Of a stretch of 64,000 nt of DNA, positions 1-64,000 are shown in pieces; position 1 is the first letter of the stretch; the number at the start of each line of letters is the position of its first letter. A program made the position numbers and the translations under genes. Where the stretch lies: the NCBI GenBank assembly GCA_016197205.1, contig JACPWG010000028.1, positions 1 through 64,000 of the forward strand. The letters run 5' to 3'. The notes below the pieces were generated by a model. The model saw nothing but the letters and a program-made list of their open reading frames with translations, did not search any database and was not told the origin of the DNA. The stretch comes from Planctomycetota bacterium. Its GTDB lineage: Bacteria > Planctomycetota > MHYJ01 > WSZJ01 > JACPWG01.

Positions 1-7
1 AACGAAG

Positions 8-92
8 GAGTAGCCACCGAAGACGCCGAAGACACCGAAGTTCTCGACGGGCCGTTCGGTGTCTTCGGCGAGTTCGGTGGCTCGTCCCTCCG
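8..92. repeat. palindromic CACCGAAGAC-type repeat
   Basis: A near-perfect inverted repeat: the left arm reads GCCACCGAAGACGCCGAAGA and continues CACCGAA, the right arm reads TTCGGTGTCTTCGGCGAGTT and ends CGGTGGC, with a short GC-rich loop around 40-53. Relatives of the same unit lie at about 4205-4290, at about 36003-36034 beside the secA stop, and in the 35.9 kb tandem repeat. No coding sequence is seen here. It could fold as a transcript hairpin, or simply be a dispersed intergenic repeat. Confidence 0.6.
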
Positions 93-164
93 TGGGCGGA
101 GTGCACGGCTTCCGAAATCGCGACCAGCTTTCAAGAAGTCGAACGATAGGGACCCAAAGGAGCC

Positions 165-995
165 ATGACGGACGCACTGCCCAAAGCATCGCCCGCTCCG
201 CCCGTGCCGGCCGCCCGAGTGCCGGTCTCGGCGCTGGTGCTCACGTTCAACGAAGAGGAAAACGTGCGCGAGTGCCTGGAGAGCCTCGCCTGGGCCGACG
301 AACGGATCGTCGTGGACTCCTGCTCGACCGACCGCACGGTCGAGCTCGCGCGGGAGCTCGGCGCCCGTGTCGTCCAGCGCCCCTGGAACGGGATCAATGA
401 GCAGCGCGCCTTCGCGCTCACCGAGTCCGTCCACGAATGGGTCTTCTGCCTCGACGCGGACGAGCGCGTGACGCCCGAGCTGGCGGCCGAGCTGCGCCGC
501 GTCCTCGAGGCGGGCGCCGACCGCGACGGTTACGAGATTCCCCGGCGCACGTGGTATCTCGGCCGCTGGATCGCGCACGGCGGCTGGTATCCCGACCGCA
601 AATTGCGACTGTTCCGAAAAACAAAGGGCCGCTTCGGCGGGCACGACCCGCACGACCGGTTCCTGCTCGCTTCCGAGCCCGGCCGGCTGCAAGGGGAAAT
701 CGTGCATTTCACCTATCGCAGCTTCTCCCAGCAACTCCGCACGATCGACCGCTTCTCCGACGTGGCCGCGCGGGCATGGGCGGCCCAGGGCCAGCGGCCG
801 GGCCTGCTCAAGCTCCTCGTCCGCCCGGCCTGGAAGTTCGTGGAGACCTACGTGCTGAAGCTCGGCTTCCTGGACGGCCTGCCGGGCTTCATCATCTCCG
901 TCTCCACGTCCTTCTATCTCTTCGCGAAGTACGTGAAGCTCTGGGAGGCCGCCGGCCGGTTCTCCGCCGCGCCGCCGAAGGAGCCGCCGCGATGA
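165..995 (+). CDS. family 2 glycosyltransferase (WaaE/KdtX-like)
   Basis: 276-aa GT-A fold glycosyltransferase that would transfer a sugar from a nucleotide donor to an envelope glycan (LPS core or similar) at the cytosolic face of the inner membrane. Seen: the nucleotide-binding start VLTFNEEENV near residues 22-31 followed by VVDSCSTDRTVE, a metal-site DADE near 96-99, and a C-terminal amphipathic stretch (SVSTSFYLFAKYVKLWE) usual in this subfamily. Length fits the WaaE group (about 250-290 aa). The ATG has AAAGGAG just 2 nt upstream, close but the only good start. Its TGA overlaps the ATG of the next gene (ATGA), so it is the first gene of an operon with the GT4 and the tandem kinase. The exact sugar and acceptor cannot be told from sequence. 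Confidence 0.9.
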   Translation: MTDALPKASPAPPVPAARVPVSALVLTFNEEENVRECLESLAWADERIVVDSCSTDRTVELARELGARVVQRPWNGINEQRAFALTESVHEWVFCLDADERVTPELAAELRRVLEAGADRDGYEIPRRTWYLGRWIAHGGWYPDRKLRLFRKTKGRFGGHDPHDRFLLASEPGRLQGEIVHFTYRSFSQQLRTIDRFSDVAARAWAAQGQRPGLLKLLVRPAWKFVETYVLKLGFLDGLPGFIISVSTSFYLFAKYVKLWEAAGRFSAAPPKEPPR

Positions 996-2173
996 AGGTC
1001 GCGCTCGTCCTCTACCGGTTCGCGGGCGCCCCGGGCGGCGTGGAGCGGTACGCGCAGGACCTTTCCGCGGCTCTCGTGGAACGCGGGCACGAGGTCCATT
1101 GCTTCTCGCACGAGCGGCCGGCGGACGGCCCCCCGGGCGTCCTCTTCCACCCGGTCCCGGCGATCGACTTCTACGGACCGCTTCGCATCCTGTCCTTCGC
1201 CCGCAATTCCGAACGGGCCCTGCGGCGGATCGCCGACACGTTCGACGTGGTCCACGGCTTCGGTCGGACCTACCTGCAGGACATCTATCGGGTCGGCAGC
1301 GGCTGCCACCGGGAGTACATGCAGCAGACCTACGCGTCGATGCGGAGCCCCGTGCTGCGCCCGTTCAAGCTGGCCGATCCGCGGCACCGCGCGATCCTGC
1401 ACGTGGAGGGAAAGATCTTTCGCGAGCGCCGCTACTCGCGGGTGACCTGCATTTCGAAACGGGTGCGCGAGGAGCTGGGCCGGTACCACGGCATCCCCGA
1501 GGCGGAGGCCGAGGTGATCTACAACGGCTTCGATCCCACGCGCTTCCACCCGGGCAACCGGGAGCGCTACCGGGAGGAGGCGCGTCGCGAGTGGGGCGTG
1601 CCCGCCGGGGCGTTCTGCGCCCTCTTCGTAGGCTCCGGTTTCGCGCGCAAGGGGCTCGGCTCCGCGATCCAGGGGATGGCCGGGCTCGGCCGGGACGCGG
1701 ACTGGCGGCTTGTGGTGGTGGGGCGGGGCCCCCTCGGCCGGTACCGGCGCCTCTCGGAGCGGTGCGGCGCATCCGACCGGGTGCTGTGGCTGGGCCCGCG
1801 TTCCGACATGCCGCGCCACTACGCGGCGGCGGATGTCCTCTTGTTCCCGACGCTGTATGAGCCCTTTGGGACGGTTGTGCTGGAGGCGATGGCCACGGGG
1901 GTCCCAGTCGTCACGAGCCGGATCGCGGGCGCCTCCGAGGTGATCGAGGACGGCGTGGACTCGTGTGTGGTCCCGGACCCGAGGGTGCCCGCGGACCTCA
2001 CGGCACGCCTTCGAGAACTGCTGGACACCGCGCGACGCGAGCGGATGGGGGAGGCGGCGGCCCGCACCTCGCTGGGCTACGTGATGGAGGCGAACGTCGA
2101 AGCCACGCTCCGCGTGTACCGCGAGGTCGCCGCGCGGAAGGGCAAGGGCCAGGGCCGGGAGGAGTCCGGATGA
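992..2173 (+). CDS. family 4 glycosyltransferase
   Basis: 393-aa GT-B fold retaining glycosyltransferase of family GT4. Seen: N-terminal glycine-rich acceptor loop (RFAGAPGGVERYAQDL, residues about 8-23), the central Rossmann linker with ALFVGSGFARKGL, and the C-terminal donor-binding E-x7-E motif in EPFGTVVLEAMATGVPVV near residues 290-307. A longer reading frame runs upstream, but the ATG at 992 is preferred because it gives the family N-terminus (MKVALVLYRF) and overlaps the preceding stop by 4 bases. It also overlaps the following gene by ATGA. With a GT2 before it and a WaaP-like kinase after it, a role in building a phosphorylated LPS core or heteropolymer is a reasonable inference; WaaG-like first-heptose glucosyltransfer is one possibility. 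Confidence 0.9.
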   Translation: MKVALVLYRFAGAPGGVERYAQDLSAALVERGHEVHCFSHERPADGPPGVLFHPVPAIDFYGPLRILSFARNSERALRRIADTFDVVHGFGRTYLQDIYRVGSGCHREYMQQTYASMRSPVLRPFKLADPRHRAILHVEGKIFRERRYSRVTCISKRVREELGRYHGIPEAEAEVIYNGFDPTRFHPGNRERYREEARREWGVPAGAFCALFVGSGFARKGLGSAIQGMAGLGRDADWRLVVVGRGPLGRYRRLSERCGASDRVLWLGPRSDMPRHYAAADVLLFPTLYEPFGTVVLEAMATGVPVVTSRIAGASEVIEDGVDSCVVPDPRVPADLTARLRELLDTARRERMGEAAARTSLGYVMEANVEATLRVYREVAARKGKGQGREESG

Positions 2174-3918
2174 GCGGCGCACCCCTGGGCACGCTCCGGG
2201 TCCCGTTCGAGGCTTCCGCCTATCGCTGGCGGATCGAGGACGGGGTCCGCGCGCACTTCGAACGGGAATACGTGGGGCGGGAAGAGCGCCTCCGGGAGGC
2301 CGCGCGGCGCAGCCCGCTCAAGGACAATCTCGCGCGAGCGATCTTCCTCGTCCCCGGAGCGGGCGGAGAGCGCTACCTGGTCAAGTGGTTCAAGCCGCGC
2401 GGCCGGCGCGGGGCGCTCGCGGCCTGGCTGCGCGGTACGCCGGCACGGCGGGAGTGGGCGAACCAGCGCAGGCTGGCCGCCGCGGGGATCCCGACGGCGG
2501 ACTCGGTGGCCCTCGCGGAGTGCGCGGGGACCGGCGGCGGCGGCGAGGCTTTTCTTTTCGTACAAGCGCTCCCCCGCGCGCGGAACCTCCGGGACGCGCT
2601 GCGCGAGGAGGCCGCGGGGCTCGGCTGGACGGCGCGCCGGTCGCTGGCCGAGCGTCTCGGCCGGCTGGTCCGGGCGATGCACGCCGCGGGTTTCGAGCAC
2701 AGGGATCTGCACGCGGGAAACGTGCTGGTCGAGGGTCGGCTGGGGGCCGAACCGAAGCTCCACCTGATCGACTTGCACCGCGGCGTGTGGAAGCCCCGGG
2801 TGCCGACCCTCGCGCGTTTGCGCGCGCTGTCGCAATTCGTCGACTCCCTCCTGCCGATGTTCTCGCGCGCGGACGGCCTGCGGCTGCTCCAGGCCTATTT
2901 CGGCGAGGCGGAGGGCGGAACCGATCGGGGCATGTTGACGCCCCAGGAGCGGGCCCTGGGGCGGCGGCGGCTGACGCGCATCGTCTTCCGGCTCGCCGCG
3001 ACCTTCCGGGCGAGGCTGCACGCGCGCCGCACGCTGCGCTGCCTGCGCCGGAGTTCCGTTTTCGGCGTCAAGCGCGGACCCGGCGGCGCCCTGTTCTACC
3101 GGCGCACGCTCGCTTCGCGCGACGTGCTCGAGCTGGTGCTTCATCAACTCGGGCCCCACGGAGACGGCGCGGCGGCCGCCGAGAAAACCCTGCCGGACCG
3201 TTCGCTCTTTCGAGCGCGGCTCGCGGGGGAGGGGCGGGTGTCGGAAGTGGCGGTGAAGGAGTTTCGCCCGGGCGGCGTGTGGGACTGGGTGAAGAGCGCG
3301 CTCGGGCACGGCCCGGCCCGACGCGCATGGGTGGCCGCGCACGGGCTCGCGGTGCGCGGGCAGCCGACGGCGCGCGGCCTGGCGCTCTTCGAAGAGGCCG
3401 GCGCGGAGTCCCCCGGTCGCAGCTTTCTCGTGTCGGAGTGGCTCGGCGGCGCGCTGCCGGCCGACCGGTACGTCGAGCGTACGCTGGCGGGGTTGGAGGG
3501 GCGGGCGCGCTGGCGGGCGCGTCGCGCGCTGATCGCGGCGCTGGCCGCGGCGGTCCGGTCGCTCCACCGCGCGGGGGTGCACCACCACGATCTGAAAGCG
3601 AACAACCTGCTCCTGGCCGCCGGACGCGGAGACGGCGGGCACCGCGTCTGGTTCCTGGACCTCGATCGCGTGAGCTTCGGGCGGCGCGTGACGCCGCGGT
3701 CGAAAATAAAAGCACTAGCGCAACTCAACGCCTCGCTGCCGGGAGCGCTTACCCGGACGGACCGGCTGCGCTTCTTCCGGGCCTACGCGCTGGGGGACCG
3801 GGACGTGCGCGAGGCGCGGGGGTGGATCCGGGAGATCCAAGCGCGCACGATCGCTCGACGGCACGTGTGGCCGTGCCCGGGGCCCCCGCAGCCAGGAGGA
3901 GCCGGCAAACAAAAGTAG
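2170..3918 (+). CDS. tandem lipopolysaccharide kinase (WaaP/InaA-like, two kinase domains)
   Basis: 582-aa protein with two protein-kinase-like domains in one chain. Domain 1 has the catalytic loop HRDLHAGNVLV near residues 177-187 and a metal-binding LIDLHRG about 20 residues later; domain 2 repeats this as HHHDLKANNLLL near residue 470 and FLDLDRVSFG near 495. Known WaaP/KdkA/InaA enzymes phosphorylate Kdo or heptose of the LPS inner core and have one domain of about 250 aa, so this is roughly a doubled length. Both copies keep the catalytic Asp and Asn, so both may be active, perhaps on two different sugars. The ATG at 2170 overlaps the GT4 stop (ATGA) and ends the three-gene operon. A longer in-frame extension upstream lies inside the GT4 gene and is rejected. 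Confidence 0.85.
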   Translation: MSGAPLGTLRVPFEASAYRWRIEDGVRAHFEREYVGREERLREAARRSPLKDNLARAIFLVPGAGGERYLVKWFKPRGRRGALAAWLRGTPARREWANQRRLAAAGIPTADSVALAECAGTGGGGEAFLFVQALPRARNLRDALREEAAGLGWTARRSLAERLGRLVRAMHAAGFEHRDLHAGNVLVEGRLGAEPKLHLIDLHRGVWKPRVPTLARLRALSQFVDSLLPMFSRADGLRLLQAYFGEAEGGTDRGMLTPQERALGRRRLTRIVFRLAATFRARLHARRTLRCLRRSSVFGVKRGPGGALFYRRTLASRDVLELVLHQLGPHGDGAAAAEKTLPDRSLFRARLAGEGRVSEVAVKEFRPGGVWDWVKSALGHGPARRAWVAAHGLAVRGQPTARGLALFEEAGAESPGRSFLVSEWLGGALPADRYVERTLAGLEGRARWRARRALIAALAAAVRSLHRAGVHHHDLKANNLLLAAGRGDGGHRVWFLDLDRVSFGRRVTPRSKIKALAQLNASLPGALTRTDRLRFFRAYALGDRDVREARGWIREIQARTIARRHVWPCPGPPQPGGAGKQK

Positions 3919-4003
3919 GCTCACAAGTCTTGTGGTCGCTACGCCGGCTACGGTGCCAGGCCGGGCAGGCGAGGGCAGGGGGCGTGGTCCGTTGATTTCA
4001 AAT

Positions 4004-4133
4004 GGGTGTGGCTACTTTTCGACGACAGCGCCCAGAGCGCCTGAAGGCGGTACCACGAACAGTCGGTTCCGAGAGCAGCACCCACTCTTTGTAGTACCCC
4101 CCTTCAGGGGGTCTACGAAAAGTAGCCACACCC
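4004..4133 (+). mobile_element. element C, copy 1 (130-bp inverted-repeat element)
   Basis: Ends are perfect inverted repeats GGGTGTGGCTACTTTTCG / CGAAAAGTAGCCACACCC. The inside contains further symmetric pieces (CCTGAAGGCGGTAC and GTACCCCCCTTCAGG). The second copy, in reverse orientation and about 90% alike by eye, is at 55385-55513. Both copies are flanked by ATTTCAAAT on either side, which reads as a 2-bp AT duplication within an ATTTCAAAT tract. It has no coding capacity and resembles a MITE or a REP-like hairpin element. Confidence 0.75.
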
Positions 4134-4290
4134 ATTTCAAATCTCAAATTGCAAATCTCAAATCTCAAATTTGACGGGGAGGGAAGGGGTGGAAGGGGGA
4201 GGAAGCGATCGAGCCACCGAAAACGCGAACGCACCGAAACGAAGCAAGCTCCGTCCGGTGCGTTCGAGGTTTTCAGTGCTCTCGTCGCCG
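4134..4290. repeat. AAATCTCAAAT tract plus CACCGAAAAC-type palindrome
   Basis: From 4134 to about 4173 there is a run of ATTTCAAATCTCAAATT-type 7-8 bp units, the sequence context into which element C has inserted. At about 4212-4284 lies an inverted repeat (CCACCGAAAACGCGAACGCA on the left, TGCGTTCGAGGTTTTCA on the right), related to the palindrome at the left window edge. The stretch between the kinase gene (3918) and the next gene (stop at 4328) contains nothing else that I recognise. Confidence 0.5.
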
Positions 4291-4327
4291 GCGCGTGGGC
4301 GACTCCGGGCTCGGCGCCCCTCGTCGC

Positions 4328-5254
4328 CTACTTGGCGGGCGGTTCGACGACTTCGAAAATGCCCTTCTCGGCGTTGAACACGAGCTTGTGCTGGTTGCGG
4401 GACCACCATTCTTTCCAGCTCAGGATCGCGCCCATGTTCTCCTCGACGGACTTGTCGCCGTCGAAGTTGTAGGTCTGCTTGAGCATGTTGGAGAGCAGGC
4501 CGATCGCGGCCTTCCGGATGGTCGGGTCGTTGTTCTCCAAGGCTTCGATGAGGATGCGAACCGTGTCCAGGTCGCCGACGGTGCCCAGGACCTTGACGAT
4601 CCAATCCTTCCGGACGAACTGGATGGGATCGAACTGGACGTAGTAGCGTTCGTTGGCGCGCTTGTACGAGAACTTGAGGATCTGGTTCTCGTAGGCGTAC
4701 TTGCGCTTCGCGTCTTCCTCGTCCTTCGGCTTGCCCGTGCGGTACTTTACCGGGTCCATGAGGCCGGCGACCAGGAGGTCGATCGTCCGAAGGTCGCGGT
4801 CCACGTTCGCGAAGACGGCGATGCCCTGGAAGCTCTCCTTGGGCTTGAGGAACTTCTTCGCGCGCTGATCGCTGGTGTTCAGGTGGCGACCGGCGGCCTT
4901 CATCTCCTTGAGCCGCTCGTGGCGCAGGCCGGCCGAAAGGCCGACCAGGTGCTCGAGCTTGGCGACGATCTGCTCTTCCGGGCCGGGGAAGTAGCCGTTG
5001 TGCGAATAGCGGTCCTTGTCGGTCCTGAGCGTGAGGTCGATGATGAGCGGAACGTCCTGGTCGGTGGGATTGGTGACCTTGTAGACCACGAACCAGAAAT
5101 CCTCGCGGTCGCCGCCCTCGCCCTCGTAGGTGATGAGGTCCGGCTTTTCGCACTCGAAGTCCAAGCGCCAACGCCGCTTGACGTCCGCGAAGAGACCGCT
5201 GGAGCAGAGGAAGAGCGCAAGGGTAGCGATCGCCCCGACCTTGGTCATCCGCAT
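4328..5254 (-). CDS. secreted protein with C-terminal HEAT-like repeats, unknown function
   Basis: 308-aa exported protein. The N-terminus MRMTKVGAIATLALFLCSSGLFA is a classic signal peptide with a likely cut after ..GLFA. The mature part starts with a beta-rich region (DFWFVVYKVTNPTDQDVPL, an Ig-like 'additional domain' style) and ends with short alpha repeats (DLDTVRILIEALENNDPTIR and the next helix pair), which look like HEAT units. The ATG at 5254 is chosen over longer starts because GGGAGG lies 5-6 nt upstream and it gives the signal peptide. A consensus promoter is found at 5419-5446. I do not recognise the family; a periplasmic or surface binding role is the most that can be inferred. 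Confidence 0.75.
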   Translation of the reverse strand: MRMTKVGAIATLALFLCSSGLFADVKRRWRLDFECEKPDLITYEGEGGDREDFWFVVYKVTNPTDQDVPLIIDLTLRTDKDRYSHNGYFPGPEEQIVAKLEHLVGLSAGLRHERLKEMKAAGRHLNTSDQRAKKFLKPKESFQGIAVFANVDRDLRTIDLLVAGLMDPVKYRTGKPKDEEDAKRKYAYENQILKFSYKRANERYYVQFDPIQFVRKDWIVKVLGTVGDLDTVRILIEALENNDPTIRKAAIGLLSNMLKQTYNFDGDKSVEENMGAILSWKEWWSRNQHKLVFNAEKGIFEVVEPPAK

Positions 5255-5418
5255 TGGGACCTCCCCGGAAAACGGCTCCGGTTCCTGAGCCCGCGCCGGC
5301 GCGGGCCCATCCAGACACCACGAACCAAAGCAGGCCGACGATTTCGACACCTGCCATCAACGCCCGGGGGAGCGCTACGAGTACGGTAGGCTCGCCCTTT
5401 CGCGTGAGAAGCGCGCGA

Positions 5419-5446
5419 ATTATAGCAGCGGGCGGAGCACAGTCAA
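5419..5446 (-). promoter_or_regulatory. sigma70-type promoter for the secreted protein gene
   Basis: On the minus strand TTGACT (5446-5441), a 16-nt spacer and TATAAT (5424-5419). It points at the gene starting at 5254, giving a leader of about 160 nt. It is back-to-back with a rightward promoter at 5459-5488. Confidence 0.75.
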
Positions 5447-5458
5447 GGGATTTTCACC

Positions 5459-5488
5459 TTGACCCGTGCGGACTTCAGGAAATATGAT
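5459..5488 (+). promoter_or_regulatory. sigma70-type promoter facing the GT-C/TPR gene
   Basis: TTGACC (5459-5464), 18-nt spacer, TATGAT (5483-5488). It is divergent from the promoter at 5419-5446. The first rightward reading frame it could serve begins only near 5812-5941, because a repeat composite (5579-5818) occupies the space in between. Confidence 0.65.
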
Positions 5489-5578
5489 ACCGGACGCTGT
5501 CGCGGCGTGAAAGGACCCCGTCCACACCCGATGCGATGGGAACGCGTCGCGGGCGCGGACTCAGCCCTCTGTCCTCAA

Positions 5579-5818
5579 CCCGCGTCGTTGCGCTCGCTCG
5601 CCCTAGTTCTCCGTTAGCGCCCGCGCAAGAATTACTTTACATTTTCGTGGATCGACCGATGCCTGGGGGCGCGGCCCAGAGGGCCGCGCCCCCAGGCGCC
5701 TCGAGGTCCGAGTCTGCTCAGTTATTTTTGCGCGGGCGCTTACTCCGCCTCGCTCGCGCGCCTCGCGGGCGGCCAAACTTGCCTTCGCCTATTGGTCACC
5801 GACTGCCGTGAAGCGGTA
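5579..5818 (+). mobile_element. element B, copy 2, carrying element D
   Basis: The segments 5584-5616 and 5740-5818 together match the element B at 55595-55756 (shared GTTGCGCTCGCTCG, TAGTTCTCCGTTA, CGCTCGCGCGCCTCGCGGGC, ATTGGTCACCGACT, and AGCGGTA at the end). The left 40-60 bp of B are missing or diverged. CTCAA occurs on both sides (5574-5578 and 5819-5823), consistent with a 5-bp target duplication like the CTCAG around the other copy. Element D interrupts it at a TTA. Confidence 0.65.
5617..5739 (+). mobile_element. element D, 123-bp inverted-repeat insertion with TTA duplication
   Basis: The termini GCGCCCGCGCAA (5617-5628) and TTGCGCGGGCGC (5728-5739) are exact inverse complements. 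TTA flanks both ends (5614-5616, 5740-5742). The other B copy shows the unoccupied site, CCGTTACTACGCC, so the insertion and its 3-bp duplication can be read directly. The middle holds a 17-bp perfect hairpin (GCCTGGGGGCGCGGCCC, loop AGA). No coding capacity. Confidence 0.75.
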
Positions 5819-5940
5819 CTCAAGGAGCGGTTCTCGTCGAAAACAGACTTTCCTCTTCGCACCGTCCGACGTCGCTCGGCCTGCCGGCGCTCGCGCTGCT
5901 CGTCGTCGCGGCGTATTTCAACTCGCTCTCCGGAGAGTTC

Positions 5941-7932
5941 GTGCTGGACGACCTGCCGGCCATCGCGGAGAATCCGACGGTGCGAGCGTCCGCGGGGGCC
6001 GTGGAGCTCCTGGGCTCGCCCTACTGGAACCGGGAGACGCCGCACAACGGTTACCGACCCGTGGTGCTTGCGAGCTACGCGGCGGACTGGCATGTCGGGT
6101 CCGGCGACCCGTTCCACTTCCACGCGACGAACCTCGTCTTGCACCTGGCCGCCACGCTTCTTGTCGCCTGGCTTGGAGCCTCGCTGCTCGAGTCGCGGCT
6201 CGCGGGGCTCTTCTCGGGCCTGCTCTTCGCGGTTCATCCCCTGCACGCGGAAGCGGTGGCCCACATCTCGGGCAGGTCGGACCTGCTGGCGACGACGCTT
6301 CTCCTCGCGGCGCTCGCGGCGCGCGCCGCCGGCCGGGGTCGGCGCGCGCGCACGCGGGTCCTCGCCGAAGCCGCGGCCCTGCTCGCGTTCGGGCTCGCGC
6401 TGCTCTCGAAAGAAACCGCGGCGGTGGGGCCGGCCCTGGCCCTCCTGGTGGACGCGGCGCTCGAGCGGTCCGCGACGCGAAGCGCCGCGGGCGGCGTCGA
6501 CCGGCGGGCCTGGGCCCGGCGGCAAGCCGCACCGCTGGCCTGCTGGCTGGCCGTCCTCGCCGGATGCATCCTCCTTCGCGGCGCCGTCCTCGGGACGCTG
6601 AGCGTGGAGTTTCGCGCGTTCGAGGAGCTGGGCCTCGCGCCGGCCGAACGCGCACGGGTCGCGTTCTCCGTGCTCGCGGACGAACTAAAGCTATTTTTTT
6701 TTCCCGACCCGCTCCTCGCGCAACGGGCGGTGAACCTGCTGCCCCTGCGCAACACCGGCCCGGCCGGCGCGGCCGCGGGGGGCGCGCTCCTCGTGCTCGG
6801 CCTCCCGGCGGTCCTCGCGGGCTCGCTCCGTCGCGGCAGGGGGACCGTGGCGGCGTCGGCGGCCTGGACCGCGATCGCTCTTCTCCCCGCCTCCAATCTG
6901 CTTCTCCCGATCGGCGTGCTCCAGGCGGATCGGCTGCTGTACCTCCCTTCGGTGGGCATCGCCTGGCTGCTCGGCGACCTGGCCGCCCGGGCCTGGAGTG
7001 GACCCGGCCCTTCGCCCGCCGCGGCGCCCCCCCCCGGTCTCGCGGGCCCGGCCCGCCTGGTCTATGCGGCACGCGTGTTCGTGGTCGCGTTGTGCGCGGC
7101 CTCGTTCGGCGCGACGGCGGCAAGGAACGAGGCGTGGCAAACCCGGGCGGACCTCTACGCGGACTGCCTGCTCCAAGAGCCGGAGAATCCGTGGACGCAC
7201 GCCGCAGCGTCCCGCCTTCTCCTGGAGGAGGGGCGCATGGTCGCGGCGGAAGCCGCGGCGACGCGAGCCCTCGAGCTCCTCCCCTCCTATCCGCTCGCGC
7301 TCGAGGCCCGCGGACTGGCGCGCATGGGCCGGGGCCTGACTGCGGAGGCGCTGGAGGATCTGACCCGGGCGCGCTTCGCCGCCCCCACGGCACGGCGCAT
7401 CATGAACCGGGGAGTGCTGCTCGCGACCGCGGGCCGGGCGGTCGAGGCGGAGACCGAGCTCCGTGCCGCCGCCGCGGCAGCCCCCGGAGACGCGGAAGTC
7501 CTGAACGCCCTCGGCGCGTTCCTCGCCGCGGCACACCGGGAGGAGGAGGCGCTCCCGCTCCTCGAACGCGCGGCCCGACGCGACCCGGCGCACGCCGCGA
7601 TCCGGGCGAACCTCGGACTGGCGCGCCTCGCGCTCGGGGACCTTCGCGGGCTCGGCGATCTCCGCGAGGCGGTCGCGCGCGCCGGCGCCGACGCCGGCGT
7701 GCTCTTCCGGGCCGGGGCTGCGCTGGTCCGCGCGGGAGCGGTCGAGGAGGGGATTGCCGCGCTCGAGCGTGCAAGCCGGTCCGCCGCGGCGCCGCCGGGC
7801 GCGCACGATGCCCTCGGTCTGGCCCTCGTTCGCGCGGGCCGGCCCGGCGAGGCGCGCCGGGTCGCGGCCGACATGAAGGCCGCAGGGCTCCGCCCCACCG
7901 GCGAGTTCGCGCGCTGGCTGGACGCGAGGTAG
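5941..7932 (+). CDS. GT-C membrane glycosyltransferase with TPR tail (TMTC-like), 5' end disrupted
   Basis: Polytopic GT-C enzyme with C-terminal TPRs, of the bacterial family related to eukaryotic TMTC/DUF1736 O-mannosyltransferases; it likely moves a sugar from a polyprenyl-phosphate donor to proteins on the outer face of the membrane. Seen: the acidic pair in EFVLDDLPAI, YRPVV, HPLHAEAV, GRSDLL, LLSKETAAV, SNLLLPIGVLQADRLLYLPS, then repeated TPR helices from about residue 420 of this frame. The first standard start in frame is GTG 5941, yet codons 5881-5940 encode the expected first membrane helix (LPALALLVVAAYF). Upstream of that the frame has no ATG/GTG/TTG before a TGA at 5809-5811 that lies in element B. 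So either a CTG (5881) is used or the native start was lost when B inserted. First of five paralogues in the window. Confidence 0.75.
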   Translation: MLDDLPAIAENPTVRASAGAVELLGSPYWNRETPHNGYRPVVLASYAADWHVGSGDPFHFHATNLVLHLAATLLVAWLGASLLESRLAGLFSGLLFAVHPLHAEAVAHISGRSDLLATTLLLAALAARAAGRGRRARTRVLAEAAALLAFGLALLSKETAAVGPALALLVDAALERSATRSAAGGVDRRAWARRQAAPLACWLAVLAGCILLRGAVLGTLSVEFRAFEELGLAPAERARVAFSVLADELKLFFFPDPLLAQRAVNLLPLRNTGPAGAAAGGALLVLGLPAVLAGSLRRGRGTVAASAAWTAIALLPASNLLLPIGVLQADRLLYLPSVGIAWLLGDLAARAWSGPGPSPAAAPPPGLAGPARLVYAARVFVVALCAASFGATAARNEAWQTRADLYADCLLQEPENPWTHAAASRLLLEEGRMVAAEAAATRALELLPSYPLALEARGLARMGRGLTAEALEDLTRARFAAPTARRIMNRGVLLATAGRAVEAETELRAAAAAAPGDAEVLNALGAFLAAAHREEEALPLLERAARRDPAHAAIRANLGLARLALGDLRGLGDLREAVARAGADAGVLFRAGAALVRAGAVEEGIAALERASRSAAAPPGAHDALGLALVRAGRPGEARRVAADMKAAGLRPTGEFARWLDAR

Positions 7933-8030
7933 GTCCGCGAAGGCCCCGTTGGTGACCTGAAAGGGGGGCGGGTGGATGGAACGGACGAAACCGCGAATAC
8001 CGCAAATCTCGCGAAGGGCAGGTTGGTGAA

Positions 8031-10229
8031 ATGAACGAGCTGTGCGGCGGTGAGGAATCGGGCCAGGGGAAGGCACGGTGGGCGCTCGAGGCCTTCGGCG
8101 CCCAGGCGGCGCTCGTGCTCCTGCTTGCGGCGCTCGCGTACGCCAACGCGCCGGACTGCGACTTCGTCTGGGACGACGTCCCGGCGATCCGGGAAAACCC
8201 GCTTCTCCGCGACCCGGGTCGCATTCCCACGCTCTTCCGGACCCAGTATTGGACGGCCGAGACCGGGACGAGCCTCTATCGCCCGCTCCTGATGACCAGC
8301 TTCGCACTCGATCGGTGGTGGTTCGGACCTGAGGCGCGGGGCTTTCATGTCATGAACGTCGCGTGGCACGCGGCCGCATGCCTTGCCCTCCTCGCCCTGT
8401 TTCGCCGACTCGCGGGGCGGGGCCTCGTCCCGCTCGCCGCGGCCCTGCTCTTCGCGGCCCATCCGGTGCACGCGGAAGCGGTCACCGGCCTGGTCGGGCG
8501 TTCGGACGTGCAGGCTGCCCTCTTTGCGTTTCTCTCCCTGCTCTGCTACGAACGACAGCGCGAAGCAACCGGGTTGCGCGCGGCGGCGTGGATCGTCGCG
8601 GGCGCGGCCTCCTTCCTGCTCGGCCTCTTGTGCAAGGAAGCGGCCGTGGTCGCGCCCGGCCTCGCCCTCCTCCTCGAGTGGCGGCATCGACAGCCCGGCG
8701 GCGAGGCAGGGGGCGTTCCCGCACCGGGCGAGACCAGCCGCCGCATCCTGACGGCGCTGGCGGCCCACGTTCTCGCCCTGATCACCTACCTCGTTGCTCG
8801 GCATGCCGTGGTCGGAACCGTGGGCGTCCGGATGACCGTGTTCGAAGATGCCGGCACGGACCCCTTGTCCAGGGTGCTCTTGATGTCGCGAGTGCTCTCC
8901 GACTACGTCAGGATGATGGTGCTGCCGATCGGCCTCACGGGCTCGTACAGCCTGAACACGCGGCCGGACCTCCTGACCGTCCCCATCGGCGACGTCGGTT
9001 CCTGGGCCGCGGTAGCGTTCCTGCTCACGCTGGCGACGGCGGCCCTGCGCGCTCGCACCCGTCAGCCGGCCTTCGCCGTCGGCGTGGGCTGGTTCTTCCT
9101 GAGCCTGGCCCCGGTTTCGAATCTTGTCTTCCCGATCGGCGCGCTCAAGGCCGAGCGGTTCTTGTACCTGCCTTCCGCCGGCGCAGCCCTCGCGCTCGGC
9201 GCGGCCCTGGCGGCGGGGATCGGGCGCCTCCGTTCGCGCGAGCGCTCGACGGGGAGTGCACTCTTGGGGACGGCGCTCCTGCCGGCGGTGTTGACGTGCG
9301 CGGTGGCCGCGACGTTGATCCGGAATTTCGCCTGGACCAGCCCGGAGGCCTTCTGGGAGGACGTGCTTGCGAAGGAGCCCGGCAATCCGAGCGGCTACGT
9401 GGGGCGGGGGTTCAATCGCCTGGAGGCGGGGGAAGCCCATCAACTCCTCGGTCAGGCGGCCGAAGCGGAGGCTGCGCTCGGAGAGGCGGTCACGGCATTT
9501 CGCGAGGCCATCCGCCTGAACCCGGCGTTACAGCAAGCGCGCATTTTCGAGGGGGAGGCCCTTCGCGTCCGCGCGAGAGTCGATGCGGAGCGCGGACGGC
9601 ACGCTTCCGCGCGGGCGCTTTATGGGGAGGCGCTTGCCGCCTTCGAGCGCGCGTGCCGGCCGAAGCAGCAAGTCGACGCGCTCCTCCATCGGGCCTTCAC
9701 GCGGTTGGAGGTCGCGAAGCTGGACCCCGCCGAGAGAGCGAGGCAGGAGACCGAGGCCCGCCGTGATTTCGAGGACGCGCTTGCGGTTCGGCCCGACTCG
9801 TCGCGGGTCCTCTCGGGCCTTGCATTTCTGGCGTGCCGGCAGGGGCGTTTTGAGGAGGCGCTGGAGTGCGCGGGGCGGGCGCTTGCGCTGCAGCCCGACG
9901 ACTTGCAGGCCCTTTACCTTCGGGGCCGGGCGCTGGTCGCACTCGGGGCGCAGGAGGAAGCGCTTCGTGTCCTGGACCGGTTGCTCACGCTGGAGGGGGG
10001 GCACGCGGGGGGGCGTCACCAGCGCGGGCTCGCAAGGCTTCGGGGCGGGGGAGACGCGCGGGCCGCGGCCGCGGACCTGCGCGAGGCCGCCCGCTTGGAT
10101 CCTGGTGAAGAGGAGGTGTTCGAGGACCTGGCGAAGGCTTTGCGTGCGTGCGGGGACGAACCGGGGGCCCAGAGTGCGGAGCGGGCCGCGGCTGCCAGAC
10201 CGACGCCCCGAGGGGAAGGGGGGAAATGA
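8031..10229 (+). CDS. GT-C membrane glycosyltransferase with TPR tail (TMTC-like)
   Basis: 732 aa, the most complete of the five paralogues. About 11 membrane segments fill residues 20-430. Family motifs: FVWDDVPAI near 46-54 (catalytic acidic pair), SLYRPLLM, HPVHAEAV near 143, GRSDVQ, LLCKEAAVV near 200, and PVSNLVFPIGALKAERFLY near 361-379. Residues 445-730 are TPRs (NPALQQARIFEGEALR, PDDLQALYLRGRALVALG, and so on). Known relatives (TMTC1-4, GT105) use dolichyl-phosphate-mannose; the bacterial substrate is unproven. It follows the first paralogue by 98 bp on the same strand and both run toward the pseudopilin genes. The start ATG has only a weak ribosome site. Confidence 0.85.
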   Translation: MNELCGGEESGQGKARWALEAFGAQAALVLLLAALAYANAPDCDFVWDDVPAIRENPLLRDPGRIPTLFRTQYWTAETGTSLYRPLLMTSFALDRWWFGPEARGFHVMNVAWHAAACLALLALFRRLAGRGLVPLAAALLFAAHPVHAEAVTGLVGRSDVQAALFAFLSLLCYERQREATGLRAAAWIVAGAASFLLGLLCKEAAVVAPGLALLLEWRHRQPGGEAGGVPAPGETSRRILTALAAHVLALITYLVARHAVVGTVGVRMTVFEDAGTDPLSRVLLMSRVLSDYVRMMVLPIGLTGSYSLNTRPDLLTVPIGDVGSWAAVAFLLTLATAALRARTRQPAFAVGVGWFFLSLAPVSNLVFPIGALKAERFLYLPSAGAALALGAALAAGIGRLRSRERSTGSALLGTALLPAVLTCAVAATLIRNFAWTSPEAFWEDVLAKEPGNPSGYVGRGFNRLEAGEAHQLLGQAAEAEAALGEAVTAFREAIRLNPALQQARIFEGEALRVRARVDAERGRHASARALYGEALAAFERACRPKQQVDALLHRAFTRLEVAKLDPAERARQETEARRDFEDALAVRPDSSRVLSGLAFLACRQGRFEEALECAGRALALQPDDLQALYLRGRALVALGAQEEALRVLDRLLTLEGGHAGGRHQRGLARLRGGGDARAAAADLREAARLDPGEEEVFEDLAKALRACGDEPGAQSAERAAAARPTPRGEGGK

Positions 10230-10501
10230 AGGCGTGATTCAAGTCGCCGCCTACGTAGAGCCCAGCCGACAGCCGTGCCTGACCACGTGGGCACGGCAGC
10301 GTCGTGCCCCTCCGGAGGTCGGCCGACGGCGAGCAGTGACCCGGAGTTGAACCATGCCGGGATGAAGCAGGCGGGCGCGCCCCTGACGCGGGAAAGTCGC
10401 CCTCAGTCCCGTGCCGTGGGGGTGGTGGGCGCGACCTCGAGCCCCGCGGCGGGGCGCACGTCGGAGCCACGCCCCGTCGCCCCGCGGGTGGAGGAGCGCT
10501 C
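10230..10501. other. gene-free spacer with hairpins
   Basis: No gene is seen. About 10271-10294 holds an inverted repeat GCCGTGCC / GGGCACGGC without a T-tract, which could help end transcription of the GT-C gene. The rest is GC-rich and leads into repeat E. Confidence 0.35.
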
Positions 10502-10632
10502 GTGGCCCGTTGACGAGCTTCGGACACAGTCGTCAACTCTGCTACGACGGGTCGTAATCTAGGGGGCCGTTCGCGCGGGCCGGAGGCCCGCACCCCCAGG
10601 CATCGTGACTGGACTTCGTCAACGGGCCACTA
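10502..10632 (+). mobile_element. element E, copy 1 (inverted-repeat element at pseudopilin 3' end)
   Basis: GTGGCCCGTTGACGA at 10502-10516 is the exact inverse complement of 10616-10630, bounding a 129-bp unit. Inside lies a 7-bp hairpin GCGGGCC/GGCCCGC (10575-10591) and the shared block CCCGCACCCCCAGGCATCGT. Partial relatives are at 35782-35836 and 39957-40009. The TAG stop of the pseudopilin gene (10630-10632) begins at the last base of the repeat. Confidence 0.6.
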
Positions 10633-11310
10633 GGTCGAGCGGAGTCCGGTCGTGCTCACCGTGTACAGGAGGAACTGGTTGGAACCCGGCTCGATCGCAT
10701 CGCAATGGCCGTCGAATGCGAGCGTGTTCGTGGAGTTGGTCGGCGCACCGGACGGTCCACCGTGGTTGCAGTTGAAATTGGCGCCCGCCCCGAAAATGAT
10801 GTCGCCACCGATGAACACATCCGGGCGGACGGCATCGCTCAGCCGGCTGGGATTTCCCGGGTAGATAGCGCCGGTGCCCAGCGCAGCGGGGAAGTTCGAG
10901 CCGAACCGTGGGCCCGTGTAATCGACGATGGTGGACGACAGGGCGGAGCCGAGCACCTTGCAGGCGAAGAGACCGTCCTCACCCGGGCGCTGGACGACCG
11001 CGTCGGTCTGGGCGGGGATTCTGTACAAATAGGCCCAGAAGTCCCCGTTTGGCGTGCCCGGAATGGGTGCGCCGCTCCCCTGCCCTGGTTGCATCAGCGT
11101 GATGGGAAAGGAACGGTTGTCGCCGTACCGCGTGAGGTAGGAGGCGAGGACCGTGCCGAGCTGCCGTAGATTGTTCTTGCAGTCCACCGTGCGAGCCTCG
11201 CGCCGAGCGCTCACATAGGCAGGTGCAAGCAAGGATGCGAGCACGCCGATGATCCCCATGACGATGAGGAGCTCGACGATGGTGAAGCCCTTGCGAAGAC
11301 GTGCGATCAC
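10630..11310 (-). CDS. type IV/II pseudopilin, FDGH class (Planctomycete prepilin-like)
   Basis: 226-aa prepilin-like protein. The N-terminus VIARLRKGFTIVELLIVMGI carries the prepilin peptidase site (KG|FTIVE, with Glu at +5) and the hydrophobic alpha1 helix. The C-terminal part has GGDIIFGAGANFNCNHGG and LAFDGHCDAIE, a spaced-out version of the H-X9-DG signature of Planctomycete prepilins. A longer frame (start 11406) exists, but the GTG at 11310 has GGGAGGGATTC directly upstream and gives the standard short leader. It is a paralogue of the next gene, 201 bp away, on the same strand. Such proteins form pseudopili in type II-like secretion or type IV pilus machines; no assembly ATPase or peptidase lies in the window. 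Confidence 0.85.
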   Translation of the reverse strand: MIARLRKGFTIVELLIVMGIIGVLASLLAPAYVSARREARTVDCKNNLRQLGTVLASYLTRYGDNRSFPITLMQPGQGSGAPIPGTPNGDFWAYLYRIPAQTDAVVQRPGEDGLFACKVLGSALSSTIVDYTGPRFGSNFPAALGTGAIYPGNPSRLSDAVRPDVFIGGDIIFGAGANFNCNHGGPSGAPTNSTNTLAFDGHCDAIEPGSNQFLLYTVSTTGLRST

Positions 11311-11426
11311 GAATCCCTCCCGCCTGAGCCCCGCCGCCGCGTTCGAGGGCCCAGGGAAATGCGTGTGCGGGTACATCCGAAAGGCCGGAAAGCCCGGAAC
11401 GGGCATCCCGCGTTGACCAAAGGAGA

Positions 11427-11457
11427 AAGGGGCAACCTGGTTCTCAGGTTGCCCCTT
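11427..11457 (-). terminator. hairpin terminator after pseudopilin 2
   Basis: A 13-bp perfect stem (AAGGGGCAACCTG / CAGGTTGCCCCTT) with a 5-nt loop. On the minus strand it is followed by a pyrimidine-rich TCTCCTTTGG. It lies 55 bp beyond the stop of the gene ending at 11512 and before the start of the gene at 11310, so it probably separates the two pseudopilin transcripts. Confidence 0.7.
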
Positions 11458-11511
11458 CCCGTGAATGACCTCGATCTGATGACTCAGACCTTGTGTTCCA
11501 CTCGCCCCAGA

Positions 11512-12174
11512 CTACGTCGCCCGAGCGCCCGTGGTCCCGTTGCGGTAGATGGTGTGCTTCTGGCCGGAGGGCACAACCGCCTCAACGTGGCCGTCGAACG
11601 CCAGGAAGTTCCAGTCGTCGTTCGGGGTGTTGTTCAGACCGCCGTGGTTCGGGACCACCGCGGCGCCGATCGCGCAGTCGCCACCGATGGGCGTGTCGCC
11701 GCGCACGGCCTCAGAGATGCGGGTGTTCGGGTACATCGACGCGTTCGGCGCCGTGTCCCACGTGCCCTGGAAGCGGGGGGCGGTGTACTCCAGAGCAGTG
11801 GTCGTCGGCTGCGAACCGGTCACCTTGCAGACGTAGATGCCATCGTCGCCAGGCCGCTGCGACACTGCATTCGTCTGGTTCGGGTTCCGGTAGAGCCACG
11901 CCCAGAAGCAACCGTTCGGAGACACGTTCGCGACCGCGGCGCCGTTGCCGCTGCCGAACGTGTCCGTGATGGGATAGCTCCGGTCCCCACCGTACCGGCT
12001 CACGTACAACGTGAGGTAGTTGCCCAACTGCTTCAGGTTGTTCTTGCAGTCGCTCTTCTTCGACTGCTTTCTGGCGGACGCCAGAGCGGGCAGCAACAGA
12101 GCTGCGAGGACACCGATGATGGCAATGACGACCAGGAGCTCGATCAGGGTGAAGCCCTTCCTCTCGCGTCTCAT
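11512..12174 (-). CDS. type IV/II pseudopilin, FDGH class (Planctomycete prepilin-like)
   Basis: 220 aa. [20 protein letters not shown] is a textbook class III prepilin leader: peptidase cut after RKG, Glu at mature position 5, then a 20-residue hydrophobic helix. The C-terminal domain has [17 protein letters not shown] and [11 protein letters not shown]; in both pseudopilins the gap between the His and the DG is longer than the nine residues of the usual signature. The ribosome site AAGGAGG lies 9 nt upstream and a perfect TTGACA/TATAAT promoter is at 12259-12286, with an AT-rich UP-like stretch above it, so strong expression is expected. The strong signals suggest a major pilin-like subunit, with the neighbouring paralogue minor. 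Both are flanked by TMTC-like glycosyltransferases. Confidence 0.88.
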
Positions 12175-12258
12175 AGGTTTCCACCTCCTTGAAAAAAGAA
12201 CGCTGAGAACGGGAAAAACAGCAGATGACAGATATGAATAGGACTCCGATTAAGCTGG

Positions 12259-12286
12259 ATTATACAGCGTGACGGGGACGTGTCAA
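12259..12286 (-). promoter_or_regulatory. consensus sigma70 promoter of pseudopilin 2
   Basis: Minus strand: TTGACA (12286-12281), 16-nt spacer, TATAAT (12264-12259). Upstream of the -35 is an A/T-rich stretch (AGAAAAGACTCTAGAAAAAT) like an UP element. Leader of about 80 nt to the ATG at 12174. It is the best promoter match in the window. Confidence 0.85.
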
Positions 12287-12402
12287 GCTATTTTTCTAGA
12301 GTCTTTTCTAATCTTGGCTTCGGGCAAATCTCGATCACCACCGCGCGAGCGGGCAAACCCTCCCGGAATGCCCGCCCCTCGGTGTCCGCCGCCGGATCCG
12401 CG

Positions 12403-14423
12403 TCAAGTCCCCGAATTCCTCTCTGCCGCCAATTTCGTACGCAGCTCGTCCACATGCCGGCGCGCAGCCTCCAGGATCCCGGCGAAGCGCGGTTGCACCT
12501 CCGCCAGCCGCAGGAACTCCTCCCACTCCCGGATCGCCGTCACCAGGTCCGTCCCCTCCAGGAGTTCCGCAAGCTCTTTCCTAGCCTCCGCCAGGCCGCC
12601 CGCAAGCCCGATCGCTCGACGAAATTCGCGCTCCGCCTCCTCCCGCCGGCCTAGCCGCCGGAGCAGCACCCCCAGATTCTGGTGCCCCTCCGCGCGCCCC
12701 GCCCCCAGCCCGCGGTCGGCGAACGCGGGTCCATCTCCGCCGCTTCCGCAAACGCCTGTCGCGCCCCGTCGAGATCCTTTTTCCGCAGGCGGAGCCGGCC
12801 CTCCCCCAGCCGCAGCGCGGACGACGGATCCGGGTCCACGGCGGCCCCTCGCCGCAGTGCCTCCATCCCCTCGTCGACCCGGTCCAAGTTGAAGAGCAGT
12901 TGCCCGTAGTTGTACCAGACCACGCACTGTCGCGGAGACAGCGCGAGCGCCTGCCGAAAAATCGGGAGGGCCTCCGCGCCGCGCCCTGCCGCCGCGAGGC
13001 TCGAGGCCAGATTGCACAGGGCCATCGGGTTGTCCGGCGTCCTTTCCAGCATCCGGTCGGCCGCGTTCCCCTCGCTCGACCAGCCGCGCGCCCCGACCAG
13101 GGTCGCGCTCCCGAACGCGACGACCAGGAGCGCCGCCGAGACGCGCCCCGTTCGCGCGCCGGAGTCCCACGCCCGGCCCGCTCCCCATCCCAGGAACGCG
13201 CAGACCCCCACGGAAGGCAGGTAGAGCAGCCGCGCCGCCCCCAGCACTCCAAGCGGCGCCAGCAGGTGCGTGACCGGCAGCAGCAGGAGCGCGGCCATGA
13301 GCACGCCCAACCCGGCCGGTGATCCGCGCGCGAAGCCCCGGAGCGCGAAGGACAGGAGCAGCACCAGTATGAGGACCCCGGCCCAGGCCAGCGGGTCCGC
13401 CGCGCCGCTATCCGGGTACGACGGACGCGCGTAGTCCGAGCCGACCCCCGCGCCGAGCAGGCCCGGCAGGTACTCCGTCGTGAAAAAGCGCGCGACCGTG
13501 AGAGAGGCGTCCAGCCGGGAGACTCCGGCGAAATACCGGATCTCGGCCGGGACGCTCAGCCACCCGAGCACCGCGACGCGCACGCCGAGGTACGCAAGCA
13601 CCACGCCCGCGTAGCCGGCGTACAGCCGCCACGAAAGGGTGCGGAGAAAGCCCGGCACGTGTTTGCCGGTTCCACCGACCGGCGCCGGGGGCGCGCCCGC
13701 GAGCGCCCCGCGCGCCTGCATCCAGGCGGAGAGATCGCACAACCACACGACCGCGGGGAGCGCGAGGCACGACTCTTTCGAAAGCAGCGCCGCGGCGTAG
13801 AACATCGGCCCGGCCCAGCGCGCCCCCGCACCCCGCAGATGACACGCCAGCGCCGCGACCGAGAAAAGCGCGGACAACAACTCCCCCCGCTGGCTCACCC
13901 AGGCCACCGCGTCCACGTGCGCCGGGTGGAGGGCGAAGAGCAACCCCGCGAAGAGCGCACCCGGCGGGCCCAGTCGCAGCCGCAGGGCCAGGTCCGCGAC
14001 GAGCAGCGACACGAGGCCGTGCAGCAACAGGTTGACGAGATGGTAGGACCACGGGTCCAGCCCCCCCGGCGGGTCGGGGAGCCGCCGGCAATGAGGGCAC
14101 ACTGAGGGACCCTCCAGCCAGGCCGCCAGCGCGTGGTTGAGGGAGAGCGACGCAATGGTAAACGGTCGGTAGGAGGCCTTCATGGCCAGGTCGGTCGACG
14201 TCTCCCGGCCCCCCGGCCGTTCCTGATCCCAGAAACCGCGCCGGAAGAGCGTAGGGAGATCGCCGAGATGTCGAATCAGACGGTTGTGGGTGACGATTCG
14301 TTCGTCGTCCACCGCGAAGCCCGCCCCCAGCGTGGAGGCGTACGCGCAGCCGACGGCGAGAAAGATCGCGGCCGCGCCGCACCGACCCCGCCACCCTACT
14401 GCGCCAGGACGTACCTCGTTCAC
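12403..14423 (-). pseudogene. GT-C/TPR glycosyltransferase (TMTC-like) with a late frameshift
   Basis: Third paralogue. GTG 14423 overlaps the stop of the upstream paralogue (GTGA). The first frame encodes the full GT-C part: FAVDDERIV, SYRPFTIAS, HPAHVDAVAW, QRGELL, LLSKESCLAL, LLAPLGVLGAARLLYLPS, then TPRs, and runs off-family after EAAEMDPRSP near 12735, stopping at 12651. The next frame carries the missing C-terminus (GHQNLGVLLRRLGRREEAE ... IREWEEFLRLAEVQPRFAG ... LRTKL) to 12403, which matches the tail of the neighbouring paralogue (AVAEWEEFVRAAG). One base is therefore missing between about 12700 and 12735, in a G-rich run, so a sequencing error is as likely as a real mutation. A CPHC pair in the first large loop is peculiar to this copy. 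If intact, about 670 aa. Confidence 0.75.
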
Positions 14424-16549
14424 TTTTTCTCCCTGGCGTGTTCGAGTTGCTGTCGGACCCACTCCACCCCCTTTGCGTAACGGGCGGCATCGCCGGCCGC
14501 GCGCACGAATTCCTCCCACTCGGCGACCGCGTGAGCTGGGTCGCCTTGGCGAGCGAGGGCGACGCCGAGCTGGAGCCGGGCCTCCAGGAGCGCGGGATCC
14601 AGCCGCAGCGCGGTACGCAGCTCCCCCTCGGCCTCCCGCGGCCTGCCCGCCTTTAGCAGCAGGGCACCCAGGCCCTGGCGCAAGGCGGCCGAAGCGCCCG
14701 CGGAGGCGACCGCGCCACGATACGCCTGCTCCGCGCCGACGAGGTCCCCCGTCTCCTCCAAAGTGACCGCGAGGAGCCCCCATGCGGCCGTCAGCCCCGG
14801 TTCGGAAGCCACCGCACTCCGCAGCCGGCCGATCGCTTCCGCGTGCCGTCGCATGTGGCGCAGGAGGCCCCCGAGGTTGAGCGCGGCAATCGCGCGGTCC
14901 GGGTCGATGGACAGGCACCGGCGGAAATCGGTCTCTGCTTCCTCGAACTTTCCCTCGTCGGCGGCGATCTCGGCGAGTCGTTGCCACGCCTCCGCGGACT
15001 CAGGCGCCTCCTTGAACGCCTCCGCGATCGCCGCCCGGGCCTCCGCGGTCTCTCCCCGCAGGCGCAGGAAGTGGGCGGTTGCGATCCAGGGCAGCTCTCG
15101 ATTGTTGCGCCCCTTCCCTTGCACGCGGCGCAGGAGGGCGAGGGCCTCGTCGCAACGCCCCTGGTCGCCGTACACGGCGGCGAGGTTGACCACGGGCAGC
15201 ACGGCCTCCGGGGCCAGCGCCGCCGCGCGTTCGAGGAGCGGGACCGCTTTTCGCAGATCCCCGGAGCGATAGGCGACGAGGCCGAGATTGATGTGGGGGG
15301 TCGGGTTGTCCGGCGTGCGTTCGAGCATCGCGGCGTAGAGGGTGGCCCCATGACGCCAGAGCGCCGCCTCTTGCACGGCGAGAAGCGCAAACAGGGCAAG
15401 CACCCCTCCGAGGAACGGGCGCGCGAGCGGCGCCGGCCCGCCGCGGAAGGCCGTGCACGCCGCGGCAAGCGACACGCAGGCCCCGAGCGACGGGAGGTAC
15501 AGGTAGCGCTGCGCGCCGAGGGCCCAGATGGGAACGAGGAGATTGCTGACCGGCAGGTAGGCGACGAAGGCGAAGAGCACGCCGAAGGCCGCCACGGAGC
15601 GTCGCCGCAGGGCGAGCCAGCCGGCGGCGACCACAGCCGTCGCCAGGCCCGCGGTTTCGAGCCAGGCGACCACCTCCCGCGGCCCGGCGTCGGCAAACGC
15701 GGGACGCTGGTAGTCGCACGAGATGCGAACGCCGAGGAGAAGGCCCGGGAGGCAGTGCTCGGCGAAAAACCGGCCCATGGTCAGCACGACGACGACGAAG
15801 GGGCAGTCCGTGAAATAGGCGCGGTCCCCCCCGGCGCCGAGCGCGCCCAGCGCCTGGTAACGAAGGGCGAGACAAGGGGCGAGCGGAAGCGCGAAGGCGG
15901 CGCACGCGACCACGGACCCGCGCAGCGAGCGGCGGCGGGGCTCGCCGGGAAACGCGAGATCGCCGAGGAAGAGCACCACGGGGAGGGTCGCGGCGTCCTC
16001 CTTCGCGAGAAGGCCCAGGCCGTAGGCTAGGAGTGCGCCGGCGAGCCCCGGCCGGTCGCCGCGGAGGTACAGCAGCCACCCCAGGAGGTAGAAGCCGGCG
16101 GAAAGCAGCGCGTCGCGTTGGGCGATGCCGGCCACCGGCTCCGCGTGCACGGGATGGAGGGCGAAGAGGAGCGCCGTCGCGTCGGCGAGTAGGCACGGGC
16201 CGAAGAGCTTGCGCGCGAGGAGGAGCACGAGGAGCGCGTTGACCGTGTGCAGGAGGACGTTCGTGACGTGATACCCCGTCGGGGCGAGGCCGTAGAGACG
16301 GTAGTCCACGGCGAACGACAACACGGTGAGGGGACGATAGCCCTGGCCGCGGAAGTAGGGCGAGGAGAAGATGCGACCGAGCGTCGTCCCGGGTTTGATC
16401 AGCGGATTGCGCTCGACGATGAAGTGATCATCGAAGACGAGCTCCCCCTGGAGGGCGACCGCGTAGGTCCCCCAAATCGCGAGGACGATGAGCGCGGGGA
16501 CGGTCCACGCCTGGAGGCGCGAGGCGGCGGGCGCGCAGGAGGGAGTCAT
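14420..16549 (-). CDS. GT-C membrane glycosyltransferase with TPR tail (TMTC-like)
   Basis: 709 aa. Motifs in order: LVFDDHFIVERNPL (acidic pair near 36-37), GYRPLTVLSF, HPVHAEPVAG, QRDALLSAGF, LLAKEDAATLPV, VSNLLVPIWALGAQRYLYLPS, then about eight TPRs from residue 425 (TPHINLGLVAYRSGDLRKA, and so on) ending EHAREKK. ATG 16549 is preferred; the frame extends 66 nt further up, but that part is AAATTTCAAA-type repeat DNA. No clear ribosome site or promoter remains upstream, since the repeat block begins about 50 bp away. The stop overlaps the GTG of the next paralogue (GTGA), so the two are translationally coupled. Confidence 0.85.
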   Translation of the reverse strand: MTPSCAPAASRLQAWTVPALIVLAIWGTYAVALQGELVFDDHFIVERNPLIKPGTTLGRIFSSPYFRGQGYRPLTVLSFAVDYRLYGLAPTGYHVTNVLLHTVNALLVLLLARKLFGPCLLADATALLFALHPVHAEPVAGIAQRDALLSAGFYLLGWLLYLRGDRPGLAGALLAYGLGLLAKEDAATLPVVLFLGDLAFPGEPRRRSLRGSVVACAAFALPLAPCLALRYQALGALGAGGDRAYFTDCPFVVVVLTMGRFFAEHCLPGLLLGVRISCDYQRPAFADAGPREVVAWLETAGLATAVVAAGWLALRRRSVAAFGVLFAFVAYLPVSNLLVPIWALGAQRYLYLPSLGACVSLAAACTAFRGGPAPLARPFLGGVLALFALLAVQEAALWRHGATLYAAMLERTPDNPTPHINLGLVAYRSGDLRKAVPLLERAAALAPEAVLPVVNLAAVYGDQGRCDEALALLRRVQGKGRNNRELPWIATAHFLRLRGETAEARAAIAEAFKEAPESAEAWQRLAEIAADEGKFEEAETDFRRCLSIDPDRAIAALNLGGLLRHMRRHAEAIGRLRSAVASEPGLTAAWGLLAVTLEETGDLVGAEQAYRGAVASAGASAALRQGLGALLLKAGRPREAEGELRTALRLDPALLEARLQLGVALARQGDPAHAVAEWEEFVRAAGDAARYAKGVEWVRQQLEHAREKK

Positions 16550-16599
16550 CGCGAGACTCGGATGTGGAAGCGAGAAGGCAAGCGAGCCATGACCGGCGC

Positions 16600-16815
16600 A
16601 ATCGGCAATCGGCAATCAGCAATCGGAAATTTCAAATTTCAAATTTCAAATCGCAAAACGCAAAACGAACCACCAAATTCTCCATTCTCCATTCTCCATT
16701 CAAAAATCTCAAATCTCAAATCCCAACTCGGGCGAAGGCCCGAAACCCAAACGGACGACGAAACCACCAAGCCACCAAGGCACGAAGACCACGAAGGACC
16801 GTCAGTGAGGGGGGC
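16600..16815. repeat. block of short tandem oligonucleotide runs
   Basis: Several different short units follow one another: CAATCGG (x4), AAATTTC (x3), GCAAAAC (x2), CCATTCT (x3), AAATCTC (x3), and from 16760 ACCAAG/CACGAAGACCACGAAGG. Each run is perfect or nearly so. The last 100 bp overlap the C-terminal codons of the gene ending at 16716. No gene fits here otherwise. Confidence 0.65.
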
Positions 16816-18875
16816 GAGTTTGGCTCGGCCGAAATGCGCCTTTGTGGTCTTAGTGACTGGTATTCCATGGCGGTCGGAACGCGGTCCCTGAGCCAGGGTT
16901 GGCGCTGGGCGATTTCGACGAAGGCCATCCATTCGCGTGCGGCACGCGCGTCTCCGCCGCGGGTGTAGGCGAGCGCCAGGCGGTACCGGGCCTCGCCGAA
17001 GTCGGGCTCCGCGCGGACGGCGTCCTCGTATTCGTGGCGGGCGCCGTCCGGGTCGCCGGTGGCCTCCAATGCTTGACCGAGGCACGTGCGGGCCGCGGCG
17101 AGGCGGGGTTTCAGCCGAACCGCGGCGCGGCAGGCCTCGAGGCAGGGCTCGAGGCGGGAGTCTTTGAAGTGGGCCTGCCCGATCCCGGCATGGGCCTCCG
17201 CCATGCCGGGGTCGAGCTCGAGGGCGCGCCGGCAGGCGTCGATGGCTTCCTGCGGCCGGCCGCGAGCGAGACACACCTCTCCGAGGACCAGGTGCGCGAG
17301 CGCGAGACGGTCGCCGGCCCGCAGCGCCTCGCGCGCCTCGGCCTCGGCGGCATCGAGGTCCCGATGGAGAACCAGCGCGTAGGCACGCAGTGCGCGCACG
17401 CCGGGCCGGGGCTCGAGCCGGAGCGACGCGCCCAGGCAGCGGATCGCCTCTTCGAGCGCGGACTGGGCTTCGGGTCGTGCGAGCAGCGCCGCTCCCAACG
17501 CGGCGTGGGCGTCGGCATCCGCGGGCCGCGACTCGACGGTCGAGCGCCGGAGGGTCACTTCGTCCGCCCAAGCGAACGCGCGACGATACGCGGTCAGACC
17601 GTACCCGAGCACGGCGACCCCGAGCAGGCCGGCCGCGATCGGATTGAGGCGCCCCCGCCACCGCCGGCGCACCGCAGCCCAGCCGATCCCGAGCCACGCG
17701 CACCAGGCCACGGAGGGCAGGTAAAGGAGGCGCTCGGCGCCGATTTCCGCGCGCGGGCCGAAGAGGGGCGTCGTGGGCAAGAGGGTAAGGAGGAAGAACG
17801 CGGTCCAGGCCGGTCCGGAGCGCGCGCCCCAGGCCCAGGCCGCGGCGGCCGCGACGAGGGCGACGAGGATGCCGCCCAGGCACGCCCAGGCGAGGGGGTC
17901 GGTCGTGGGGCTGATCGCCACGGCGGGCCGGCCGTAGCCGGAAGCGAGGCCCAGCCCGGAAACGAGCGGCAGGAAAGCGTCCGTCCACGAGAGCCGCGCC
18001 CACGTCAGGAGCCGCTCGAGGGGGGCCGCGCCGGCCAGGGCGTCCACGGAGGGCGCGAGCGAGGGAGGGCGGCCCCCGAGCCAGGCCGAGAGCGCGGCCA
18101 TGCCGGCGAGCGCCAGATACTTGGCGCCATAGCGATGCGCGGCGTACACGAGGCCACGCTCGCGGATCAGGTCCCAGGCGATCCAGGCGAGGGGCAAGAA
18201 CGCGAGCCCCGCTCGGCACTGGCAGGAGAGGAGATAGAGCGCGAGGGAGACGAGGTGGGCGACCGGCCCGCCCAGGAGATGCGCATACCAGCTTGCGAGC
18301 CCCAGGAGGGCGCCGAGCAATTCGTCCCGCGCCGCGACGGAAGCGATCGCCTCGGCGTGCACGGGGAGGCAGGCGAAGAGGAGCGCCGCCGCCCCGGCGC
18401 CGGCGTGGAGGCGACCCGTGCCGCTGTGGATCGTCGTCCGCACCGAGGTGGTCGTGCCCGAGCGGGGGCCGACCTCCCGCGCACGGTCTTCCGCCATGCG
18501 CACGCGACGCACCAGCGGGAAGAGCAGGAGCGTAACGGCCAGGTGGAGACCGAAGTTGACCGCGTGGAGCGCCGGCGCAGCCGAGTCCTCCGCCTTCGCC
18601 TGCCAGCGGAGCGTCGCGAGAGGCACCGTGGCGTACTGCGGCAGCCCCAAGGCCGGCTCCGCGGGTCGGGCTGCCCGCAAATCGGTCGAGGCCGGCGGCG
18701 GACCGCCCGGGAGAGGGGAAGGCAGGCCGAGGAGCGCGCGGTCGGGCGCCAGCAGGCCGCCGGAAAGGACCCCGGACCAGACGAGCGCCCCCGCCAGCGC
18801 CGAGGCGCCCATCCACCCGGCGATCGCCGCCCGGAAGCGCGTCCGGCGCGTCGTGATCGGACCCTCGTCGGGCAT
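16716..18875 (-). CDS. divergent GT-C/TPR protein (TMTC-like), probable degenerate paralogue
   Basis: 719 aa from ATG 18875 (MPDEGPITTRRTRFRAAIAG). Polytopic N-terminal half with CLPVHAEAIASVAARDELL, LAGMAALSAWLGGR, and AEIGAERLLYLPSVAW, then TPRs (ALGAALLARPEAQSALEEA, PGMAEAHAGIGQAHFKDSR). Unlike its four neighbours it lacks the acidic DD pair near the N-terminus and the SKE/CKE motif, so it may not be catalytic. The last 45-50 codons (after QRQPWLRDRVPTAMEY) run into repeat DNA at 16716-16860 and have no counterpart in the paralogues, so the original stop was probably lost. Read as a full-length but degenerate family member; confidence is lower on both ends. Confidence 0.7.
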   Translation of the reverse strand: MPDEGPITTRRTRFRAAIAGWMGASALAGALVWSGVLSGGLLAPDRALLGLPSPLPGGPPPASTDLRAARPAEPALGLPQYATVPLATLRWQAKAEDSAAPALHAVNFGLHLAVTLLLFPLVRRVRMAEDRAREVGPRSGTTTSVRTTIHSGTGRLHAGAGAAALLFACLPVHAEAIASVAARDELLGALLGLASWYAHLLGGPVAHLVSLALYLLSCQCRAGLAFLPLAWIAWDLIRERGLVYAAHRYGAKYLALAGMAALSAWLGGRPPSLAPSVDALAGAAPLERLLTWARLSWTDAFLPLVSGLGLASGYGRPAVAISPTTDPLAWACLGGILVALVAAAAAWAWGARSGPAWTAFFLLTLLPTTPLFGPRAEIGAERLLYLPSVAWCAWLGIGWAAVRRRWRGRLNPIAAGLLGVAVLGYGLTAYRRAFAWADEVTLRRSTVESRPADADAHAALGAALLARPEAQSALEEAIRCLGASLRLEPRPGVRALRAYALVLHRDLDAAEAEAREALRAGDRLALAHLVLGEVCLARGRPQEAIDACRRALELDPGMAEAHAGIGQAHFKDSRLEPCLEACRAAVRLKPRLAAARTCLGQALEATGDPDGARHEYEDAVRAEPDFGEARYRLALAYTRGGDARAAREWMAFVEIAQRQPWLRDRVPTAMEYQSLRPQRRISAEPNSPPSLTVLRGLRALVAWWFRRPFGFRAFARVGI

Positions 18876-18960
18876 GGGACCCACCGGAGAGCAGGGGGAG
18901 AGCCAGAGGCCGCGTGGGGGACGCTCCCTCGGGGGCGGCAGGGGCCTGCGCAAAAAAACT

Positions 18961-19206
18961 CAACAACCCGAACTGAGGCTAAACTCGACCGACGGCGGCA
19001 AATGCCTGAATCATGGCTCTGCGTCCCAGCTAGACGCGGGCGAAATTTGAAATTTGAAATTCGGCCCGGCCGTGTGGCTCGAACACGAGACTTTACCACA
19101 GAGACGCGGAGACGCAGAGGCCGGGCGCTGAGTCCATCGTCCTCTACCGGCGATCATCTCTGGCAACGGACGGAGAGATCGATTTTAGCTTCACTTCGGC
19201 TTGTTG
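18961..19206 (+). mobile_element. element A, copy 1 (246 bp, 8-bp target duplication)
   Basis: Imperfect terminal inverted repeats CAACAACCCGAACTGAGG / the complement of CAACAAGCCGAAGTGAAG (20 of 23 end bases agree). AAAAAACT is duplicated at 18953-18960 and 19207-19214. The middle has AAATTTGAAATTTGAAATTC and a CAGAGACGCGGAGACGCAGAG block. Other copies: 27689-27956, 55230-55773 (nested) and 57595-57840 (truncated). No ORF of note, so it is non-autonomous. Confidence 0.85.
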
Positions 19207-19357
19207 AAAAAACTGCGTAGTCTCCGCGGACTTCACGGCGTCCGCGCGCGGTCACGGTGCTGCCGGCGAGGTCGCAAAGCCCCGACGTCCGGGCCGATTC
19301 TAGCAGGGAGCGCGGGCATCCGCCAGGAAAACGGTCGGGGCGCGGCGGTTTCGTCCC

Positions 19358-19840
19358 TCACCGCCCCTCACCGCGCGTCGGCCGCTGCCGCAGCACCTCG
19401 TAGACCGCGATGCCGACCGCGGTGGAAACGTTCAGCGAGATCCCCTCGTGCGCCCGCATCGGAATGGTCACGAGGCGGTCCGCGTGCGCGTCGCGGATCG
19501 CGGCGGGCAGGCCGGCACTCTCACAACCGAAGACAAGCACCGCGCGGGCCGGGAATACGGTCGCCCGCAGGTCGCGCCCTTCGCACGCGGTAAAAAAAAA
19601 TGGCTCGCCGAGTTCCCCGAGCCGAGCCGCGAGCGCGGGCCAGGCGGGCCAGACCGAAGGTTGGACGTGCTTCCAATAGTGGACGCCCGCGCGACGCACC
19701 GCGCGCTCGTCGAGCGAGAAGCCGAGCGGCTCGACCAGGTGGAGCCGCGCCCCGGCGGCGAGGCAGGTGCGCCCCGCGTTTCCGGTGTTCCACGCGATCT
19801 CGGGGGCGACGAGGACGACGTGGAGGTTCGAGTCGCTCAT
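19358..19840 (-). CDS. trmL: tRNA (cytidine(34)-2'-O)-methyltransferase
   Basis: 160-aa SPOUT (SpoU/TrmH) methyltransferase. TrmL methylates the 2'-O of the wobble base of certain tRNA-Leu species with SAM. Seen: the N-terminal EIAWNTGNAGRTCLAAGARL (motif 1), VLVFGCESAGLP (motif 2 near 108-119) and IPMRAHEGISLNVSTAVGIA (motif 3), which form the knotted SAM site; the length is close to E. coli TrmL (157 aa). HEGISLN replaces the more usual RSLN spacing, a small variation. ATG 19840 gives the standard length; one more in-frame ATG lies 15 nt upstream. It is close to two SAM-cycle genes but on its own transcript as far as can be seen. Confidence 0.9.
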   Translation of the reverse strand: MSDSNLHVVLVAPEIAWNTGNAGRTCLAAGARLHLVEPLGFSLDERAVRRAGVHYWKHVQPSVWPAWPALAARLGELGEPFFFTACEGRDLRATVFPARAVLVFGCESAGLPAAIRDAHADRLVTIPMRAHEGISLNVSTAVGIAVYEVLRQRPTRGEGR

Positions 19841-19884
19841 CTGCTTTTCCTGCATCGGCTCGGCCGACAGGGAACCCGGCCGCG

Positions 19885-20110
19885 GAGAAATCGGAACCGC
19901 GACCGTTAGGGAGCGGCCTCGGGTCTTCCTCCGTCCCCCCCGGATTCGAGCCTCGCGCCGGACGCCCCGCTTGGAGCCCTCCGAGTAGCCCAGGAACTCT
20001 TTGCCCCTTGCGTCTCGGCTCCGCACGGTCACCCACGTGTGGAGTTCGAATACGCGCGGGCGGAAGAACGCGCGGAGACCGCTCCCTCACGGTCGCGGTT
20101 CGGTTCGAGT
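19885..20110. repeat. inverted pair of GGAACCGCGACCG repeats (family F)
   Basis: Two copies of a roughly 55-bp unit in opposite orientation: GGAACCGCGACCGTTAGGGA onward at about 19888, and the complementary form TCCCTCACGGTCGCGGTT ending near 20105. Other members are at 41686, 49172-49231 and 55160. No gene is found between trmL and the ahcY terminator. Confidence 0.6.
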
Positions 20111-20251
20111 CGGCGGCCGGACGCGGAGTGGCGAGGTCGAACCCGCGCCGGCCGACGAACGCGCGGAGCCCGCGCCCTGGCCCCGGGCGAGCCCCCAGGC
20201 CGAGTCGAAGGGTTGCGGTTCGGTGGGGCGGCGACGGGTCCTGCACTTTTC

Positions 20252-20293
20252 AAAAAATCGAAGGGCGGGCCGCGCATGGCGGCCCGCCCTTCG
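20252..20293 (-). terminator. rho-independent terminator of ahcY
   Basis: A 15-bp perfect stem (CGAAGGGCGGGCCGC with its complement), 5-nt loop, followed on the minus strand by TTTTTT (20257-20252). It starts 34 bp after the ahcY stop at 20327. Confidence 0.9.
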
Positions 20294-20326
20294 AAGAGGC
20301 TGACGATGCGGCCGGAAACCGCGAGT

Positions 20327-21607
20327 CTACGTCCCTTCGTTCCAGCTCGAAAGGTACTTCTTCTGATCGTCCGTCAGCGTGTCGATCCGGACGCCCATGG
20401 TCTCGAGCTTGAGCGTGGCGATCCAGTTCTCCACGTCGCGCGGGACGTCGTGGACCTTCGCCGCCATCTTCCCCTTGTGCTTCACGGCGTACTCCGCGCA
20501 GAGGGCCTGCGTCGCGAAGCTCATGTCCATCACGCTCGCCGGGTGGCCGTCCGCGCAGGCCAGGTTCACGAGGCGCCCTTCCGCCAGGACGTACAAGCTC
20601 CGGCCGTCGGCCATGGCGTACTGGTCCACGAGCGGCCGCACGTTGCGCCGCACTTCCTTGGCCTGCTTCGCAAGCGCGGGCAGGTCGATTTCCACGTTGA
20701 AATGGCCGCTGTTGGCCAGCACCGCGCCGTCCTTCATGGACGCGAAGTGCTCGGCGCGCAGCACGGACGTGTCGCCGGTCACGGTGCAGAAGACGTCGCC
20801 GAGCTTCGCCGCCTCGGCCATCGGCATCACGGAGAAGCCGTCCATCGCCGCCTCGAGCGCGCGGATCGGGTCCACCTCGGTGACGATCACGCGGGCGCCC
20901 AGGCCCCGCGCGCGCGCCGCGAAGCCGCGGCCGCACCAGCCGTAGCCCGCGCACACGACGTTGATGCCCGCGAAGAGCAGATTCGTCGCGCGGATGATCC
21001 CGTCGCAGGTCGACTGCCCCGTGCCGTAGCGGTTGTCGAAGAGATGCTTCGTCGCCGCGTCGTTCACCGCGATCACCGGGTACTTGAGCGCGCCCTCCTG
21101 CGCCATCGCGCGCAGGCGGACGACGCCCGTGGTCGTCTCTTCCATCCCGGCGTACACGTTCGGGAGCTGCTTCGGGAACTCCGAGTGCAGGATCGAGACG
21201 AGGTCCGCGCCGTCGTCGAGCGTGAGGTTCGGGTTCTGCGCGAGGACGGTCTTCAGGTGGGCGTAATAGGTGTCCTTGTCCTCCCCCTTGATCGCCCAGG
21301 TCGGGACCCCGTACTCCGTGGCGAGGGCGGCGGCGACTTCGTCCTGGGTGGAAAGCGGGTTGGAGGCGCACAGGAAGACCTCGGCGCCGCCGGCCTTGAG
21401 CGTGCGGCAGAGGTTGGCGGTCTCGCTGGTCACGTGGAGGCACGCGGCGATGCGCGCGCCCTTGAGCGGTCGCTCCTTCTCGAAGCGGGCGCGGATGGCG
21501 CGGAGGACGGGCATCTGGCTCTCCGCCCACTCGACCTTCCCCTTGCCGAGCGTCGGTCCGAGGGCGGGGCTCTTCACGTCGCAGGTCACGCTTTCGGTCT
21601 TCTTCAC
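20327..21607 (-). CDS. ahcY: adenosylhomocysteinase
   Basis: 426-aa S-adenosylhomocysteine hydrolase, a cytosolic NAD-dependent enzyme that splits SAH into adenosine and homocysteine and so removes the by-product of methylations. Seen: [20 protein letters not shown] near the N-terminus, [13 protein letters not shown], the NAD-binding [20 protein letters not shown], and the C-terminal dimer-completing [14 protein letters not shown]. Its length matches the shorter bacterial form without the roughly 40-residue insertion. GTG 21607 has AAAGGA 6 nt upstream; a longer open frame runs into metK and is not used. It follows metK by 143 bp on the same strand, and a strong terminator ends it, so metK-ahcY is a small SAM-cycle operon. 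Confidence 0.97.
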
Positions 21608-21750
21608 TCGAGTTCCTTTCTTTTTTTCGAAAACGGCGGGCCGGGCGACGGGGACCGCTCGTCCCGGCCCCGAGGCGCGGGGAGTCGGCGGCGGGCGCTT
21701 GCCGGGGCCGGCCATAGGGAGTTTACCTTCGTCAAGTGCGGAGGCGGTGA

Positions 21751-22956
21751 CTACCGGGCGCCGACGGGCTGGGCGGCGGGGACGGCCAGGCCCGCCTCGC
21801 TCCGCAGGGTCTCGGCCTTGTCGGTCCGCTCCCAGGTGTAGTTCGGGTCGTCGGTGCCGAAGTGGCCGAAGCGGGCGGTCTGCTTGTAGATCGGCCGGCG
21901 CAGGTCGAGCTGGTCGATGATCGCCCGCGGGCGGAAATCGAAGTGCTTCTCGACGAGTTCCAGGATGCGGGAGTTCGGGACGCGGCCGGTGCCGTAGGTC
22001 TCGACGAGCACGGAGACGGGGCGTGCGACGCCGATGGCGTAGGCGACCTGGAGCTCGCAGCGGTCGGCCAGTCCGGCCGCGACGATGTTCTTCGCGGCGT
22101 AGCGCGCGTAGTAGCAGGCGCTGCGGTCGACCTTGGTCGGGTCCTTGCCGCTGAAGCAGCCGCCGCCGTGGTGGCCCATGCCGCCGTAGGTGTCGACGAT
22201 GATCTTGCGCCCCGTGAGGCCGCAATCTGCCTGGGGGCCGCCCTGGACGAAGCGGCCGGTCGGATTGATGTGGAGCTTCAGGTTCGCGTCCACCATCCCG
22301 GGCGGCAGGACCGGGTCGATGATGTGCGTGCGGAAATCGGTCTTCATCTGCTCCAGGGAAACCTCGGGCGCGTGCTGGAGCGAGAGGACGACGGTGTGGA
22401 TGCGGGCCGGCTTGTCGCCGTCGTACTCGACCGTGACTTGGGACTTGCCGTCCGGGCGCAGGTACTTGAGGACGCCCTTCATGCGCACCTCGGCGGCGCG
22501 GTTGACGAGCTTCCGCGCGAGGCCGATGGGCAGGGGCATCAGCTCGGGCGTCTCGCGGCAGGCATAGCCGAACATCATCCCCTGGTCGCCGGCGCCGAGG
22601 TCCTTGGCCTTCGCCGGGTCCTCGTTCACGCCCTGGGAGATGTCGGGGGACTGCGGCTCGAGGCACGTCAGGACGCCGACCGAGTGGCAGTTGAAGGAGC
22701 TGGCCGGGTCCGTGTAGCCGATCTCCTCGATGACCTTCTTCACGAGGGTCGGGATCTCGACGTAGCCGCGGGTCGTGATCTCGCCGGCGACGATGGCGAG
22801 GCCGTTCTTGAGCAGGGTCTCGCAGGCCACGCGCGACGTGGGGTCCTGGCGAAGCAACTCGTCGAGGATGCCGTCGGAAATCTGGTCGGCGACCTTGTCG
22901 GGATGTCCCATGCAGACCGCTTCGGAGGTGAAAAGTCTGCGACCGGTGTTCGCCAT
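21751..22956 (-). CDS. metK: S-adenosylmethionine synthetase
   Basis: 401 aa. Makes SAM from ATP and methionine in the cytosol, as a tetramer. Motifs: [17 protein letters not shown] at residues 17-33 (ATP site), [16 protein letters not shown] (methionine loop), and [20 protein letters not shown] (second ATP loop). The ATG at 22956 has GGAGG 7 nt upstream, and a TTGACC/TAAACT promoter lies at 23054-23082, overlapping the 3' end of the upstream kinase gene. No SAM riboswitch fold was recognised in the roughly 100-nt leader. The adjacent ahcY makes a functional unit. Confidence 0.97.
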
Positions 22957-23053
22957 GCATGCCTCCAGAGACGAAACAATGCGCGGAAACCCGCGGCTTG
23001 GGCCGCGGGGTCCCCTCCGGGCCCTCCGGGGTCGGGCTCGAAAGAAGCGGAAA

Positions 23054-23082
23054 AGTTTACCGTGAGAACGCCGGAAGGTCAA
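23054..23082 (-). promoter_or_regulatory. promoter of metK
   Basis: Minus strand TTGACC (23082-23077), 17-nt spacer, TAAACT (23059-23054). The -35 overlaps the stop codon of the histidine kinase gene (23079). Transcript leader of about 90 nt to ATG 22956. Confidence 0.65.
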
Positions 23083-26000
23083 GAAAGATTTGGAGCTTCC
23101 GGCTGACGCCCCTCCGCAAGAGCAGCCAGCTCGATCCCCAGCCGTTGGAAGGAGGCCGCGAGTTCCGCAGCCAGCGGCCCGGCTCCGAGCAGCTCCCCCG
23201 CGCCCCCCATCGTCTCCAGCCGCGCGCACTGCTCCACGACCCCTTGGGCGGCGAAGATGGACACGGCCCCCTTGAGGGCGTGCGCCGCCTGGCGGAGGGC
23301 CTGCCCGTCCCCGCGGGCTGCCGCGTCGCCGATCGCGGCGAGCCGGACCGGGCCGTCCTCCAGGCAGACGCGGGCCAGCCTCCCTGCGAGCCGGAGGTCC
23401 CCTCCCACGCGGTCGAGCAGGGCCGCCCGGTCGATCATCGACGCCGGCCCGGGCCGCGGAGGCCCCCCGGCTTCGGTCGCCGGCGGGGACGGCGGCTCCG
23501 ATCCCACGGGGGACGGCATGCCCGCGCCGACCGCGGGTTCCAGGCCGTGCGTGCGCGCTCGACCGGAGCCCGAGCGACGTTCCGGCCCGAGCAGGAACCT
23601 CTCCAGCATGTACAGCAACTGCTCCCGCCGGATCGGCTTCGCCAGGAATTCATCCATCCCGGCAGCCAGACACCTCTCCCGCTCCCCCGGCAATGCGGAG
23701 GCGGTCATCGCCACGATCGGCACCCGCGGCTCCGCAGCCCCGCGCCTTCGAAGCTCCCGCGTCGCCTCGTACCCATCCATCTCCGGCATGTGGCAATCCA
23801 TGAGCACCAGGTCGTAGGGAGCGCGGTCGAGCGCCTCCACAGCCTCGAGGCCGTTGCCCACGGCGTCCGCGCGCAGACCCAGGCGTTCCAGCAACGCCAC
23901 GGCCAGCCGCTGGTTCACGGCATTGTCCTCGGCCAGGAGGATCCGGAAAGGGACCGGCCCGGCAAACGGCCTTTCGCGCGTGACGTCCGACGGCGCGTGC
24001 CCTCGAGAGGGGTCCGTTCCCCCCGCGAGCAGTCCGGTCAGGCATTCCCAGAGGCGCGCGCGCCGGACCGGCTTGGGCAGCGTGGCCGCCACCCCAAGGT
24101 CGGCCGGCAGCGCCGCTCCCCCGCCGGACGTGAGCAGCACGATCGGCACGCCGGCCAGCGCCGCGTCCCCGCGGAGGGCCCGCGCCACGTCCACCCCGTC
24201 CAGGCCGGGAAGATGCATGTCCAGGAGGATCACCGCCGGCAGCCTGCCGACCCGCGCCGCTTCGCGCAGCAGCGCCAGCGCCGGCTCCCCGCCCGCGGCC
24301 TCCTCCCCCTTCATCCCCCAGGACGAGAGAAGGGTCGTGAGGATCTTCCGATTCATCTCGTGGTCGTCCACCACGAGAGCGCGCAGCCCCACGAGGTTCA
24401 GACGAGGGGAAGGGCGCATGGTGGCGTCCGCGCTCGTCCGGCCGAAACGGGCGGTGAACCAAAAGGTGCTCCCCTTCCCCGGCTCGCTCTCCAGGCCGAT
24501 CTCGCCCCCCATGAGCGACACCAGCCGCTTCGAGATGGCGAGCCCGAGCCCTGTCCCCCCGAAGCGGCGAGCGATGGTTTCGTCGGCCTGCGAGAAGCGC
24601 TCGAACAGCCGCGCACGCGCCTCGGCCGGGATCCCCGGCCCGGTGTCGCGGACCTCGAACCGCGCGAGGACGTCCCCCTCCGTCCGCTTCTCCGGACGAA
24701 CCGAGACCACGACCTCCCCTGCGGTGGTGAACTTGACGGCGTTCGACAGCAGGTTCAACAGGACCTGTCGGAGCCGGCCCGCATCCCCGCGCAGCCGCCG
24801 TGGCAGGTCCGGCTCGATCGCGGCTGCCAGCTCCAGCCCCTTCTGCCTCGCCTGGGTCAAGACGAAATCAAGCGCATCCTCCACGACGCTCTCGACGTCG
24901 AACTCCGCCGTCTCCAGTTCGAGCCTGCCGGCCTCCACCTTCGACAGGTCGAGGAGGTCATTGACGAGAGCGAGGAGCGCCTCGCCGCACCCGCGCACGG
25001 TTTGCGCGTAGTCCCGCTGTTCCGCGCTCAGGGCGGTATCCAGGAGGAGGCCCGACATCCCGATCACGCCGTTCAGCGGCGTGCGCAGCTCGTGGCTCAT
25101 GCCGGCCAGGAATTCGGATTTCGCGCGCGTGGCGGCCTCGGCGGCGACCAGGGCTTCCCGCAGTTCCCGCTCGGCCCGGGCCGTGGCGCTGACATCGAGG
25201 AAGGCGGCGATCGCGAATTCGACGCGGCCGGCTGCGTCGCGAACGGGCCGGGCCGTGACGTGGAGCGCGGCCCGCCCTTCGGGCCGCCGGATTTCCAGGT
25301 CCCTTGCCTCGGCCACCTCACCCCCGAGCGCGCGCACGATCGGCATGCGCTCCGCCGGATACGGAAGGTCCGTGCCTGCCACGCAGACGGCGTAGACTTC
25401 GGCGAGGCGGTCGAGGCCGGCCTCGGCGACGATCCCCTTGCCGAGGATCTCCTGCGCCGCGCGGTTCGCGTAGTAGGGCATCCCCGACCTGTCGAGCACG
25501 AAGATGCCGACCGGCACGGCCTCCAGAAAGAGGAAGAGCCGACCTTCGGTCACACGAAGGGCCTCCTGCTGCAGCGCCTCGAGCCGGGCGTGGAATTCCG
25601 CGCCGGCCCGGGCGTGTCGGGCGACGGCCCGCAGCGCGGCGAAGAGGAGGGCGCTGGTCAGGCCCAGCCAGACCAGGTGCAGCGCGGTCGTCCCGAGCAC
25701 GCCGTGCTCCGTGCCGTAGAGCGACTCCGGCCACCAGCCTCCCCGGAGGAGGTGGTCCGCGGCCGACACCGCCACAGCCGTGAGGAGCACGCCTTCGTCG
25801 CGATACGAGGCGAGGAGGGCGAGGGACAAAAGCACATGGTTATGGACATCGAGCCGCCCGGCGGCGAGGTGGATGAAGAGCGCTCCCCAGAGGGCCTGGG
25901 CGATCGCGACCAGATGCCGGGTGAGGCCCGCGTCGGGCCGCTTGCGGATCGGCGCGAGCGGCGCCAAGGACAGGATGCCGCCCAAAAAAAGCGCAGTCCA

Positions 26001-26261
26001 GAAGTGGAGCGACGAGGGGAGCCTCGCGCCCCAGGCCTCCGGGGAAAACGTGGCGGCGAGGGCGAGCGCCAGGCCCCACTGGAGGAGGAGGAGGCCGGCA
26101 AAGAAGCGATGGCAGCGGACGCGCAGCGCACGGAGCTGGGCGTCGTGGAGTTCGCGGACGCGGGAGGGCGGGACGGAGCCGGGCCCGGACCGGCCGTCCA
26201 GGGCGGGGGGGCGGGAGGCGCCCGCGTCCGAGGAGACGGGTCCGGAACTCGGCATGGGCAT
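23079..26261 (-). CDS. hybrid sensor histidine kinase (membrane sensor, PAS, HK, two receivers, HPt)
   Basis: 1060-aa hybrid kinase. Order: about six membrane helices at residues 48-205; a short coiled linker; a PAS domain at about 240-350; HisKA with HELRTPLNG (His near 388); HATPase with N-box [15 protein letters not shown] near 492, then DTGPGIP and GGTGLGLAI; receiver 1 with phospho-Asp in [13 protein letters not shown] near 680; receiver 2 with [14 protein letters not shown] near 818; C-terminal HPt with [12 protein letters not shown] near 995. Phosphate would pass His to Asp to the HPt His and then to an unknown partner. The membrane part has conserved-looking histidines and charges ([36 protein letters not shown]), a pattern I have seen in Planctomycete kinases, perhaps for binding a cofactor. 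It starts 50 bp after kdtA on the same strand. Confidence 0.9.
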
Positions 26262-26311
26262 GGGGAGGCTTCCCTAGCGCGGGTAGCTGCAAAAAAAGAA
26301 AACAGGCGGAG

Positions 26312-27688
26312 TCACCGCACGGCCGGGAGCGCGTCCAGGTAGCGCTCGACGAGGGCGAGATTGCGCTCGGTCGCGCCCTGGCGACCGCGAAGCGCGGCCT
26401 CGCCCGCGGCGCCGGACGCGGCCGCGGCGGCCGGGTCGGCGAGCCAGGCGCGCAACGCGGCGAGCACTCCGGCGGCGTCGGCGACTTGCCGCGCCCCGCC
26501 CGCGCGCACGAGCAGCTCCGTGCCTTCGAGGAAGTTGTGCATGTGCGGGCCGCACACGACGGGCTTGGAGAGCGCGGCCGGCTCGAGGAGATTCTGACCG
26601 CCATGCGGGATCAGGCTTCCGCCCACGAAGACCACCGTGGCCAGCGAATAGACTTTGCGCAGCTCGCCGACGGTGTCCACGAGGAGGACGGCGGCGGCGG
26701 CCGCTGCAACGGCGGCACTGTCAGCCCCGGTCCCGGCCGCCGGCTCGCGATCGAGCTGCGTTTTTCGCAGGACGGCGAACCCGGCCCCGCGGACCAGGTC
26801 CTCGACGCGCCCTGCGCGTTCCGGATGTCGGGGGACCAGGATCAGCCGCAGCCGCGGAAATTCGCGGCGCAGCGCCGCGAACACGCCGAGGAGCGCTTCC
26901 TCTTCGCGGTCGTGCGTGCTCCCGCCGACGAGCACGGGGTCCTCCGGGCCCACGCCCAGGCGCGCGCGCAGGTCGCGAGCGTATTCGTCGAAGCTCCCTC
27001 CGGAGATCGCGTCGTACTTCATGTTGCCCGTCACATGGACGCGCTCGGCCGGGGCGCCCATGGCCCGCAGCCGCGCGGCGAAACACTCGTCCTGCGCCCC
27101 GAGCGCGTCGATGCCGCACATGATCCGGCGGAGCGCCCCGAGGATCCACTGATAGCGACCGAGCGAGCGCTCCGTGACGCGACCGTTCACCACGAGGCAG
27201 CGCACGCCCGCCTCGCGCGCGAAGAGGAGGAAGTTCGGCCAGATTTCCAGCTCGGAGAGGACGACGACGTCCGGCCGGATGCGTCGGAGGCAGCGGCGGA
27301 CCGCTCCGCTGAGGTCGAGCGGAAAGTAGAAGACCTGAAGGTCGGGGAAGGACTTCCAGGCCACCTCCTGCCCGGTCTCCGTGATGGTCGAGACGACGAC
27401 GTCCCAGTCCGGGTGCCGCTCGCGGAAGAGCCGGATGAAGGTGCGGACGAGCAGGACCTCGCCGACGGAGACCGCGTGGACCCACAGGCACCGACGCCCT
27501 CCGCGACGCGCGGGTACGTACCCGAGTCGTTCCGGGACGAGGCTGCGGAGCATCTCCGCCCGCCCCATGGCCTTCACGGCGTAGTACGGCAGCGTGAGGA
27601 GGAAGAGCATCGCGTACGCGAGATCGATGAAACCCGCGAGCGAGCTGTTCGCCGGCGGCGGGCGACGCGGGGAGGAGGGTTCTTGCAT
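26312..27688 (-). CDS. kdtA: 3-deoxy-D-manno-octulosonic acid (Kdo) transferase
   Basis: 458-aa GT30 enzyme that adds Kdo from CMP-Kdo to lipid IVA at the inner membrane in LPS synthesis. Seen: an N-terminal membrane anchor (AYAMLFLLTLPYYAVKA), LWVHAVSVGEVLL with the Ser-Val-Gly-Glu motif, SELEIWPNFLLFAREAG, NGRVTERSL, GNMKYD, VPRHPER, and GGSLIPHGGQNLLEPAALSK. The length is a little above the usual 420-430. The ATG at 27688-27686 lies inside the 8-bp target duplication of a mobile element, so the native leader has been moved 268 bp away and no ribosome site remains in front of this ATG. Translation from this ATG or from an inner start is therefore uncertain, though the coding region is intact. 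It shows the organism makes an LPS with Kdo. Confidence 0.92.
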   Translation of the reverse strand: MQEPSSPRRPPPANSSLAGFIDLAYAMLFLLTLPYYAVKAMGRAEMLRSLVPERLGYVPARRGGRRCLWVHAVSVGEVLLVRTFIRLFRERHPDWDVVVSTITETGQEVAWKSFPDLQVFYFPLDLSGAVRRCLRRIRPDVVVLSELEIWPNFLLFAREAGVRCLVVNGRVTERSLGRYQWILGALRRIMCGIDALGAQDECFAARLRAMGAPAERVHVTGNMKYDAISGGSFDEYARDLRARLGVGPEDPVLVGGSTHDREEEALLGVFAALRREFPRLRLILVPRHPERAGRVEDLVRGAGFAVLRKTQLDREPAAGTGADSAAVAAAAAAVLLVDTVGELRKVYSLATVVFVGGSLIPHGGQNLLEPAALSKPVVCGPHMHNFLEGTELLVRAGGARQVADAAGVLAALRAWLADPAAAAASGAAGEAALRGRQGATERNLALVERYLDALPAVR

Positions 27689-27956
27689 CAACAACCCGAA
27701 CTGAGGCTAAACTCGACCGACGGCGGCAAATGGCTGGATCATGGCTATGCGTCCCAGCTGGACGCGGGCGAAATTTGAGATTTGAAATTTGACTTGTTGC
27801 AATTTGAAATTCGGCCCGGCCGTGTGGCTCGAACGCGAGACTTTTACAAAGAGACGCGGAGACGCAGAGGCCGGGCGCTGAGTCCATAGTCCTCTACCGG
27901 CGATCATCTTTGGCAACGGACGGAGAGAGCGATTTTAGCTTCACTTCGGCTTGTTG
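27689..27956 (+). mobile_element. element A, copy 2 (268 bp) inserted at the kdtA start codon
   Basis: Same ends and body as copy 1, plus an extra TTGACTTGTTGCAATTTG in the middle. The 8-bp target duplication is TCTTGCAT at 27681-27688 and 27957-27964. Its CAT is the complement of the kdtA ATG, so the gene start exists twice, once on each side of the element. Confidence 0.88.
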
Positions 27957-27964
27957 TCTTGCAT

Positions 27965-28100
27965 GAGCCTTTCGCAAGCTGGGGTTGACGGTCGTGCGGC
28001 GAGGGCAGGGCAAATCGAGTAGAGCGTCGCAGGCAAGACCGCAAGCGTATCCCGCGGGAGGCGTAGCCGGTCGCCGAGGTCGACGGAGGCACCTTGTCGG
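27965..28100. other. gene-free stretch
   Basis: Between element A and the helicase scraps I see no gene. The first bases (complement: GCGAAAGGCTC before ATGCAAGA) would have been the original leader of kdtA, with a purine-rich AAAGG near the start. Confidence 0.3.
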
Positions 28101-28386
28101 CTACCTGCCAGGCCCGTTTTCTCTCGCCTCGCTCAGGGTCTCCACGAATTCGGCGATGATGCTCAGTACATCCTCTTCCTGCCCATTGAAAACCATCGGC
28201 TGGTGGCTCGGGTTTGTAGTATCGGGACGCAGGACCACGCCCGCATGGCGCCACTCACCTACTGGCTCCTGGACCCTCGTGCCCTCGGACGCTCCGCTCG
28301 AGTGCGGGGAGGTAGAACCCGCGCAGCCGATCATCGGATGCGCCGTAGCTGATTTGCCAGGCGTAGCTGGGGAGGAGGAGTGGCAC
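28101..28386 (-). pseudogene. remnant of a PLD-domain helicase-type protein
   Basis: Two coding scraps in different frames. GTG 28386 opens VPLLLPSYAWQISYGASDD then RLRGFYLPALERSVR, which matches the start of large defence-type proteins joining a phospholipase-D-like nuclease domain to a DEAD/SNF2 helicase (their N-termini read ...YGxxDDxLxxFYIPALxxSVRYDRxTGFFS). The frame breaks at once and stops at 28255. The other frame carries EWRHAGVVLRPDTTNPSHQP then MVFNGQEEDVLSIIAEFVE, stopping at 28101, which looks like a genuine C-terminus. So a gene of perhaps 1000 codons has been reduced to its two ends by a large deletion. It lies directly downstream of the PIN gene. The family assignment rests on memory of the N-terminal pattern. 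Confidence 0.5.
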
Positions 28387-28426
28387 GCGAGCACCTCCCC
28401 GACGAACAGTGGATGCGCCGGAGGGG

Positions 28427-28900
28427 CTACGGTGGCGGAGGGATTTCGGTCCAATCGCGCACGAGGACGTAGGGGGCAAGGTGCTTGCGGTTCCCCGTTA
28501 CGACTGTCCCTCCCGCTTCTTCGGCCTGCGCGACAAGGATCATGTCGCCGTCGAGCGCGGCGTTTGGCGCCGTGGGCCGGCCGTCATGCCGCGCCCGGGC
28601 CCACAGCGCGGCCGCCCGCCGGAGCGTCTCCGTTCGAATCGGGAGGTAATCCAGCCAGGTCCCGAGCTGGTCGAGCCGTTCCAGGCTCGGGGTCGTCAGT
28701 CCCCCCGCTCGCAGCGAAAGCTGGAGCAACTTTCGTCGCAGCTCATAGTCCGCGATCTCTGGAAGGATCACGCGGTGTTCCTCGCCGCCCGCGCGTGCCG
28801 GGTCCAGGATCGCCGAGAGCCATGCGGCCACGGGACGGCTCTGCTCCGCGCTGGAATGGCAGAGCAGCCCCAAGACGCCGGTGTCGAGGACCAACCTCAT
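28427..28900 (-). CDS. PIN-domain nuclease (VapC-like)
   Basis: 157-aa PIN-fold protein, probably a metal-dependent RNase. Acidic residues in the expected places: D6 (MRLVLDTG), E48 (LPEIADYE), D117/D119 (ALDGDMILVAQA), and the terminal VVTGNRKHL with T135 and N137. The length fits VapC-like toxins and the PIN proteins of accessory islands. ATG 28900 overlaps the stop of the gene upstream (ATGA), so the two are translated as a pair; the upstream 119-aa protein sits where an antitoxin would be but shows no known antitoxin fold. It could be a toxin or a nuclease subunit of the larger defence module around it. Confidence 0.85.
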   Translation of the reverse strand: MRLVLDTGVLGLLCHSSAEQSRPVAAWLSAILDPARAGGEEHRVILPEIADYELRRKLLQLSLRAGGLTTPSLERLDQLGTWLDYLPIRTETLRRAAALWARARHDGRPTAPNAALDGDMILVAQAEEAGGTVVTGNRKHLAPYVLVRDWTEIPPPP

Positions 28901-29256
28901 TCCCCTTCCTCGCGACAGCTCATCCCGGGATCGGCCATCCCATCAAGGGCGCGGAGGGTCCGTTCGTCGTCGCCTCCGGGCTCCTGCATCCACTGTCGGA
29001 GGAGGTCGGCCGCCATGCGATAGCGTGTCCGCCGATCCGGACGCGGGTTAGGCTCAAGAACGGAATAGACACAGGCTGCGGGCCGCGTGACACCCGCGAG
29101 ATCGCTCCAGAAGCGTCCCTGAAACAGCGGTTCCGCCCCTTCCAGGACGCTTCCCCCGGTCACGAAGACCCGGTACTCGAAGGCGGACTGTCCCCCAGGG
29201 GCCTGCCCAGGCGGCCCTGCGGGTGCGTGTTTTTTTGGGTCGATCACGGTGATCAT
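28897..29256 (-). CDS. hypothetical protein between PIN and TIGR04255 genes
   Basis: 119 aa, unrecognised. It begins MITVIDPKKHAPAGPPGQAP and has a central beta-like part (FEYRVFVTGGSVLEGAEPLF, GRFWSDLAGVTRPAACVYSV) and a helical tail (RYRMAADLLRQWMQEPGGDD). No membrane segment and no DNA-binding motif visible. It overlaps the TIGR04255 stop at its start and the PIN start at its end (4 bp each), so it is in the middle of a tightly coupled trio. By position it could be an antitoxin or adaptor for the PIN nuclease, which is inference only. Confidence 0.65.
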   Translation of the reverse strand: MITVIDPKKHAPAGPPGQAPGGQSAFEYRVFVTGGSVLEGAEPLFQGRFWSDLAGVTRPAACVYSVLEPNPRPDRRTRYRMAADLLRQWMQEPGGDDERTLRALDGMADPGMSCREEGE

Positions 29257-30050
29257 GCACGACCCTCCCTCAGGCGGGTAAGGTAGCGTGGCGTCAGGGT
29301 CGAATCGAAGGCTGCCCAGATTCGGTCGTGGAGGCGATCCACCTCAGGATACAGGCAATCCCACCCGGATTGCAAGTCCGCCTCGACGATCGCGTCCAGG
29401 TCGAGCACGAATACCGGGCGCCCTTCCCCGTCGGTACCGTCCGCGACGGTGACGACTAGGCGCAGACCGGGAAGAGGATTGTGCTCAAAGCGGGACAGAA
29501 AGTGGGAGCTGCACCCCAGGATCTTTCGAGGGTAGTGCTCGCTCTCTGCAAGCCATGCGGACAGCAGTTCGTCGGTGCCGGCCTTCGGAAGGTGATTGAT
29601 GTATCGGAGGCCGACGCGATGCACGGTCGCCTCGCCCAGAACCGCCAGCAGGTGGCTCCACCCGGCCTTCAGGTCTTCACCGAAACGACCCCATCCAGGG
29701 TACGGGCTCAGCTCGTTGACGGTGAACACACCGGGGGCGAGCTGCACTTGGTGCGCCCGCTCTCGGTGCAGGTAGCGCATTCGTAGGATCGGAGGGACGA
29801 CCCGGTGTTCGAGTCCCCGCGGGCTCAGGGTCGCGCCGACGGCGACGATCTGTTCCGGCTCCATGCGAGGAAATTCCGCCTGAATTCGCTGGAACAGGTC
29901 TCCGTACCATCGGGGGACCCAACTTCGGCCCTCGGGTAGCCGGAAGTGGACCTCGCAGATCGCCTCCACCGCGGTCGGATGCGAAAAGGCCGGATGGGCC
30001 AGGGGCGCCCCAGTCGATGGCTCCGACGGGGACGGGACGGGATCAGTCAT
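29253..30050 (-). CDS. TIGR04255 family protein
   Basis: 265 aa. Matches the pattern of TIGR04255 proteins: an N-terminal AFSHPTAVEAICEVHFRLP, then VVPPILRMRYLHRE and VTVNELSPY-like strand (GVFTVNELSPYPGWGRF), VHRVGLRYINHLPKA, and a C-terminal DLDAIVEADLQSGW with a helical LHDRIWAAFDSTLTPRYL. Function unknown; family members are patchily distributed in accessory regions and often paired with a second gene. ATG 30050 overlaps the preceding methylase remnant by 8 bp, and the stop overlaps the next start by 4 bp. Cytosolic by appearance. Confidence 0.8.
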   Translation of the reverse strand: MTDPVPSPSEPSTGAPLAHPAFSHPTAVEAICEVHFRLPEGRSWVPRWYGDLFQRIQAEFPRMEPEQIVAVGATLSPRGLEHRVVPPILRMRYLHRERAHQVQLAPGVFTVNELSPYPGWGRFGEDLKAGWSHLLAVLGEATVHRVGLRYINHLPKAGTDELLSAWLAESEHYPRKILGCSSHFLSRFEHNPLPGLRLVVTVADGTDGEGRPVFVLDLDAIVEADLQSGWDCLYPEVDRLHDRIWAAFDSTLTPRYLTRLREGRA

Positions 30051-30897
30051 CGCTTTCCTCCGTGTCCTCCTCGTCGTCGACCTCCTCTTCCTTCGAACGG
30101 CCGCCGAGCATGGGTATTTCAAGTTGCTTCGCCCGGGCCTCCGGCAGCTCCTCCGGCGGGGTCGCGAGGTCGTCGAAGAACGCGAGCCGCAGGGCCTCGA
30201 GCACCTCCGCCTCCGGACAGACGAACTTCCCCTTCAGCCGCGCACGCGGAATCGCGTTGAGGAGCGCCTGGAGCGTGGACCTGAAGGTGGCGTCCTTGAG
30301 GAGACGGCTACGCTGCAGGAAGGCCTTGCAGGCCGGTGGCCCGTCCTCTTGGTAGACGAGCATTGCCGTGTGGACGGCGTCGATCCAGTATCTGAAGACC
30401 TCCTTCTCCGGATCCACCACGTCGCGCTTCCGACGCGCCCCGGGCTCTTGAAGCCGGACAGAGGAGCCCTTCTTGGCCACCAGCCGCTTTTCGCCGATCA
30501 CCTGTTTTTCGAGGTCGAGGCCGAGGGCCAAGGCCAGTTTGCGGGCCTCGTCGGCCGGGAATTCCGCGGCCCGCAAGGCATCCCACGCAATCAGGTACCA
30601 GTCCGTGATCGGGTCGAACTGGACGGCTCGGCCGAGCAGGAGGCCCTGCTTGCACAGAGAGAGTACCTCGGCGCGGGCGCGGTCGAGCGCGATCTCGGGG
30701 CGGAGCGGCCTCGGCTGTCCCGTGCGGTCGTCGACCTCGCTGGTGAGCACGGGCCAGTTCTCGGAGAGGATGGCGAGGGTCGGGCCGAAGGTGGCGATGT
30801 AGAGATCGACCCCGCGGATCCTGTCCGAGAGATCAGGTGATATACGTAGTGAGAAAACCCACGCGGGAGCGATTCTAGCCTTGGCCGGAGCATGGCG
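30043..30897 (-). pseudogene. C-terminal remnant of a DUF1156-type adenine DNA methylase
   Basis: The frame encodes SDRIRGVDLYIATFGPTLAI, then GLLLGRAVQFDPITDWYLIA and WDALRAAEFPADEARKLALA, followed by DAVHTAMLVYQEDGPPACK and a Lys/Glu-rich tail to 30043. This is the C-terminal third of DUF1156 methylases (full length about 900-1000 aa); the catalytic NPPF/NPPY and SAM-binding parts are missing. No ATG/GTG/TTG precedes GTG 30750 although family similarity extends up to about 30845, and an in-frame TGA stands at 30898-30900. So the gene is truncated at its 5' end. DUF1156 methylases travel with helicase and nuclease genes in predicted anti-phage modules, which fits the genes downstream. The 235-aa product from 30750 could still be made. 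Confidence 0.65.
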
Positions 30898-30946
30898 TCA
30901 AGACTTTGGGCGGACCGAGGGATGCGCGAAGGGGGCGGTCCACCCG

Positions 30947-33659
30947 CTATCGGCGATTGACGAAGCCTGGGGGCGGCGCCTTCCAGTCGTCGGGCGTGCA
31001 CTTCGGCTTTTCCGGCCACTTCGCGGCCATCGACTTGACAACGCTCCCAGCCTGTTCTTCTTGCGCCTTCAGAAGAGACGCAACTGGGAGTATGACATCC
31101 GCGGCCAGGAGCAGGTCCGGCCCCCGAAGGCGTGCGATCTCCTTTCGCTCGCGGTGCCGCGGAGTCCAGGCGAACGATCCGCCCGGGACACCGTGGTTGG
31201 TCAGGACGACGTTGATGTAGTTCTCGTAGGCCGGCACCCAGGTCATCGCGTCGAACAAGTCGACGTCCTGGTTGTAGGCCGGCAGAGGGACCGATGAGGC
31301 CAACGCCCTGTTTCTCCCCGGTACGTGAGGCCTTGAGCGCATCGAGAAGCATGCTCAGCACGATTCGCGTAGGGAGCGGGAGGCCAGGGGTCTGCCATGG
31401 CGTGATGGGCCACTGGCACAGGTCGGTGGATCCCACGGGGTCGCCCCAGAGCAAGCGGTACAGGGTCGGACCGGGTGCCTCCGCGTCTGATGCACGGTTT
31501 TTCGATGCTCCAGAAGGGTGAGCGCCTGCGCCGGAGAGCGCCAGCCGTCGGACTCGCCCATAGGTGGAGAGGCGCAGACTTCGTTCCAGCCACTCGGAGG
31601 GCCCCCCAGCGCGGCTTGTCCAGGAAAGCGACGGCCACTCCTTCTCGGCCACGGCAGCCCAGGCTGCGGCCAGTTCGCCAGGGAGTGTGAGAAGGATCGA
31701 AGTCGCTTCAGCGACACAGAGGCACTCTGCGCCTTCGCGAGAGGAAAGGTCCACAGGGGCACTCCCGTAGGCCCGACCCAGGGCAACTGCGAGGACCTTG
31801 CGCTCCTCTTTCAGGTCCTGCCCGGCGTCGCGCTCTCCGGCCCCATCAGGTTTGGCGAGTCCTCGTCCGGCGAGGGACAACAGTGCCCAACAGGGAAGGG
31901 CCTTTGCGGTATCTGGAGGAGTGGACGCCAGGGCCCCTGCTGAGCGCAGTAGCGTGCGGATCCGACGGAAGAATCCGAACAGCACGGGTGTATCGGGGAG
32001 GAGCAACCCGTCGGAGCCTCTCTCCTCGCCGAGCATCTTCAGGCGAACATCCCCTCCGACAGGCAGGAGCATGGGGAGTAGCTCGCCGGCGGACCTGCTC
32101 GCGAGGACCGCCACGGCGAGGGCCTGACGCTCCTCCGGGGGGAGGCCTTCCCCGCTGCTTGATGTCTCTCCGTAGAGAACGCCGGCCCACCTGTCCAATC
32201 GGGCGAGCCATGCCAGAACCGCAGGGATCCGAGCCTCGGCCAGTGCTCGATAGGTCCATTTCTCCGGACGCCAGCGATTGTGGGCCGCTGCTCGGAGGTC
32301 GTGCAGTGCGCGAGCGATTGCGAGCCAGAGCTCACACCGATGCCGGCTCGCGGCATGCCGGGCGATCGCGTCGGCACGGAGCTTCAGCACGGCCGCACCA
32401 AGGTTTGCGGCGGTTGCGGGCCAGCACTCGGGCTTCCAAGGACTGTCCTCTGGCCACTCCTGAACCCAACTGCCGCTCGACTTCGGCGAGCAACTGATCA
32501 ATCCGAGGATCGATGAAAACCAGTCCTCTGCGACCTTGTTCTCCTCCTTCCATCGCGCCTTCACGGTACCGGACGGACGTCGCACCGCTGCCTGAACAAC
32601 CGCTCGCCACAGGCTGGACTTCCATGGCGCCTCCTCCAAGGCGTGGCGGATCGACTGGCGGATCGCCGAGAGATCCACCTGCTGGCGCTCCGGGTCGCCC
32701 TCCGGGATCCACGCCTTGGCAAGGCGATTCGCCGCGAAGGCCAGGCGCGAATCCTTCTTCACCTGTCCATCTTCAAGATTCATGCGAGCGAGACCATGCA
32801 GGTCGACCAGCCTCTGCCGGGCGCCGTCCCCGAAGCGCTGAAGCAGGCCCTCGACGCGAAGATCGCTCATCCGCTCCACCAGGTAGGTGACGAAATGGCC
32901 GAGGCGGCCCCGCCGAATTCCATCCGAGTCCAGGCTCCTCCGATGGCGCTTCCTGTCGTCTTCGCTCAACGTGCTCCACCAAGCGTCCAATGACGCCGGG
33001 TGGCTTCTCGGAAGCTCCGACACCGTGATTCCTTCGCAGCCCGGGCACTTGATTTTCTCGAGCGGAGTCGCCCTGTCCCCATCGACTCCCGGCGACTTCG
33101 AGTACTGCGCTTCAAGGTACAACCGGAGGACCTTCTCCAGGGACGGGGGCTCGACCTTGGACCAGTTGATCTGCAGGTTGCTCTGTGTTGGTTCGGCCGC
33201 GAGCCCGGCTACGGTAGCTTCTCCAGGTGCGGCGATGCCGGAGCAGACGACGTCTACCAGCCTGAGCAAGGAGGGCACATCGTTCGAGAGGAGAATCATG
33301 TCGTCCGCAAAGCGCAGAAATGCGCCATGGCCACGGCTTGCGTTCTCGTTCAGATGGGACGCAACCGCCTGGTCAAGAGTGAGGAGGTACGCGTTGCACA
33401 GGAGGCCCGAGATCGCGAGGCCTGTTGGCAGACCGGGATGTCCGGCGCCGTCGCCGTACGGGAGCTTCCACTCCAGTTTGCGATGCGGCGGTTTTGCGTG
33501 GGGTGGACACCAGAGGTCGTTGGGCTCGCTCTCATGCCCACGCGGAAGCTCCGCGTATCGAACGGCGGCGAGGTGGTCACAGAGCAAATCCACAAGGGCC
33601 TTCCGCCCGAGTTTGGGCAGCAACGCCAAACCCGATCGCACGGGAAACCGGATGGCCAA
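30947..33659 (-). pseudogene. reverse transcriptase with long helical C-terminus, frameshifted
   Basis: From TTG 33659 the frame shows RT motifs: KLEWKLPYGDG, GHPGLPTGLAISGLLCNAYL (motif B), and the catalytic box FLRFADDMILLSND near residues 115-127 (FADD), then QINWSKVEPP. About 600 residues of Trp/Leu-rich helical sequence follow, with a KIKCPGCEG zinc-like pair. The motif-A aspartate is not in this frame: a TGA closes the frame at 33669-33671, and just above, in another frame, SGQVVSIDAHHAHRLR (about 33720-33680) looks like a displaced motif A. At the other end coding sense leaves the frame after ..KASRTGEKQGVG near 31300 and continues in the next frame as LPAYNQDVDLFDAMTWVPAY down to PPPGFVNRR, stop 30947. 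Two frameshifts thus separate a protein of about 915 aa. It resembles the unknown-group RTs used in phage defence (RT plus alpha-repeat domain) more than group II intron RTs, as no maturase or HNH part is seen. Confidence 0.65.
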
Positions 33660-33848
33660 CCGCTGGTTTCAAGGCGTCAGCGGAGCCGGTGTGCGTGATG
33701 AGCATCGATGCTGACCACCTGTCCGGAGGATCCGTCGAGTAGGCTGCGGATGAGCGCTGGCCATGCGTCGCATGCCGGCACGCGCCGCGCGCGGGCACGA
33801 CGGCGCTCTCGCCCGACGTGCACGGCGCGGGAACGGCGCCGCGACGCG

Positions 33849-35630
33849 TCACTTGAGCGCCGCGGGGACCTCTTCGTCCTGGCGCCACCAGATCAGGACG
33901 CGGTGGAGCGAGACCTCGTTCGGGGGGCGGGGGAAGTACGCGGGCGGGGGCGGCCAGACGAGGCGGTAGCGTTCGTCGAGGTACGCGGCGAGGCGGAAGG
34001 CGTAGGTCTTGCCGAACGCGCCGAGGCCCCGCTGGTCTTCCCAAAGCGCGGCGTTGGAGAGGAGGACGCAGCGCACGCCGCGGGCTTCCATCGCCCGGAT
34101 GCACTCCTCTTCGTCTTCGAGCGAGAGATCGGACTCCTCGAAGACCTCTTCCGGGTAGATGCCGTTTTCGCGGCCGGTGAGGTAGTAGTAGAGCGGGTCG
34201 AACGGGAAGGCGACGATCGGTTCGTCCGGCCGGGTGGCGCCGCGCACGCGACGCGCCACCTCCTCGATGACGGCGAGGGTGTCGGTCGGTCCGCAGTAGG
34301 CACGGATGCCCGGGCCGTCCAGCCACCGCTCCGCGTCGACGGGGACGCGGACCGCGTGCGCGACCAGGAGCCCCGCGCCGAGGGCGGCGCAGAGCACGGA
34401 CGTCGCCGCGCGGTTGGCGGCCGCGAGCCGACCCGCGCCGGTCTTCGCGTCGCCGCCACCGCGGCGCAACTCGCGGCAGCGCGCGACCAACTTGTGACCG
34501 AGCGCGAGGACGAGCGGGTTTACGGATGGAGCGACAAAGTAGAACAGACTGTAGTGGGTGGAGAGTTGGAGGAACTCGTGCGCGGCGAACGCGGCCTGCA
34601 GCGTGAGCAGGAGGAAGGCGGCGCCGGCGGCGTTCGCGCTTCCGAGGACGTAGCGGGCGGAGAGGACGAGCCCGCCGGAGACGCCGAGCACGAGGAGGAA
34701 GGGGCAGAGGCAGTCGCGGGAGAACACGAGGTCCCAGGGGAGGAGCGAGGTCCCGAACGCGTGCGCCCACAGCTCTTCCGGGAAGCGGAAGGCGATGTCC
34801 CAGGGGGAGCCGTGCTCGACGAGCTGGCGCGTGCCCCAGGGAAAACACTGGAGCAGGTGGGAGCGGGAGACCCCGGCCACGAAGGGCAGGTAGGCGCACA
34901 GCGTCGCGACGAGCCAGGAGAGGCCGTAGGCCACCGGAGCGCGAAGGGCCTGCGCGAGGGCGGCGGCGGGGTTGGCCTCCCGGTCCCGTTCCCGCCAGCC
35001 GACCCTGAGGAGGAAGAAGCAGTGCGCGAGGGAGACGGCGCCGGCCATGTTGAGCTTGACGAGGGCGAAGACGACCTGGGCGGCGCAGGCGCACGCGAGC
35101 GCAAGCCGGCGACGCGGGCGACGCGGGTCTTCCAGCCAGCGGAGGAGGAAGAGCGTGGCGACGGACCCGGCGAGGGTGCCGCCGACATGGTTGAACGTAT
35201 GGAACGGCTGGCCGTGCGCGAAGGACGCGATCGAGGCGAGGAAGGCAAGCGGTGCGGGGAGGAGGCGGCGGGCCACGAAGTAGAGGACCAGCGCGGACGC
35301 GGTGAGGAGGGCCAGGTACGCGGCGCGCAGGGTATCGAGCCCGCGGCCGGTGACACGCCACGCGCCGCCGAAGACGTACGGCATGAGGGGGCCGTACTTC
35401 CACTGATAGTCGCGATAGGGCGTGCGCCCGAGGCGTCCGAGCTCGTAGGCGTGGAGGTCTCGGCCGTGGTCGCCCGGCACGAGGCTCCCGTGGCGGTCAT
35501 AAAGGAAGAGCGTGAAGAGCGCGCAGGAAAGGAGGAGGCCGAGGAGCCAGGCAACCTCCTCGGAGCGAGCGAGGGGCGAAGCTGTCACAATCACCCCGGT
35601 GCTCTCGGAGTCCTGGGGGGAGTTCGACAT
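33849..35630 (-). CDS. GT-C membrane glycosyltransferase (ArnT/GT39-like)
   Basis: 593-aa polytopic protein with about 11 membrane helices at residues 25-435 and a soluble C-terminus of about 150 aa. The first large loop carries DHGRDLHAYELGRLG and PYRDYQWKYGPLMPYVFG, the acidic and aromatic pattern of GT-C enzymes that use polyprenyl-phosphate sugars (ArnT and related). The C-terminal domain (IVAFPFDPLYYYLTGRENG, RCVLLSNAALWEDQRGLG) is typical of the uncharacterised bacterial members. ATG 35630 has no clear ribosome site. It stands alone between the RT locus and secA. It would glycosylate a lipid or protein in the periplasm; the substrate is unknown. Confidence 0.8.
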   Translation of the reverse strand: MSNSPQDSESTGVIVTASPLARSEEVAWLLGLLLSCALFTLFLYDRHGSLVPGDHGRDLHAYELGRLGRTPYRDYQWKYGPLMPYVFGGAWRVTGRGLDTLRAAYLALLTASALVLYFVARRLLPAPLAFLASIASFAHGQPFHTFNHVGGTLAGSVATLFLLRWLEDPRRPRRRLALACACAAQVVFALVKLNMAGAVSLAHCFFLLRVGWRERDREANPAAALAQALRAPVAYGLSWLVATLCAYLPFVAGVSRSHLLQCFPWGTRQLVEHGSPWDIAFRFPEELWAHAFGTSLLPWDLVFSRDCLCPFLLVLGVSGGLVLSARYVLGSANAAGAAFLLLTLQAAFAAHEFLQLSTHYSLFYFVAPSVNPLVLALGHKLVARCRELRRGGGDAKTGAGRLAAANRAATSVLCAALGAGLLVAHAVRVPVDAERWLDGPGIRAYCGPTDTLAVIEEVARRVRGATRPDEPIVAFPFDPLYYYLTGRENGIYPEEVFEESDLSLEDEEECIRAMEARGVRCVLLSNAALWEDQRGLGAFGKTYAFRLAAYLDERYRLVWPPPPAYFPRPPNEVSLHRVLIWWRQDEEVPAALK

Positions 35631-35877
35631 CGGTCAGCTTCGGCTCGGCCGGAGTGCGGCGTGGCGGCGGAAGACTCGCGAGCGTGGGCGGGACGCCGAA
35701 TTCGGCACGGGTACTCCACGATCGGACCTCGGAACAGGCTTCTCCGCGGACTCGGCCGAGTGTGAGCCGCGTGCGGGTTCTCGCGGGCCGGAGGCCCGCG
35801 CCCCCAGGAATCGTGGCGGGACCTCGTCAATGGGGCGCGAGGACCAGGAAAACTCCGTTCATTCGTCCCTTCGGAGC
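35631..35877. repeat. spacer with repeat E copy 2
   Basis: At 35782-35836 is a partial copy of repeat E: CGGGCCGGAGGCCCGCGCCC, then CCAGGAATCGTGG and CTCGTCAATGGGGCGC. Otherwise no gene is seen between the GT-C gene start (35630) and the tandem repeat. Confidence 0.5.
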
Positions 35878-36034
35878 CTTCAGCTCGTCTCTTCGTCCCT
35901 TCGGCGTCTTCAGCGTCTTCGGTGGCTCGTCTCTTCGTCCCTTCGGCGTATTCAGCGTCTTCGGTGGCTCGTCCCTCCGTCGCTCCGTCTCTCGGTCTCT
36001 CCGTCTCCCCATCTCCTCGGCGTCTACGGTGGCT
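35878..36034. repeat. 42-bp tandem repeat and CTCCGTCTC run beside secA
   Basis: A 42-bp unit (CTCGTCTCTTCGTCCCTTCG, then GCGTCTTCAGCGTCTTCGGTGG) occurs at 35884-35925 and 35926-35967 with one base difference and a partial third copy from 35968. It is followed by CTCCGTCTCTCGGTCTCTCC-type runs and ends in GGCGTCTACGGTGGCTACT, the complement of the motif at the very left of the window. The secA stop codon is 2 bp further on. Confidence 0.65.
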
Positions 36035-36035
36035 A

Positions 36036-38969
36036 CTATACCCGGCCGCAGCACTTCTTGTACTTCTTCCCGCTGCCGCATACGCACGGGTCATTCCGGC
36101 CGATTCGGTCGCCGCTCACAATGGGCTTCGGCTTTTCCCGCGGCTGCGCGGGGCCCCTGCCCCCTTCCTCGCCGTTCTCGCCGCCGTCTCCACCGCCCCC
36201 GGCGGCGGACGCGACCGGCGTCGGCGGCGCCGGCGCCGCGGTCGGCTTGATGAAGTCGGTCGGCTGCCACCGCTTCGCCAGCTCGTCCTCCGACCTCTTC
36301 TCCACCCGGATCTTGAAAATGCGGTCGGTCACTTCTTCCTGAATCGCCTCGAGCATGCTCTGGAAAAGGTCGTACCCTTCCTTCTTGTACTCGATCTTCG
36401 GGTCCACCTGGCCGAAGCCGCGCAGCCCGATGCCGGCGCGCAAGTGCTCCATGTTGTAGAGGTGGTCCTTCCACTTGTCGTCGATCGAGTCGAGGAGCAG
36501 CACCCGCTCCGTGAAGCGCATCTTCGCTTCGTCGAGCTCCTTTTCCTTGGCCTGGTAGGCGACGTGGACCTTGTCCCGGAGGAGGTCTTCGAGCTCCTCG
36601 GCCTTCTTGCCGCTCGTCTCCTCCTCCTTCACCGCGAGGCCGAATTTCCGGTTGGCCCAGTCGGCGAGCCCCTTGTAGTCCCACTCCCCTTCCTCCTTCG
36701 GGGGGAGGTAGAGGTCGATCGCTGTGGCGAGCCGCTCGTCGACCATCTTCAGGATCATTTCCTTCAGGTTGGCGCCCTTCAGAATGTCCTGGCGTTGGGA
36801 GTAGATGATCTTGCGCTGCTCGTTCATGACGCCGTCGTAGTCGAGCAGGTTCTTGCGGATGTCGAAGTTGTGGGCTTCCATTTTCTTCTGGGCCTTCTCG
36901 ATCGCGCGCGACACCATCGGCGACTCGATCGGCTGCCCCTCGGTCATGCCGAGCTTTTCAAGGATGTGGGAGACCCATTCCGGGGCGAAGATGCGCAGGA
37001 GGTCGTCCTCGAGGGAGACGACGAACTGGGACGACCCGGGGTCGCCTTGCCGCCCCGCGCGCCCGCGAAGCTGGTTGTCGATGCGGCGCGCCTCGTGGCG
37101 CTCCGTGCCCAGGATGTGCAGCCCGCCGAGGTCCGCCACGCGTTCGCAGACTTTCGGGACCGGCGTGCGCGTCAGGTCCCAGTACTCGGCCAGCTTTTTT
37201 TTCCGCTTCTCGGGGTCGAGGGCCTTCTCCTCGGGGGTGAGGAACTGCTCCTGCCAGTGCTCGCCGAGGCGGCGGTCCAGGTCGGCGGGGGCCAGGTCGA
37301 GGGAGAGGTCGCGGGGCACGAAATCGTGGGCCTTCCAGTGTTCGAGGAGCTGCTCCTTCGTGAAGGTGCCCAGCAGGATGTCCGTGCCGCGGCCGGCCAT
37401 GTTGGTCGCGATGGTGACGGAGCCGAGCTGGCCCGCCTTCGCGACGATCGAGGCTTCCCGTTCGTGGTGCTTCGCGTTCAGGACGTCGTGCTGGACGCCG
37501 CGCCGGATGAGCAGCTCCGAAATCCGCTCGGAGTTCTCGATCGAGGTCGTGCCCACCAGGATCGGCCGGGCCGTGGCGTTCACCCGCATGATCTCCTCGG
37601 CCACGGCGTCGAACTTCTCGCGGGAGGTCCGGAAGACGACGTCGGGATAGGTCGCGCGGACCATCGCCCGGTGCGTAGGGATGGTGACGACCTCGAGCTT
37701 GTAGACGCTGTCCAGCTCCATCGCCTCGGTGGAGGCCGTCCCGGTCATGCCCGAGATCTTGCCGTACAGGCGGAAGAGGTTCTGGAGGGTGATGGTCGCG
37801 AGGGTCTGGTTCTCCGCCTTGATCGGGAGGTGCTCTTTGGCCTCGATGGCCTGGTGGAGGCCGTCCGACCAGCGGCGGCCGGGCATGAGGCGACCGGTGA
37901 ACTCGTCGACGATGATGACCTCGCCGTCCTTGACGACGTAGTCCTTGTCCCGCCGATAGAGTTCCTTCGAGCGAAGGCCCTGCTCGAGCAGGTGGGGCCA
38001 ATCCATGTTGGCCCCCTCGTAGAAGGAGCCGAGGCCGACAATCTGCTCCGCGTGCTCGATGCCTTCGTCGGTGAGGATGACCTGGTGCTCTTTTTCCCGG
38101 ACGATGTAATCGCCCGTCTGCTCTTTGGTCTCCTGGTCTTCGTGTCCCTTGCCGAGCTTCGCGCAAATGCGCGTGGCGAGGTTGTACTTCTCGGGGTTCT
38201 CCTCGGACGGCCCGGCGATGATGAGAGGCGTCCGGGCCTCGTCGATCAGGATGTTGTCGGCCTCGTCGATGATGGCGTAGTTCAGCTCGCGCTGGACCTG
38301 CTCCTCGAGATGGGTCTTCATGTTGTCGCGGAGGTAGTCGAAGCCGAATTCGTTGTTCGTGCCGTAGGTGATGTCCGCCGCGTAGGCCTCTTTGCGGAGG
38401 CAGGGGCGGAGGTGGTGCATCTTGTCGGCGAGATCGTCCTTGTAGGTCGGATCAAAGAGGAACGACTCTTCGTGCTGGATGGTGCCGAGCGTGAGGCCGA
38501 GGAGGTGGTAGATGGGTCCCATCCACTGGCAGTCGCGCTTGGCGAGGTAGTCGTTGACGGTCACGATGTGGACGCCCTTGCCGGACAGGGCGTTCAGATA
38601 GGCGGGCGACGTGGCGACCAGCGTCTTCCCTTCTCCGGTGGCCATTTCGGAGATCATGCCGCGATGGAGGGTGATGCCGCCGAGCATCTGGACGTCGAAA
38701 TGGCGGAGCTTGGTCGTGCGGCAGCTCGCCTCGCGGACGAGCGCGAAGGCCTCGGGCAGGAGGTCGTCCAGGGTCTTGCCCTTGGCCAGCCGCTCCTTGA
38801 ATTCAGCGGTTTTCGCGCGGAGCTGCGCGTCGGTGAGCTTCTGGTACTCCGGTTCCAGACCGCGGATGTGCTCGACGAGGGGGTGAAGGGTCCGCAGGAT
38901 GCGCTGGTTGCGCGAACCGAAGAGACGCGAGAGGAACTTGTTCGCGTTCTCGATGAAGTTGTCGAACAT
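36036..38969 (-). CDS. secA: preprotein translocase ATPase SecA
   Basis: 977 aa. Drives post-translational export through SecYEG with ATP. Seen: an N-terminal MFDNFIENANKFLSRLFGSR, Walker A MATGEGKTLVA, the DEAD-like motif AIIDEADNILIDEARTPLII, preprotein crosslinking region, TSREKFD, ATNMAGRGTDILL, LGGLHILGTERHEARRIDNQ and LRGRAGRQGDPGSSQF, helical scaffold, and a C-terminal SEC-C zinc site (DPCVCGSGKKYKKCCG). A Pro/Ala/Gly-rich linker of about 50 residues precedes the zinc site. ATG 38969 has AAGGA 6 nt upstream, and a TTGACA/TCTAAT promoter is at 39016-39045. Full length and intact. The 3' end abuts the tandem repeat block. Confidence 0.98.
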   Translation of the reverse strand: MFDNFIENANKFLSRLFGSRNQRILRTLHPLVEHIRGLEPEYQKLTDAQLRAKTAEFKERLAKGKTLDDLLPEAFALVREASCRTTKLRHFDVQMLGGITLHRGMISEMATGEGKTLVATSPAYLNALSGKGVHIVTVNDYLAKRDCQWMGPIYHLLGLTLGTIQHEESFLFDPTYKDDLADKMHHLRPCLRKEAYAADITYGTNNEFGFDYLRDNMKTHLEEQVQRELNYAIIDEADNILIDEARTPLIIAGPSEENPEKYNLATRICAKLGKGHEDQETKEQTGDYIVREKEHQVILTDEGIEHAEQIVGLGSFYEGANMDWPHLLEQGLRSKELYRRDKDYVVKDGEVIIVDEFTGRLMPGRRWSDGLHQAIEAKEHLPIKAENQTLATITLQNLFRLYGKISGMTGTASTEAMELDSVYKLEVVTIPTHRAMVRATYPDVVFRTSREKFDAVAEEIMRVNATARPILVGTTSIENSERISELLIRRGVQHDVLNAKHHEREASIVAKAGQLGSVTIATNMAGRGTDILLGTFTKEQLLEHWKAHDFVPRDLSLDLAPADLDRRLGEHWQEQFLTPEEKALDPEKRKKKLAEYWDLTRTPVPKVCERVADLGGLHILGTERHEARRIDNQLRGRAGRQGDPGSSQFVVSLEDDLLRIFAPEWVSHILEKLGMTEGQPIESPMVSRAIEKAQKKMEAHNFDIRKNLLDYDGVMNEQRKIIYSQRQDILKGANLKEMILKMVDERLATAIDLYLPPKEEGEWDYKGLADWANRKFGLAVKEEETSGKKAEELEDLLRDKVHVAYQAKEKELDEAKMRFTERVLLLDSIDDKWKDHLYNMEHLRAGIGLRGFGQVDPKIEYKKEGYDLFQSMLEAIQEEVTDRIFKIRVEKRSEDELAKRWQPTDFIKPTAAPAPPTPVASAAGGGGDGGENGEEGGRGPAQPREKPKPIVSGDRIGRNDPCVCGSGKKYKKCCGRV

Positions 38970-39015
38970 GGGAGTCCTTACGTAAACCGGGCGGGGCGAT
39001 GGAATCAAACCCTGG

Positions 39016-39045
39016 ATTAGAGCATGCGGACGGGCCGGGTGTCAA
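39016..39045 (-). promoter_or_regulatory. promoter of secA
   Basis: Minus strand TTGACA (39045-39040), 18-nt spacer, TCTAAT (39021-39016), giving a short leader of about 40 nt to the ATG at 38969. Confidence 0.8.
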
Positions 39046-39269
39046 GGCGTTTACAGCCCAGGCCCGGCAAGGGCAGCGTCCGCCGGGCACGGCGCCGCCG
39101 CTGCCGCGGTCGGGCCTCGACGCGTCTCTCCCGGTGGACAAACCGGCACTGCGGAAGGATTGGCAAATTGAAAGTTGCTTCCCTGAAAATTCGAGGTACG
39201 CTGGAGGGGGTGCTCGCGGGGAACGGGGAGGAGGCGGAGGACCGATCCTTCTTACCTGGAGGGCTGCAC

Positions 39270-39803
39270 ATGTTTCGCTGGGCGTGCCTGGCCGCTGCGG
39301 CGGCAACGATCCTTGGGTTCGGCTGGGTCGTGAACGACCTCCGGTTGGACATCAAGAGCAGCACGCAAACGGTTCGCGAGAAGCTGCCGGAGATCCTGGA
39401 GAAGACCCGGAAGACGTCGGAGGTGCTGGCGGAGCTGGCCGAGGACGTGAAGCAGCTCCGACAGCTTGCCGGGGTCTCCGGCGGGGCGAGGGACAAGTCG
39501 CTGGTCGTGTTCGCCGGGGGCGTGCTCGACGACATCGAGGCGACGGAGGGGCGGATCGGTCTGAAAAAAAAGGTCTTCGGGAGCGGCTTGAAGGAGGTCG
39601 TGTCCGCCCGGGAGTGGGCGGCGGGCGCGCGGAAGGAGGCCCTGTGGCAGACCTTTCACGCCCGGTCGAAGGCGGAGCTCTTGACGGGTCTGTGCGAGAA
39701 CCTGTTCGGCTCCCGCTGGTGGCTGCAGCTCGGGGAGGGGGAGCCGGTGGAACTGCTCGAGTGGGTGAAGAGCCGTCACCCGGAGGCGAAGGAGGGGGAA
39801 TGA
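39270..39803 (+). CDS. single-pass membrane protein, unknown
   Basis: 177 aa. MFRWACLAAAAATILGFGWV is a signal anchor, followed by a coiled-coil stretch (KSSTQTVREKLPEILEKTRK, TSEVLAELAEDVKQLRQLAG) and a soluble domain (VFAGGVLDDIEATEGRIGLK, WQTFHARSKAELLTGLCENL, FGSRWWLQLGEGEPVELLEW). GGAGGG lies 8 nt before ATG 39270; a longer frame upstream to 39024 overlaps the secA promoter and is rejected. The family is not known to me. The layout (TM, coil, small domain) resembles the two membrane proteins at 53-55 kb, though I see no clear sequence match. Confidence 0.7.
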   Translation: MFRWACLAAAAATILGFGWVVNDLRLDIKSSTQTVREKLPEILEKTRKTSEVLAELAEDVKQLRQLAGVSGGARDKSLVVFAGGVLDDIEATEGRIGLKKKVFGSGLKEVVSAREWAAGARKEALWQTFHARSKAELLTGLCENLFGSRWWLQLGEGEPVELLEWVKSRHPEAKEGE

Positions 39804-40005
39804 GAGGGAGCCTCGTGCGGAGCCAGGGACCGGGACGCGCGCCGCGTGGACCCGCCTCGGCCACGGTGGGCGCGCGGGTCACGGCCCATCGCAACGCAGG
39901 CGGCTCGTCGCGCGGGTCGGCCTGCGCTCCGTAGCCGGCAACGAGCGGGCGAAGGAGGGAGGCCCGCGCCCCCAGGCCTCGTGTTGGAACATCGTCAACG
40001 GTCCC
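39804..40005. repeat. spacer with repeat E copy 3
   Basis: From 39957 to 40009 a partial repeat E is seen: AGGCCCGCGCCCCCAGGC, then CTCGTGTTGG and ATCGTCAACGGTCCCCTAG. As in copy 1, the TAG/CTA at its end provides the stop codon of the minus-strand gene (40006-40008). No gene in this gap. Confidence 0.55.
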
Positions 40006-41355
40006 CTAGTGCTGCCACCCGCACGAGGGGCAGATCGGTTCGTGCTCGTAGAGGCTGTGTCCGCATACCTTGCAGAATTTCGGCGGGGGGGTGATCACGG
40101 TAGCGCCGTCCTGCGCGGACGCTGCTCCGGCAGCGGCCGGCCTGGCGAGCGGCGTGGGCATGTCGTCGGGCGCGGGCACGGGCGCGGGCACGCGATCGAC
40201 CGCGGGCGGGGGCGGGGGCGGCGGCAGCGGCAGCACCCGGCTCGAATCCGGTGACGCCCACCCTTTTTCGGGCGGGCGAGGCGCGGGACGCGGCGAGGCG
40301 GGGGCGCCGACGCTGCGTTTCGAATTCGCGCCTTCGCGCGTCTCGTCGATCGCCTGTTCGAGCATCTCCCCGAGGACCTGCCGGAGCCGGCTCCGGCCGA
40401 GCGCGGCATGACGGACACGGCAGGCCTGCTCCTGGTGCTCGTCGTGATCGAGCCAGAAGACGTGGTTCGCCAGGGCCGTCGGCGCGAGGAAGCCGCGGTG
40501 CGTCACGCGCTTCCCGTGCTGCGTCCGCACGGCCGACTCGAAGCCGATCCCCAGGGACCAGGACCGGAAAAACTCCACGCCCAGCCGCCGACCGGTCGGA
40601 CCGAACCGGAACGCCCCGCCGCCCGTCGCGGCGTCCCGCACGGGTTCGAGCATGCCGCATTCGGTCAGCGCGGCCAAGTGGGCGGGTCGGGGTTCGAACA
40701 AGAACCGGTCGAGCCCGGGCGCGAGGGTGAGAAACGCGGGCAAAAGCCACCGTACGTCGCGGAGGGAGACCGAGCGGTTGAGCGACCCCACGAACTCCGT
40801 GGCGCCGATCGACGGCTCGTCGGTCGGGGCGTAGGCGAGCAGGCTCGCATAGGACGCGCGGCGGAAGGCGTCGATCGCGTGGAGGACGTAGACGAGCGAC
40901 TCCAGGGGGAGGGGATCCGGGAGGTCGTTCCCCGCCGGCGAGGCAACATCGGCCGCGAGGAGGTCGATCCACCAATCGAGAAAGCCGGCGGCGGAGGGAA
41001 AAAGCTGGAGCATGGCCGCGCTGCCGATGCCCGCCGACACCACGACCACGGCGTCCGCGTCCACGGTGCCCTTGTGGCAGGCCGTGAAAAGGCTGACGGG
41101 AACGGCCCCGCCGCCGACCCGATGTCGGAGCCGGACGTGCGGCCGCGCGAGAATGCCCGCGGCCCTCCGCAGCTCCGGCGTCGCGGCGACCTCGCGCGCG
41201 GCCGGGCTGAGCGAGCCCGACCGGGGGGCATAGCTCTTTCGCAGGTCGGCGAACGGGGAGAACGAGCTGAGCTCCAGGCCGAGCAGGTCGATGAGCATCG
41301 GCCCGAGATCGGCGTGGGCGACCTGGATGTGAAAGGGCGAAGCGTCGGAACTCAC
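40006..41355 (-). CDS. hypothetical protein with C-terminal zinc ribbon
   Basis: 449 aa, unrecognised. The first 340 residues form a folded domain (VSLFTACHKGTVDADAVVVV then SAGIGSAAMLQLF; ESLVYVLHAIDAFRRASYAS; LALGIGFES-like GIGFESAVRTQHGKRVTHRG), followed by a Pro-rich linker of about 90 residues and a double-Cys zinc ribbon (CKVCGHSLYEHEPICPSCGW) at the very C-terminus. No membrane helix or signal peptide. GTG 41355 has a GAGG about 12 nt upstream. Zinc ribbons recur in the next two operon genes, hinting at a shared theme rather than a shared function. Confidence 0.65.
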   Translation of the reverse strand: MSSDASPFHIQVAHADLGPMLIDLLGLELSSFSPFADLRKSYAPRSGSLSPAAREVAATPELRRAAGILARPHVRLRHRVGGGAVPVSLFTACHKGTVDADAVVVVSAGIGSAAMLQLFPSAAGFLDWWIDLLAADVASPAGNDLPDPLPLESLVYVLHAIDAFRRASYASLLAYAPTDEPSIGATEFVGSLNRSVSLRDVRWLLPAFLTLAPGLDRFLFEPRPAHLAALTECGMLEPVRDAATGGGAFRFGPTGRRLGVEFFRSWSLGIGFESAVRTQHGKRVTHRGFLAPTALANHVFWLDHDEHQEQACRVRHAALGRSRLRQVLGEMLEQAIDETREGANSKRSVGAPASPRPAPRPPEKGWASPDSSRVLPLPPPPPPPAVDRVPAPVPAPDDMPTPLARPAAAGAASAQDGATVITPPPKFCKVCGHSLYEHEPICPSCGWQH

Positions 41356-41821
41356 AGGACGAAACCTCGGGGAAGGGACTCGAGAATTTGGAGGTTAGCA
41401 TTCAGAATTTGGATTTGAGATTTCTGGAGACCGACGATGCTCACGGAGCCCATGAGCATCGGCCGGCACGAGACTGCGGCGCTAACGGTTCGAAGTTCGT
41501 TTTCTTGCGACAATTCTACTTTGGTCGAACGCCACGAAAACCACAGATTTCACAGATTCAACAAGATTACACAGATTACGAATCTGTGAAATCGTCGTTA
41601 ATCTGTGAAATCTGTGGTTCCGTCGTCGCTTGGCTGCGGCGCTGCCGCTCTGTGGCGCTGTCGAGTCCACCTGCGGCAGTGCCACGGAACCGCGACCGTC
41701 AGGGAGCGGTCTCGGCGCTTCCTCACGCCTCCCAGGATTCGACCTTGCGGACAGGCAGGACAGTCACCCGAACCCGGCCGTACCACGGCCCCTCGAGGAT
41801 ACCCGAAGCAAGCCCTCCCGT
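41356..41821. repeat. intergenic repeats: ACCACAGATTTCACAGATT palindrome and family F copy
   Basis: AACCACAGATTTCACAGATT at 41539-41558 is a perfect inverse complement of 41600-41619, with more CACAGATTAC units between. At 41686-41745 a family F repeat (GGAACCGCGACCGTCAGGGA, then GCGGTCTCGG) is found. No gene seen. The palindrome lies 200 bp beyond the stop of the giant gene and might stop its transcript. Confidence 0.6.
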
Positions 41822-44800
41822 CTACGGCGCGTCAAACCTCGAAAGCCCCCGGTAGAAGCGGTAGACCTTTTCTCCGTTCGCATTCCGATAGAAGCTGTAG
41901 CCGGACAACGGATCGCCGGGAAGGTTGTTCGTCGACAGGGGAGGTCCACCCGGCGCCGGCGGCCCGGACAGGAGCTTCCAGTTTTCCTTGGGGACCTGCT
42001 GCAAGGCGAACTCGCGTTCGACGAGCAGGTCGTTTCGACCGATCTTGTCGTAAGGGATCTTCCCCGCCGTCCGATCCTGGAGCATTTGTCGGAGCCTCGC
42101 CTCCGGCAGGTCCACCTGCGCCACTTGCGTGGAATTGAATTTCGCCGCGCGATCATAGTTGTCCGTGAAGGACTTCCAGGGAGTGTCCGCGGGCTTTCCA
42201 ACCGCGTGGTCGATGAGGGACTTCTCGTAGTCCTTGGGGCTCAGCGGCCTCGGGTTCGCATTTCCGCGAAGATCGAAGGAGGCGTGCTGGCCTTCGAGCC
42301 CGGGGAGTTGCGCTTGGTGGCCCACAGGGTCGGCCGGGCGGGCAGTGAACCCACCGCCACCGGCCGCGCCGCCGCCGCCACTTCCACCGCCACCGGCCGC
42401 GCCGCCGCCTCCGCCCCCCGCGCCGCCGGACCCGCCGCCTTGCGGCTTTCGCGGCGGGAGATCCGCCTCGTCCGCGGCGAAGTCGGCCGGCTTCCTCGAA
42501 GGGCCGCCTCCGCGGCCGCTGCCGCCGCTCCCGCCCGCGCCGCCACCACCTTCCCCCCCGCCGCCGCCGCCACCGCCGCCGCTACCACCCGAGCCGCGCC
42601 CGCCGCCGCCGCCCGCCGCCGCCGCCTCGGCCCGGCCCGCATCTCCCGCCGCCGCACCCGCAGCTCCCCCCTCGGCGCGCACCACCCCGCCCCCCGCGCC
42701 CGCGCCTTCGCGCACGAGCCCGCCCGCGGCCGCCCCCTCTCGCACCGCGCCCCCCGCGGCTGCCCCCTCGCCGCCGCGCACGCCCGCACCCGCCAGCCCC
42801 TCGCGAATCGTCCCCAGCGCCGCCGTCCCCCCCTCGCGCACGAGCTGTCCCGCCGTCCCCGCCGTCTCCAGCGTCGTGCCCAGCTTCACCGTGCCCACGG
42901 CGACCTGGCCGAACCGATCGAGCAGCGGCCGGTTCGGGTCCAGCGCGTTCTCGAAATTCTGCACGCCGGTCACGTCCTTCACGATCTGCACGACCTTGCC
43001 CGGATCCTTCGCCGTCGCAACGACGGTCTCGATCGACCCGGTGATCGTCTCCTTGATGATCCGCGGGTCCTTGAGCACGTCGTGCGCCGCCTCCCCAGCG
43101 GCCTTCACGCCGTCTCGCACGCCGTCCCGCACCGTGTTCAGCGACCCGCCGAGCGTGTCCACCAGGATCCGCGGGTCCTTGACGACATCCCGCACCGCGT
43201 CCCCCGCCGCCTGCACGCCCGCTACCGCCGCGTCCTTCACCTGCCCGGCCGCCTCGCGCAGCTCGTCCCCGGCGCGGATCGTCGCGTTCTTCACCACGTT
43301 CGAGAGCGACTGCTCGTTCTTCGCCTCCTGCGCGCCCCGGGTCACCAGGTCGCGCAGTTCGTCAAGCCGCTGGGCCTTCGTCCGCCCCTGTCGATCCAGG
43401 CCGCCCCGATCGAAGCCTTGACCGTCGAAGCCGTCGCGACCGTAGCCCTGCCGGTCCACGCCCTTCGCATTGAGGCCGTTCTTGTCGAAACCGTCCTTGT
43501 CGAACCCCGTGCGATCGAAGCCCGACCGGTCGAAACCCTTGCGGTTGAAGCCCTCTCCGTCGAACCCCTCGCGGTCGAAGCCGTCCTTGTTGAACCCCTT
43601 CCGGTCGAAGCCTTCGTGATCGAAGCCTCTCCGATCGAAGCCCTTCTTGTCGAAGCCGTCCTTGTCGAAGCCTTCGCGATCGAAACCCTGCCGATCGTAG
43701 CCCTCGTGGCTGAACCCTTGCCGATCGTAGCCCGCGGCGTCGAAACCCTTGCGATCGAACCCGGTCCGATCGAACCCGCGCCGGTCAAAGCCCTCGGCGT
43801 CGAACTGCGCAGGCAGCGTCACCGTGATGACTTCGCTCCCGGCCACGGGCCCATTCGGCGTGTCGGCAATCGCCGAAACGGTCGCCACGAAGGAGCCCCC
43901 CGCGGCCCAGGCCTCGTCCGGAGGAAGGCCGGTCACCATGGCCGCCATGTAGCCCGAGCCCGGCTGTTGGCCCCTGAGTACGATCCAAGGCTGGCTCGCG
44001 CCCAGCGATAGCCGCACGGATTGGGTCATGCCGTGCGTGTCCACGTCCTCGTCTTTCGCAACGACCCGCGCGTACACCCAGGCGCCCGCCGAGCCGTCGG
44101 CGACGAACGCGCGTTCGGAAACGGAGGTCTCCATTCGGAACCCGGCGTTCTCTTTCTGCTTGTCCTTATCTTTCTCCTTTTCGTCCTGCGGATCCTTGTC
44201 CTTGTCTTTCCCCGGCTCCTTGCCCTTGTCTTTGTCGCTCCCCTCGTCCTTCGGCTCGCCGTCCTTCGGGCCGCCGCCATCCCCGCGGCCGCCCCCGCCG
44301 CCCCCGTCCGCACCGACCCCGCGCACGCCCGGCACGCCGCCGGTCAGGCCCAGGCCCGCGGCGCCCACGGTCCCGGCGCCCGCGCTGTGGACGCCCCACT
44401 GCGCCCACTGGTCCGCGGGAATGTTCGTCACCCCGCCGTTCTCGCCCGGCCCGCCGTCATGCGCGAACACCCTGCGCGCCGACAGCAGCACCTCGGCGAG
44501 CGCGGCCAGCGCCAGCAGGCGAGCCGCTCCCGCCATGCCGCCGCCTACGGTATTCACCCTACCCCGCACTCCCCTCAACAACCGTGCATACGCGACGACC
44601 GCGGAAGCCGTTCCGAGCAGGAAAAGGGCGTTCCGGAGCGCCCCCATGCCGCTGTCCACGCTCAGCCGGCCCCCGACCGAGACGATCGCGAGGGCCGCCC
44701 GGTCCAGCGGCGCGAGCCAGGACCAGCCGCTCACGACATGCAAAAAAAGAAAGCCGCCCGCGAGCGCGACCGTCGGCCACGTCCGGCGCGGGTGCTCGAC

Positions 44801-45745
44801 CGAGGTCTCCAGGAAGCGACGGAGGCGTGCGGGCAGCGCGGCGCCCGGCGGCGAGGGTTTCGGCCGGCGCGCCACCGACGCGACCCCGAACGCCATGCCG
44901 TAGACGACGAGCCAGTTCCGCGCCAGCACCACGGTCATCGCCGCGATGCCCAGCCCGCGCAACACCAGCCAGTTCCACCGCTCCCAGCCGGTGACGGAGA
45001 GGAGCTGCCCAAGCCAGCCGAAAAGCGCGAGCCCCGCCGTCCTGCCGAGCGGCGCCAGGTAGAGGAGGTTCGCGAGCGGGTCCCACTCCAACCACGCCCC
45101 GACGAGCGGGAGATTCAGGAAGGCCGGTCCCAAGAGGGCGAGCAGGAGGCCGTACGCCACGTAGAGCGCGCCGAGGGCGAACATCTGCTTCAGGCGCCAG
45201 CCGCGTCGATAGCCGGCCTGCACCAGCGACAAGAGCCCGATGAGCGCCGTCCACGAACTCATCGCGCCCAGGAGGGTGCTCGGCATGCCGAAGAGACCGA
45301 GCCCGGTCGCCGCCTCCGACTTGAAGAACCCGTCGGCCACGAGCAGCCCATACGCGGGGTAGGCGAGCGACATCGCCACCATGAGCGCGTAGTTCACCAC
45401 CGTCGGCCGCGGCCAGAAGCGCGTCCCGCAGCCGCGGCACGCGATGACGCCGGTCAGGAATTCGTGGAGGGAGGCGGGGAGCCGCACCAGGAAGTGCGCC
45501 CGTCCGCACATCGGACAGCAGCGGGCGACCTTCGCCTGCGCAAGGGCCGAACCGACCGCCGGCGGAAGCGCGCGGGCGAGTCGTCCTGGCGGCGCCTCGG
45601 CAGCGGGGGCGGGGGCGGGCGCGGCCTGGGCGGCCCGCGCGGGCGCGGCCGGGGCGGCGGGCGCCGCCACGCCCTCGCCGCACGCTAGGCAAAAGCGGGC
45701 GGCGGCGGGAACGGACGCATGGCACTTCGGGCAGCTTCGAGTCAC
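41822..45745 (-). CDS. giant polymorphic-toxin-like membrane protein with GFDxx pentapeptide array
   Basis: 1307 aa, a mosaic. Residues 1-90: zinc ribbons (CPKCHASVPAAARFCLACGE; CPMCGRAHFLV with CRGCGTRFW). 100-420: about eight membrane helices. 430-545: Gly then Lys/Asp-rich (KDKGKEPGKDKDKD). 550-645: Ig-like beta domain (SVSERAFVADGSAGAWVYAR, VRLSLGASQPWIVL). About 650-787: 27 or so perfect-register pentapeptides GFDRR-GFDRT-GFDRK and on. 790-960: helices with repeated DVVKDPRILVDTL / DVLKDPRIIKETI. 960-1190: Gly/Ala-rich. 1190-1307: a compact C-terminal domain (SPKDYEKSLIDHAVGKPADT, LPEARLRQMLQDRTAGKIPY, GEKVYRFYRGLSRFD) that looks like a delivered effector or toxin domain. GTG 45745 overlaps the previous stop (GTGA). 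Function unknown; the toxin idea is inference. Confidence 0.75.
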   Translation of the reverse strand: MTRSCPKCHASVPAAARFCLACGEGVAAPAAPAAPARAAQAAPAPAPAAEAPPGRLARALPPAVGSALAQAKVARCCPMCGRAHFLVRLPASLHEFLTGVIACRGCGTRFWPRPTVVNYALMVAMSLAYPAYGLLVADGFFKSEAATGLGLFGMPSTLLGAMSSWTALIGLLSLVQAGYRRGWRLKQMFALGALYVAYGLLLALLGPAFLNLPLVGAWLEWDPLANLLYLAPLGRTAGLALFGWLGQLLSVTGWERWNWLVLRGLGIAAMTVVLARNWLVVYGMAFGVASVARRPKPSPPGAALPARLRRFLETSVEHPRRTWPTVALAGGFLFLHVVSGWSWLAPLDRAALAIVSVGGRLSVDSGMGALRNALFLLGTASAVVAYARLLRGVRGRVNTVGGGMAGAARLLALAALAEVLLSARRVFAHDGGPGENGGVTNIPADQWAQWGVHSAGAGTVGAAGLGLTGGVPGVRGVGADGGGGGGRGDGGGPKDGEPKDEGSDKDKGKEPGKDKDKDPQDEKEKDKDKQKENAGFRMETSVSERAFVADGSAGAWVYARVVAKDEDVDTHGMTQSVRLSLGASQPWIVLRGQQPGSGYMAAMVTGLPPDEAWAAGGSFVATVSAIADTPNGPVAGSEVITVTLPAQFDAEGFDRRGFDRTGFDRKGFDAAGYDRQGFSHEGYDRQGFDREGFDKDGFDKKGFDRRGFDHEGFDRKGFNKDGFDREGFDGEGFNRKGFDRSGFDRTGFDKDGFDKNGLNAKGVDRQGYGRDGFDGQGFDRGGLDRQGRTKAQRLDELRDLVTRGAQEAKNEQSLSNVVKNATIRAGDELREAAGQVKDAAVAGVQAAGDAVRDVVKDPRILVDTLGGSLNTVRDGVRDGVKAAGEAAHDVLKDPRIIKETITGSIETVVATAKDPGKVVQIVKDVTGVQNFENALDPNRPLLDRFGQVAVGTVKLGTTLETAGTAGQLVREGGTAALGTIREGLAGAGVRGGEGAAAGGAVREGAAAGGLVREGAGAGGGVVRAEGGAAGAAAGDAGRAEAAAAGGGGGRGSGGSGGGGGGGGGEGGGGAGGSGGSGRGGGPSRKPADFAADEADLPPRKPQGGGSGGAGGGGGGAAGGGGSGGGGAAGGGGFTARPADPVGHQAQLPGLEGQHASFDLRGNANPRPLSPKDYEKSLIDHAVGKPADTPWKSFTDNYDRAAKFNSTQVAQVDLPEARLRQMLQDRTAGKIPYDKIGRNDLLVEREFALQQVPKENWKLLSGPPAPGGPPLSTNNLPGDPLSGYSFYRNANGEKVYRFYRGLSRFDAP

Positions 45746-46725
45746 GGCGCAGGCTCCACGATGACGTAGCCTTCGATGCCGCGTTTCCCTCTCAGGTAGT
45801 ACTCGCACACCAGCGCCCGCGGAAACGCGAAGAGTCGTTCGCCGTGCGCGGGCCGCAGGAGCGAGTCGAACTGGAACTTCGACCAGACCTCGGCCGGTTC
45901 GTCGGTCAGATTGACCCAGCGGACCGGCTCGCCTTCCCGCACGCGGATCCAGTTGGGCGCGAAGCCCGCCTCCCGCAGTTCGATCGTCGCGGGGGCGGCA
46001 GGCGCGGGGTGCTCGATGCGGCCGAGCGCGCAGCCCAGGAGCGAGGCGAGCAAGACGAGGACCGCAAGCAGCACCGGGCCGGGGCGTAGCGTGCGCGGGA
46101 ACTGCCCGGCGACGCCGAGCACGCACCCGAAGACCACGTGTCCCGCGAGCGAGAGGAGCACGGTGCGCGGATCGAGGGCGATTTCGAACCGGGTCCCGAA
46201 CGGGGAGGCGAGCATCAGGACCTCGATCGCGACCCCATAGAGGACACCCCAGCCCCACAGCACGCGATCGGCGAAGAGCGCGTACACGATGCCGAAGGCG
46301 GCGCCGTTCGAAAAGTGATAGGCCCAGCCGACCATGTCGGTCGCGAACGAATCCGAGGGCTCTCCCGTCAGCCAGAGCCCGAAAGCGGCCATCGACTTGA
46401 ACACATAGAAGCCGCGGAGGGCGAAGGGCACGCGAACGAGGTCGTAGGCCACGGTCGCCCAGAGCCCCGCCCAGGCGCCGGCGAGGACGCGCCGGCCCAC
46501 GTCGCGCCGCGCGGCGGAGAGCACGACGAGCGCGACCGTCGCGGGCGCCGTGACCAGGCCCGCGAAGGCGCGCATAGGGTAAACGCCGTAGAGCTGGACG
46601 AGGACCGCGGCGACCGAGGTCAGGGCGAGCGCCGCGGCGGCGCCGGCGAGCGCTACCGGCGGTACTACCGGCGGTGCGACCGGTCGCACGGGCGCGAAGG
46701 GCGGCTTCGAGGGTTCAGAGCTCAC
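45742..46725 (-). CDS. membrane protein with cupredoxin-like C-terminal domain
   Basis: 327 aa from GTG 46725, which overlaps the preceding stop (GTGA). Residues 25-240 hold about seven membrane helices (ALTSVAAVLVQLYGVYPMRA, AYHFSNGAAFGIVYALFADR, SLAGHVVFGCVLGVAGQF). The last 85 residues form a beta domain facing outward: TIELREAGFAPNWIRVREGE, PVRWVNLTDEPAEVWSKFQF, RLFAFPRALVCEYYLRGKRG, the layout of a cupredoxin with some candidate ligands (His, Cys) but no full type-1 copper set. Second gene of a three-gene operon with the TPR/PEGA-like protein upstream and the giant protein downstream. Possibly a metal or redox sensor, without direct proof. Confidence 0.7.
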   Translation of the reverse strand: MSSEPSKPPFAPVRPVAPPVVPPVALAGAAAALALTSVAAVLVQLYGVYPMRAFAGLVTAPATVALVVLSAARRDVGRRVLAGAWAGLWATVAYDLVRVPFALRGFYVFKSMAAFGLWLTGEPSDSFATDMVGWAYHFSNGAAFGIVYALFADRVLWGWGVLYGVAIEVLMLASPFGTRFEIALDPRTVLLSLAGHVVFGCVLGVAGQFPRTLRPGPVLLAVLVLLASLLGCALGRIEHPAPAAPATIELREAGFAPNWIRVREGEPVRWVNLTDEPAEVWSKFQFDSLLRPAHGERLFAFPRALVCEYYLRGKRGIEGYVIVEPAP

Positions 46726-49040
46726 TCCGCATCCAGCCCCGGCGGGTTCTTGATCCAACGGGCCAGGACTTCGCTCACCGCGCGCGGCTCGCCTTCGACG
46801 AGGGCCGTGGCCTCCCCCTGCACCGCCTCCCAGATCTCCGCCTTCCCGTCCCAGTCGAGCAGCCAGCGATAGGACCCGCCGGGCTCGAAATCGACCGTGC
46901 GCTTGAGCGGCACGGCCCGATGGCGCACCTCGAGTTTGAGCCGCGTGGGCGGGACCCGCTCCGGGAGCGAGAGCGGCAGCGGACCGACCGCCTGCCCGCC
47001 GATGTACAACACTCCGCCCTCGTCCTGGCTCTTCACCAGCAGACTGGCCATCAGCAGTCGCCCGGGCGGGGCCGGCGTGCCCAACAGCTCCTCGTAGCGT
47101 GCGAAATACCTGCGCGCGAGGTCGAGCACTTCCCCCGACCGGAAGAGACGCGCTAGCCAGTAACAGGGCTCCGGGTCGCGAGGCAGGAGTTGGATCGCCC
47201 GCGCCAGATACTTCGCCGCACGCGTCCAGTTGCTCACCTCGACGGCGCAGCGCCCCATGGCGAGCGCGGCCGGCCCGTCGTCCGGCACGACCTTCTCCGC
47301 TTCCTCCAGCAGGTGGCGTCCGGTCCGCAGGTCCCCCTTCCCGATCGCGATCCGGGCCAGGCCGATCCTCACGCGATAGTCGCCCGGGGCGAGCCGACCC
47401 GCCTCCTTGAGGCGCTCCTTCGCCTGCCCCCAGTCCGCGCGTTGAAGGGCCTCCTCCACCTGGGAGAAGGCCTTCGCAAGCACGGGGTTCCGCTCGTGCG
47501 CGGGCACGGAGGCGGAGGCGGCCCCCGGCTCCTCCGATTCCTGTCTCGTCTTGCGCTCGCCTCTCGAGCGCTTTTCCGGCCCCGCCTCCGAACGCGTCGT
47601 CCGCTCTTCGCGGGTCGACCGCGTGGAGCGCGACTTCTTCTCGTCGGGCGGTTCCTTCCGGTGGCGTGCCTTGCGCTCCGGTCGCGCGGCTTCGGCTCTC
47701 GAGGCCTCACGGACCGGCGCGGGCTCCGCCTCAGCGGCGTCGGCCGCCGCCGATTCGTCCGGGGCATCCTCCGACGGCGACGCGTCGCGGACCTCCGCGC
47801 CTTCGGCCGCGTCTTCGCCCGCCGGTTCGCCCGCCGGTTCGCCCGCCGGTTCGTCCGTGGGCTCGAACTCGGCCGCCTCCTCCTCCCATGCCTCTTCCGG
47901 CACGGTCGCGCCCACGGGCTCGAACACTTCGGCCGCCTCCGGCGCCAAGGCCTCCGGATCCGGCTCCGCCACGTCCTCCACCGAAGCCCGCGGTTCCGCT
48001 TCCTCTTCCCTCTGCGCGTCCCGCGACCCGCCCCCCGGCCCCTTCTTGTGCGCCCCGGGCGCGGCGGCCTGCGCCTCGGAGTTCGGCTCGATCTCCGTGG
48101 AATCGTCGGTCGCCAACGCCTTCGCGGGCTTGGGCCCGGTCAGTTTCTTCGTGTCCCCGGTTCGTCGACGGGTCTTCGTCGGACGGCCCTTCTGCGTCGA
48201 AAGCGTCTGCCCCGCGGCCTTCGCCTTCGACCGGGCGGCTTGCACGGCCTCCTTCAGACGCTGGCCGGCCGCGGTGAGGCCGTCGTGCCCGGTGTCGGCG
48301 AGGTCGCCGACGACATAGCCCATGTGGATGCCGATCAGGCCCGTGGCCAGCGGGGCCCAGGAGCCCAAATGGCGACACAGCCGCGTGACCAGTTCGCCGT
48401 ACAGCTCAGGGGCTTGCGCCATCTCTTCCGGCTCCACGAGGAAGCTCTGGAGCGCCTTCAGGTACACCCCGACGAGGGCCTTGACGTCCGCGGCTTCCTC
48501 CGGGGTCGGCGCGCCGCTGGCGGAGCACTCCAGCAAGCGGGCAACCGTGCGGTCCATCTCGTAGAGCCGGGCACGCGAAGGGCGCGGCGCCGCGGGCTCC
48601 TCCGCCGCGGTCCCCGAAACGGGGCGGAGACCGGGGGCCGAGCCGGAGGCGCTGGGAGCCGGCCTGGGCGGGACAGGTGGCGCCGGCGAAGCGGGCTTGG
48701 GGGCGCGGGCCGCGCCAGGAGTCGCCGGGGGCGCGGACGCGCCGGCGGTCTTCGCGCCGAGCCGCAGCGTCGGCGCGGTATCATCTTCCGCGGGCCGTCG
48801 GCCGGAGATCCGGGCTGTGCCGCCCGCCCCCCCGCCGGCTTTCCGCCCCGAGCCGCCGTGGCGCGTCCCCTCCTCCTTCTCCTTCGGCGTCGCACGCGCA
48901 GGGGGCTCCAGCTCCTTCCCCGCGTTCTCCAGATCCAGCGCAAGCACGCGTCCGCAGCGCGGACACTTCCCCCGCTTCCCCGCCGCGCTGTCGGGGACGA
49001 CGAGCATCTGCCCGCACTTGCACTTCACCTTGATCGACAC
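46722..49040 (-). CDS. zinc-ribbon protein with charged linker, TPRs and PEGA-like C-terminus
   Basis: 772 aa. Starts VSIKVKCKCGQMLVVPDSAA, a CxC...CxxC zinc ribbon (KCPRCGRVLAL) of the kind found at the front of many Planctomycete cytosolic proteins. A long low-complexity linker follows (Pro/Ala then Glu/Ala/Arg-rich, residues about 45-520) holding a small helical domain near 170-260 (ADVKALVGVYLKALQSFLVE). Residues 525-680 are TPR helices (EALQRADWGQAKERLKEAGR, CAVEVSNWTRAAKYLARAIQ). The end (VLYIGGQAVGPLPLSLPERV, YRWLLDWDGKAEIWEA) is like a PEGA beta domain. GTG 49040 is favoured by GAGGTGG 6 nt upstream. First gene of the operon. Likely scaffold or assembly protein. Confidence 0.75.
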   Translation of the reverse strand: MSIKVKCKCGQMLVVPDSAAGKRGKCPRCGRVLALDLENAGKELEPPARATPKEKEEGTRHGGSGRKAGGGAGGTARISGRRPAEDDTAPTLRLGAKTAGASAPPATPGAARAPKPASPAPPVPPRPAPSASGSAPGLRPVSGTAAEEPAAPRPSRARLYEMDRTVARLLECSASGAPTPEEAADVKALVGVYLKALQSFLVEPEEMAQAPELYGELVTRLCRHLGSWAPLATGLIGIHMGYVVGDLADTGHDGLTAAGQRLKEAVQAARSKAKAAGQTLSTQKGRPTKTRRRTGDTKKLTGPKPAKALATDDSTEIEPNSEAQAAAPGAHKKGPGGGSRDAQREEEAEPRASVEDVAEPDPEALAPEAAEVFEPVGATVPEEAWEEEAAEFEPTDEPAGEPAGEPAGEDAAEGAEVRDASPSEDAPDESAAADAAEAEPAPVREASRAEAARPERKARHRKEPPDEKKSRSTRSTREERTTRSEAGPEKRSRGERKTRQESEEPGAASASVPAHERNPVLAKAFSQVEEALQRADWGQAKERLKEAGRLAPGDYRVRIGLARIAIGKGDLRTGRHLLEEAEKVVPDDGPAALAMGRCAVEVSNWTRAAKYLARAIQLLPRDPEPCYWLARLFRSGEVLDLARRYFARYEELLGTPAPPGRLLMASLLVKSQDEGGVLYIGGQAVGPLPLSLPERVPPTRLKLEVRHRAVPLKRTVDFEPGGSYRWLLDWDGKAEIWEAVQGEATALVEGEPRAVSEVLARWIKNPPGLDAE

Positions 49041-49278
49041 GGCCCACCTCACGCCGGACCGACGCTCTCCGTTTCCGGGCGCGGTCGCCGGCCGCGGCCC
49101 GTCGCCCGACCGCCCGCGCACGCTTGCAACGCCCCTACTCCTGGCGCAGCCATTCGCGGTGTGCCCGCAAACTCGTACTCGGGGTTGCGGTAGGACGCGC
49201 CGAGGCCGCGCCCTGACGGTCGCGGTTCCGTGACGCGCCGCCGCACGACGCACGCCACGCGGCCGGCGGGCGCCGCCG
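49041..49278. repeat. spacer with family F repeat
   Basis: The complementary form of repeat F lies at about 49172-49231 (CGCCCTGACGGTCGCGGTTC ending CGTG). No gene and no clear promoter for the operon beginning at 49040 were found here. Confidence 0.5.
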
Positions 49279-50955
49279 CTACGTTTTCGCCAGCCGCTTG
49301 TATTTCAGCCGATGCGGCCGGTCGGCCTCCGCGCCCAGCTCCCGGCGCCGCAGTTCCTCGTACGACTGGAAATTTCCCTCGAACCAGCGGACCTTCCCCT
49401 CCCCCTCGAAGGCCAGGACGTGCGTGGCCACGCGGTCCAGGAACCACCGGTCGTGCGTGACCACCACCACGCAGCCGGCGAACCCGATGAGCGCCTCCTC
49501 GAGGATGCGCAGCGTGTCGACGTCCAGGTCGTTCGTGGGTTCGTCGAGGAGCAGCAGGTTGCCGCCCCGCCGCAACAGCTTCGCAAGCTGCACCCGGTTC
49601 CGTTCGCCGCCGGAGAGATCGCTGACTTTTTTTTGCTGGTCCGGGCCCTTGAAGTTGAACCGGGCGACGTAGGAGCGGGAGGCCATCCGGAAAGTGCCGA
49701 GCTTCAGGAAGTCCCCGCCGCCGGTGATCTCCTCGAAGACGCTCTTCTCGGGGTCGAGCGTCTCGCGGTTCTGGTCCACGTAGGAGATCGACACGGTCGG
49801 TCCGACGAGCAACTCCCCGGCGTCGGGCTGCTCCTCCCCCACGATCATCCGGAAGAGCGTGGTCTTCCCGGCGCCGTTCGCGCCGATCACGCCGACGATG
49901 CCGCCGGGGGGCAGGTCGAAATCGAGGCCGTCGATGAGGACGGTGTCGCCGTAGCCCTTGCGCAGGCCGCGGGCGGTCACGACCTGCTGGCCGAGGCGCG
50001 GGCCCGGCGGGATCTGCAGCACGATCGACTCCTCCCGCTCGTCCATTTCCTGCGCGAGGAGCTTCTCGTACGAAGCGAGCCGCGCCTTGCTCTTCGCCAC
50101 GCGGGCGCGCGGGCTCATCCGCACCCACTCCAGCTCCCGGGCGAGGGTCTTTTGGCGCGCGGTCTCCCGCTTCTCCTCGTCCAGGAGGCGCTTCTGTTTC
50201 TGGTCGAGCCAGGAGGAGTAGTTCCCCTTCCACGGGATGCCCGTCCCGCGGTCCAGCTCGAGGATCCACTGGGCGACGTTGTCCAGGAAGTACCGGTCGT
50301 GCGTGACCGCGATGACGGTCCCCTTGTACTCCTGCAAAAAGCGCTCGAGCCAGGCGACCGATTCGGCGTCCAGGTGATTCGTGGGCTCGTCGAGGAGCAG
50401 GAGGTCCGGGTGCTGCATGACCACGCGGCAGAGGGCGACGCGCCGCCGCTCTCCGCCGGAGATCTTGGTGACGTCCGCGTCGCCAGGCGGGAGGCGCAGC
50501 GCGTCCATGGCGATCTCGAGCCGGCGGTCCAGCTCCCACCCGTCGCACGCGTCGATGCCTTCCTGGACCTTCGACAGCTCGTCCAGCGTCTCCTGCATGG
50601 CTTCCGGGTCGAGGTCCTGGCCGAGCCGGTCGTTCACCTCGTCGTACTTCTTGAGCAGGTTGCGGACCGGCGCCACCGCCTCTTCGAGGTTGCCGAGCAC
50701 GTCGCGTGCGGGATCGAGCCGCGGCTCCTGCGGCACGAAGCCGATGGAGATGCCCGGGGCGGGGACGGCCGTGCCGTCGAACTCCTTGTCCTCGCCCGCG
50801 AGGATGCGGAGGAGCGAGGACTTGCCCGCGCCGTTCCCGCCGAGGACCCCGATCTTGGCGCCGGGGTAGAAGGAGAGCCAGATCCCCCGCAGGACCTCTT
50901 TCTTGTCGTGGAACTTGCGGAGACCTTCGAGCGTGTAGATGAACTGGTTGGCCAT
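49279..50955 (-). CDS. ettA: energy-dependent translational throttle protein (ABC-F)
   Basis: 558-aa ABC-F ATPase without membrane parts. EttA binds the ribosomal E site and gates the first elongation steps by ADP/ATP ratio. Two ABC domains: Walker A GGNGAGKSSL and GANGAGKTTLF, signatures SGGERRRVAL and SGGERNRVQL, Walker B LLLLDEPTNHLDAESVAW and LLLLDEPTNDLDVDTL. The arm and linker regions and the LDPEKSVFEEI...TGG (P-site) segment fit EttA rather than Uup or other ABC-F; length is close to E. coli EttA (555). ATG 50955 lies 60 bp after the acyl-CoA dehydrogenase stop, so they are probably co-transcribed. Confidence 0.95.
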   Translation of the reverse strand: MANQFIYTLEGLRKFHDKKEVLRGIWLSFYPGAKIGVLGGNGAGKSSLLRILAGEDKEFDGTAVPAPGISIGFVPQEPRLDPARDVLGNLEEAVAPVRNLLKKYDEVNDRLGQDLDPEAMQETLDELSKVQEGIDACDGWELDRRLEIAMDALRLPPGDADVTKISGGERRRVALCRVVMQHPDLLLLDEPTNHLDAESVAWLERFLQEYKGTVIAVTHDRYFLDNVAQWILELDRGTGIPWKGNYSSWLDQKQKRLLDEEKRETARQKTLARELEWVRMSPRARVAKSKARLASYEKLLAQEMDEREESIVLQIPPGPRLGQQVVTARGLRKGYGDTVLIDGLDFDLPPGGIVGVIGANGAGKTTLFRMIVGEEQPDAGELLVGPTVSISYVDQNRETLDPEKSVFEEITGGGDFLKLGTFRMASRSYVARFNFKGPDQQKKVSDLSGGERNRVQLAKLLRRGGNLLLLDEPTNDLDVDTLRILEEALIGFAGCVVVVTHDRWFLDRVATHVLAFEGEGKVRWFEGNFQSYEELRRRELGAEADRPHRLKYKRLAKT

Positions 50956-51015
50956 CGTGCCTTCCGAAGCGCGGGGTCCGAAAAACAAAGTGCGGGCGCC
51001 GGGGGCGGCGGCCGC

Positions 51016-52608
51016 TCAGAAGCGGATCGCCACGGGCTCGAGGAACCGCTCGAGGCGCTCTTCCCCCTGCTCCAGGAGGAGCGAGGCCGCGTGGGCGCGG
51101 GCGAGGGCGTCGGCGAACTGACGCGCCTCGCGCGGGGGGACGGCGGCCGGCTCGACCCGTCCCACGACGGCGGACGACAGGCGGCGGGCGACGTCGATCG
51201 CGCCCTCCCCCGCGCGCCGGGCGGCGGCCGGGACCGGGGCGCGCGCGACCCTGGCGGAGGCGTCCGCGAGCAGCTCCTCGGTCGCCTGGGAGCGCGTGGC
51301 GGCACGCAGGGTATCCAGCACGAGGATGTTCGTCGTCCCCTCCCAGATGGGCAGGACCTGGGTGTCGCGGAGGAGCCGGGCCAGCGGCCAATCCTCGATG
51401 TAGCCGCAGCCGCCGAGGCACTCCATCGCCTCGGAAACGCCCTTGACCCCGAGCTTCGCGGTCCAGTACTTCGCGATCGGCGTGGTCAGGCGGACCTTGC
51501 GCGCGGCGGCCTCGTCCCCCGCGTCCGCGCGATCGAGCTCGGCGACGAGGTCGAAGACGAAGAGCGTGGCGGCGCGGGCGTGCAGCTCCAGCTCCGCCAG
51601 CGTCTCGGCCTGGAGGGGATGGTCGGCCACGGCGCGGCCGAACGCGCGCCGCTCCCGGGAGAAGTGCGCGGCCTCGTTGGTCGCGCGCCGGAGCGCGGCG
51701 GCTGCGGCGACGGCGTTGTAGAGGCGCGAGAGGTTGAGCATCTCCGCCATTTGCCGGAAGCCGTCCTCGAGGCCCCCGACCGGGAGGGCGAGAGAGCCTT
51801 CGAGAGCGACCTCCCCGGTCGGCATGGAGCGCACGCCGAGCTTGTCTTTGAGCCGGTGGATGCGCAGGGCGTTTCGGCGACCGTCGGACAGATCCCGCAG
51901 CACCAGGAAGAGCCCAAGGCCGCGCGTGCCCGCGGGCGCGCCTTCGGGTCGGGCCAGGGTGAGAATCGCTTCGGCGTCGACGTTGGAGCAGAACCACTTC
52001 TCGCCGTGGAGGCGCCAGCCGTCCGAGGCCGGGACCGCGCGGGTCTCGGTCGCGCCGACGTCGGAGCCGCCGGCCTTCTCCGTCACGAACATGGCGCCGC
52101 GATAGAGCCGGTCGAGCGTGCGGGAGGCGAGGCGCGGCAAGTGCAGGCGCGCCAGGTCCTGCGAAGCGGAGCGCTCCAGCACGCGGGCGACGCCGTCGGT
52201 CATGCAGACGGGGCAGAAGAGGCCGCACTCGGCCTGGCCGAAGAGATAGCCGAGCGCGAAACCGAGGGAGTGGCGATGGGCGCGGAAGGAGGGGTCGGCC
52301 GCGGGCTCGTATTTCACCGCGACGATGCCGCTTCCGTAGGCGATGCGCTCCATTTCACGGTAGGCGGGATGGTACTCGACCGCGTCAATGCGGTCCCCGC
52401 AGGGATCGTGGGTGACGAGCCGGGGGGGGCAGCGGTCCGCGACGGCGGCAAGGGGGGCGACCTCGCGGGCCGCCGAGCGGCCGAGCGCCTCGAACTCGGG
52501 ACGGATCGCGGCCAGCGTGCGTTCGGGGAGCCGGCGGCGCAGGGAATCCCGGAGGACCGGGTCCGCCTCCCAGTAGGATTCGCGGAAGGGTCCAGGCAGG
52601 TTGGGCAC
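51016..52608 (-). CDS. acyl-CoA dehydrogenase family protein (AidB-like)
   Basis: 530-aa FAD-dependent dehydrogenase of the long AidB-type group. Seen: MFVTEKAGGSDVGATET (FAD/substrate loop), LHGEKWFCSNVDAEAILTLA, ALEGSLALPVGG, LGGCGYIEDWPLARLLRDTQ and VLPIWEGTTNILVLDTL, the last being the AidB/ACAD signature with the catalytic base region. Its length (AidB is 541 aa) and C-terminal helical part favour AidB-like over classic beta-oxidation enzymes. GTG 52608 has AAGGAG 8 nt upstream and a TTGACC/TATCAT promoter at 52772-52800. It lies upstream of ettA. Substrate unknown; AidB itself protects DNA from alkylation in E. coli, but that role should not be assumed here. Confidence 0.9.
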   Translation of the reverse strand: MPNLPGPFRESYWEADPVLRDSLRRRLPERTLAAIRPEFEALGRSAAREVAPLAAVADRCPPRLVTHDPCGDRIDAVEYHPAYREMERIAYGSGIVAVKYEPAADPSFRAHRHSLGFALGYLFGQAECGLFCPVCMTDGVARVLERSASQDLARLHLPRLASRTLDRLYRGAMFVTEKAGGSDVGATETRAVPASDGWRLHGEKWFCSNVDAEAILTLARPEGAPAGTRGLGLFLVLRDLSDGRRNALRIHRLKDKLGVRSMPTGEVALEGSLALPVGGLEDGFRQMAEMLNLSRLYNAVAAAAALRRATNEAAHFSRERRAFGRAVADHPLQAETLAELELHARAATLFVFDLVAELDRADAGDEAAARKVRLTTPIAKYWTAKLGVKGVSEAMECLGGCGYIEDWPLARLLRDTQVLPIWEGTTNILVLDTLRAATRSQATEELLADASARVARAPVPAAARRAGEGAIDVARRLSSAVVGRVEPAAVPPREARQFADALARAHAASLLLEQGEERLERFLEPVAIRF

Positions 52609-52771
52609 GTCGCATCTCCTTCGGCTTCGGGTCGCCGACGTCCTTTCCCTCGAGGAAAAGCGGCGGCGCCGGGAAACCGCCTTCTCCCTGGGAGGAGCGG
52701 GAGGCGTGAGGGGGGCCTCAAGCATGGCACCCGCTTCCGCTTTTCGTCGTGGCTCGCCACGCCAGGCGGGG

Positions 52772-52800
52772 ATGATACCACGGGCGCGCTCGAAGGTCAA
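52772..52800 (-). promoter_or_regulatory. promoter of the acyl-CoA dehydrogenase-ettA unit
   Basis: Minus strand TTGACC (52800-52795), 17-nt spacer, TATCAT (52777-52772). It points to GTG 52608 with a leader of about 155 nt. Confidence 0.75.
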
Positions 52801-52849
52801 AGGACTCGCGGAGGACCAAAAAAACTCCCAATTCGGGCGAAGTTTTTTA

Positions 52850-52878
52850 TTGAAGCCGGGGCCCTGCGCCGCTACAAT
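52850..52878 (+). promoter_or_regulatory. promoter of the paired membrane protein genes
   Basis: TTGAAG (52850-52855), 17-nt spacer, TACAAT (52873-52878). It faces the gene at 53128, leaving a 240-nt leader with no ORF of note (52879-53127). It is divergent from the promoter at 52772-52800. Confidence 0.65.
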
Positions 52879-53127
52879 CTCGGCCGGGGGGGGAGGAACT
52901 CTCGGCGCATCCACCCCGGGGGTGAGCTCTGCCAACCGTGAAATCCCACCTTGCCTGCGATGCCGAGAGGAAGCGTTGCTCGACGTTCCTGCCGATGCCC
53001 CGGTCCGCCGGGACGTCGTGTGAGTACGTTTGATCCGTCCTGACGCGAAGGGTGGCTCGGCCGCGGGTGTGGCCGCCCCCCCCGCGCGTGAAGGAGCTCC
53101 TTCAGTCCCCAATTGCGAGGCTCGTCC

Positions 53128-54132
53128 ATGGCAGAAATGTCCACGGCCCCAGGGGGAACCCCAGGTGCCGCCCCCGCCGCCGGCGGGGGAAATGAGGCCG
53201 CCGTCGCGGACATCGCCCGCCGGCTTCAGGACCTGACGGTTCGCGCGGAAAACGCCGCCCGCCGGGTGAGCACCGCGCAGACGCTAAGCCGCATCGCCGG
53301 CTATTCGGCCGTCGTGGTGATCGTCGTGTACGGCTTCCTTTTCTACCGGCAGTATGCGGCGATCCGGCACCTCGTGTTCGGGAAGACCGGGGACGCGACC
53401 GAGTCTCCTCTCGCCCAGGCGGTCAAGGACGATCTGAAGAGTCGCAAGGTGATCGAACGCGCCCAGGCCTCCCTGCTGAAAGTGATGGAAAAGGCCGCGC
53501 CGGAGATCCGCTCCGCGGTCGCCGAGGAAGTCAACCGGAGCCACGGCGCGGTGGTCGAGAAGTATACGGAGACCTTCGGCGACCTGGACGACGAAATCGA
53601 GCGGAAGTTCGAGAACGCGTGGCGGCCCCGCGTGCTGGCGACCGTCTCCTCCACCACGCGCCTGCTGCGTGAGGCGCTGCCGGCCAGCGCGAATCCGGAC
53701 GACGCGAAGGACTTCGTGCGTTACCTCCAGGACGGCCTCATCTCGGGCGTCGTCGAGATCTTCGAGGCCCGCCTCGAGCCCGCGATCGGGGCGATCAAGG
53801 CGATGCACTCGCACCTCGAGAAATTCGAGGGCGTCGTCGACACCTCGAAGCTGACGGACGCCCAGGTCGATCAGTTGCTCTGGGAGCGTCTCCAGGACCT
53901 GGTGGAGTACAAGATCTATCCGAAGGGGCTGCTGCTGCCCGTCGACGCGAGCCGCCCGAAGCCCCCCGCCAAGGCGCCGGACGCGACGCCCGCCGACGGC
54001 GCAGGGGCGGAGAAGCCGGCGGAGCCTCCCGCGCCCGCCGAGGCCCAGCCTCCGAAGCCCGAAGCGACGCCCGACACCCCCAAGCCGGAGGCGAACGGAG
54101 ACGCGTCGCCCCCCCCGCAAGGCGGGTCGTAG
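53128..54132 (+). CDS. single-pass membrane protein, unknown (paired, first)
   Basis: 334 aa. Cytosolic N-terminus with a short coil (VADIARRLQDLTVRAENAAR), one membrane helix at about 58-80 (IAGYSAVVVIVVYGFLFYRQ), then a mostly helical outside domain (LLKVMEKAAPEIRSAVAEEV, TFGDLDDEIERKFENAWRPR, LISGVVEIFEARLEPAIGAI) and a Pro/Ala/Lys tail of about 65 residues. ATG 53128 chosen (GAGG 9 nt upstream; the frame opens slightly earlier at a TTG). It is followed at 79 bp by a gene of the same design, so the two products probably work together, for example as a two-subunit envelope complex. The family is not known to me. Confidence 0.75.
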   Translation: MAEMSTAPGGTPGAAPAAGGGNEAAVADIARRLQDLTVRAENAARRVSTAQTLSRIAGYSAVVVIVVYGFLFYRQYAAIRHLVFGKTGDATESPLAQAVKDDLKSRKVIERAQASLLKVMEKAAPEIRSAVAEEVNRSHGAVVEKYTETFGDLDDEIERKFENAWRPRVLATVSSTTRLLREALPASANPDDAKDFVRYLQDGLISGVVEIFEARLEPAIGAIKAMHSHLEKFEGVVDTSKLTDAQVDQLLWERLQDLVEYKIYPKGLLLPVDASRPKPPAKAPDATPADGAGAEKPAEPPAPAEAQPPKPEATPDTPKPEANGDASPPPQGGS

Positions 54133-54210
54133 GCCTCCGCCCGGCCGTCTTCCCATGCGCCCCTGGCTTCTTTCCAATCCCCGCGGCAATGCTCTCAGGA
54201 GAAGAGATAC

Positions 54211-55008
54211 ATGGTGGAACTGAGATTCATGGAGGATCAGCTTCGCCGGATGGAGCAGATCGTCTCCACCACCGAGGCCCAGAGCACCGGCTTCCTGCGC
54301 ACCCGCTACGTCATGTGCCTCGTCGTCGTCTTCCTGGTCCTGTACATGTACGGCCTCTTCGAGTGGACCCGGGGAGAGCTGCTCCCCTACCTGAAGCCCG
54401 AGGAGTCCGCGAGCATGATCTCCGCGCAGATCGTGACCCAGATCAACAATTTCGAAGAGAGCGCGCCCGGCTATGTCAAGGAGCACGCGGACGACGTCGC
54501 GCAGCTCCTCACCCAGGCGATTCTCGACTACGCCCCGGTCGCGCGGAGGAGGGTCGAAGGGGAGATCGACCAGTACATGGACAGCCTCCTGAGCCGCTTC
54601 GACACGGACATGCAGCGCCTCGTCCACGATCAGGTCACCGGCAACGGCGACGAGATCCGCGCGACCTTTGAGGACTTCCAGCGGCAGCACACCGCGAAGC
54701 GGCTCGTCAAGCAGATCGAGGAGAAGTACGAGAACGAGCTGAACACGCTCATGTCCAAGGACTACGCGAATCAGATCAAGGCGATGGACGACGAGATGGT
54801 CGCGCTGGCCACCGCCGATCCCGCGACGCTCTCGCACGAGCAGAAGCTGGAGCGCGAGGTTTTCTGCCTGCTGAGCGAAGGCCTGAAGCGCGCGAAAGCG
54901 CGGGGCGATCTCGACGCCGGCAAGATCGTCGAGGAGGCCGGAGAGGCGGTCAAGCACGCGATCCTGAAGCACGAAGGGGAGCCGGCCAAGGACAAGGACG
55001 ACAAGTAG
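54211..55008 (+). CDS. single-pass membrane protein, unknown (paired, second)
   Basis: 265 aa. N-terminal coil (MEDQLRRMEQIVSTTEAQST), one membrane helix at about 33-52 (YVMCLVVVFLVLYMYGLFEW), then a helical outer domain (VAQLLTQAILDYAPVARRRV, DQYMDSLLSRFDTDMQRLVH, QIEEKYENELNTLMSKDYAN) and a Lys/Asp tail. AGGAGA lies about 8 nt before ATG 54211. The pattern of helix plus EIDQYMDS / ..EIERKFEN.. segments parallels the gene upstream, which suggests ancient duplication. A strong terminator follows at 55098-55133, so the two genes form one transcript. Confidence 0.75.
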   Translation: MVELRFMEDQLRRMEQIVSTTEAQSTGFLRTRYVMCLVVVFLVLYMYGLFEWTRGELLPYLKPEESASMISAQIVTQINNFEESAPGYVKEHADDVAQLLTQAILDYAPVARRRVEGEIDQYMDSLLSRFDTDMQRLVHDQVTGNGDEIRATFEDFQRQHTAKRLVKQIEEKYENELNTLMSKDYANQIKAMDDEMVALATADPATLSHEQKLEREVFCLLSEGLKRAKARGDLDAGKIVEEAGEAVKHAILKHEGEPAKDKDDK

Positions 55009-55097
55009 CCGCACGACGCCCATTCCCCCGCGACGGGCCCGCCGATTCGCCTTCGACGGGGCCGTGGGACGACGCGGGCCGGCCCCGAGAAGCCCCC

Positions 55098-55133
55098 GAG
55101 AGGCGCCGAGAAATCGGCGCCTCTCTTTTTTTT
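55098..55133 (+). terminator. rho-independent terminator
   Basis: 12-bp perfect stem GAGAGGCGCCGA / TCGGCGCCTCTC with GAAA loop, then eight T (55126-55133). It ends the paired membrane protein transcript. Confidence 0.93.
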
Positions 55134-55149
55134 CACGCCGGCCGGCCCG

Positions 55150-55229
55150 GGCTGCGCGCCCGTACGGAGCCTCGACCGTGAGGGAGCGGCCGCGGGTGGT
55201 CCTCCGATGCCCTCGGGTTCGATTCAGCT
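55150..55229. repeat. family F repeat copy 5
   Basis: GGAGCCTCGACCGTGAGGGA, then GCGGCCGCGGG and TCCTCCGATGCCCTCGGGTT, related to the GGAACCGCGACCG repeats elsewhere in the window. It ends where element A copy 3 and its target duplication (ATTCAGCT, 55222-55229) begin. Confidence 0.5.
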
Positions 55230-55384
55230 CAACAAGCCGAAGTGAAGCTAGAACCGATCTCTCCGCGCGTTGCCAGAGATCATCGCCGGTGGCGGACGGT
55301 GGACTCAGCGCCCGGCCTCTGCGTCTCCGCGTCTCTGTGTAAAAGTCTCGCATTCGCCCCACGCTGCCGGGTCGAATTTCAAAT

Positions 55385-55513
55385 GGGTGGGGATACTTTT
55401 CGTAGGCCCCCTGAAGGGGGTACTACAAACAGTGGGTGCTGCCCTCGGAACCTACTGTTCGTAGTACCGCCTTCAGGCGGTCTGGGCGCTGTAGTCGAAA
55501 AGTAGCCACACCC
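55385..55513 (-). mobile_element. element C, copy 2, nested in element A
   Basis: Reverse complement of the copy at 4004-4133 with about 10% differences; ends GGGTGGGGATACTTTTCG / CGAAAAGTAGCCACACCC. Inserted in the ATTTCAAAT tract of element A, with AT on both sides. Confidence 0.8.
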
Positions 55514-55594
55514 ATTTCAAATTTCGCCCGCGTCTAGCTGGGACGCGGAGCCATGATCCAGCCATTTGCCGCCGTCGGTCGAGTTTAGCCTCAG

Positions 55595-55756
55595 TACCGC
55601 CCCACAGAATTGAGTGACCAATTTCCTCGGCGATTTCGGCCGCCTGCTTCGTTGCGCTCGCTCGACGTAGTTCTCCGTTACTACGCCTCGCTCGCGCGCC
55701 TCGCGGGCGGCCGAACTTGCCGTCGGCGATTGGTCACCGACTTCCGTGGAGCGGTA
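55595..55756 (+). mobile_element. element B, copy 1 (162 bp), nested in element A
   Basis: Imperfect terminal inverted repeats: TACCGCCCCACAGAAT..GTGACCAAT on the left against TACCGCTCCACGGAAG..GTGACCAAT read from the right. The 5-bp duplication CTCAG is at 55590-55594 and 55757-55761. It carries the intact TTA target site into which element D inserted in the other B copy. Confidence 0.82.
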
Positions 55757-55781
55757 CTCAGTTCGGATTGTTGATTCAGCT

Positions 55782-56124
55782 CGATAGATTTCGCGTGGGA
55801 AAGCCATCGACCCCATTGGCGACCTTCGCGGTTCACCGGGTCCCGTCGACTGCCGGTGCCCCGACCCGGCGGCGCGTCGTACTCCGCGCTTTACAATTCC
55901 TCCGCAGGAATTGCGCGGTCAGCGCAAATCCCGCGGGGGAATAGCCACCCTTTCCCCTGGTGAGGGAGAGGGTCGGGCCTTCGCCCACCGAAGCGGGCTA
56001 CGGCCCGCGAAGGCGGGGTGAGGGGTGCCACAAGCGTCGCACTCGTGTGTGGCTTTGGTTGCGGCTACCCGCGTTACGGGCGGTTCCGATTGACCGGCGC
56101 GAAGGGGCCTGCTATCCTCCGCCC
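55782..56124. other. gene-free spacer
   Basis: About 340 bp without a convincing gene or promoter. It includes palindromic GAATTGC/GCAATTC-like bases near 55890-55915 and ACCCTTTCCCCTGGTGAGGG near 55949, a phrase that looks like a further dispersed repeat. Confidence 0.3.
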
Positions 56125-57579
56125 ATGCTTGCACGCATGACCACCCGGCCGGGCCCGGCCCTCGCCGTCCTCGTGACGCTCTACTTCTGGGTGGGCGCCT
56201 CCCTCCACGGCCTGAATGGCGCGGAGTTCCTGGACTCCCTCCGGTACATGTTCCTGTTCCACCCGCCGGCCTTCGAGCTCCGGGCGTACGGCCGGTACTT
56301 CCATCCGCCGTTTTATTCGCTGCTCCTGGAGGCGGTCCGCGTCGTCGTCGGCGAGCCGGAGGCCGCGGGGAAGCTGGTCTCGAACGCCATGGGGGCGCTG
56401 GCCCTCCTGCCGCTCCACGCGCTCGTCGCCCGCTGCCTCGGCAAGCGCGAAGGCCTGCTGGCCGCCGCCCTGTATGCGGTCGCGGCCCTGCCGTGGCGCT
56501 GGAACCTCCGCGTGCTCTCCGACGCCACCTTCACCTGCCTCTTCCTGACCGCGCTCTGGGGCTTCGCCCGAGGGCATCTCGACCGCTCGGCGGGTGCGAT
56601 GGCGGCCGGCATCTTCGCGGCGGGGCTCGCCGCCGCGACCCGGAATCAGGGCTTCGCGCTCGCGCCGGTCGCGGTTGCGCTCCTGTGGGTGCGCGCACGC
56701 GACGACGGGTTCCGCTGGGCCGCGCGTGCCGCGGTCGGCTGGGTCTCCTGGATCGCGCTCGCGTTCACGCACCTGCTCCGGGGCTGGGGCTGGACGGCGG
56801 CCTTTTCGGGTGGCGGGCCCCCTCCCGACCTCGCCGGTCGCGCCGTCTGGTGCGCGGTGCAGCTCGAGTTCTACGTCGCGGCGATGCCGTACCTCGTGGG
56901 CTACCCGGTCGCGGCCGCCGCGGCCTATGGCCTCCTGTGCATGCGTCGGACGGAGGCCTCCGAGCGGTTCTACCTCGTCCTGGGCGGAACGCTCTGGGGC
57001 ATGTGGTTCCTCGTGCACGCCATGGTCGTGGGGTTCACGCCCCGCTATTTCGAGCCGGTGCTCCCGCTCGCGCTCGGCGCCGCGGCGCGCGGCCTCGTGT
57101 CCCTCCCCGAGCGCCGGCGCGGCGCGGCCGCGATTGCATGCATCGCCTACTCGGCGGCCTTCACGATCGCCGTGCTGGGCTCCCTCCGCGACGAGCTCGG
57201 CGATCTGGCCCGCGCCGGCAGGTTCATCCACGAGCGGCTTCCCGACCAGCGGATCGTCTGCGCCGTGGAGGAACCCCTCGCTCGCTACTACGCCGGCCGC
57301 ATGGAGGGAGCCGGGTTCGTGCATCCGTCCGAGGTCAACGGCCTCGTGCCCGGCGACGTAGTCTGGGTACAGACGAGCATGCCGCGAAACGGCGCGTACC
57401 TGCAGGAAATCGACGCCCGCTGGGAAACGGAAATCCTGCGACAGGAGAAGGCGGAATGGGTGCCGCTGCTGGAGGACGCGTACGGGCCGGACAGCCAGAC
57501 CGCCGCGTGGTTCTATCATCGGTACACGCCGCGGCGCTCGTTCTCGATCGTCCTGCGCGTCCTCCGGAAAAGACCTTAG
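56125..57579 (+). CDS. GT-C membrane glycosyltransferase (GT39/PMT-like)
   Basis: 484-aa polytopic protein with about nine membrane helices at residues 8-360 and a soluble C-terminus. The first loop has NGAEFLDSLRYMFLF and RYFHPPFYSLLLEAVR, with an acidic residue and the HPP/FY element of dolichyl-phosphate-mannose-type transferases (RHPPLYPLL in the family). The soluble end reads RIVCAVEEPLARYYAGRMEG, VHPSEVNGLVPGDVVWVQ, FYHRYTPRRSFSIVLRVL. ATG 56125 is the first good start; a second ATG lies 12 nt on. No ribosome site is obvious. Fourth type of GT-C gene in the window besides the TPR group, so the strain invests heavily in surface glycosylation. Confidence 0.8.
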   Translation: MLARMTTRPGPALAVLVTLYFWVGASLHGLNGAEFLDSLRYMFLFHPPAFELRAYGRYFHPPFYSLLLEAVRVVVGEPEAAGKLVSNAMGALALLPLHALVARCLGKREGLLAAALYAVAALPWRWNLRVLSDATFTCLFLTALWGFARGHLDRSAGAMAAGIFAAGLAAATRNQGFALAPVAVALLWVRARDDGFRWAARAAVGWVSWIALAFTHLLRGWGWTAAFSGGGPPPDLAGRAVWCAVQLEFYVAAMPYLVGYPVAAAAAYGLLCMRRTEASERFYLVLGGTLWGMWFLVHAMVVGFTPRYFEPVLPLALGAAARGLVSLPERRRGAAAIACIAYSAAFTIAVLGSLRDELGDLARAGRFIHERLPDQRIVCAVEEPLARYYAGRMEGAGFVHPSEVNGLVPGDVVWVQTSMPRNGAYLQEIDARWETEILRQEKAEWVPLLEDAYGPDSQTAAWFYHRYTPRRSFSIVLRVLRKRP

Positions 57580-57594
57580 GTCCCGTAAGAAAAT

Positions 57595-57901
57595 CAACGA
57601 CCCGAACAAAGGCTAAACGCGACCGAGGGCGGCAAGTGGCTAGATCATGGCTCCGCGTCCCAACTAGCCGCGGGCGGAATTTGAAATTTGAAATTTGACT
57701 TTTTGCAATTTGGAATTCGGACCGGACGTGTGGGTCGAACGCGGGACTGTTACACAGAGACGCGGAGACGCAGAGGCCGGGCGCTGAGTCCACCCTCCTC
57801 TACCGGCGATAATCGCTGGCAACGCACTGAGAGAGCGAGCGCAACGAAGCAGGCGGCCGAAATCGCCGAGGAAATTGGTCACCCAATTCTGTGGGGCGGT
57901 A
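57595..57901 (+). mobile_element. element A, copy 4 (right end lost) fused to half of element B
   Basis: The left end is CAACGACCCGAACAAAGGCT (57595) and the body follows A through GGCAACGCACTGAGAGAGCG near 57835. Instead of the A right end, the sequence continues as the reverse-oriented left half of B (CGCAACGAAGCAGGCGGCCG to GTGGGGCGGTA at 57901). A deletion between a nested pair would explain this. No target duplication remains. It begins 15 bp after the stop of the GT-C gene. Confidence 0.7.
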
Positions 57902-57965
57902 CTAAGCCCTGAACTTTGAGCCTTGCCTGAAAATTGATCATTGAGCCTTGAGCCTTTTCCTGTCC

Positions 57966-59165
57966 CTACGACACCGGGCCCTCGACCTCGCCTTGCATCA
58001 GCTTGAGCGCCGCCGAGACCGCGTCCTGCGCGAAACGGACACCCGCGCCGGTCTCCAACTCCTTCCCGATCTCCGGTGCCGCGCGCCGCGCCCGGTAGGG
58101 CCGGTCCGAAGACATCCCCACCACCACCTCCGCGACGGCCAGGATCTGGGCGAGGCGCGGAATGTGGGTTCCCCGCAGCCGGTCCGGATAGCCGGAGCCG
58201 TCCAGCCGCTCGTGGTGGCCCCGAATCGCGGACACCACCTGTTCAGGGCAGCCGGCCCGGCGCGCCAGGTCCGCGCCGCGCGCCGGATGGGCCTCGACGT
58301 CCGCCCGGCCCCGGGGATCCAGCGCCAGCCCCTTGCGATACGCCGCCGTCGCCGAATGGGCCCCGATGTCGTGCAGGATCGCGGCGAGGCGCAGGGCCCG
58401 CAGCTCCTCCGTCGGTAGTGCCAGGCTCTTCCCGATCGAGAGGGCCAGGTCGCGCACGCGCGCGGAATGATCGGCGTAGTCGTCCACCTCGTCGAGGCCG
58501 CGCAGCAGCTCCATCGCGCGAAAGAGGGTCTCCTCCTCCAGCGGGGTCACGCCGAGGGTCTTGCGGACGGCCGCCCGTGCGGGTCGCGGCGAGAGCGCGA
58601 GCAACCCGTCCCCAGGCGGGTCCGCGGGCGTGGACCCAGGTGGGGCCGCGGGCAAGGGCGCGGGCGCAGGTGGCGCCGCGGGCGGGCGGGCCGCGGCATC
58701 GGCCACGCCGGGAGGCGCCGGCGCGGGAGGTTCCTCGTCCCCGATGAGGACCAGCAGCTCGGAGTCCTTTCCCGACACCGCCGTGCCGGGGTCCGCGGGA
58801 ACGGGCTTGGGCTTGAGCTTCGGTTTGGGCTTGCCCCGGGCGGCCGCCGGCGCCGAGGCCGGAGGCACAGGGGGAGGGTCGAGCTCGAACCGGAATTTCA
58901 CGTGCCCGATCGAGAGCTGGTCGCCGTGCTTCAGGTACACCTCGGCGACCTGCTTCCCGTTCACCGAAGTGCCGTTTCGGCTGTTCAGGTCGTGGACGAC
59001 ATAGAAGTCGTTGATCCGGGAGATCTGGCAGTGCTGCTTCGAGACGGAATGGGAGTCGATGCAGAAGTCGCTGGTGCGACTTCGGCCGATGACGACGATC
59101 CCGTCCTGCAGCTTCAGGATCGAACCGCTACCGGGATCGTCGAGCTTGACGAGGCTGGCGCCCAT
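57966..59165 (-). CDS. FHA and HD-GYP domain protein (cyclic-di-GMP phosphodiesterase-like)
   Basis: 399 aa. N-terminal FHA domain at 5-100 (VVIGRSRTSDFCID, SVSKQHCQISRIND, DLNSRNGTSVNGKQ) for phosphothreonine peptides, a Pro/Ala linker at 110-205, and an HD-GYP domain at 225-390: DHSARVRDLAL, ILHDIGAHS (the HD pair), HPARGADLARRAG and GHHERLDGSGYPDRLRG. The GYP part is intact, so c-di-GMP hydrolysis is likely. ATG 59165 starts 4 nt after the stop of the giant membrane protein gene, so the two are coupled. FHA suggests control by a Ser/Thr kinase not present here. Confidence 0.9.
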   Translation of the reverse strand: MGASLVKLDDPGSGSILKLQDGIVVIGRSRTSDFCIDSHSVSKQHCQISRINDFYVVHDLNSRNGTSVNGKQVAEVYLKHGDQLSIGHVKFRFELDPPPVPPASAPAAARGKPKPKLKPKPVPADPGTAVSGKDSELLVLIGDEEPPAPAPPGVADAAARPPAAPPAPAPLPAAPPGSTPADPPGDGLLALSPRPARAAVRKTLGVTPLEEETLFRAMELLRGLDEVDDYADHSARVRDLALSIGKSLALPTEELRALRLAAILHDIGAHSATAAYRKGLALDPRGRADVEAHPARGADLARRAGCPEQVVSAIRGHHERLDGSGYPDRLRGTHIPRLAQILAVAEVVVGMSSDRPYRARRAAPEIGKELETGAGVRFAQDAVSAALKLMQGEVEGPVS

Positions 59166-59169
59166 GGCT

Positions 59170-62100
59170 CTACCGATTGCCCTCCAGCTCCTTGGCCAGG
59201 CCCTTGAAGTACTCATCGACCAATTCCCGGTGCTCCGGGGGCACCGGCCCTCGACCGCCTTCCATCTGCCCCTTCTGTGCTTCCGCTTTGCGGCCGTCCG
59301 CGCCTTCCCCCTTCGCGACCTCGACCGCGCCGTGGGACTCCGGCGCAGCGCCTGCGAGCGGCGCGGCGGGCCCGGCGGGCAAACCTGCCTCCGCCTCTTC
59401 GCCGCCGCCCATTTCCTCCTGCAGCCGCCGCTTTGACCGGGAAACGAATTCCTTCAGTTTCTCGACGGGAAGCCCCATGTCCTTCAAGTCCTCGGGGCGG
59501 AGCTCGCCGCTCTCCACGCCCTTCAAAAGCTCTTCTGCCTTGTGGACAAGCGCAGCCTGCCGGTTCCCGCCGCCGCCCGCGCCTCGCTTGGGCCTGGCGC
59601 CCGCGGTGCCGCGCACCGACCGGCCTTCGCCCGCGCCGGCATTCCCCGAGGGACGACCGGAGGCGTCGTTCCCTGAGCCGCCACCCGAACCTGACCCGGT
59701 GGCCTTGCCGCCCTGCCCATCGGGCGAGGTGGCGGGCTCCTTCGCGCCGCTCCCGTCGGCGCCGGCCTCCTGACCGGCCGCGTCCTTCGGCACGGAGGGG
59801 TCGGCCCCGTCCTGACCCGGGACGGAGGCGTCCGCCTTTTCACGTCCCGGCGCCTGCTGTCGCGGCGGACGGGGACCGCCGTCCGCGCCCTTCGAAGGGT
59901 CGCCTGCGGCCGCTTCGGGGTCGGTGCCCGCGTCCTTTTTGGCGTCCGGAACGGAGGGCGCGCCGCCCGAGCGATCCTGGGCGCCGGCGCCGCGTTCAGC
60001 GCCTGCGGCCTCCCCGGCGCCGCCGCCTCCGGCCATGCCCGAACTCTGGCCATTTCCGCCTTGGCCGCGGCCGTCCCCCTTGCCCTTGGCGTCGCCGCGT
60101 GCGTCAGGGGCTTTCGAGCCCGCCGCCCCATCTCCCGCGTCGCTGCCGCCGCCCTGGCTCTGGTTCCCCTGCGCTTCGCCCCCCTTGGGCGTCTGGCCCC
60201 CCTGGCCGCCGCCGCCCGCGGGGTCGGGCCCGGCCTGGGACTTCCCGCCGCCCGAGCCCGAGGCGTCGGCCGGCGGGTCGACCGCGCTTTTGTCCGGGCC
60301 CGCGCCGCCGGCGCCGCCGGAGTCACCGGCGCCGCCGCCCGGGGAATTCGCCTTCTTTTTTTCGCCCGGCGCCCCGGCGGGCTTCGAGGGCTCGCCGGCC
60401 GGGAGCTTGCCGCCCTCCGGCGCCTTCGCCCCCCCCTGGCCGCCGCCTTGACCGGCGGTCACCTTCGCGCCGTCGGTGTTCGCGCCGTTCCCGCCGCTCG
60501 CTCCCCCGCCGCCCGCCTGGCCTGGCTGCTTTTTTTTCTCCCCGTCGGCTTTGGGCTCCTGTTTGGGGTCTGCGCCTCCGCCGGCCCCGCCGCCGCCGCC
60601 CTGGCCGAGTTTGCGATCGGTCTTCTGGCCGCCGCTGCCCCCGGCGATCCCCTGTCCCGTGTTCGAACCCTTTTTCTCCTTGCCGTCGTCCGCGTCGCCA
60701 AGCTGGGAACCCGCGTTGGGGTCCGCGTTCTTCCCCGGCTCGCGCTCCTTCTTGCGGTCCGGAGTCCCTTCCTGCGGGTCCTCGGCGCCGGGCTTGGCCC
60801 CGGGCTTCTCGCCGCCGGGCGGCTTGCCGCCTCCCGCGCCGGCGCCGGCAGCGCCCGGCTCGTCCGGCTTCTTGCCGTCCACGGACTTCGCGCCGTCCCC
60901 CTTCTCGCCGCCCTTCCGCCCGCCGGAGCTTCCGGCTCCAGTCCCGCCCGCGGGCTTCGCGCCGGCGCCGTCCTCGGGCTGCTTTCCGGCCTGCGCCCCT
61001 TCGTCGCCGGTCTTTTTTTCGCGCGCTGCAGCGTCGCCGCCGGCCTGCGCGGACGCGGCGTCCGACTTTTCGCCCCCCCCGCTCCCGCCGCCGCCCGGCT
61101 TCCCCTTCGGGTCCGCGCTCCCCGCGCGCGGCTTGCCGTCCGCATCGTCGGCCGCGCCGCCGGCGCCGCCCGACTGTCCATCCGCCGGCTTCACGCCGTC
61201 CGTCGCGGGTTTCGTCCCGCCCCCCTGCGCGTCGGTCGGCTTCGCGTCCCCAGGCTTCGACCCGGCCGCGTTCGCGCCGGCCGGGCCGGAAGAATTCTCG
61301 GGCGACTTCCCCTCCCCTCGCCCGCCGGCCTTCTCGCCGGGGCCGCCCGCGGTGCCGGCGCCCTCGCCCGCCTTGCCGGCCTCCGACTCGCCTCCACCGG
61401 ACCGGCCGCGGCCCGCCTCGCCGGCTTGCGACTTGCCGGTCGCGCCTGGCGCGCCGCCGCCGCCTTTCCCGCCGCCGCCGGCCTTGCCGGAACCGTCCGC
61501 CGACTCGCCCGTCTTCGCGCCGGTCTTGCCCGAGCCCGAGTCGCCGCTTTGTCCCGCCTTCTCGGCGTCCTCGGGCCGGTCGGGCCGGCCACGCGACCCG
61601 GAGGTGGAAGCCACTTCTTCCTTCCCGCCCGCGGCGTCCGCCTCTCCGTCCTGCTTCGGCGGCTCGCCCGTCGCGTCCTGCTTCGAGCCGTCCGCGCCAT
61701 CCTCCCCCGCACCCTTCGCGTCGCCGTCCTCCGCGTCCGCGCCTTCGTCCTTGCGTACGATCGCGTCGAGCTTGTCCTCGACCTCTTGCTCCTCCTGATA
61801 GCGCTCCTCGTCGGCCTGTCGAGCAACATCCGGAGGCTGGATTTCGAGGGTGTACAACTCGCTACGCGCAACGCCCGCCGCCGGGGCCTTTCGGTCCCGC
61901 GCCTCCACGTAATAGAGGACCGCGTCGCCCGGCGCCCAGCCTTCCCGGGACGGCACGAGGTCCACCTCCTGGGCCATCACGCGGGCATCGCCTCGGGGCG
62001 CCAGCGGTCGACGGGAAAAGCGCGCGTCCCCGCGACGCTTGACGAAGAGCGTGACGTCCGACAGGCCCAGGTCGTCCTGGGCAACCACGGAAAGCGTCTG

Positions 62101-63339
62101 GTGCAGGTTCGCGGCAAGCTCCGAGTCGCGCCCCGGACGCGTAATTGCGACCTCGGGCGCCCGGTCGGGACGCGCACGCACGTCGAAGGTCGGCGGCGCG
62201 GGGTCGCAGAGGCCGCCGTCCTCCTTGGAAAAGGCGAGGAGCGTGTACACGTCGTTTCGTTCGACCCGGAACGAGAACGATACGGCCCCCTCCGAAACCA
62301 CCGCGGCCGCGGGCGTGCCGCTTTCCCCCGGGTCGCCTTGCCCGTGCGCGCTCGGTCGCGCCCGGACGAGTCGCACCGAGCGCGTGGGCGGGGTGACGGT
62401 CGCCACGAGGGTTGCGAGACTGCCGATCGGGGCGTCGACCGTGCCCCCTTCGACGACCGCCGGGGGCATGTCGGCGTAGAGCGGGAACTGGCACTTGACC
62501 TTGACCGCCACGATGCCGGGGGCGGGAATGACCTCGATCGGGAACTCTTCGCTTCTCGCGTCTCCCGCCACGACGAAGTACCGGAACCCCTCACGCACGC
62601 CGGCGCACGTGCCCGCCCATGCCCCCTCGCCGGCGGAGTGGAGGCGCTGGCGCAGCCATTGCCGCCCGTCCACCGAGTGGAAGAGCCAGACCTCGCCGGG
62701 CTCGCGACCCACGAGGCGGCAGCGCACGGCCAGCGCGGTCCCGCTCACCACGGTGGTCCGGCCTGGGAGGACCTGGGCGAGCCGGGTCTCGGAGGGGTGC
62801 AGGAAGGCGGCCCACGGCAAGAGGGTGCGCCCAAGGCAGGTGAGGAAGCCGCCGAGCCCTACGAGGAGCGCGCCCGCCAGGATCACGAAGCCGGTCAAGG
62901 CCAGGCTCCCGGCCCACGCAAGCCGCGCGGGAGGGGCGACCGTGTTGAGGTCGAGACCGGCGAGCCCTTGGCGCACGCGCCGCCGCAGAGCGCCGGTGAC
63001 GGCGGAGCGCGGCTCTTTCTCCTCCAGCTCGAGGAGCGTCATCAGCCCGTTCTTCAGGTGGGGCGCGGCGTCCTCGACCGCCTTGGCGAGGTGGAGATCG
63101 CTGAGCCGGCGCTTGCGGGAACGTAGGTAAAGCGCAGCCGCGGCGGCGAGTAGCAGGGCCAAGCCGAGCAAGGCGCCGAACCGGAGCGCGGGCGGGAGGA
63201 CCAGGGCGCGATCGGCCGCGGTCCAGGCGGTCACCCACAACATCGCGGCGGCGGCGGCCACGAGACCGATCGCGGTACTCTCCGCTTCCCGGTGGGAGCG
63301 GCGCACGCCGGCGAGCACTTCGCGGACGGTGAAGTCCAT
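59170..63339 (-). CDS. giant DUF4175-like membrane protein with low-complexity middle
   Basis: 1389 aa. Two membrane hairpins (TAIGLVAAAAAMLWVTAWTA and ALLGLALLLAAAAALYLRSR; SLALTGFVILAGALLVGLGG), with a soluble helical part between (DLHLAKAVEDAAPHLKNGLM). Residues 190-520 hold several Ig-like beta domains (VLPGRTTVVSGTALAVRCRL, GIVAVKVKCQFPLYADMPPA, HQTLSVVAQDDLGLSDVTLF). From about 520 to 1240 the chain is Gly/Ala/Lys/Asp/Gln-rich without fold. A conserved end follows (AALVHKAEELLKGVESGELR, LPVEKLKEFVSRSKRRLQEE). This design (membrane, beta, disordered, small C-terminal helix) matches uncharacterised Planctomycete proteins related to DUF4175. A TATAAT at 63456-63451 may be its -10. It is upstream of the FHA/HD-GYP gene. 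Confidence 0.75.
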   Translation of the reverse strand: MDFTVREVLAGVRRSHREAESTAIGLVAAAAAMLWVTAWTAADRALVLPPALRFGALLGLALLLAAAAALYLRSRKRRLSDLHLAKAVEDAAPHLKNGLMTLLELEEKEPRSAVTGALRRRVRQGLAGLDLNTVAPPARLAWAGSLALTGFVILAGALLVGLGGFLTCLGRTLLPWAAFLHPSETRLAQVLPGRTTVVSGTALAVRCRLVGREPGEVWLFHSVDGRQWLRQRLHSAGEGAWAGTCAGVREGFRYFVVAGDARSEEFPIEVIPAPGIVAVKVKCQFPLYADMPPAVVEGGTVDAPIGSLATLVATVTPPTRSVRLVRARPSAHGQGDPGESGTPAAAVVSEGAVSFSFRVERNDVYTLLAFSKEDGGLCDPAPPTFDVRARPDRAPEVAITRPGRDSELAANLHQTLSVVAQDDLGLSDVTLFVKRRGDARFSRRPLAPRGDARVMAQEVDLVPSREGWAPGDAVLYYVEARDRKAPAAGVARSELYTLEIQPPDVARQADEERYQEEQEVEDKLDAIVRKDEGADAEDGDAKGAGEDGADGSKQDATGEPPKQDGEADAAGGKEEVASTSGSRGRPDRPEDAEKAGQSGDSGSGKTGAKTGESADGSGKAGGGGKGGGGAPGATGKSQAGEAGRGRSGGGESEAGKAGEGAGTAGGPGEKAGGRGEGKSPENSSGPAGANAAGSKPGDAKPTDAQGGGTKPATDGVKPADGQSGGAGGAADDADGKPRAGSADPKGKPGGGGSGGGEKSDAASAQAGGDAAAREKKTGDEGAQAGKQPEDGAGAKPAGGTGAGSSGGRKGGEKGDGAKSVDGKKPDEPGAAGAGAGGGKPPGGEKPGAKPGAEDPQEGTPDRKKEREPGKNADPNAGSQLGDADDGKEKKGSNTGQGIAGGSGGQKTDRKLGQGGGGGAGGGADPKQEPKADGEKKKQPGQAGGGGASGGNGANTDGAKVTAGQGGGQGGAKAPEGGKLPAGEPSKPAGAPGEKKKANSPGGGAGDSGGAGGAGPDKSAVDPPADASGSGGGKSQAGPDPAGGGGQGGQTPKGGEAQGNQSQGGGSDAGDGAAGSKAPDARGDAKGKGDGRGQGGNGQSSGMAGGGGAGEAAGAERGAGAQDRSGGAPSVPDAKKDAGTDPEAAAGDPSKGADGGPRPPRQQAPGREKADASVPGQDGADPSVPKDAAGQEAGADGSGAKEPATSPDGQGGKATGSGSGGGSGNDASGRPSGNAGAGEGRSVRGTAGARPKRGAGGGGNRQAALVHKAEELLKGVESGELRPEDLKDMGLPVEKLKEFVSRSKRRLQEEMGGGEEAEAGLPAGPAAPLAGAAPESHGAVEVAKGEGADGRKAEAQKGQMEGGRGPVPPEHRELVDEYFKGLAKELEGNR

Positions 63340-63604
63340 GAGGATGGCCTCGAGCGGGTGCGGGGCGAAGGCGAGAGTGAGAGTGAGGGACCGGAATCAG
63401 ACGCGAGGTCAGAGGGAGAGGTTCCAGGGGTTTCACGGGAATCGAGAATGATTATACCCGGGGAGAGGCGGAGATGGTGGAGAAAAGTGGGAGGGCGGTG
63501 GACCTTGAGACGGGGGACGAAACCGCAGAGGCGCAGAGACGCAGAGGTCGGTTGGTCGGTCGAACGCCGGAAGCGTTTCGGGACCCGTCCGGCGCGGCGA
63601 CCCT
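63340..63604. other. spacer with CAGAGGCGCAGAGACGCAGAG repeat
   Basis: No gene seen. It has a lone TATAAT-like -10 (63451-63456, minus strand) without a good -35, and near 63520-63548 the oligonucleotide repeat CGCAGAGGCGCAGAGACGCA that also occurs inside element A. Confidence 0.4.
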
Positions 63605-63826
63605 CTACGTTGCCCGTACCGCCTGGAACACTCGTCCCACCGTTTCCAAGTACTGGACGTCTCCCGCCTCAGCGCGGCGCGCCACTTCGTCCAACCAGCG
63701 TAGCGTGGCAGGTTCCAGGCAGGGCTCACCCGGGGCGTCTGCGGGGTAGACGACTTCGACCTCGACCTCGACCGCGTATTGCCCCCTCTGAACCCAGCGC
63801 TTGCGCTTCTCGCGGCATTCCTTCAT
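63605..63826 (-). CDS. small conserved-looking hypothetical protein
   Basis: 73 aa: MKECREKRKRWVQRGQYAVE then VEVEVVYPADAPGEPCLEPA and TLRWLDEVARRAEAGDVQYL. A basic start, a beta pair (YAVEVEVEVVYP) and a C-terminal helix. It follows the stop of the gene at the window edge by 6 bp, so the two form a pair. I recall similar small proteins in scattered bacterial genomes but know no function. The balanced codon use and tight linkage support a real gene. Confidence 0.6.
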   Translation of the reverse strand: MKECREKRKRWVQRGQYAVEVEVEVVYPADAPGEPCLEPATLRWLDEVARRAEAGDVQYLETVGRVFQAVRAT

Positions 63827-63832
63827 CGACGC

Positions 63833-64000
63833 TTACCCGCCAAAGTACACCGTCACCAGCAGTGCCCGCCCGGAAGCAGCGAGCCACGCCCAAACCACTT
63901 CGATCCGGCTGCCATCCGGCAGGAACTGTTCCACGACCACGCTTGGATGAGGCTTGCTCCGCGGTCGTTCCCGCTCCCGCACGGACAAGCGGCATTTCTG
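63833..64000 (-). CDS. small protein, partial (5' end beyond window)
   Basis: The last 55 codons of a gene that enters from the right edge: QKCRLSVRERERPRSKPHPS then VVVEQFLPDGSRIEVVWAWL and ending GRALLVTVYFGG, stop at 63833. The beta-rich ending and the coupling to the next small gene suggest a two-gene unit, perhaps toxin/antitoxin-like, which is only a guess. The reading frame was found by translation; it is too short to judge further. Confidence 0.5.
   Translation of the reverse strand, partial: QKCRLSVRERERPRSKPHPSVVVEQFLPDGSRIEVVWAWLAASGRALLVTVYFGG

Follow-up and report, generated by a model that had tools for sequence, protein, structure and literature searches.

Closest described systems

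Hma was named in PMC8565338 and was grouped with the BREX-related (BR) systems in PMC12839542, in which a PIN-endoRNase is listed among the rarer back-up effectors of BREX and BR systems. For the reverse transcriptase (RT)-nitrilase defence protein DRT1, the nitrilase domain was placed at residues 934–1229, with C1116 as the catalytic residue, and was proposed as the effector (PMC13275509). These statements come from the passages of the three papers that were used here.

Composition of the locus

In the window (the whole stretch of 64,000 nucleotides analyzed), remnants of both kinds of system were found on the minus strand, together with three whole genes. The parts are firmly identified. In the order of the minus strand, these are:

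31257..33659, minus strand: RT region of a fused RT-nitrilase gene, remnant (match to protein P0036; PADLOC RT_UG6, E 3.1e-10; FADD kept)
30962..31285, minus strand: nitrilase part, C-terminal end, in another frame (match to P0036; PADLOC RTasNitrilase, E 1.3e-13)
30043..30819, minus strand: C-terminal tail of an HmaB-type (DUF1156) DNA methylase (246-aa alignment with the methylase at locus L089, 68% identity)
29253..30050, minus strand: TIGR04255 gene, intact, 265 aa (NCBIfam TIGR04255, 99.4 bits, cut-off 30)
28897..29256, minus strand: 119-aa ORF, intact, predicted antitoxin of the PIN (4-bp overlap with each neighbour; weak C-terminal likeness)
28427..28900, minus strand: PIN nuclease gene, intact, 157 aa, predicted toxin (Pfam PF01850, E 1.8e-7, 32.2 bits, cut-off 23.6)
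28285..28374, minus strand: start of a PLD/SNF2 helicase gene, ~30 codons (aligned with residues 4–33 of the L089 helicase, 63% identity over 30 aa, E 1.9e-6)
28101..28292, minus strand: C-terminal fragment of unsure origin (like Peptidase_S24-like tails of large restriction proteins)

The gene set listed in an earlier note on this DNA (RT with FADD, DUF1156-type tail, TIGR04255, 119-aa ORF, and PIN) was thus confirmed on the minus strand. The overlaps of 4–8 bp that it gave for the middle genes were measured as 8 bp (methylase tail and TIGR04255), 4 bp (TIGR04255 and the 119-aa ORF), and 4 bp (the 119-aa ORF and PIN).

RT-nitrilase remnant

The RT piece retained its FADD motif at 33311–33300 and was free of stops and frame-intact over 2.27 kb. 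Its closest relatives were RT-nitrilase fusions of ~1300 aa (P0036, and the Corallococcus protein P0035) and ~880-aa RT proteins. With P0036, the nearest intact relative (34% identity, 94% of the query), the window aligned from 33524 to 31257 over residues 130–812, and the nitrilase end, at about 31285–30962, was 51% identical over 108 aa to residues 1195–1301. Residues 813–1194 of P0036 had no counterpart in the window: about 380 codons, comprising most of the nitrilase, were deleted. The N-terminal part of the RT gene was also lost; the earliest start was TTG 33659, with an in-frame stop at 33671–33669, and the RT profile match began only at position 176 of 263, so the RT domain is incomplete. 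The nearest PADLOC models were the same for the window and for P0036, namely RT_UG6 (profile positions 169–257 of 925 for the RT piece) and RTasNitrilase (positions 305–396 of 397, which is all that remains of this domain). Neither the complete RT domain nor the nitrilase with catalytic residues that define UG/Abi class 3 (DRT1-like) was present, and we infer that the RT-nitrilase gene of the window is dead. The RT ORF with a long C-terminus (33659–30591) that had been reported earlier is therefore RT only as far as about 31257, beyond which it is out of frame; the nitrilase end was absent from that list.

The island had also been regarded as RT-centred. This was not supported: when the 82 other TIGR04255 loci were searched in translation, the best 14 rows contained nothing better than E 2.8 for the RT's own part. 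One row at E 1e-6 corresponded to the out-of-frame end of the RT ORF, overlying the methylase. A search of 392 genomes with the RT_UG6 profile (E ≤ 1e-15) returned no match, and has no bearing on absence because the window's own RT was also missed and the control was without signal.

Hma/BREX-related remnant and its intact counterparts

The alignment of the methylase tail with the L089 methylase covered about 30819–30082, and its reading frame was open and without stops; scanned alone, the tail matched none of the models of Pfam, NCBIfam, and PADLOC at E ≤ 1. Regarding the helicase, the remainder of the gene was missing. The earlier note had recognized two ends of a PLD/helicase protein here: the N-terminal end at 28374–28285 was substantiated, while the other piece (28292–28101), which had matches in 4 of 59 genomes including its own, resembled tails of large restriction proteins in its own and one related genome, according to the Pfam domains of the matched proteins. 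Among the matches listed, the L089 ATPase had no convincing match in the window between 27600 and 34600. Hma and BR systems combine a DUF499 ATPase, a DUF1156 N6-methylase, and a helicase; the window copy retained only the methylase tail and ~30 helicase codons.

The L089 locus (genome G339, of the same phylum) is the intact counterpart of this half of the locus, with the trio in the same slot: DUF499-DUF7680-methylase-TIGR04255-116 aa-PIN-PLD/SNF2 helicase. Apart from the methylase tail and the helicase start, TIGR04255 (40%) and PIN (44.5%) were identical to this extent with those of the window. The 150-aa gene of L089 encoded DUF7680 (2.6e-35), and stand-alone DUF3780, which marks BR type 2, was not found by Pfam among the L089 proteins scanned. 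The PLD/SNF2 helicase of the intact operon matched PADLOC PLD_Helicase (1.2e-65) and PbeA (4e-64), with Pfam PLDc_2 at only E 0.079.

A second, intact Hma operon was encoded in the window's own genome (L041: HmaA-HEPN-HmaB-TIGR04255-84 aa-PIN-HmaC), with PADLOC matches to HmaA (2.4e-190), HmaB (2.6e-117), and HmaC (6.2e-101). A third locus, L068, had the order HmaA-TIGR04255-X-PIN-HmaB, with DUF499 downstream. In L041, L068, and L089, the sets of ATPase, methylase, and helicase were complete, the trio occupied three different positions, and the core gene after PIN opened −1 to 16 bp away, by the longest ORF. The survey of neighbours proposed in the earlier note thus revealed co-occurrence of the trio with the methylase, namely TIGR04255-X-PIN within these three intact DUF1156-methylase operons. 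Judged by the refuting condition set in that note, the RT seems to be independent of the methylase/PIN parts. Its suggestion of two defence systems joined by decay agrees with our data: an RT-nitrilase wreck and a Hma/BREX-related wreck. It is well supported that the locus is the ruin of two systems and not one RT-centred system.

The intact trio

All three genes of the trio were whole and all flanking genes were truncated, in line with the earlier view of TIGR04255-unknown-PIN as the intact part. No trio gene had lost its start, its stop, or its overlap, and each start was preceded by a purine-rich stretch. For TIGR04255, ATG 30050 and not the upstream TTG 30122 was taken as the start; the AlphaFold2 model of the protein had a pLDDT of 90.4, and a TBP-like/Med18-20 fold is no more than a candidate for it. 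Residues D6, E53, and D119 of PIN were common to all nine aligned PIN proteins.

The 119-aa protein had no relative among 5.8 billion proteins (only itself was matched) and no model in Pfam, NCBIfam, or PADLOC, antitoxin families included. Against a profile built on the C-terminal ends of five PIN-gene partners, the window left out, it scored 8.7 bits, which was equalled by 1 of 5000 shuffles; it was the top ORF of 3746 outside the training set, yet weakly so (E 0.3). For this protein, only the gene position and the weak C-terminal likeness recur in relatives. The recurrence of TIGR04255 with the 119-aa protein, which the earlier note had proposed to look for, was therefore found for the order of the trio and not for the 119-aa protein itself in the protein search.

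TIGR04255 modules in other genomes and replicons

Of 392 genomes from the phylum, 65 had a TIGR04255 match. The survey comprised 83 TIGR04255 loci with flanks, the window included, in which the genes behind TIGR04255 were classed by profiles. A third gene of six kinds was recognized in 67 loci: RVP-type (32), CDL-type (15), PIN (10), DUF7689 (5), HicA-like (3, a label resting on a weak Pfam match, E 0.11), and L107-type (2); RVP, CDL, and L107 are names coined in this analysis. The other 16 loci, including L086, where the contig ends, had no recognized third gene. The kinds of the second and third genes agreed in all 50 loci with both classed; in 17 of the 67, the window's included, the second gene was unclassed by any profile. 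In a quickly built tree for 82 TIGR04255 proteins, many forks of which are weak, the third-gene kind switches at least 13 times, the minimum for six kinds being 5.

An HmaB match (E ≤ 1e-30) was found in 50 of 392 genomes, corresponding to 57 places once rows were merged. TIGR04255 lay within about 6 kb of HmaB in four of these places, against about 0.03 expected under uniform placement and an assumed mean genome of 4.9 Mb, an expectation that ignores the clustering of defence genes in islands. At a fifth Hma-linked locus (L071), TIGR04255 adjoined an HmaC piece on a 3.6-kb contig. With the window left out, PIN was the third gene in three of five Hma-linked loci and in 6 of 77 others (Fisher p 0.008); the remaining two Hma-linked modules, L107 and L071, were not of the PIN kind. 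Trios were also present without Hma in the fetched flanks (L044, L045, L046, and L093). A single clade of the four Hma-linked PIN rows, window included, was rejected (p-AU 3.8e-5), as was one of all ten PIN rows (p-AU 5e-4); these groups were named after the tree was seen, with the Hma link and the PIN kind defined from outside it. The trio was likely taken up by Hma operons more than once.

The PIN of L089 matched 12 plasmid records. In the three plasmids opened (Pseudanabaena, Nostoc, and Calothrix), a gene of 94–137 aa was located directly upstream of PIN, and the TIGR04255 profile had no match in their 18-kb stretches; because all three show the pair alone, the PIN and its partner can exist without TIGR04255. 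On a Vibrio plasmid, the genes behind TIGR04255 were a hypothetical one and one for a zeta toxin; on a Crinalium plasmid, two hypothetical genes came next; and on a Thermus plasmid, TIGR04255 was located just downstream of CopG-VapC. Two viral contigs, L133 and L135, were judged by eye, and in both TIGR04255 precedes a CDL-like gene near lysis-type genes.

Proposed explanation and alternatives

We slightly favour the reading that an RT-nitrilase wreck lies beside the wreck of a Hma/BREX-related operon, whose intact TIGR04255-119 aa-PIN trio is a predicted toxin–antitoxin-type back-up effector for the case that the main machinery is hit. Observed here are the components, their breaks, and the trio in the same order and the same slot of an intact relative. 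The 119-aa protein would restrain the PIN RNase, and TIGR04255, the gene that these modules have in common, may act as a sensor, either of infection or of the condition of the Hma machinery, or may bridge the toxin pair to Hma; if the restraint failed, PIN would cleave RNA and the infected cell would be stopped. The trio was possibly retained, as an antitoxin lost first would free the toxin. Counted against this reading are the absence of relatives of the 119-aa protein among 5.8 billion proteins and its weak likeness to other partners, the two non-PIN modules among the five Hma-linked ones, and the trios without Hma. A wider proposal, which we put forward tentatively and rate somewhat below even chances, is that TIGR04255 is the constant sensor of three-gene conflict modules, in which the two downstream genes are exchanged together (PIN RNase, HicA-like, DUF7689, CDL, RVP, and others, each with its own partner), that Hma/BREX-related operons repeatedly plugged in the PIN version as a fail-safe, and that in the window the fail-safe outlived its system.

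Selection is only a possible reason for the survival of the trio because the RT and methylase remnants are also stop-free; luck in recent decay may also have left it intact. A few large deletions appear to have broken the flanks, all breaks seen being compatible with this, and the same observations would fit plain decay of a defence island, with all debris caught early and the trio whole by chance. The retained starts, stops, overlaps, and purine-rich stretches, the PIN residues D6, E53, and D119, and the truncation of every flanking gene argue against this reading, which we consider rather unlikely though worth serious account. Less probable still is a selfish or independent toxin–antitoxin-type module that settles in defence islands and renders no service to Hma. 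Trios without Hma nearby in genomes G003, G004, and G005 (L044–L046) and TIGR04255 modules on plasmids and in viral contigs are consistent with it, while the tight spacing in three slots of three Hma operons, the TIGR04255 lineages that do not form one clade, and the enrichment of TIGR04255 beside HmaB speak for a tie to Hma.

Broken joins from a mis-assembled metagenome contig are very improbable. The source genome consists of 197 contigs and is 90.84% complete, and the joins are known from the assembly, not from reads; however, for each of several distinct breaks in only 6 kb an error of its own would be needed, and a single 98-kb contig contains the whole stretch. A new composite system, with RT-nitrilase, methylase, TIGR04255, the 119-aa protein, PIN, and helicase acting jointly, is already disfavoured and deserves hardly any credence: adjacency and a common strand suggest it in the window only, whereas the RT is without its N-terminal part and most of its nitrilase, the translated search linked no RT part to other TIGR04255 loci beyond E 2.8 in its best 14 rows, and no RT was found in the fetched stretches of the intact trio-bearing operons.

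Significance

BREX-related systems were reported to have back-up effectors, in the passages cited above, and TIGR04255 is a concrete, testable candidate sensor of that layer because a conserved gene with interchangeable pairs sits inside such operons in several lineages. TIGR04255, DUF7680, and DUF7689 were unmentioned, and such three-gene modules undescribed, in the literature searched, which covered few of the subscription journals. If true, our reading would provide the first functional context for TIGR04255, a family described in its model as no more than sporadic, and the window would represent an example from nature in which a toxin-type module has survived its defence system.

Comparison with known systems

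Like the RT-nitrilase defence RTs DRT1/UG1, UG5, and UG6, in the parts of PMC13275509 and PMC8934634 used here, the window has an RT that carries FADD, followed by a long segment and by the end of a nitrilase; unlike them, it holds a remnant only, from which the N-terminal part is missing along with ~380 residues that include most of the nitrilase. With Hma and the DUF499-centred BR systems it shares the DUF1156 methylase tail and the PLD/SNF2 helicase start. The window copy is destroyed, while the intact copies carry the TIGR04255-X-PIN trio, unmentioned in the passages of PMC8565338 and PMC12839542 concerned, and L089 differs by DUF7680 and by the lack of DUF3780 according to Pfam.

As in VapBC-type (type II) toxin–antitoxin systems, the small gene of the window overlaps the PIN gene by 4 bp, the PIN domain (PF01850) keeps its conserved acidic residues (D6, E53, and D119), and pairs without a third gene occur on cyanobacterial plasmids. 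In contrast to them, the window has an additional conserved TIGR04255 in front, and its 119-aa protein matches no antitoxin model. With CreTA, the toxin–antitoxin RNAs guarding CRISPR-Cas, as described in the part of the literature seen, the trio shares the principle that a toxin module is coupled to an operon for defence; CreTA consists of RNAs under the control of the CRISPR effector, whereas the window encodes proteins with putative control by Hma.

TIGR04255 Modules in the Compared Loci

Two of the loci compared with the window, L048 and L049, both from genomes of the same class as the window's, are additional decayed TIGR04255 modules. The search matches revealed an inner TGA in each of their TIGR04255 copies; in the TIGR04255 tree, both copies cluster with that of L041, the intact Hma operon of the window's own genome.

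Pairs of large genes (~930–1020 aa each) directly preceded TIGR04255–RVP modules (RVP being one of our names for kinds of third gene) in relatives (L078 and L098), with gaps of 2–54 bp or one extra gene between pair and module. These pairs are possibly another kind of host operon.

On viral contigs L133 and L135, TIGR04255 and a CDL-like gene (CDL being another such name) were located close to lysis-type genes, as judged by eye; the vicinity of such genes is a usual site of prophage accessory genes. In Thermus brockianus plasmid pTB1 (L125), CopG–VapC was found upstream of TIGR04255, and the same stretch also carried an Argonaute-like gene and cas6.

Other Features of the Window

The tRNA call may be spurious, since it lies inside a long minus-strand ORF.

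35883–35981: tandem repeat, 42-bp unit, 2.4 copies, 94% matches, upstream of gene 35630–33849
23441–23522: tRNA-Pro (cgg) call, within minus-strand ORF 26261–23079

Fragment 28292–28101 (minus strand) was similar to the Peptidase_S24-like domains forming the C-terminal ends of HsdR-type and Eco57I-type restriction proteins at L145, L146, and L147, two of which are encoded in the window's genome:

L146: C142, restriction protein with Peptidase_S24-like end
L147: C149, restriction protein with Peptidase_S24-like end
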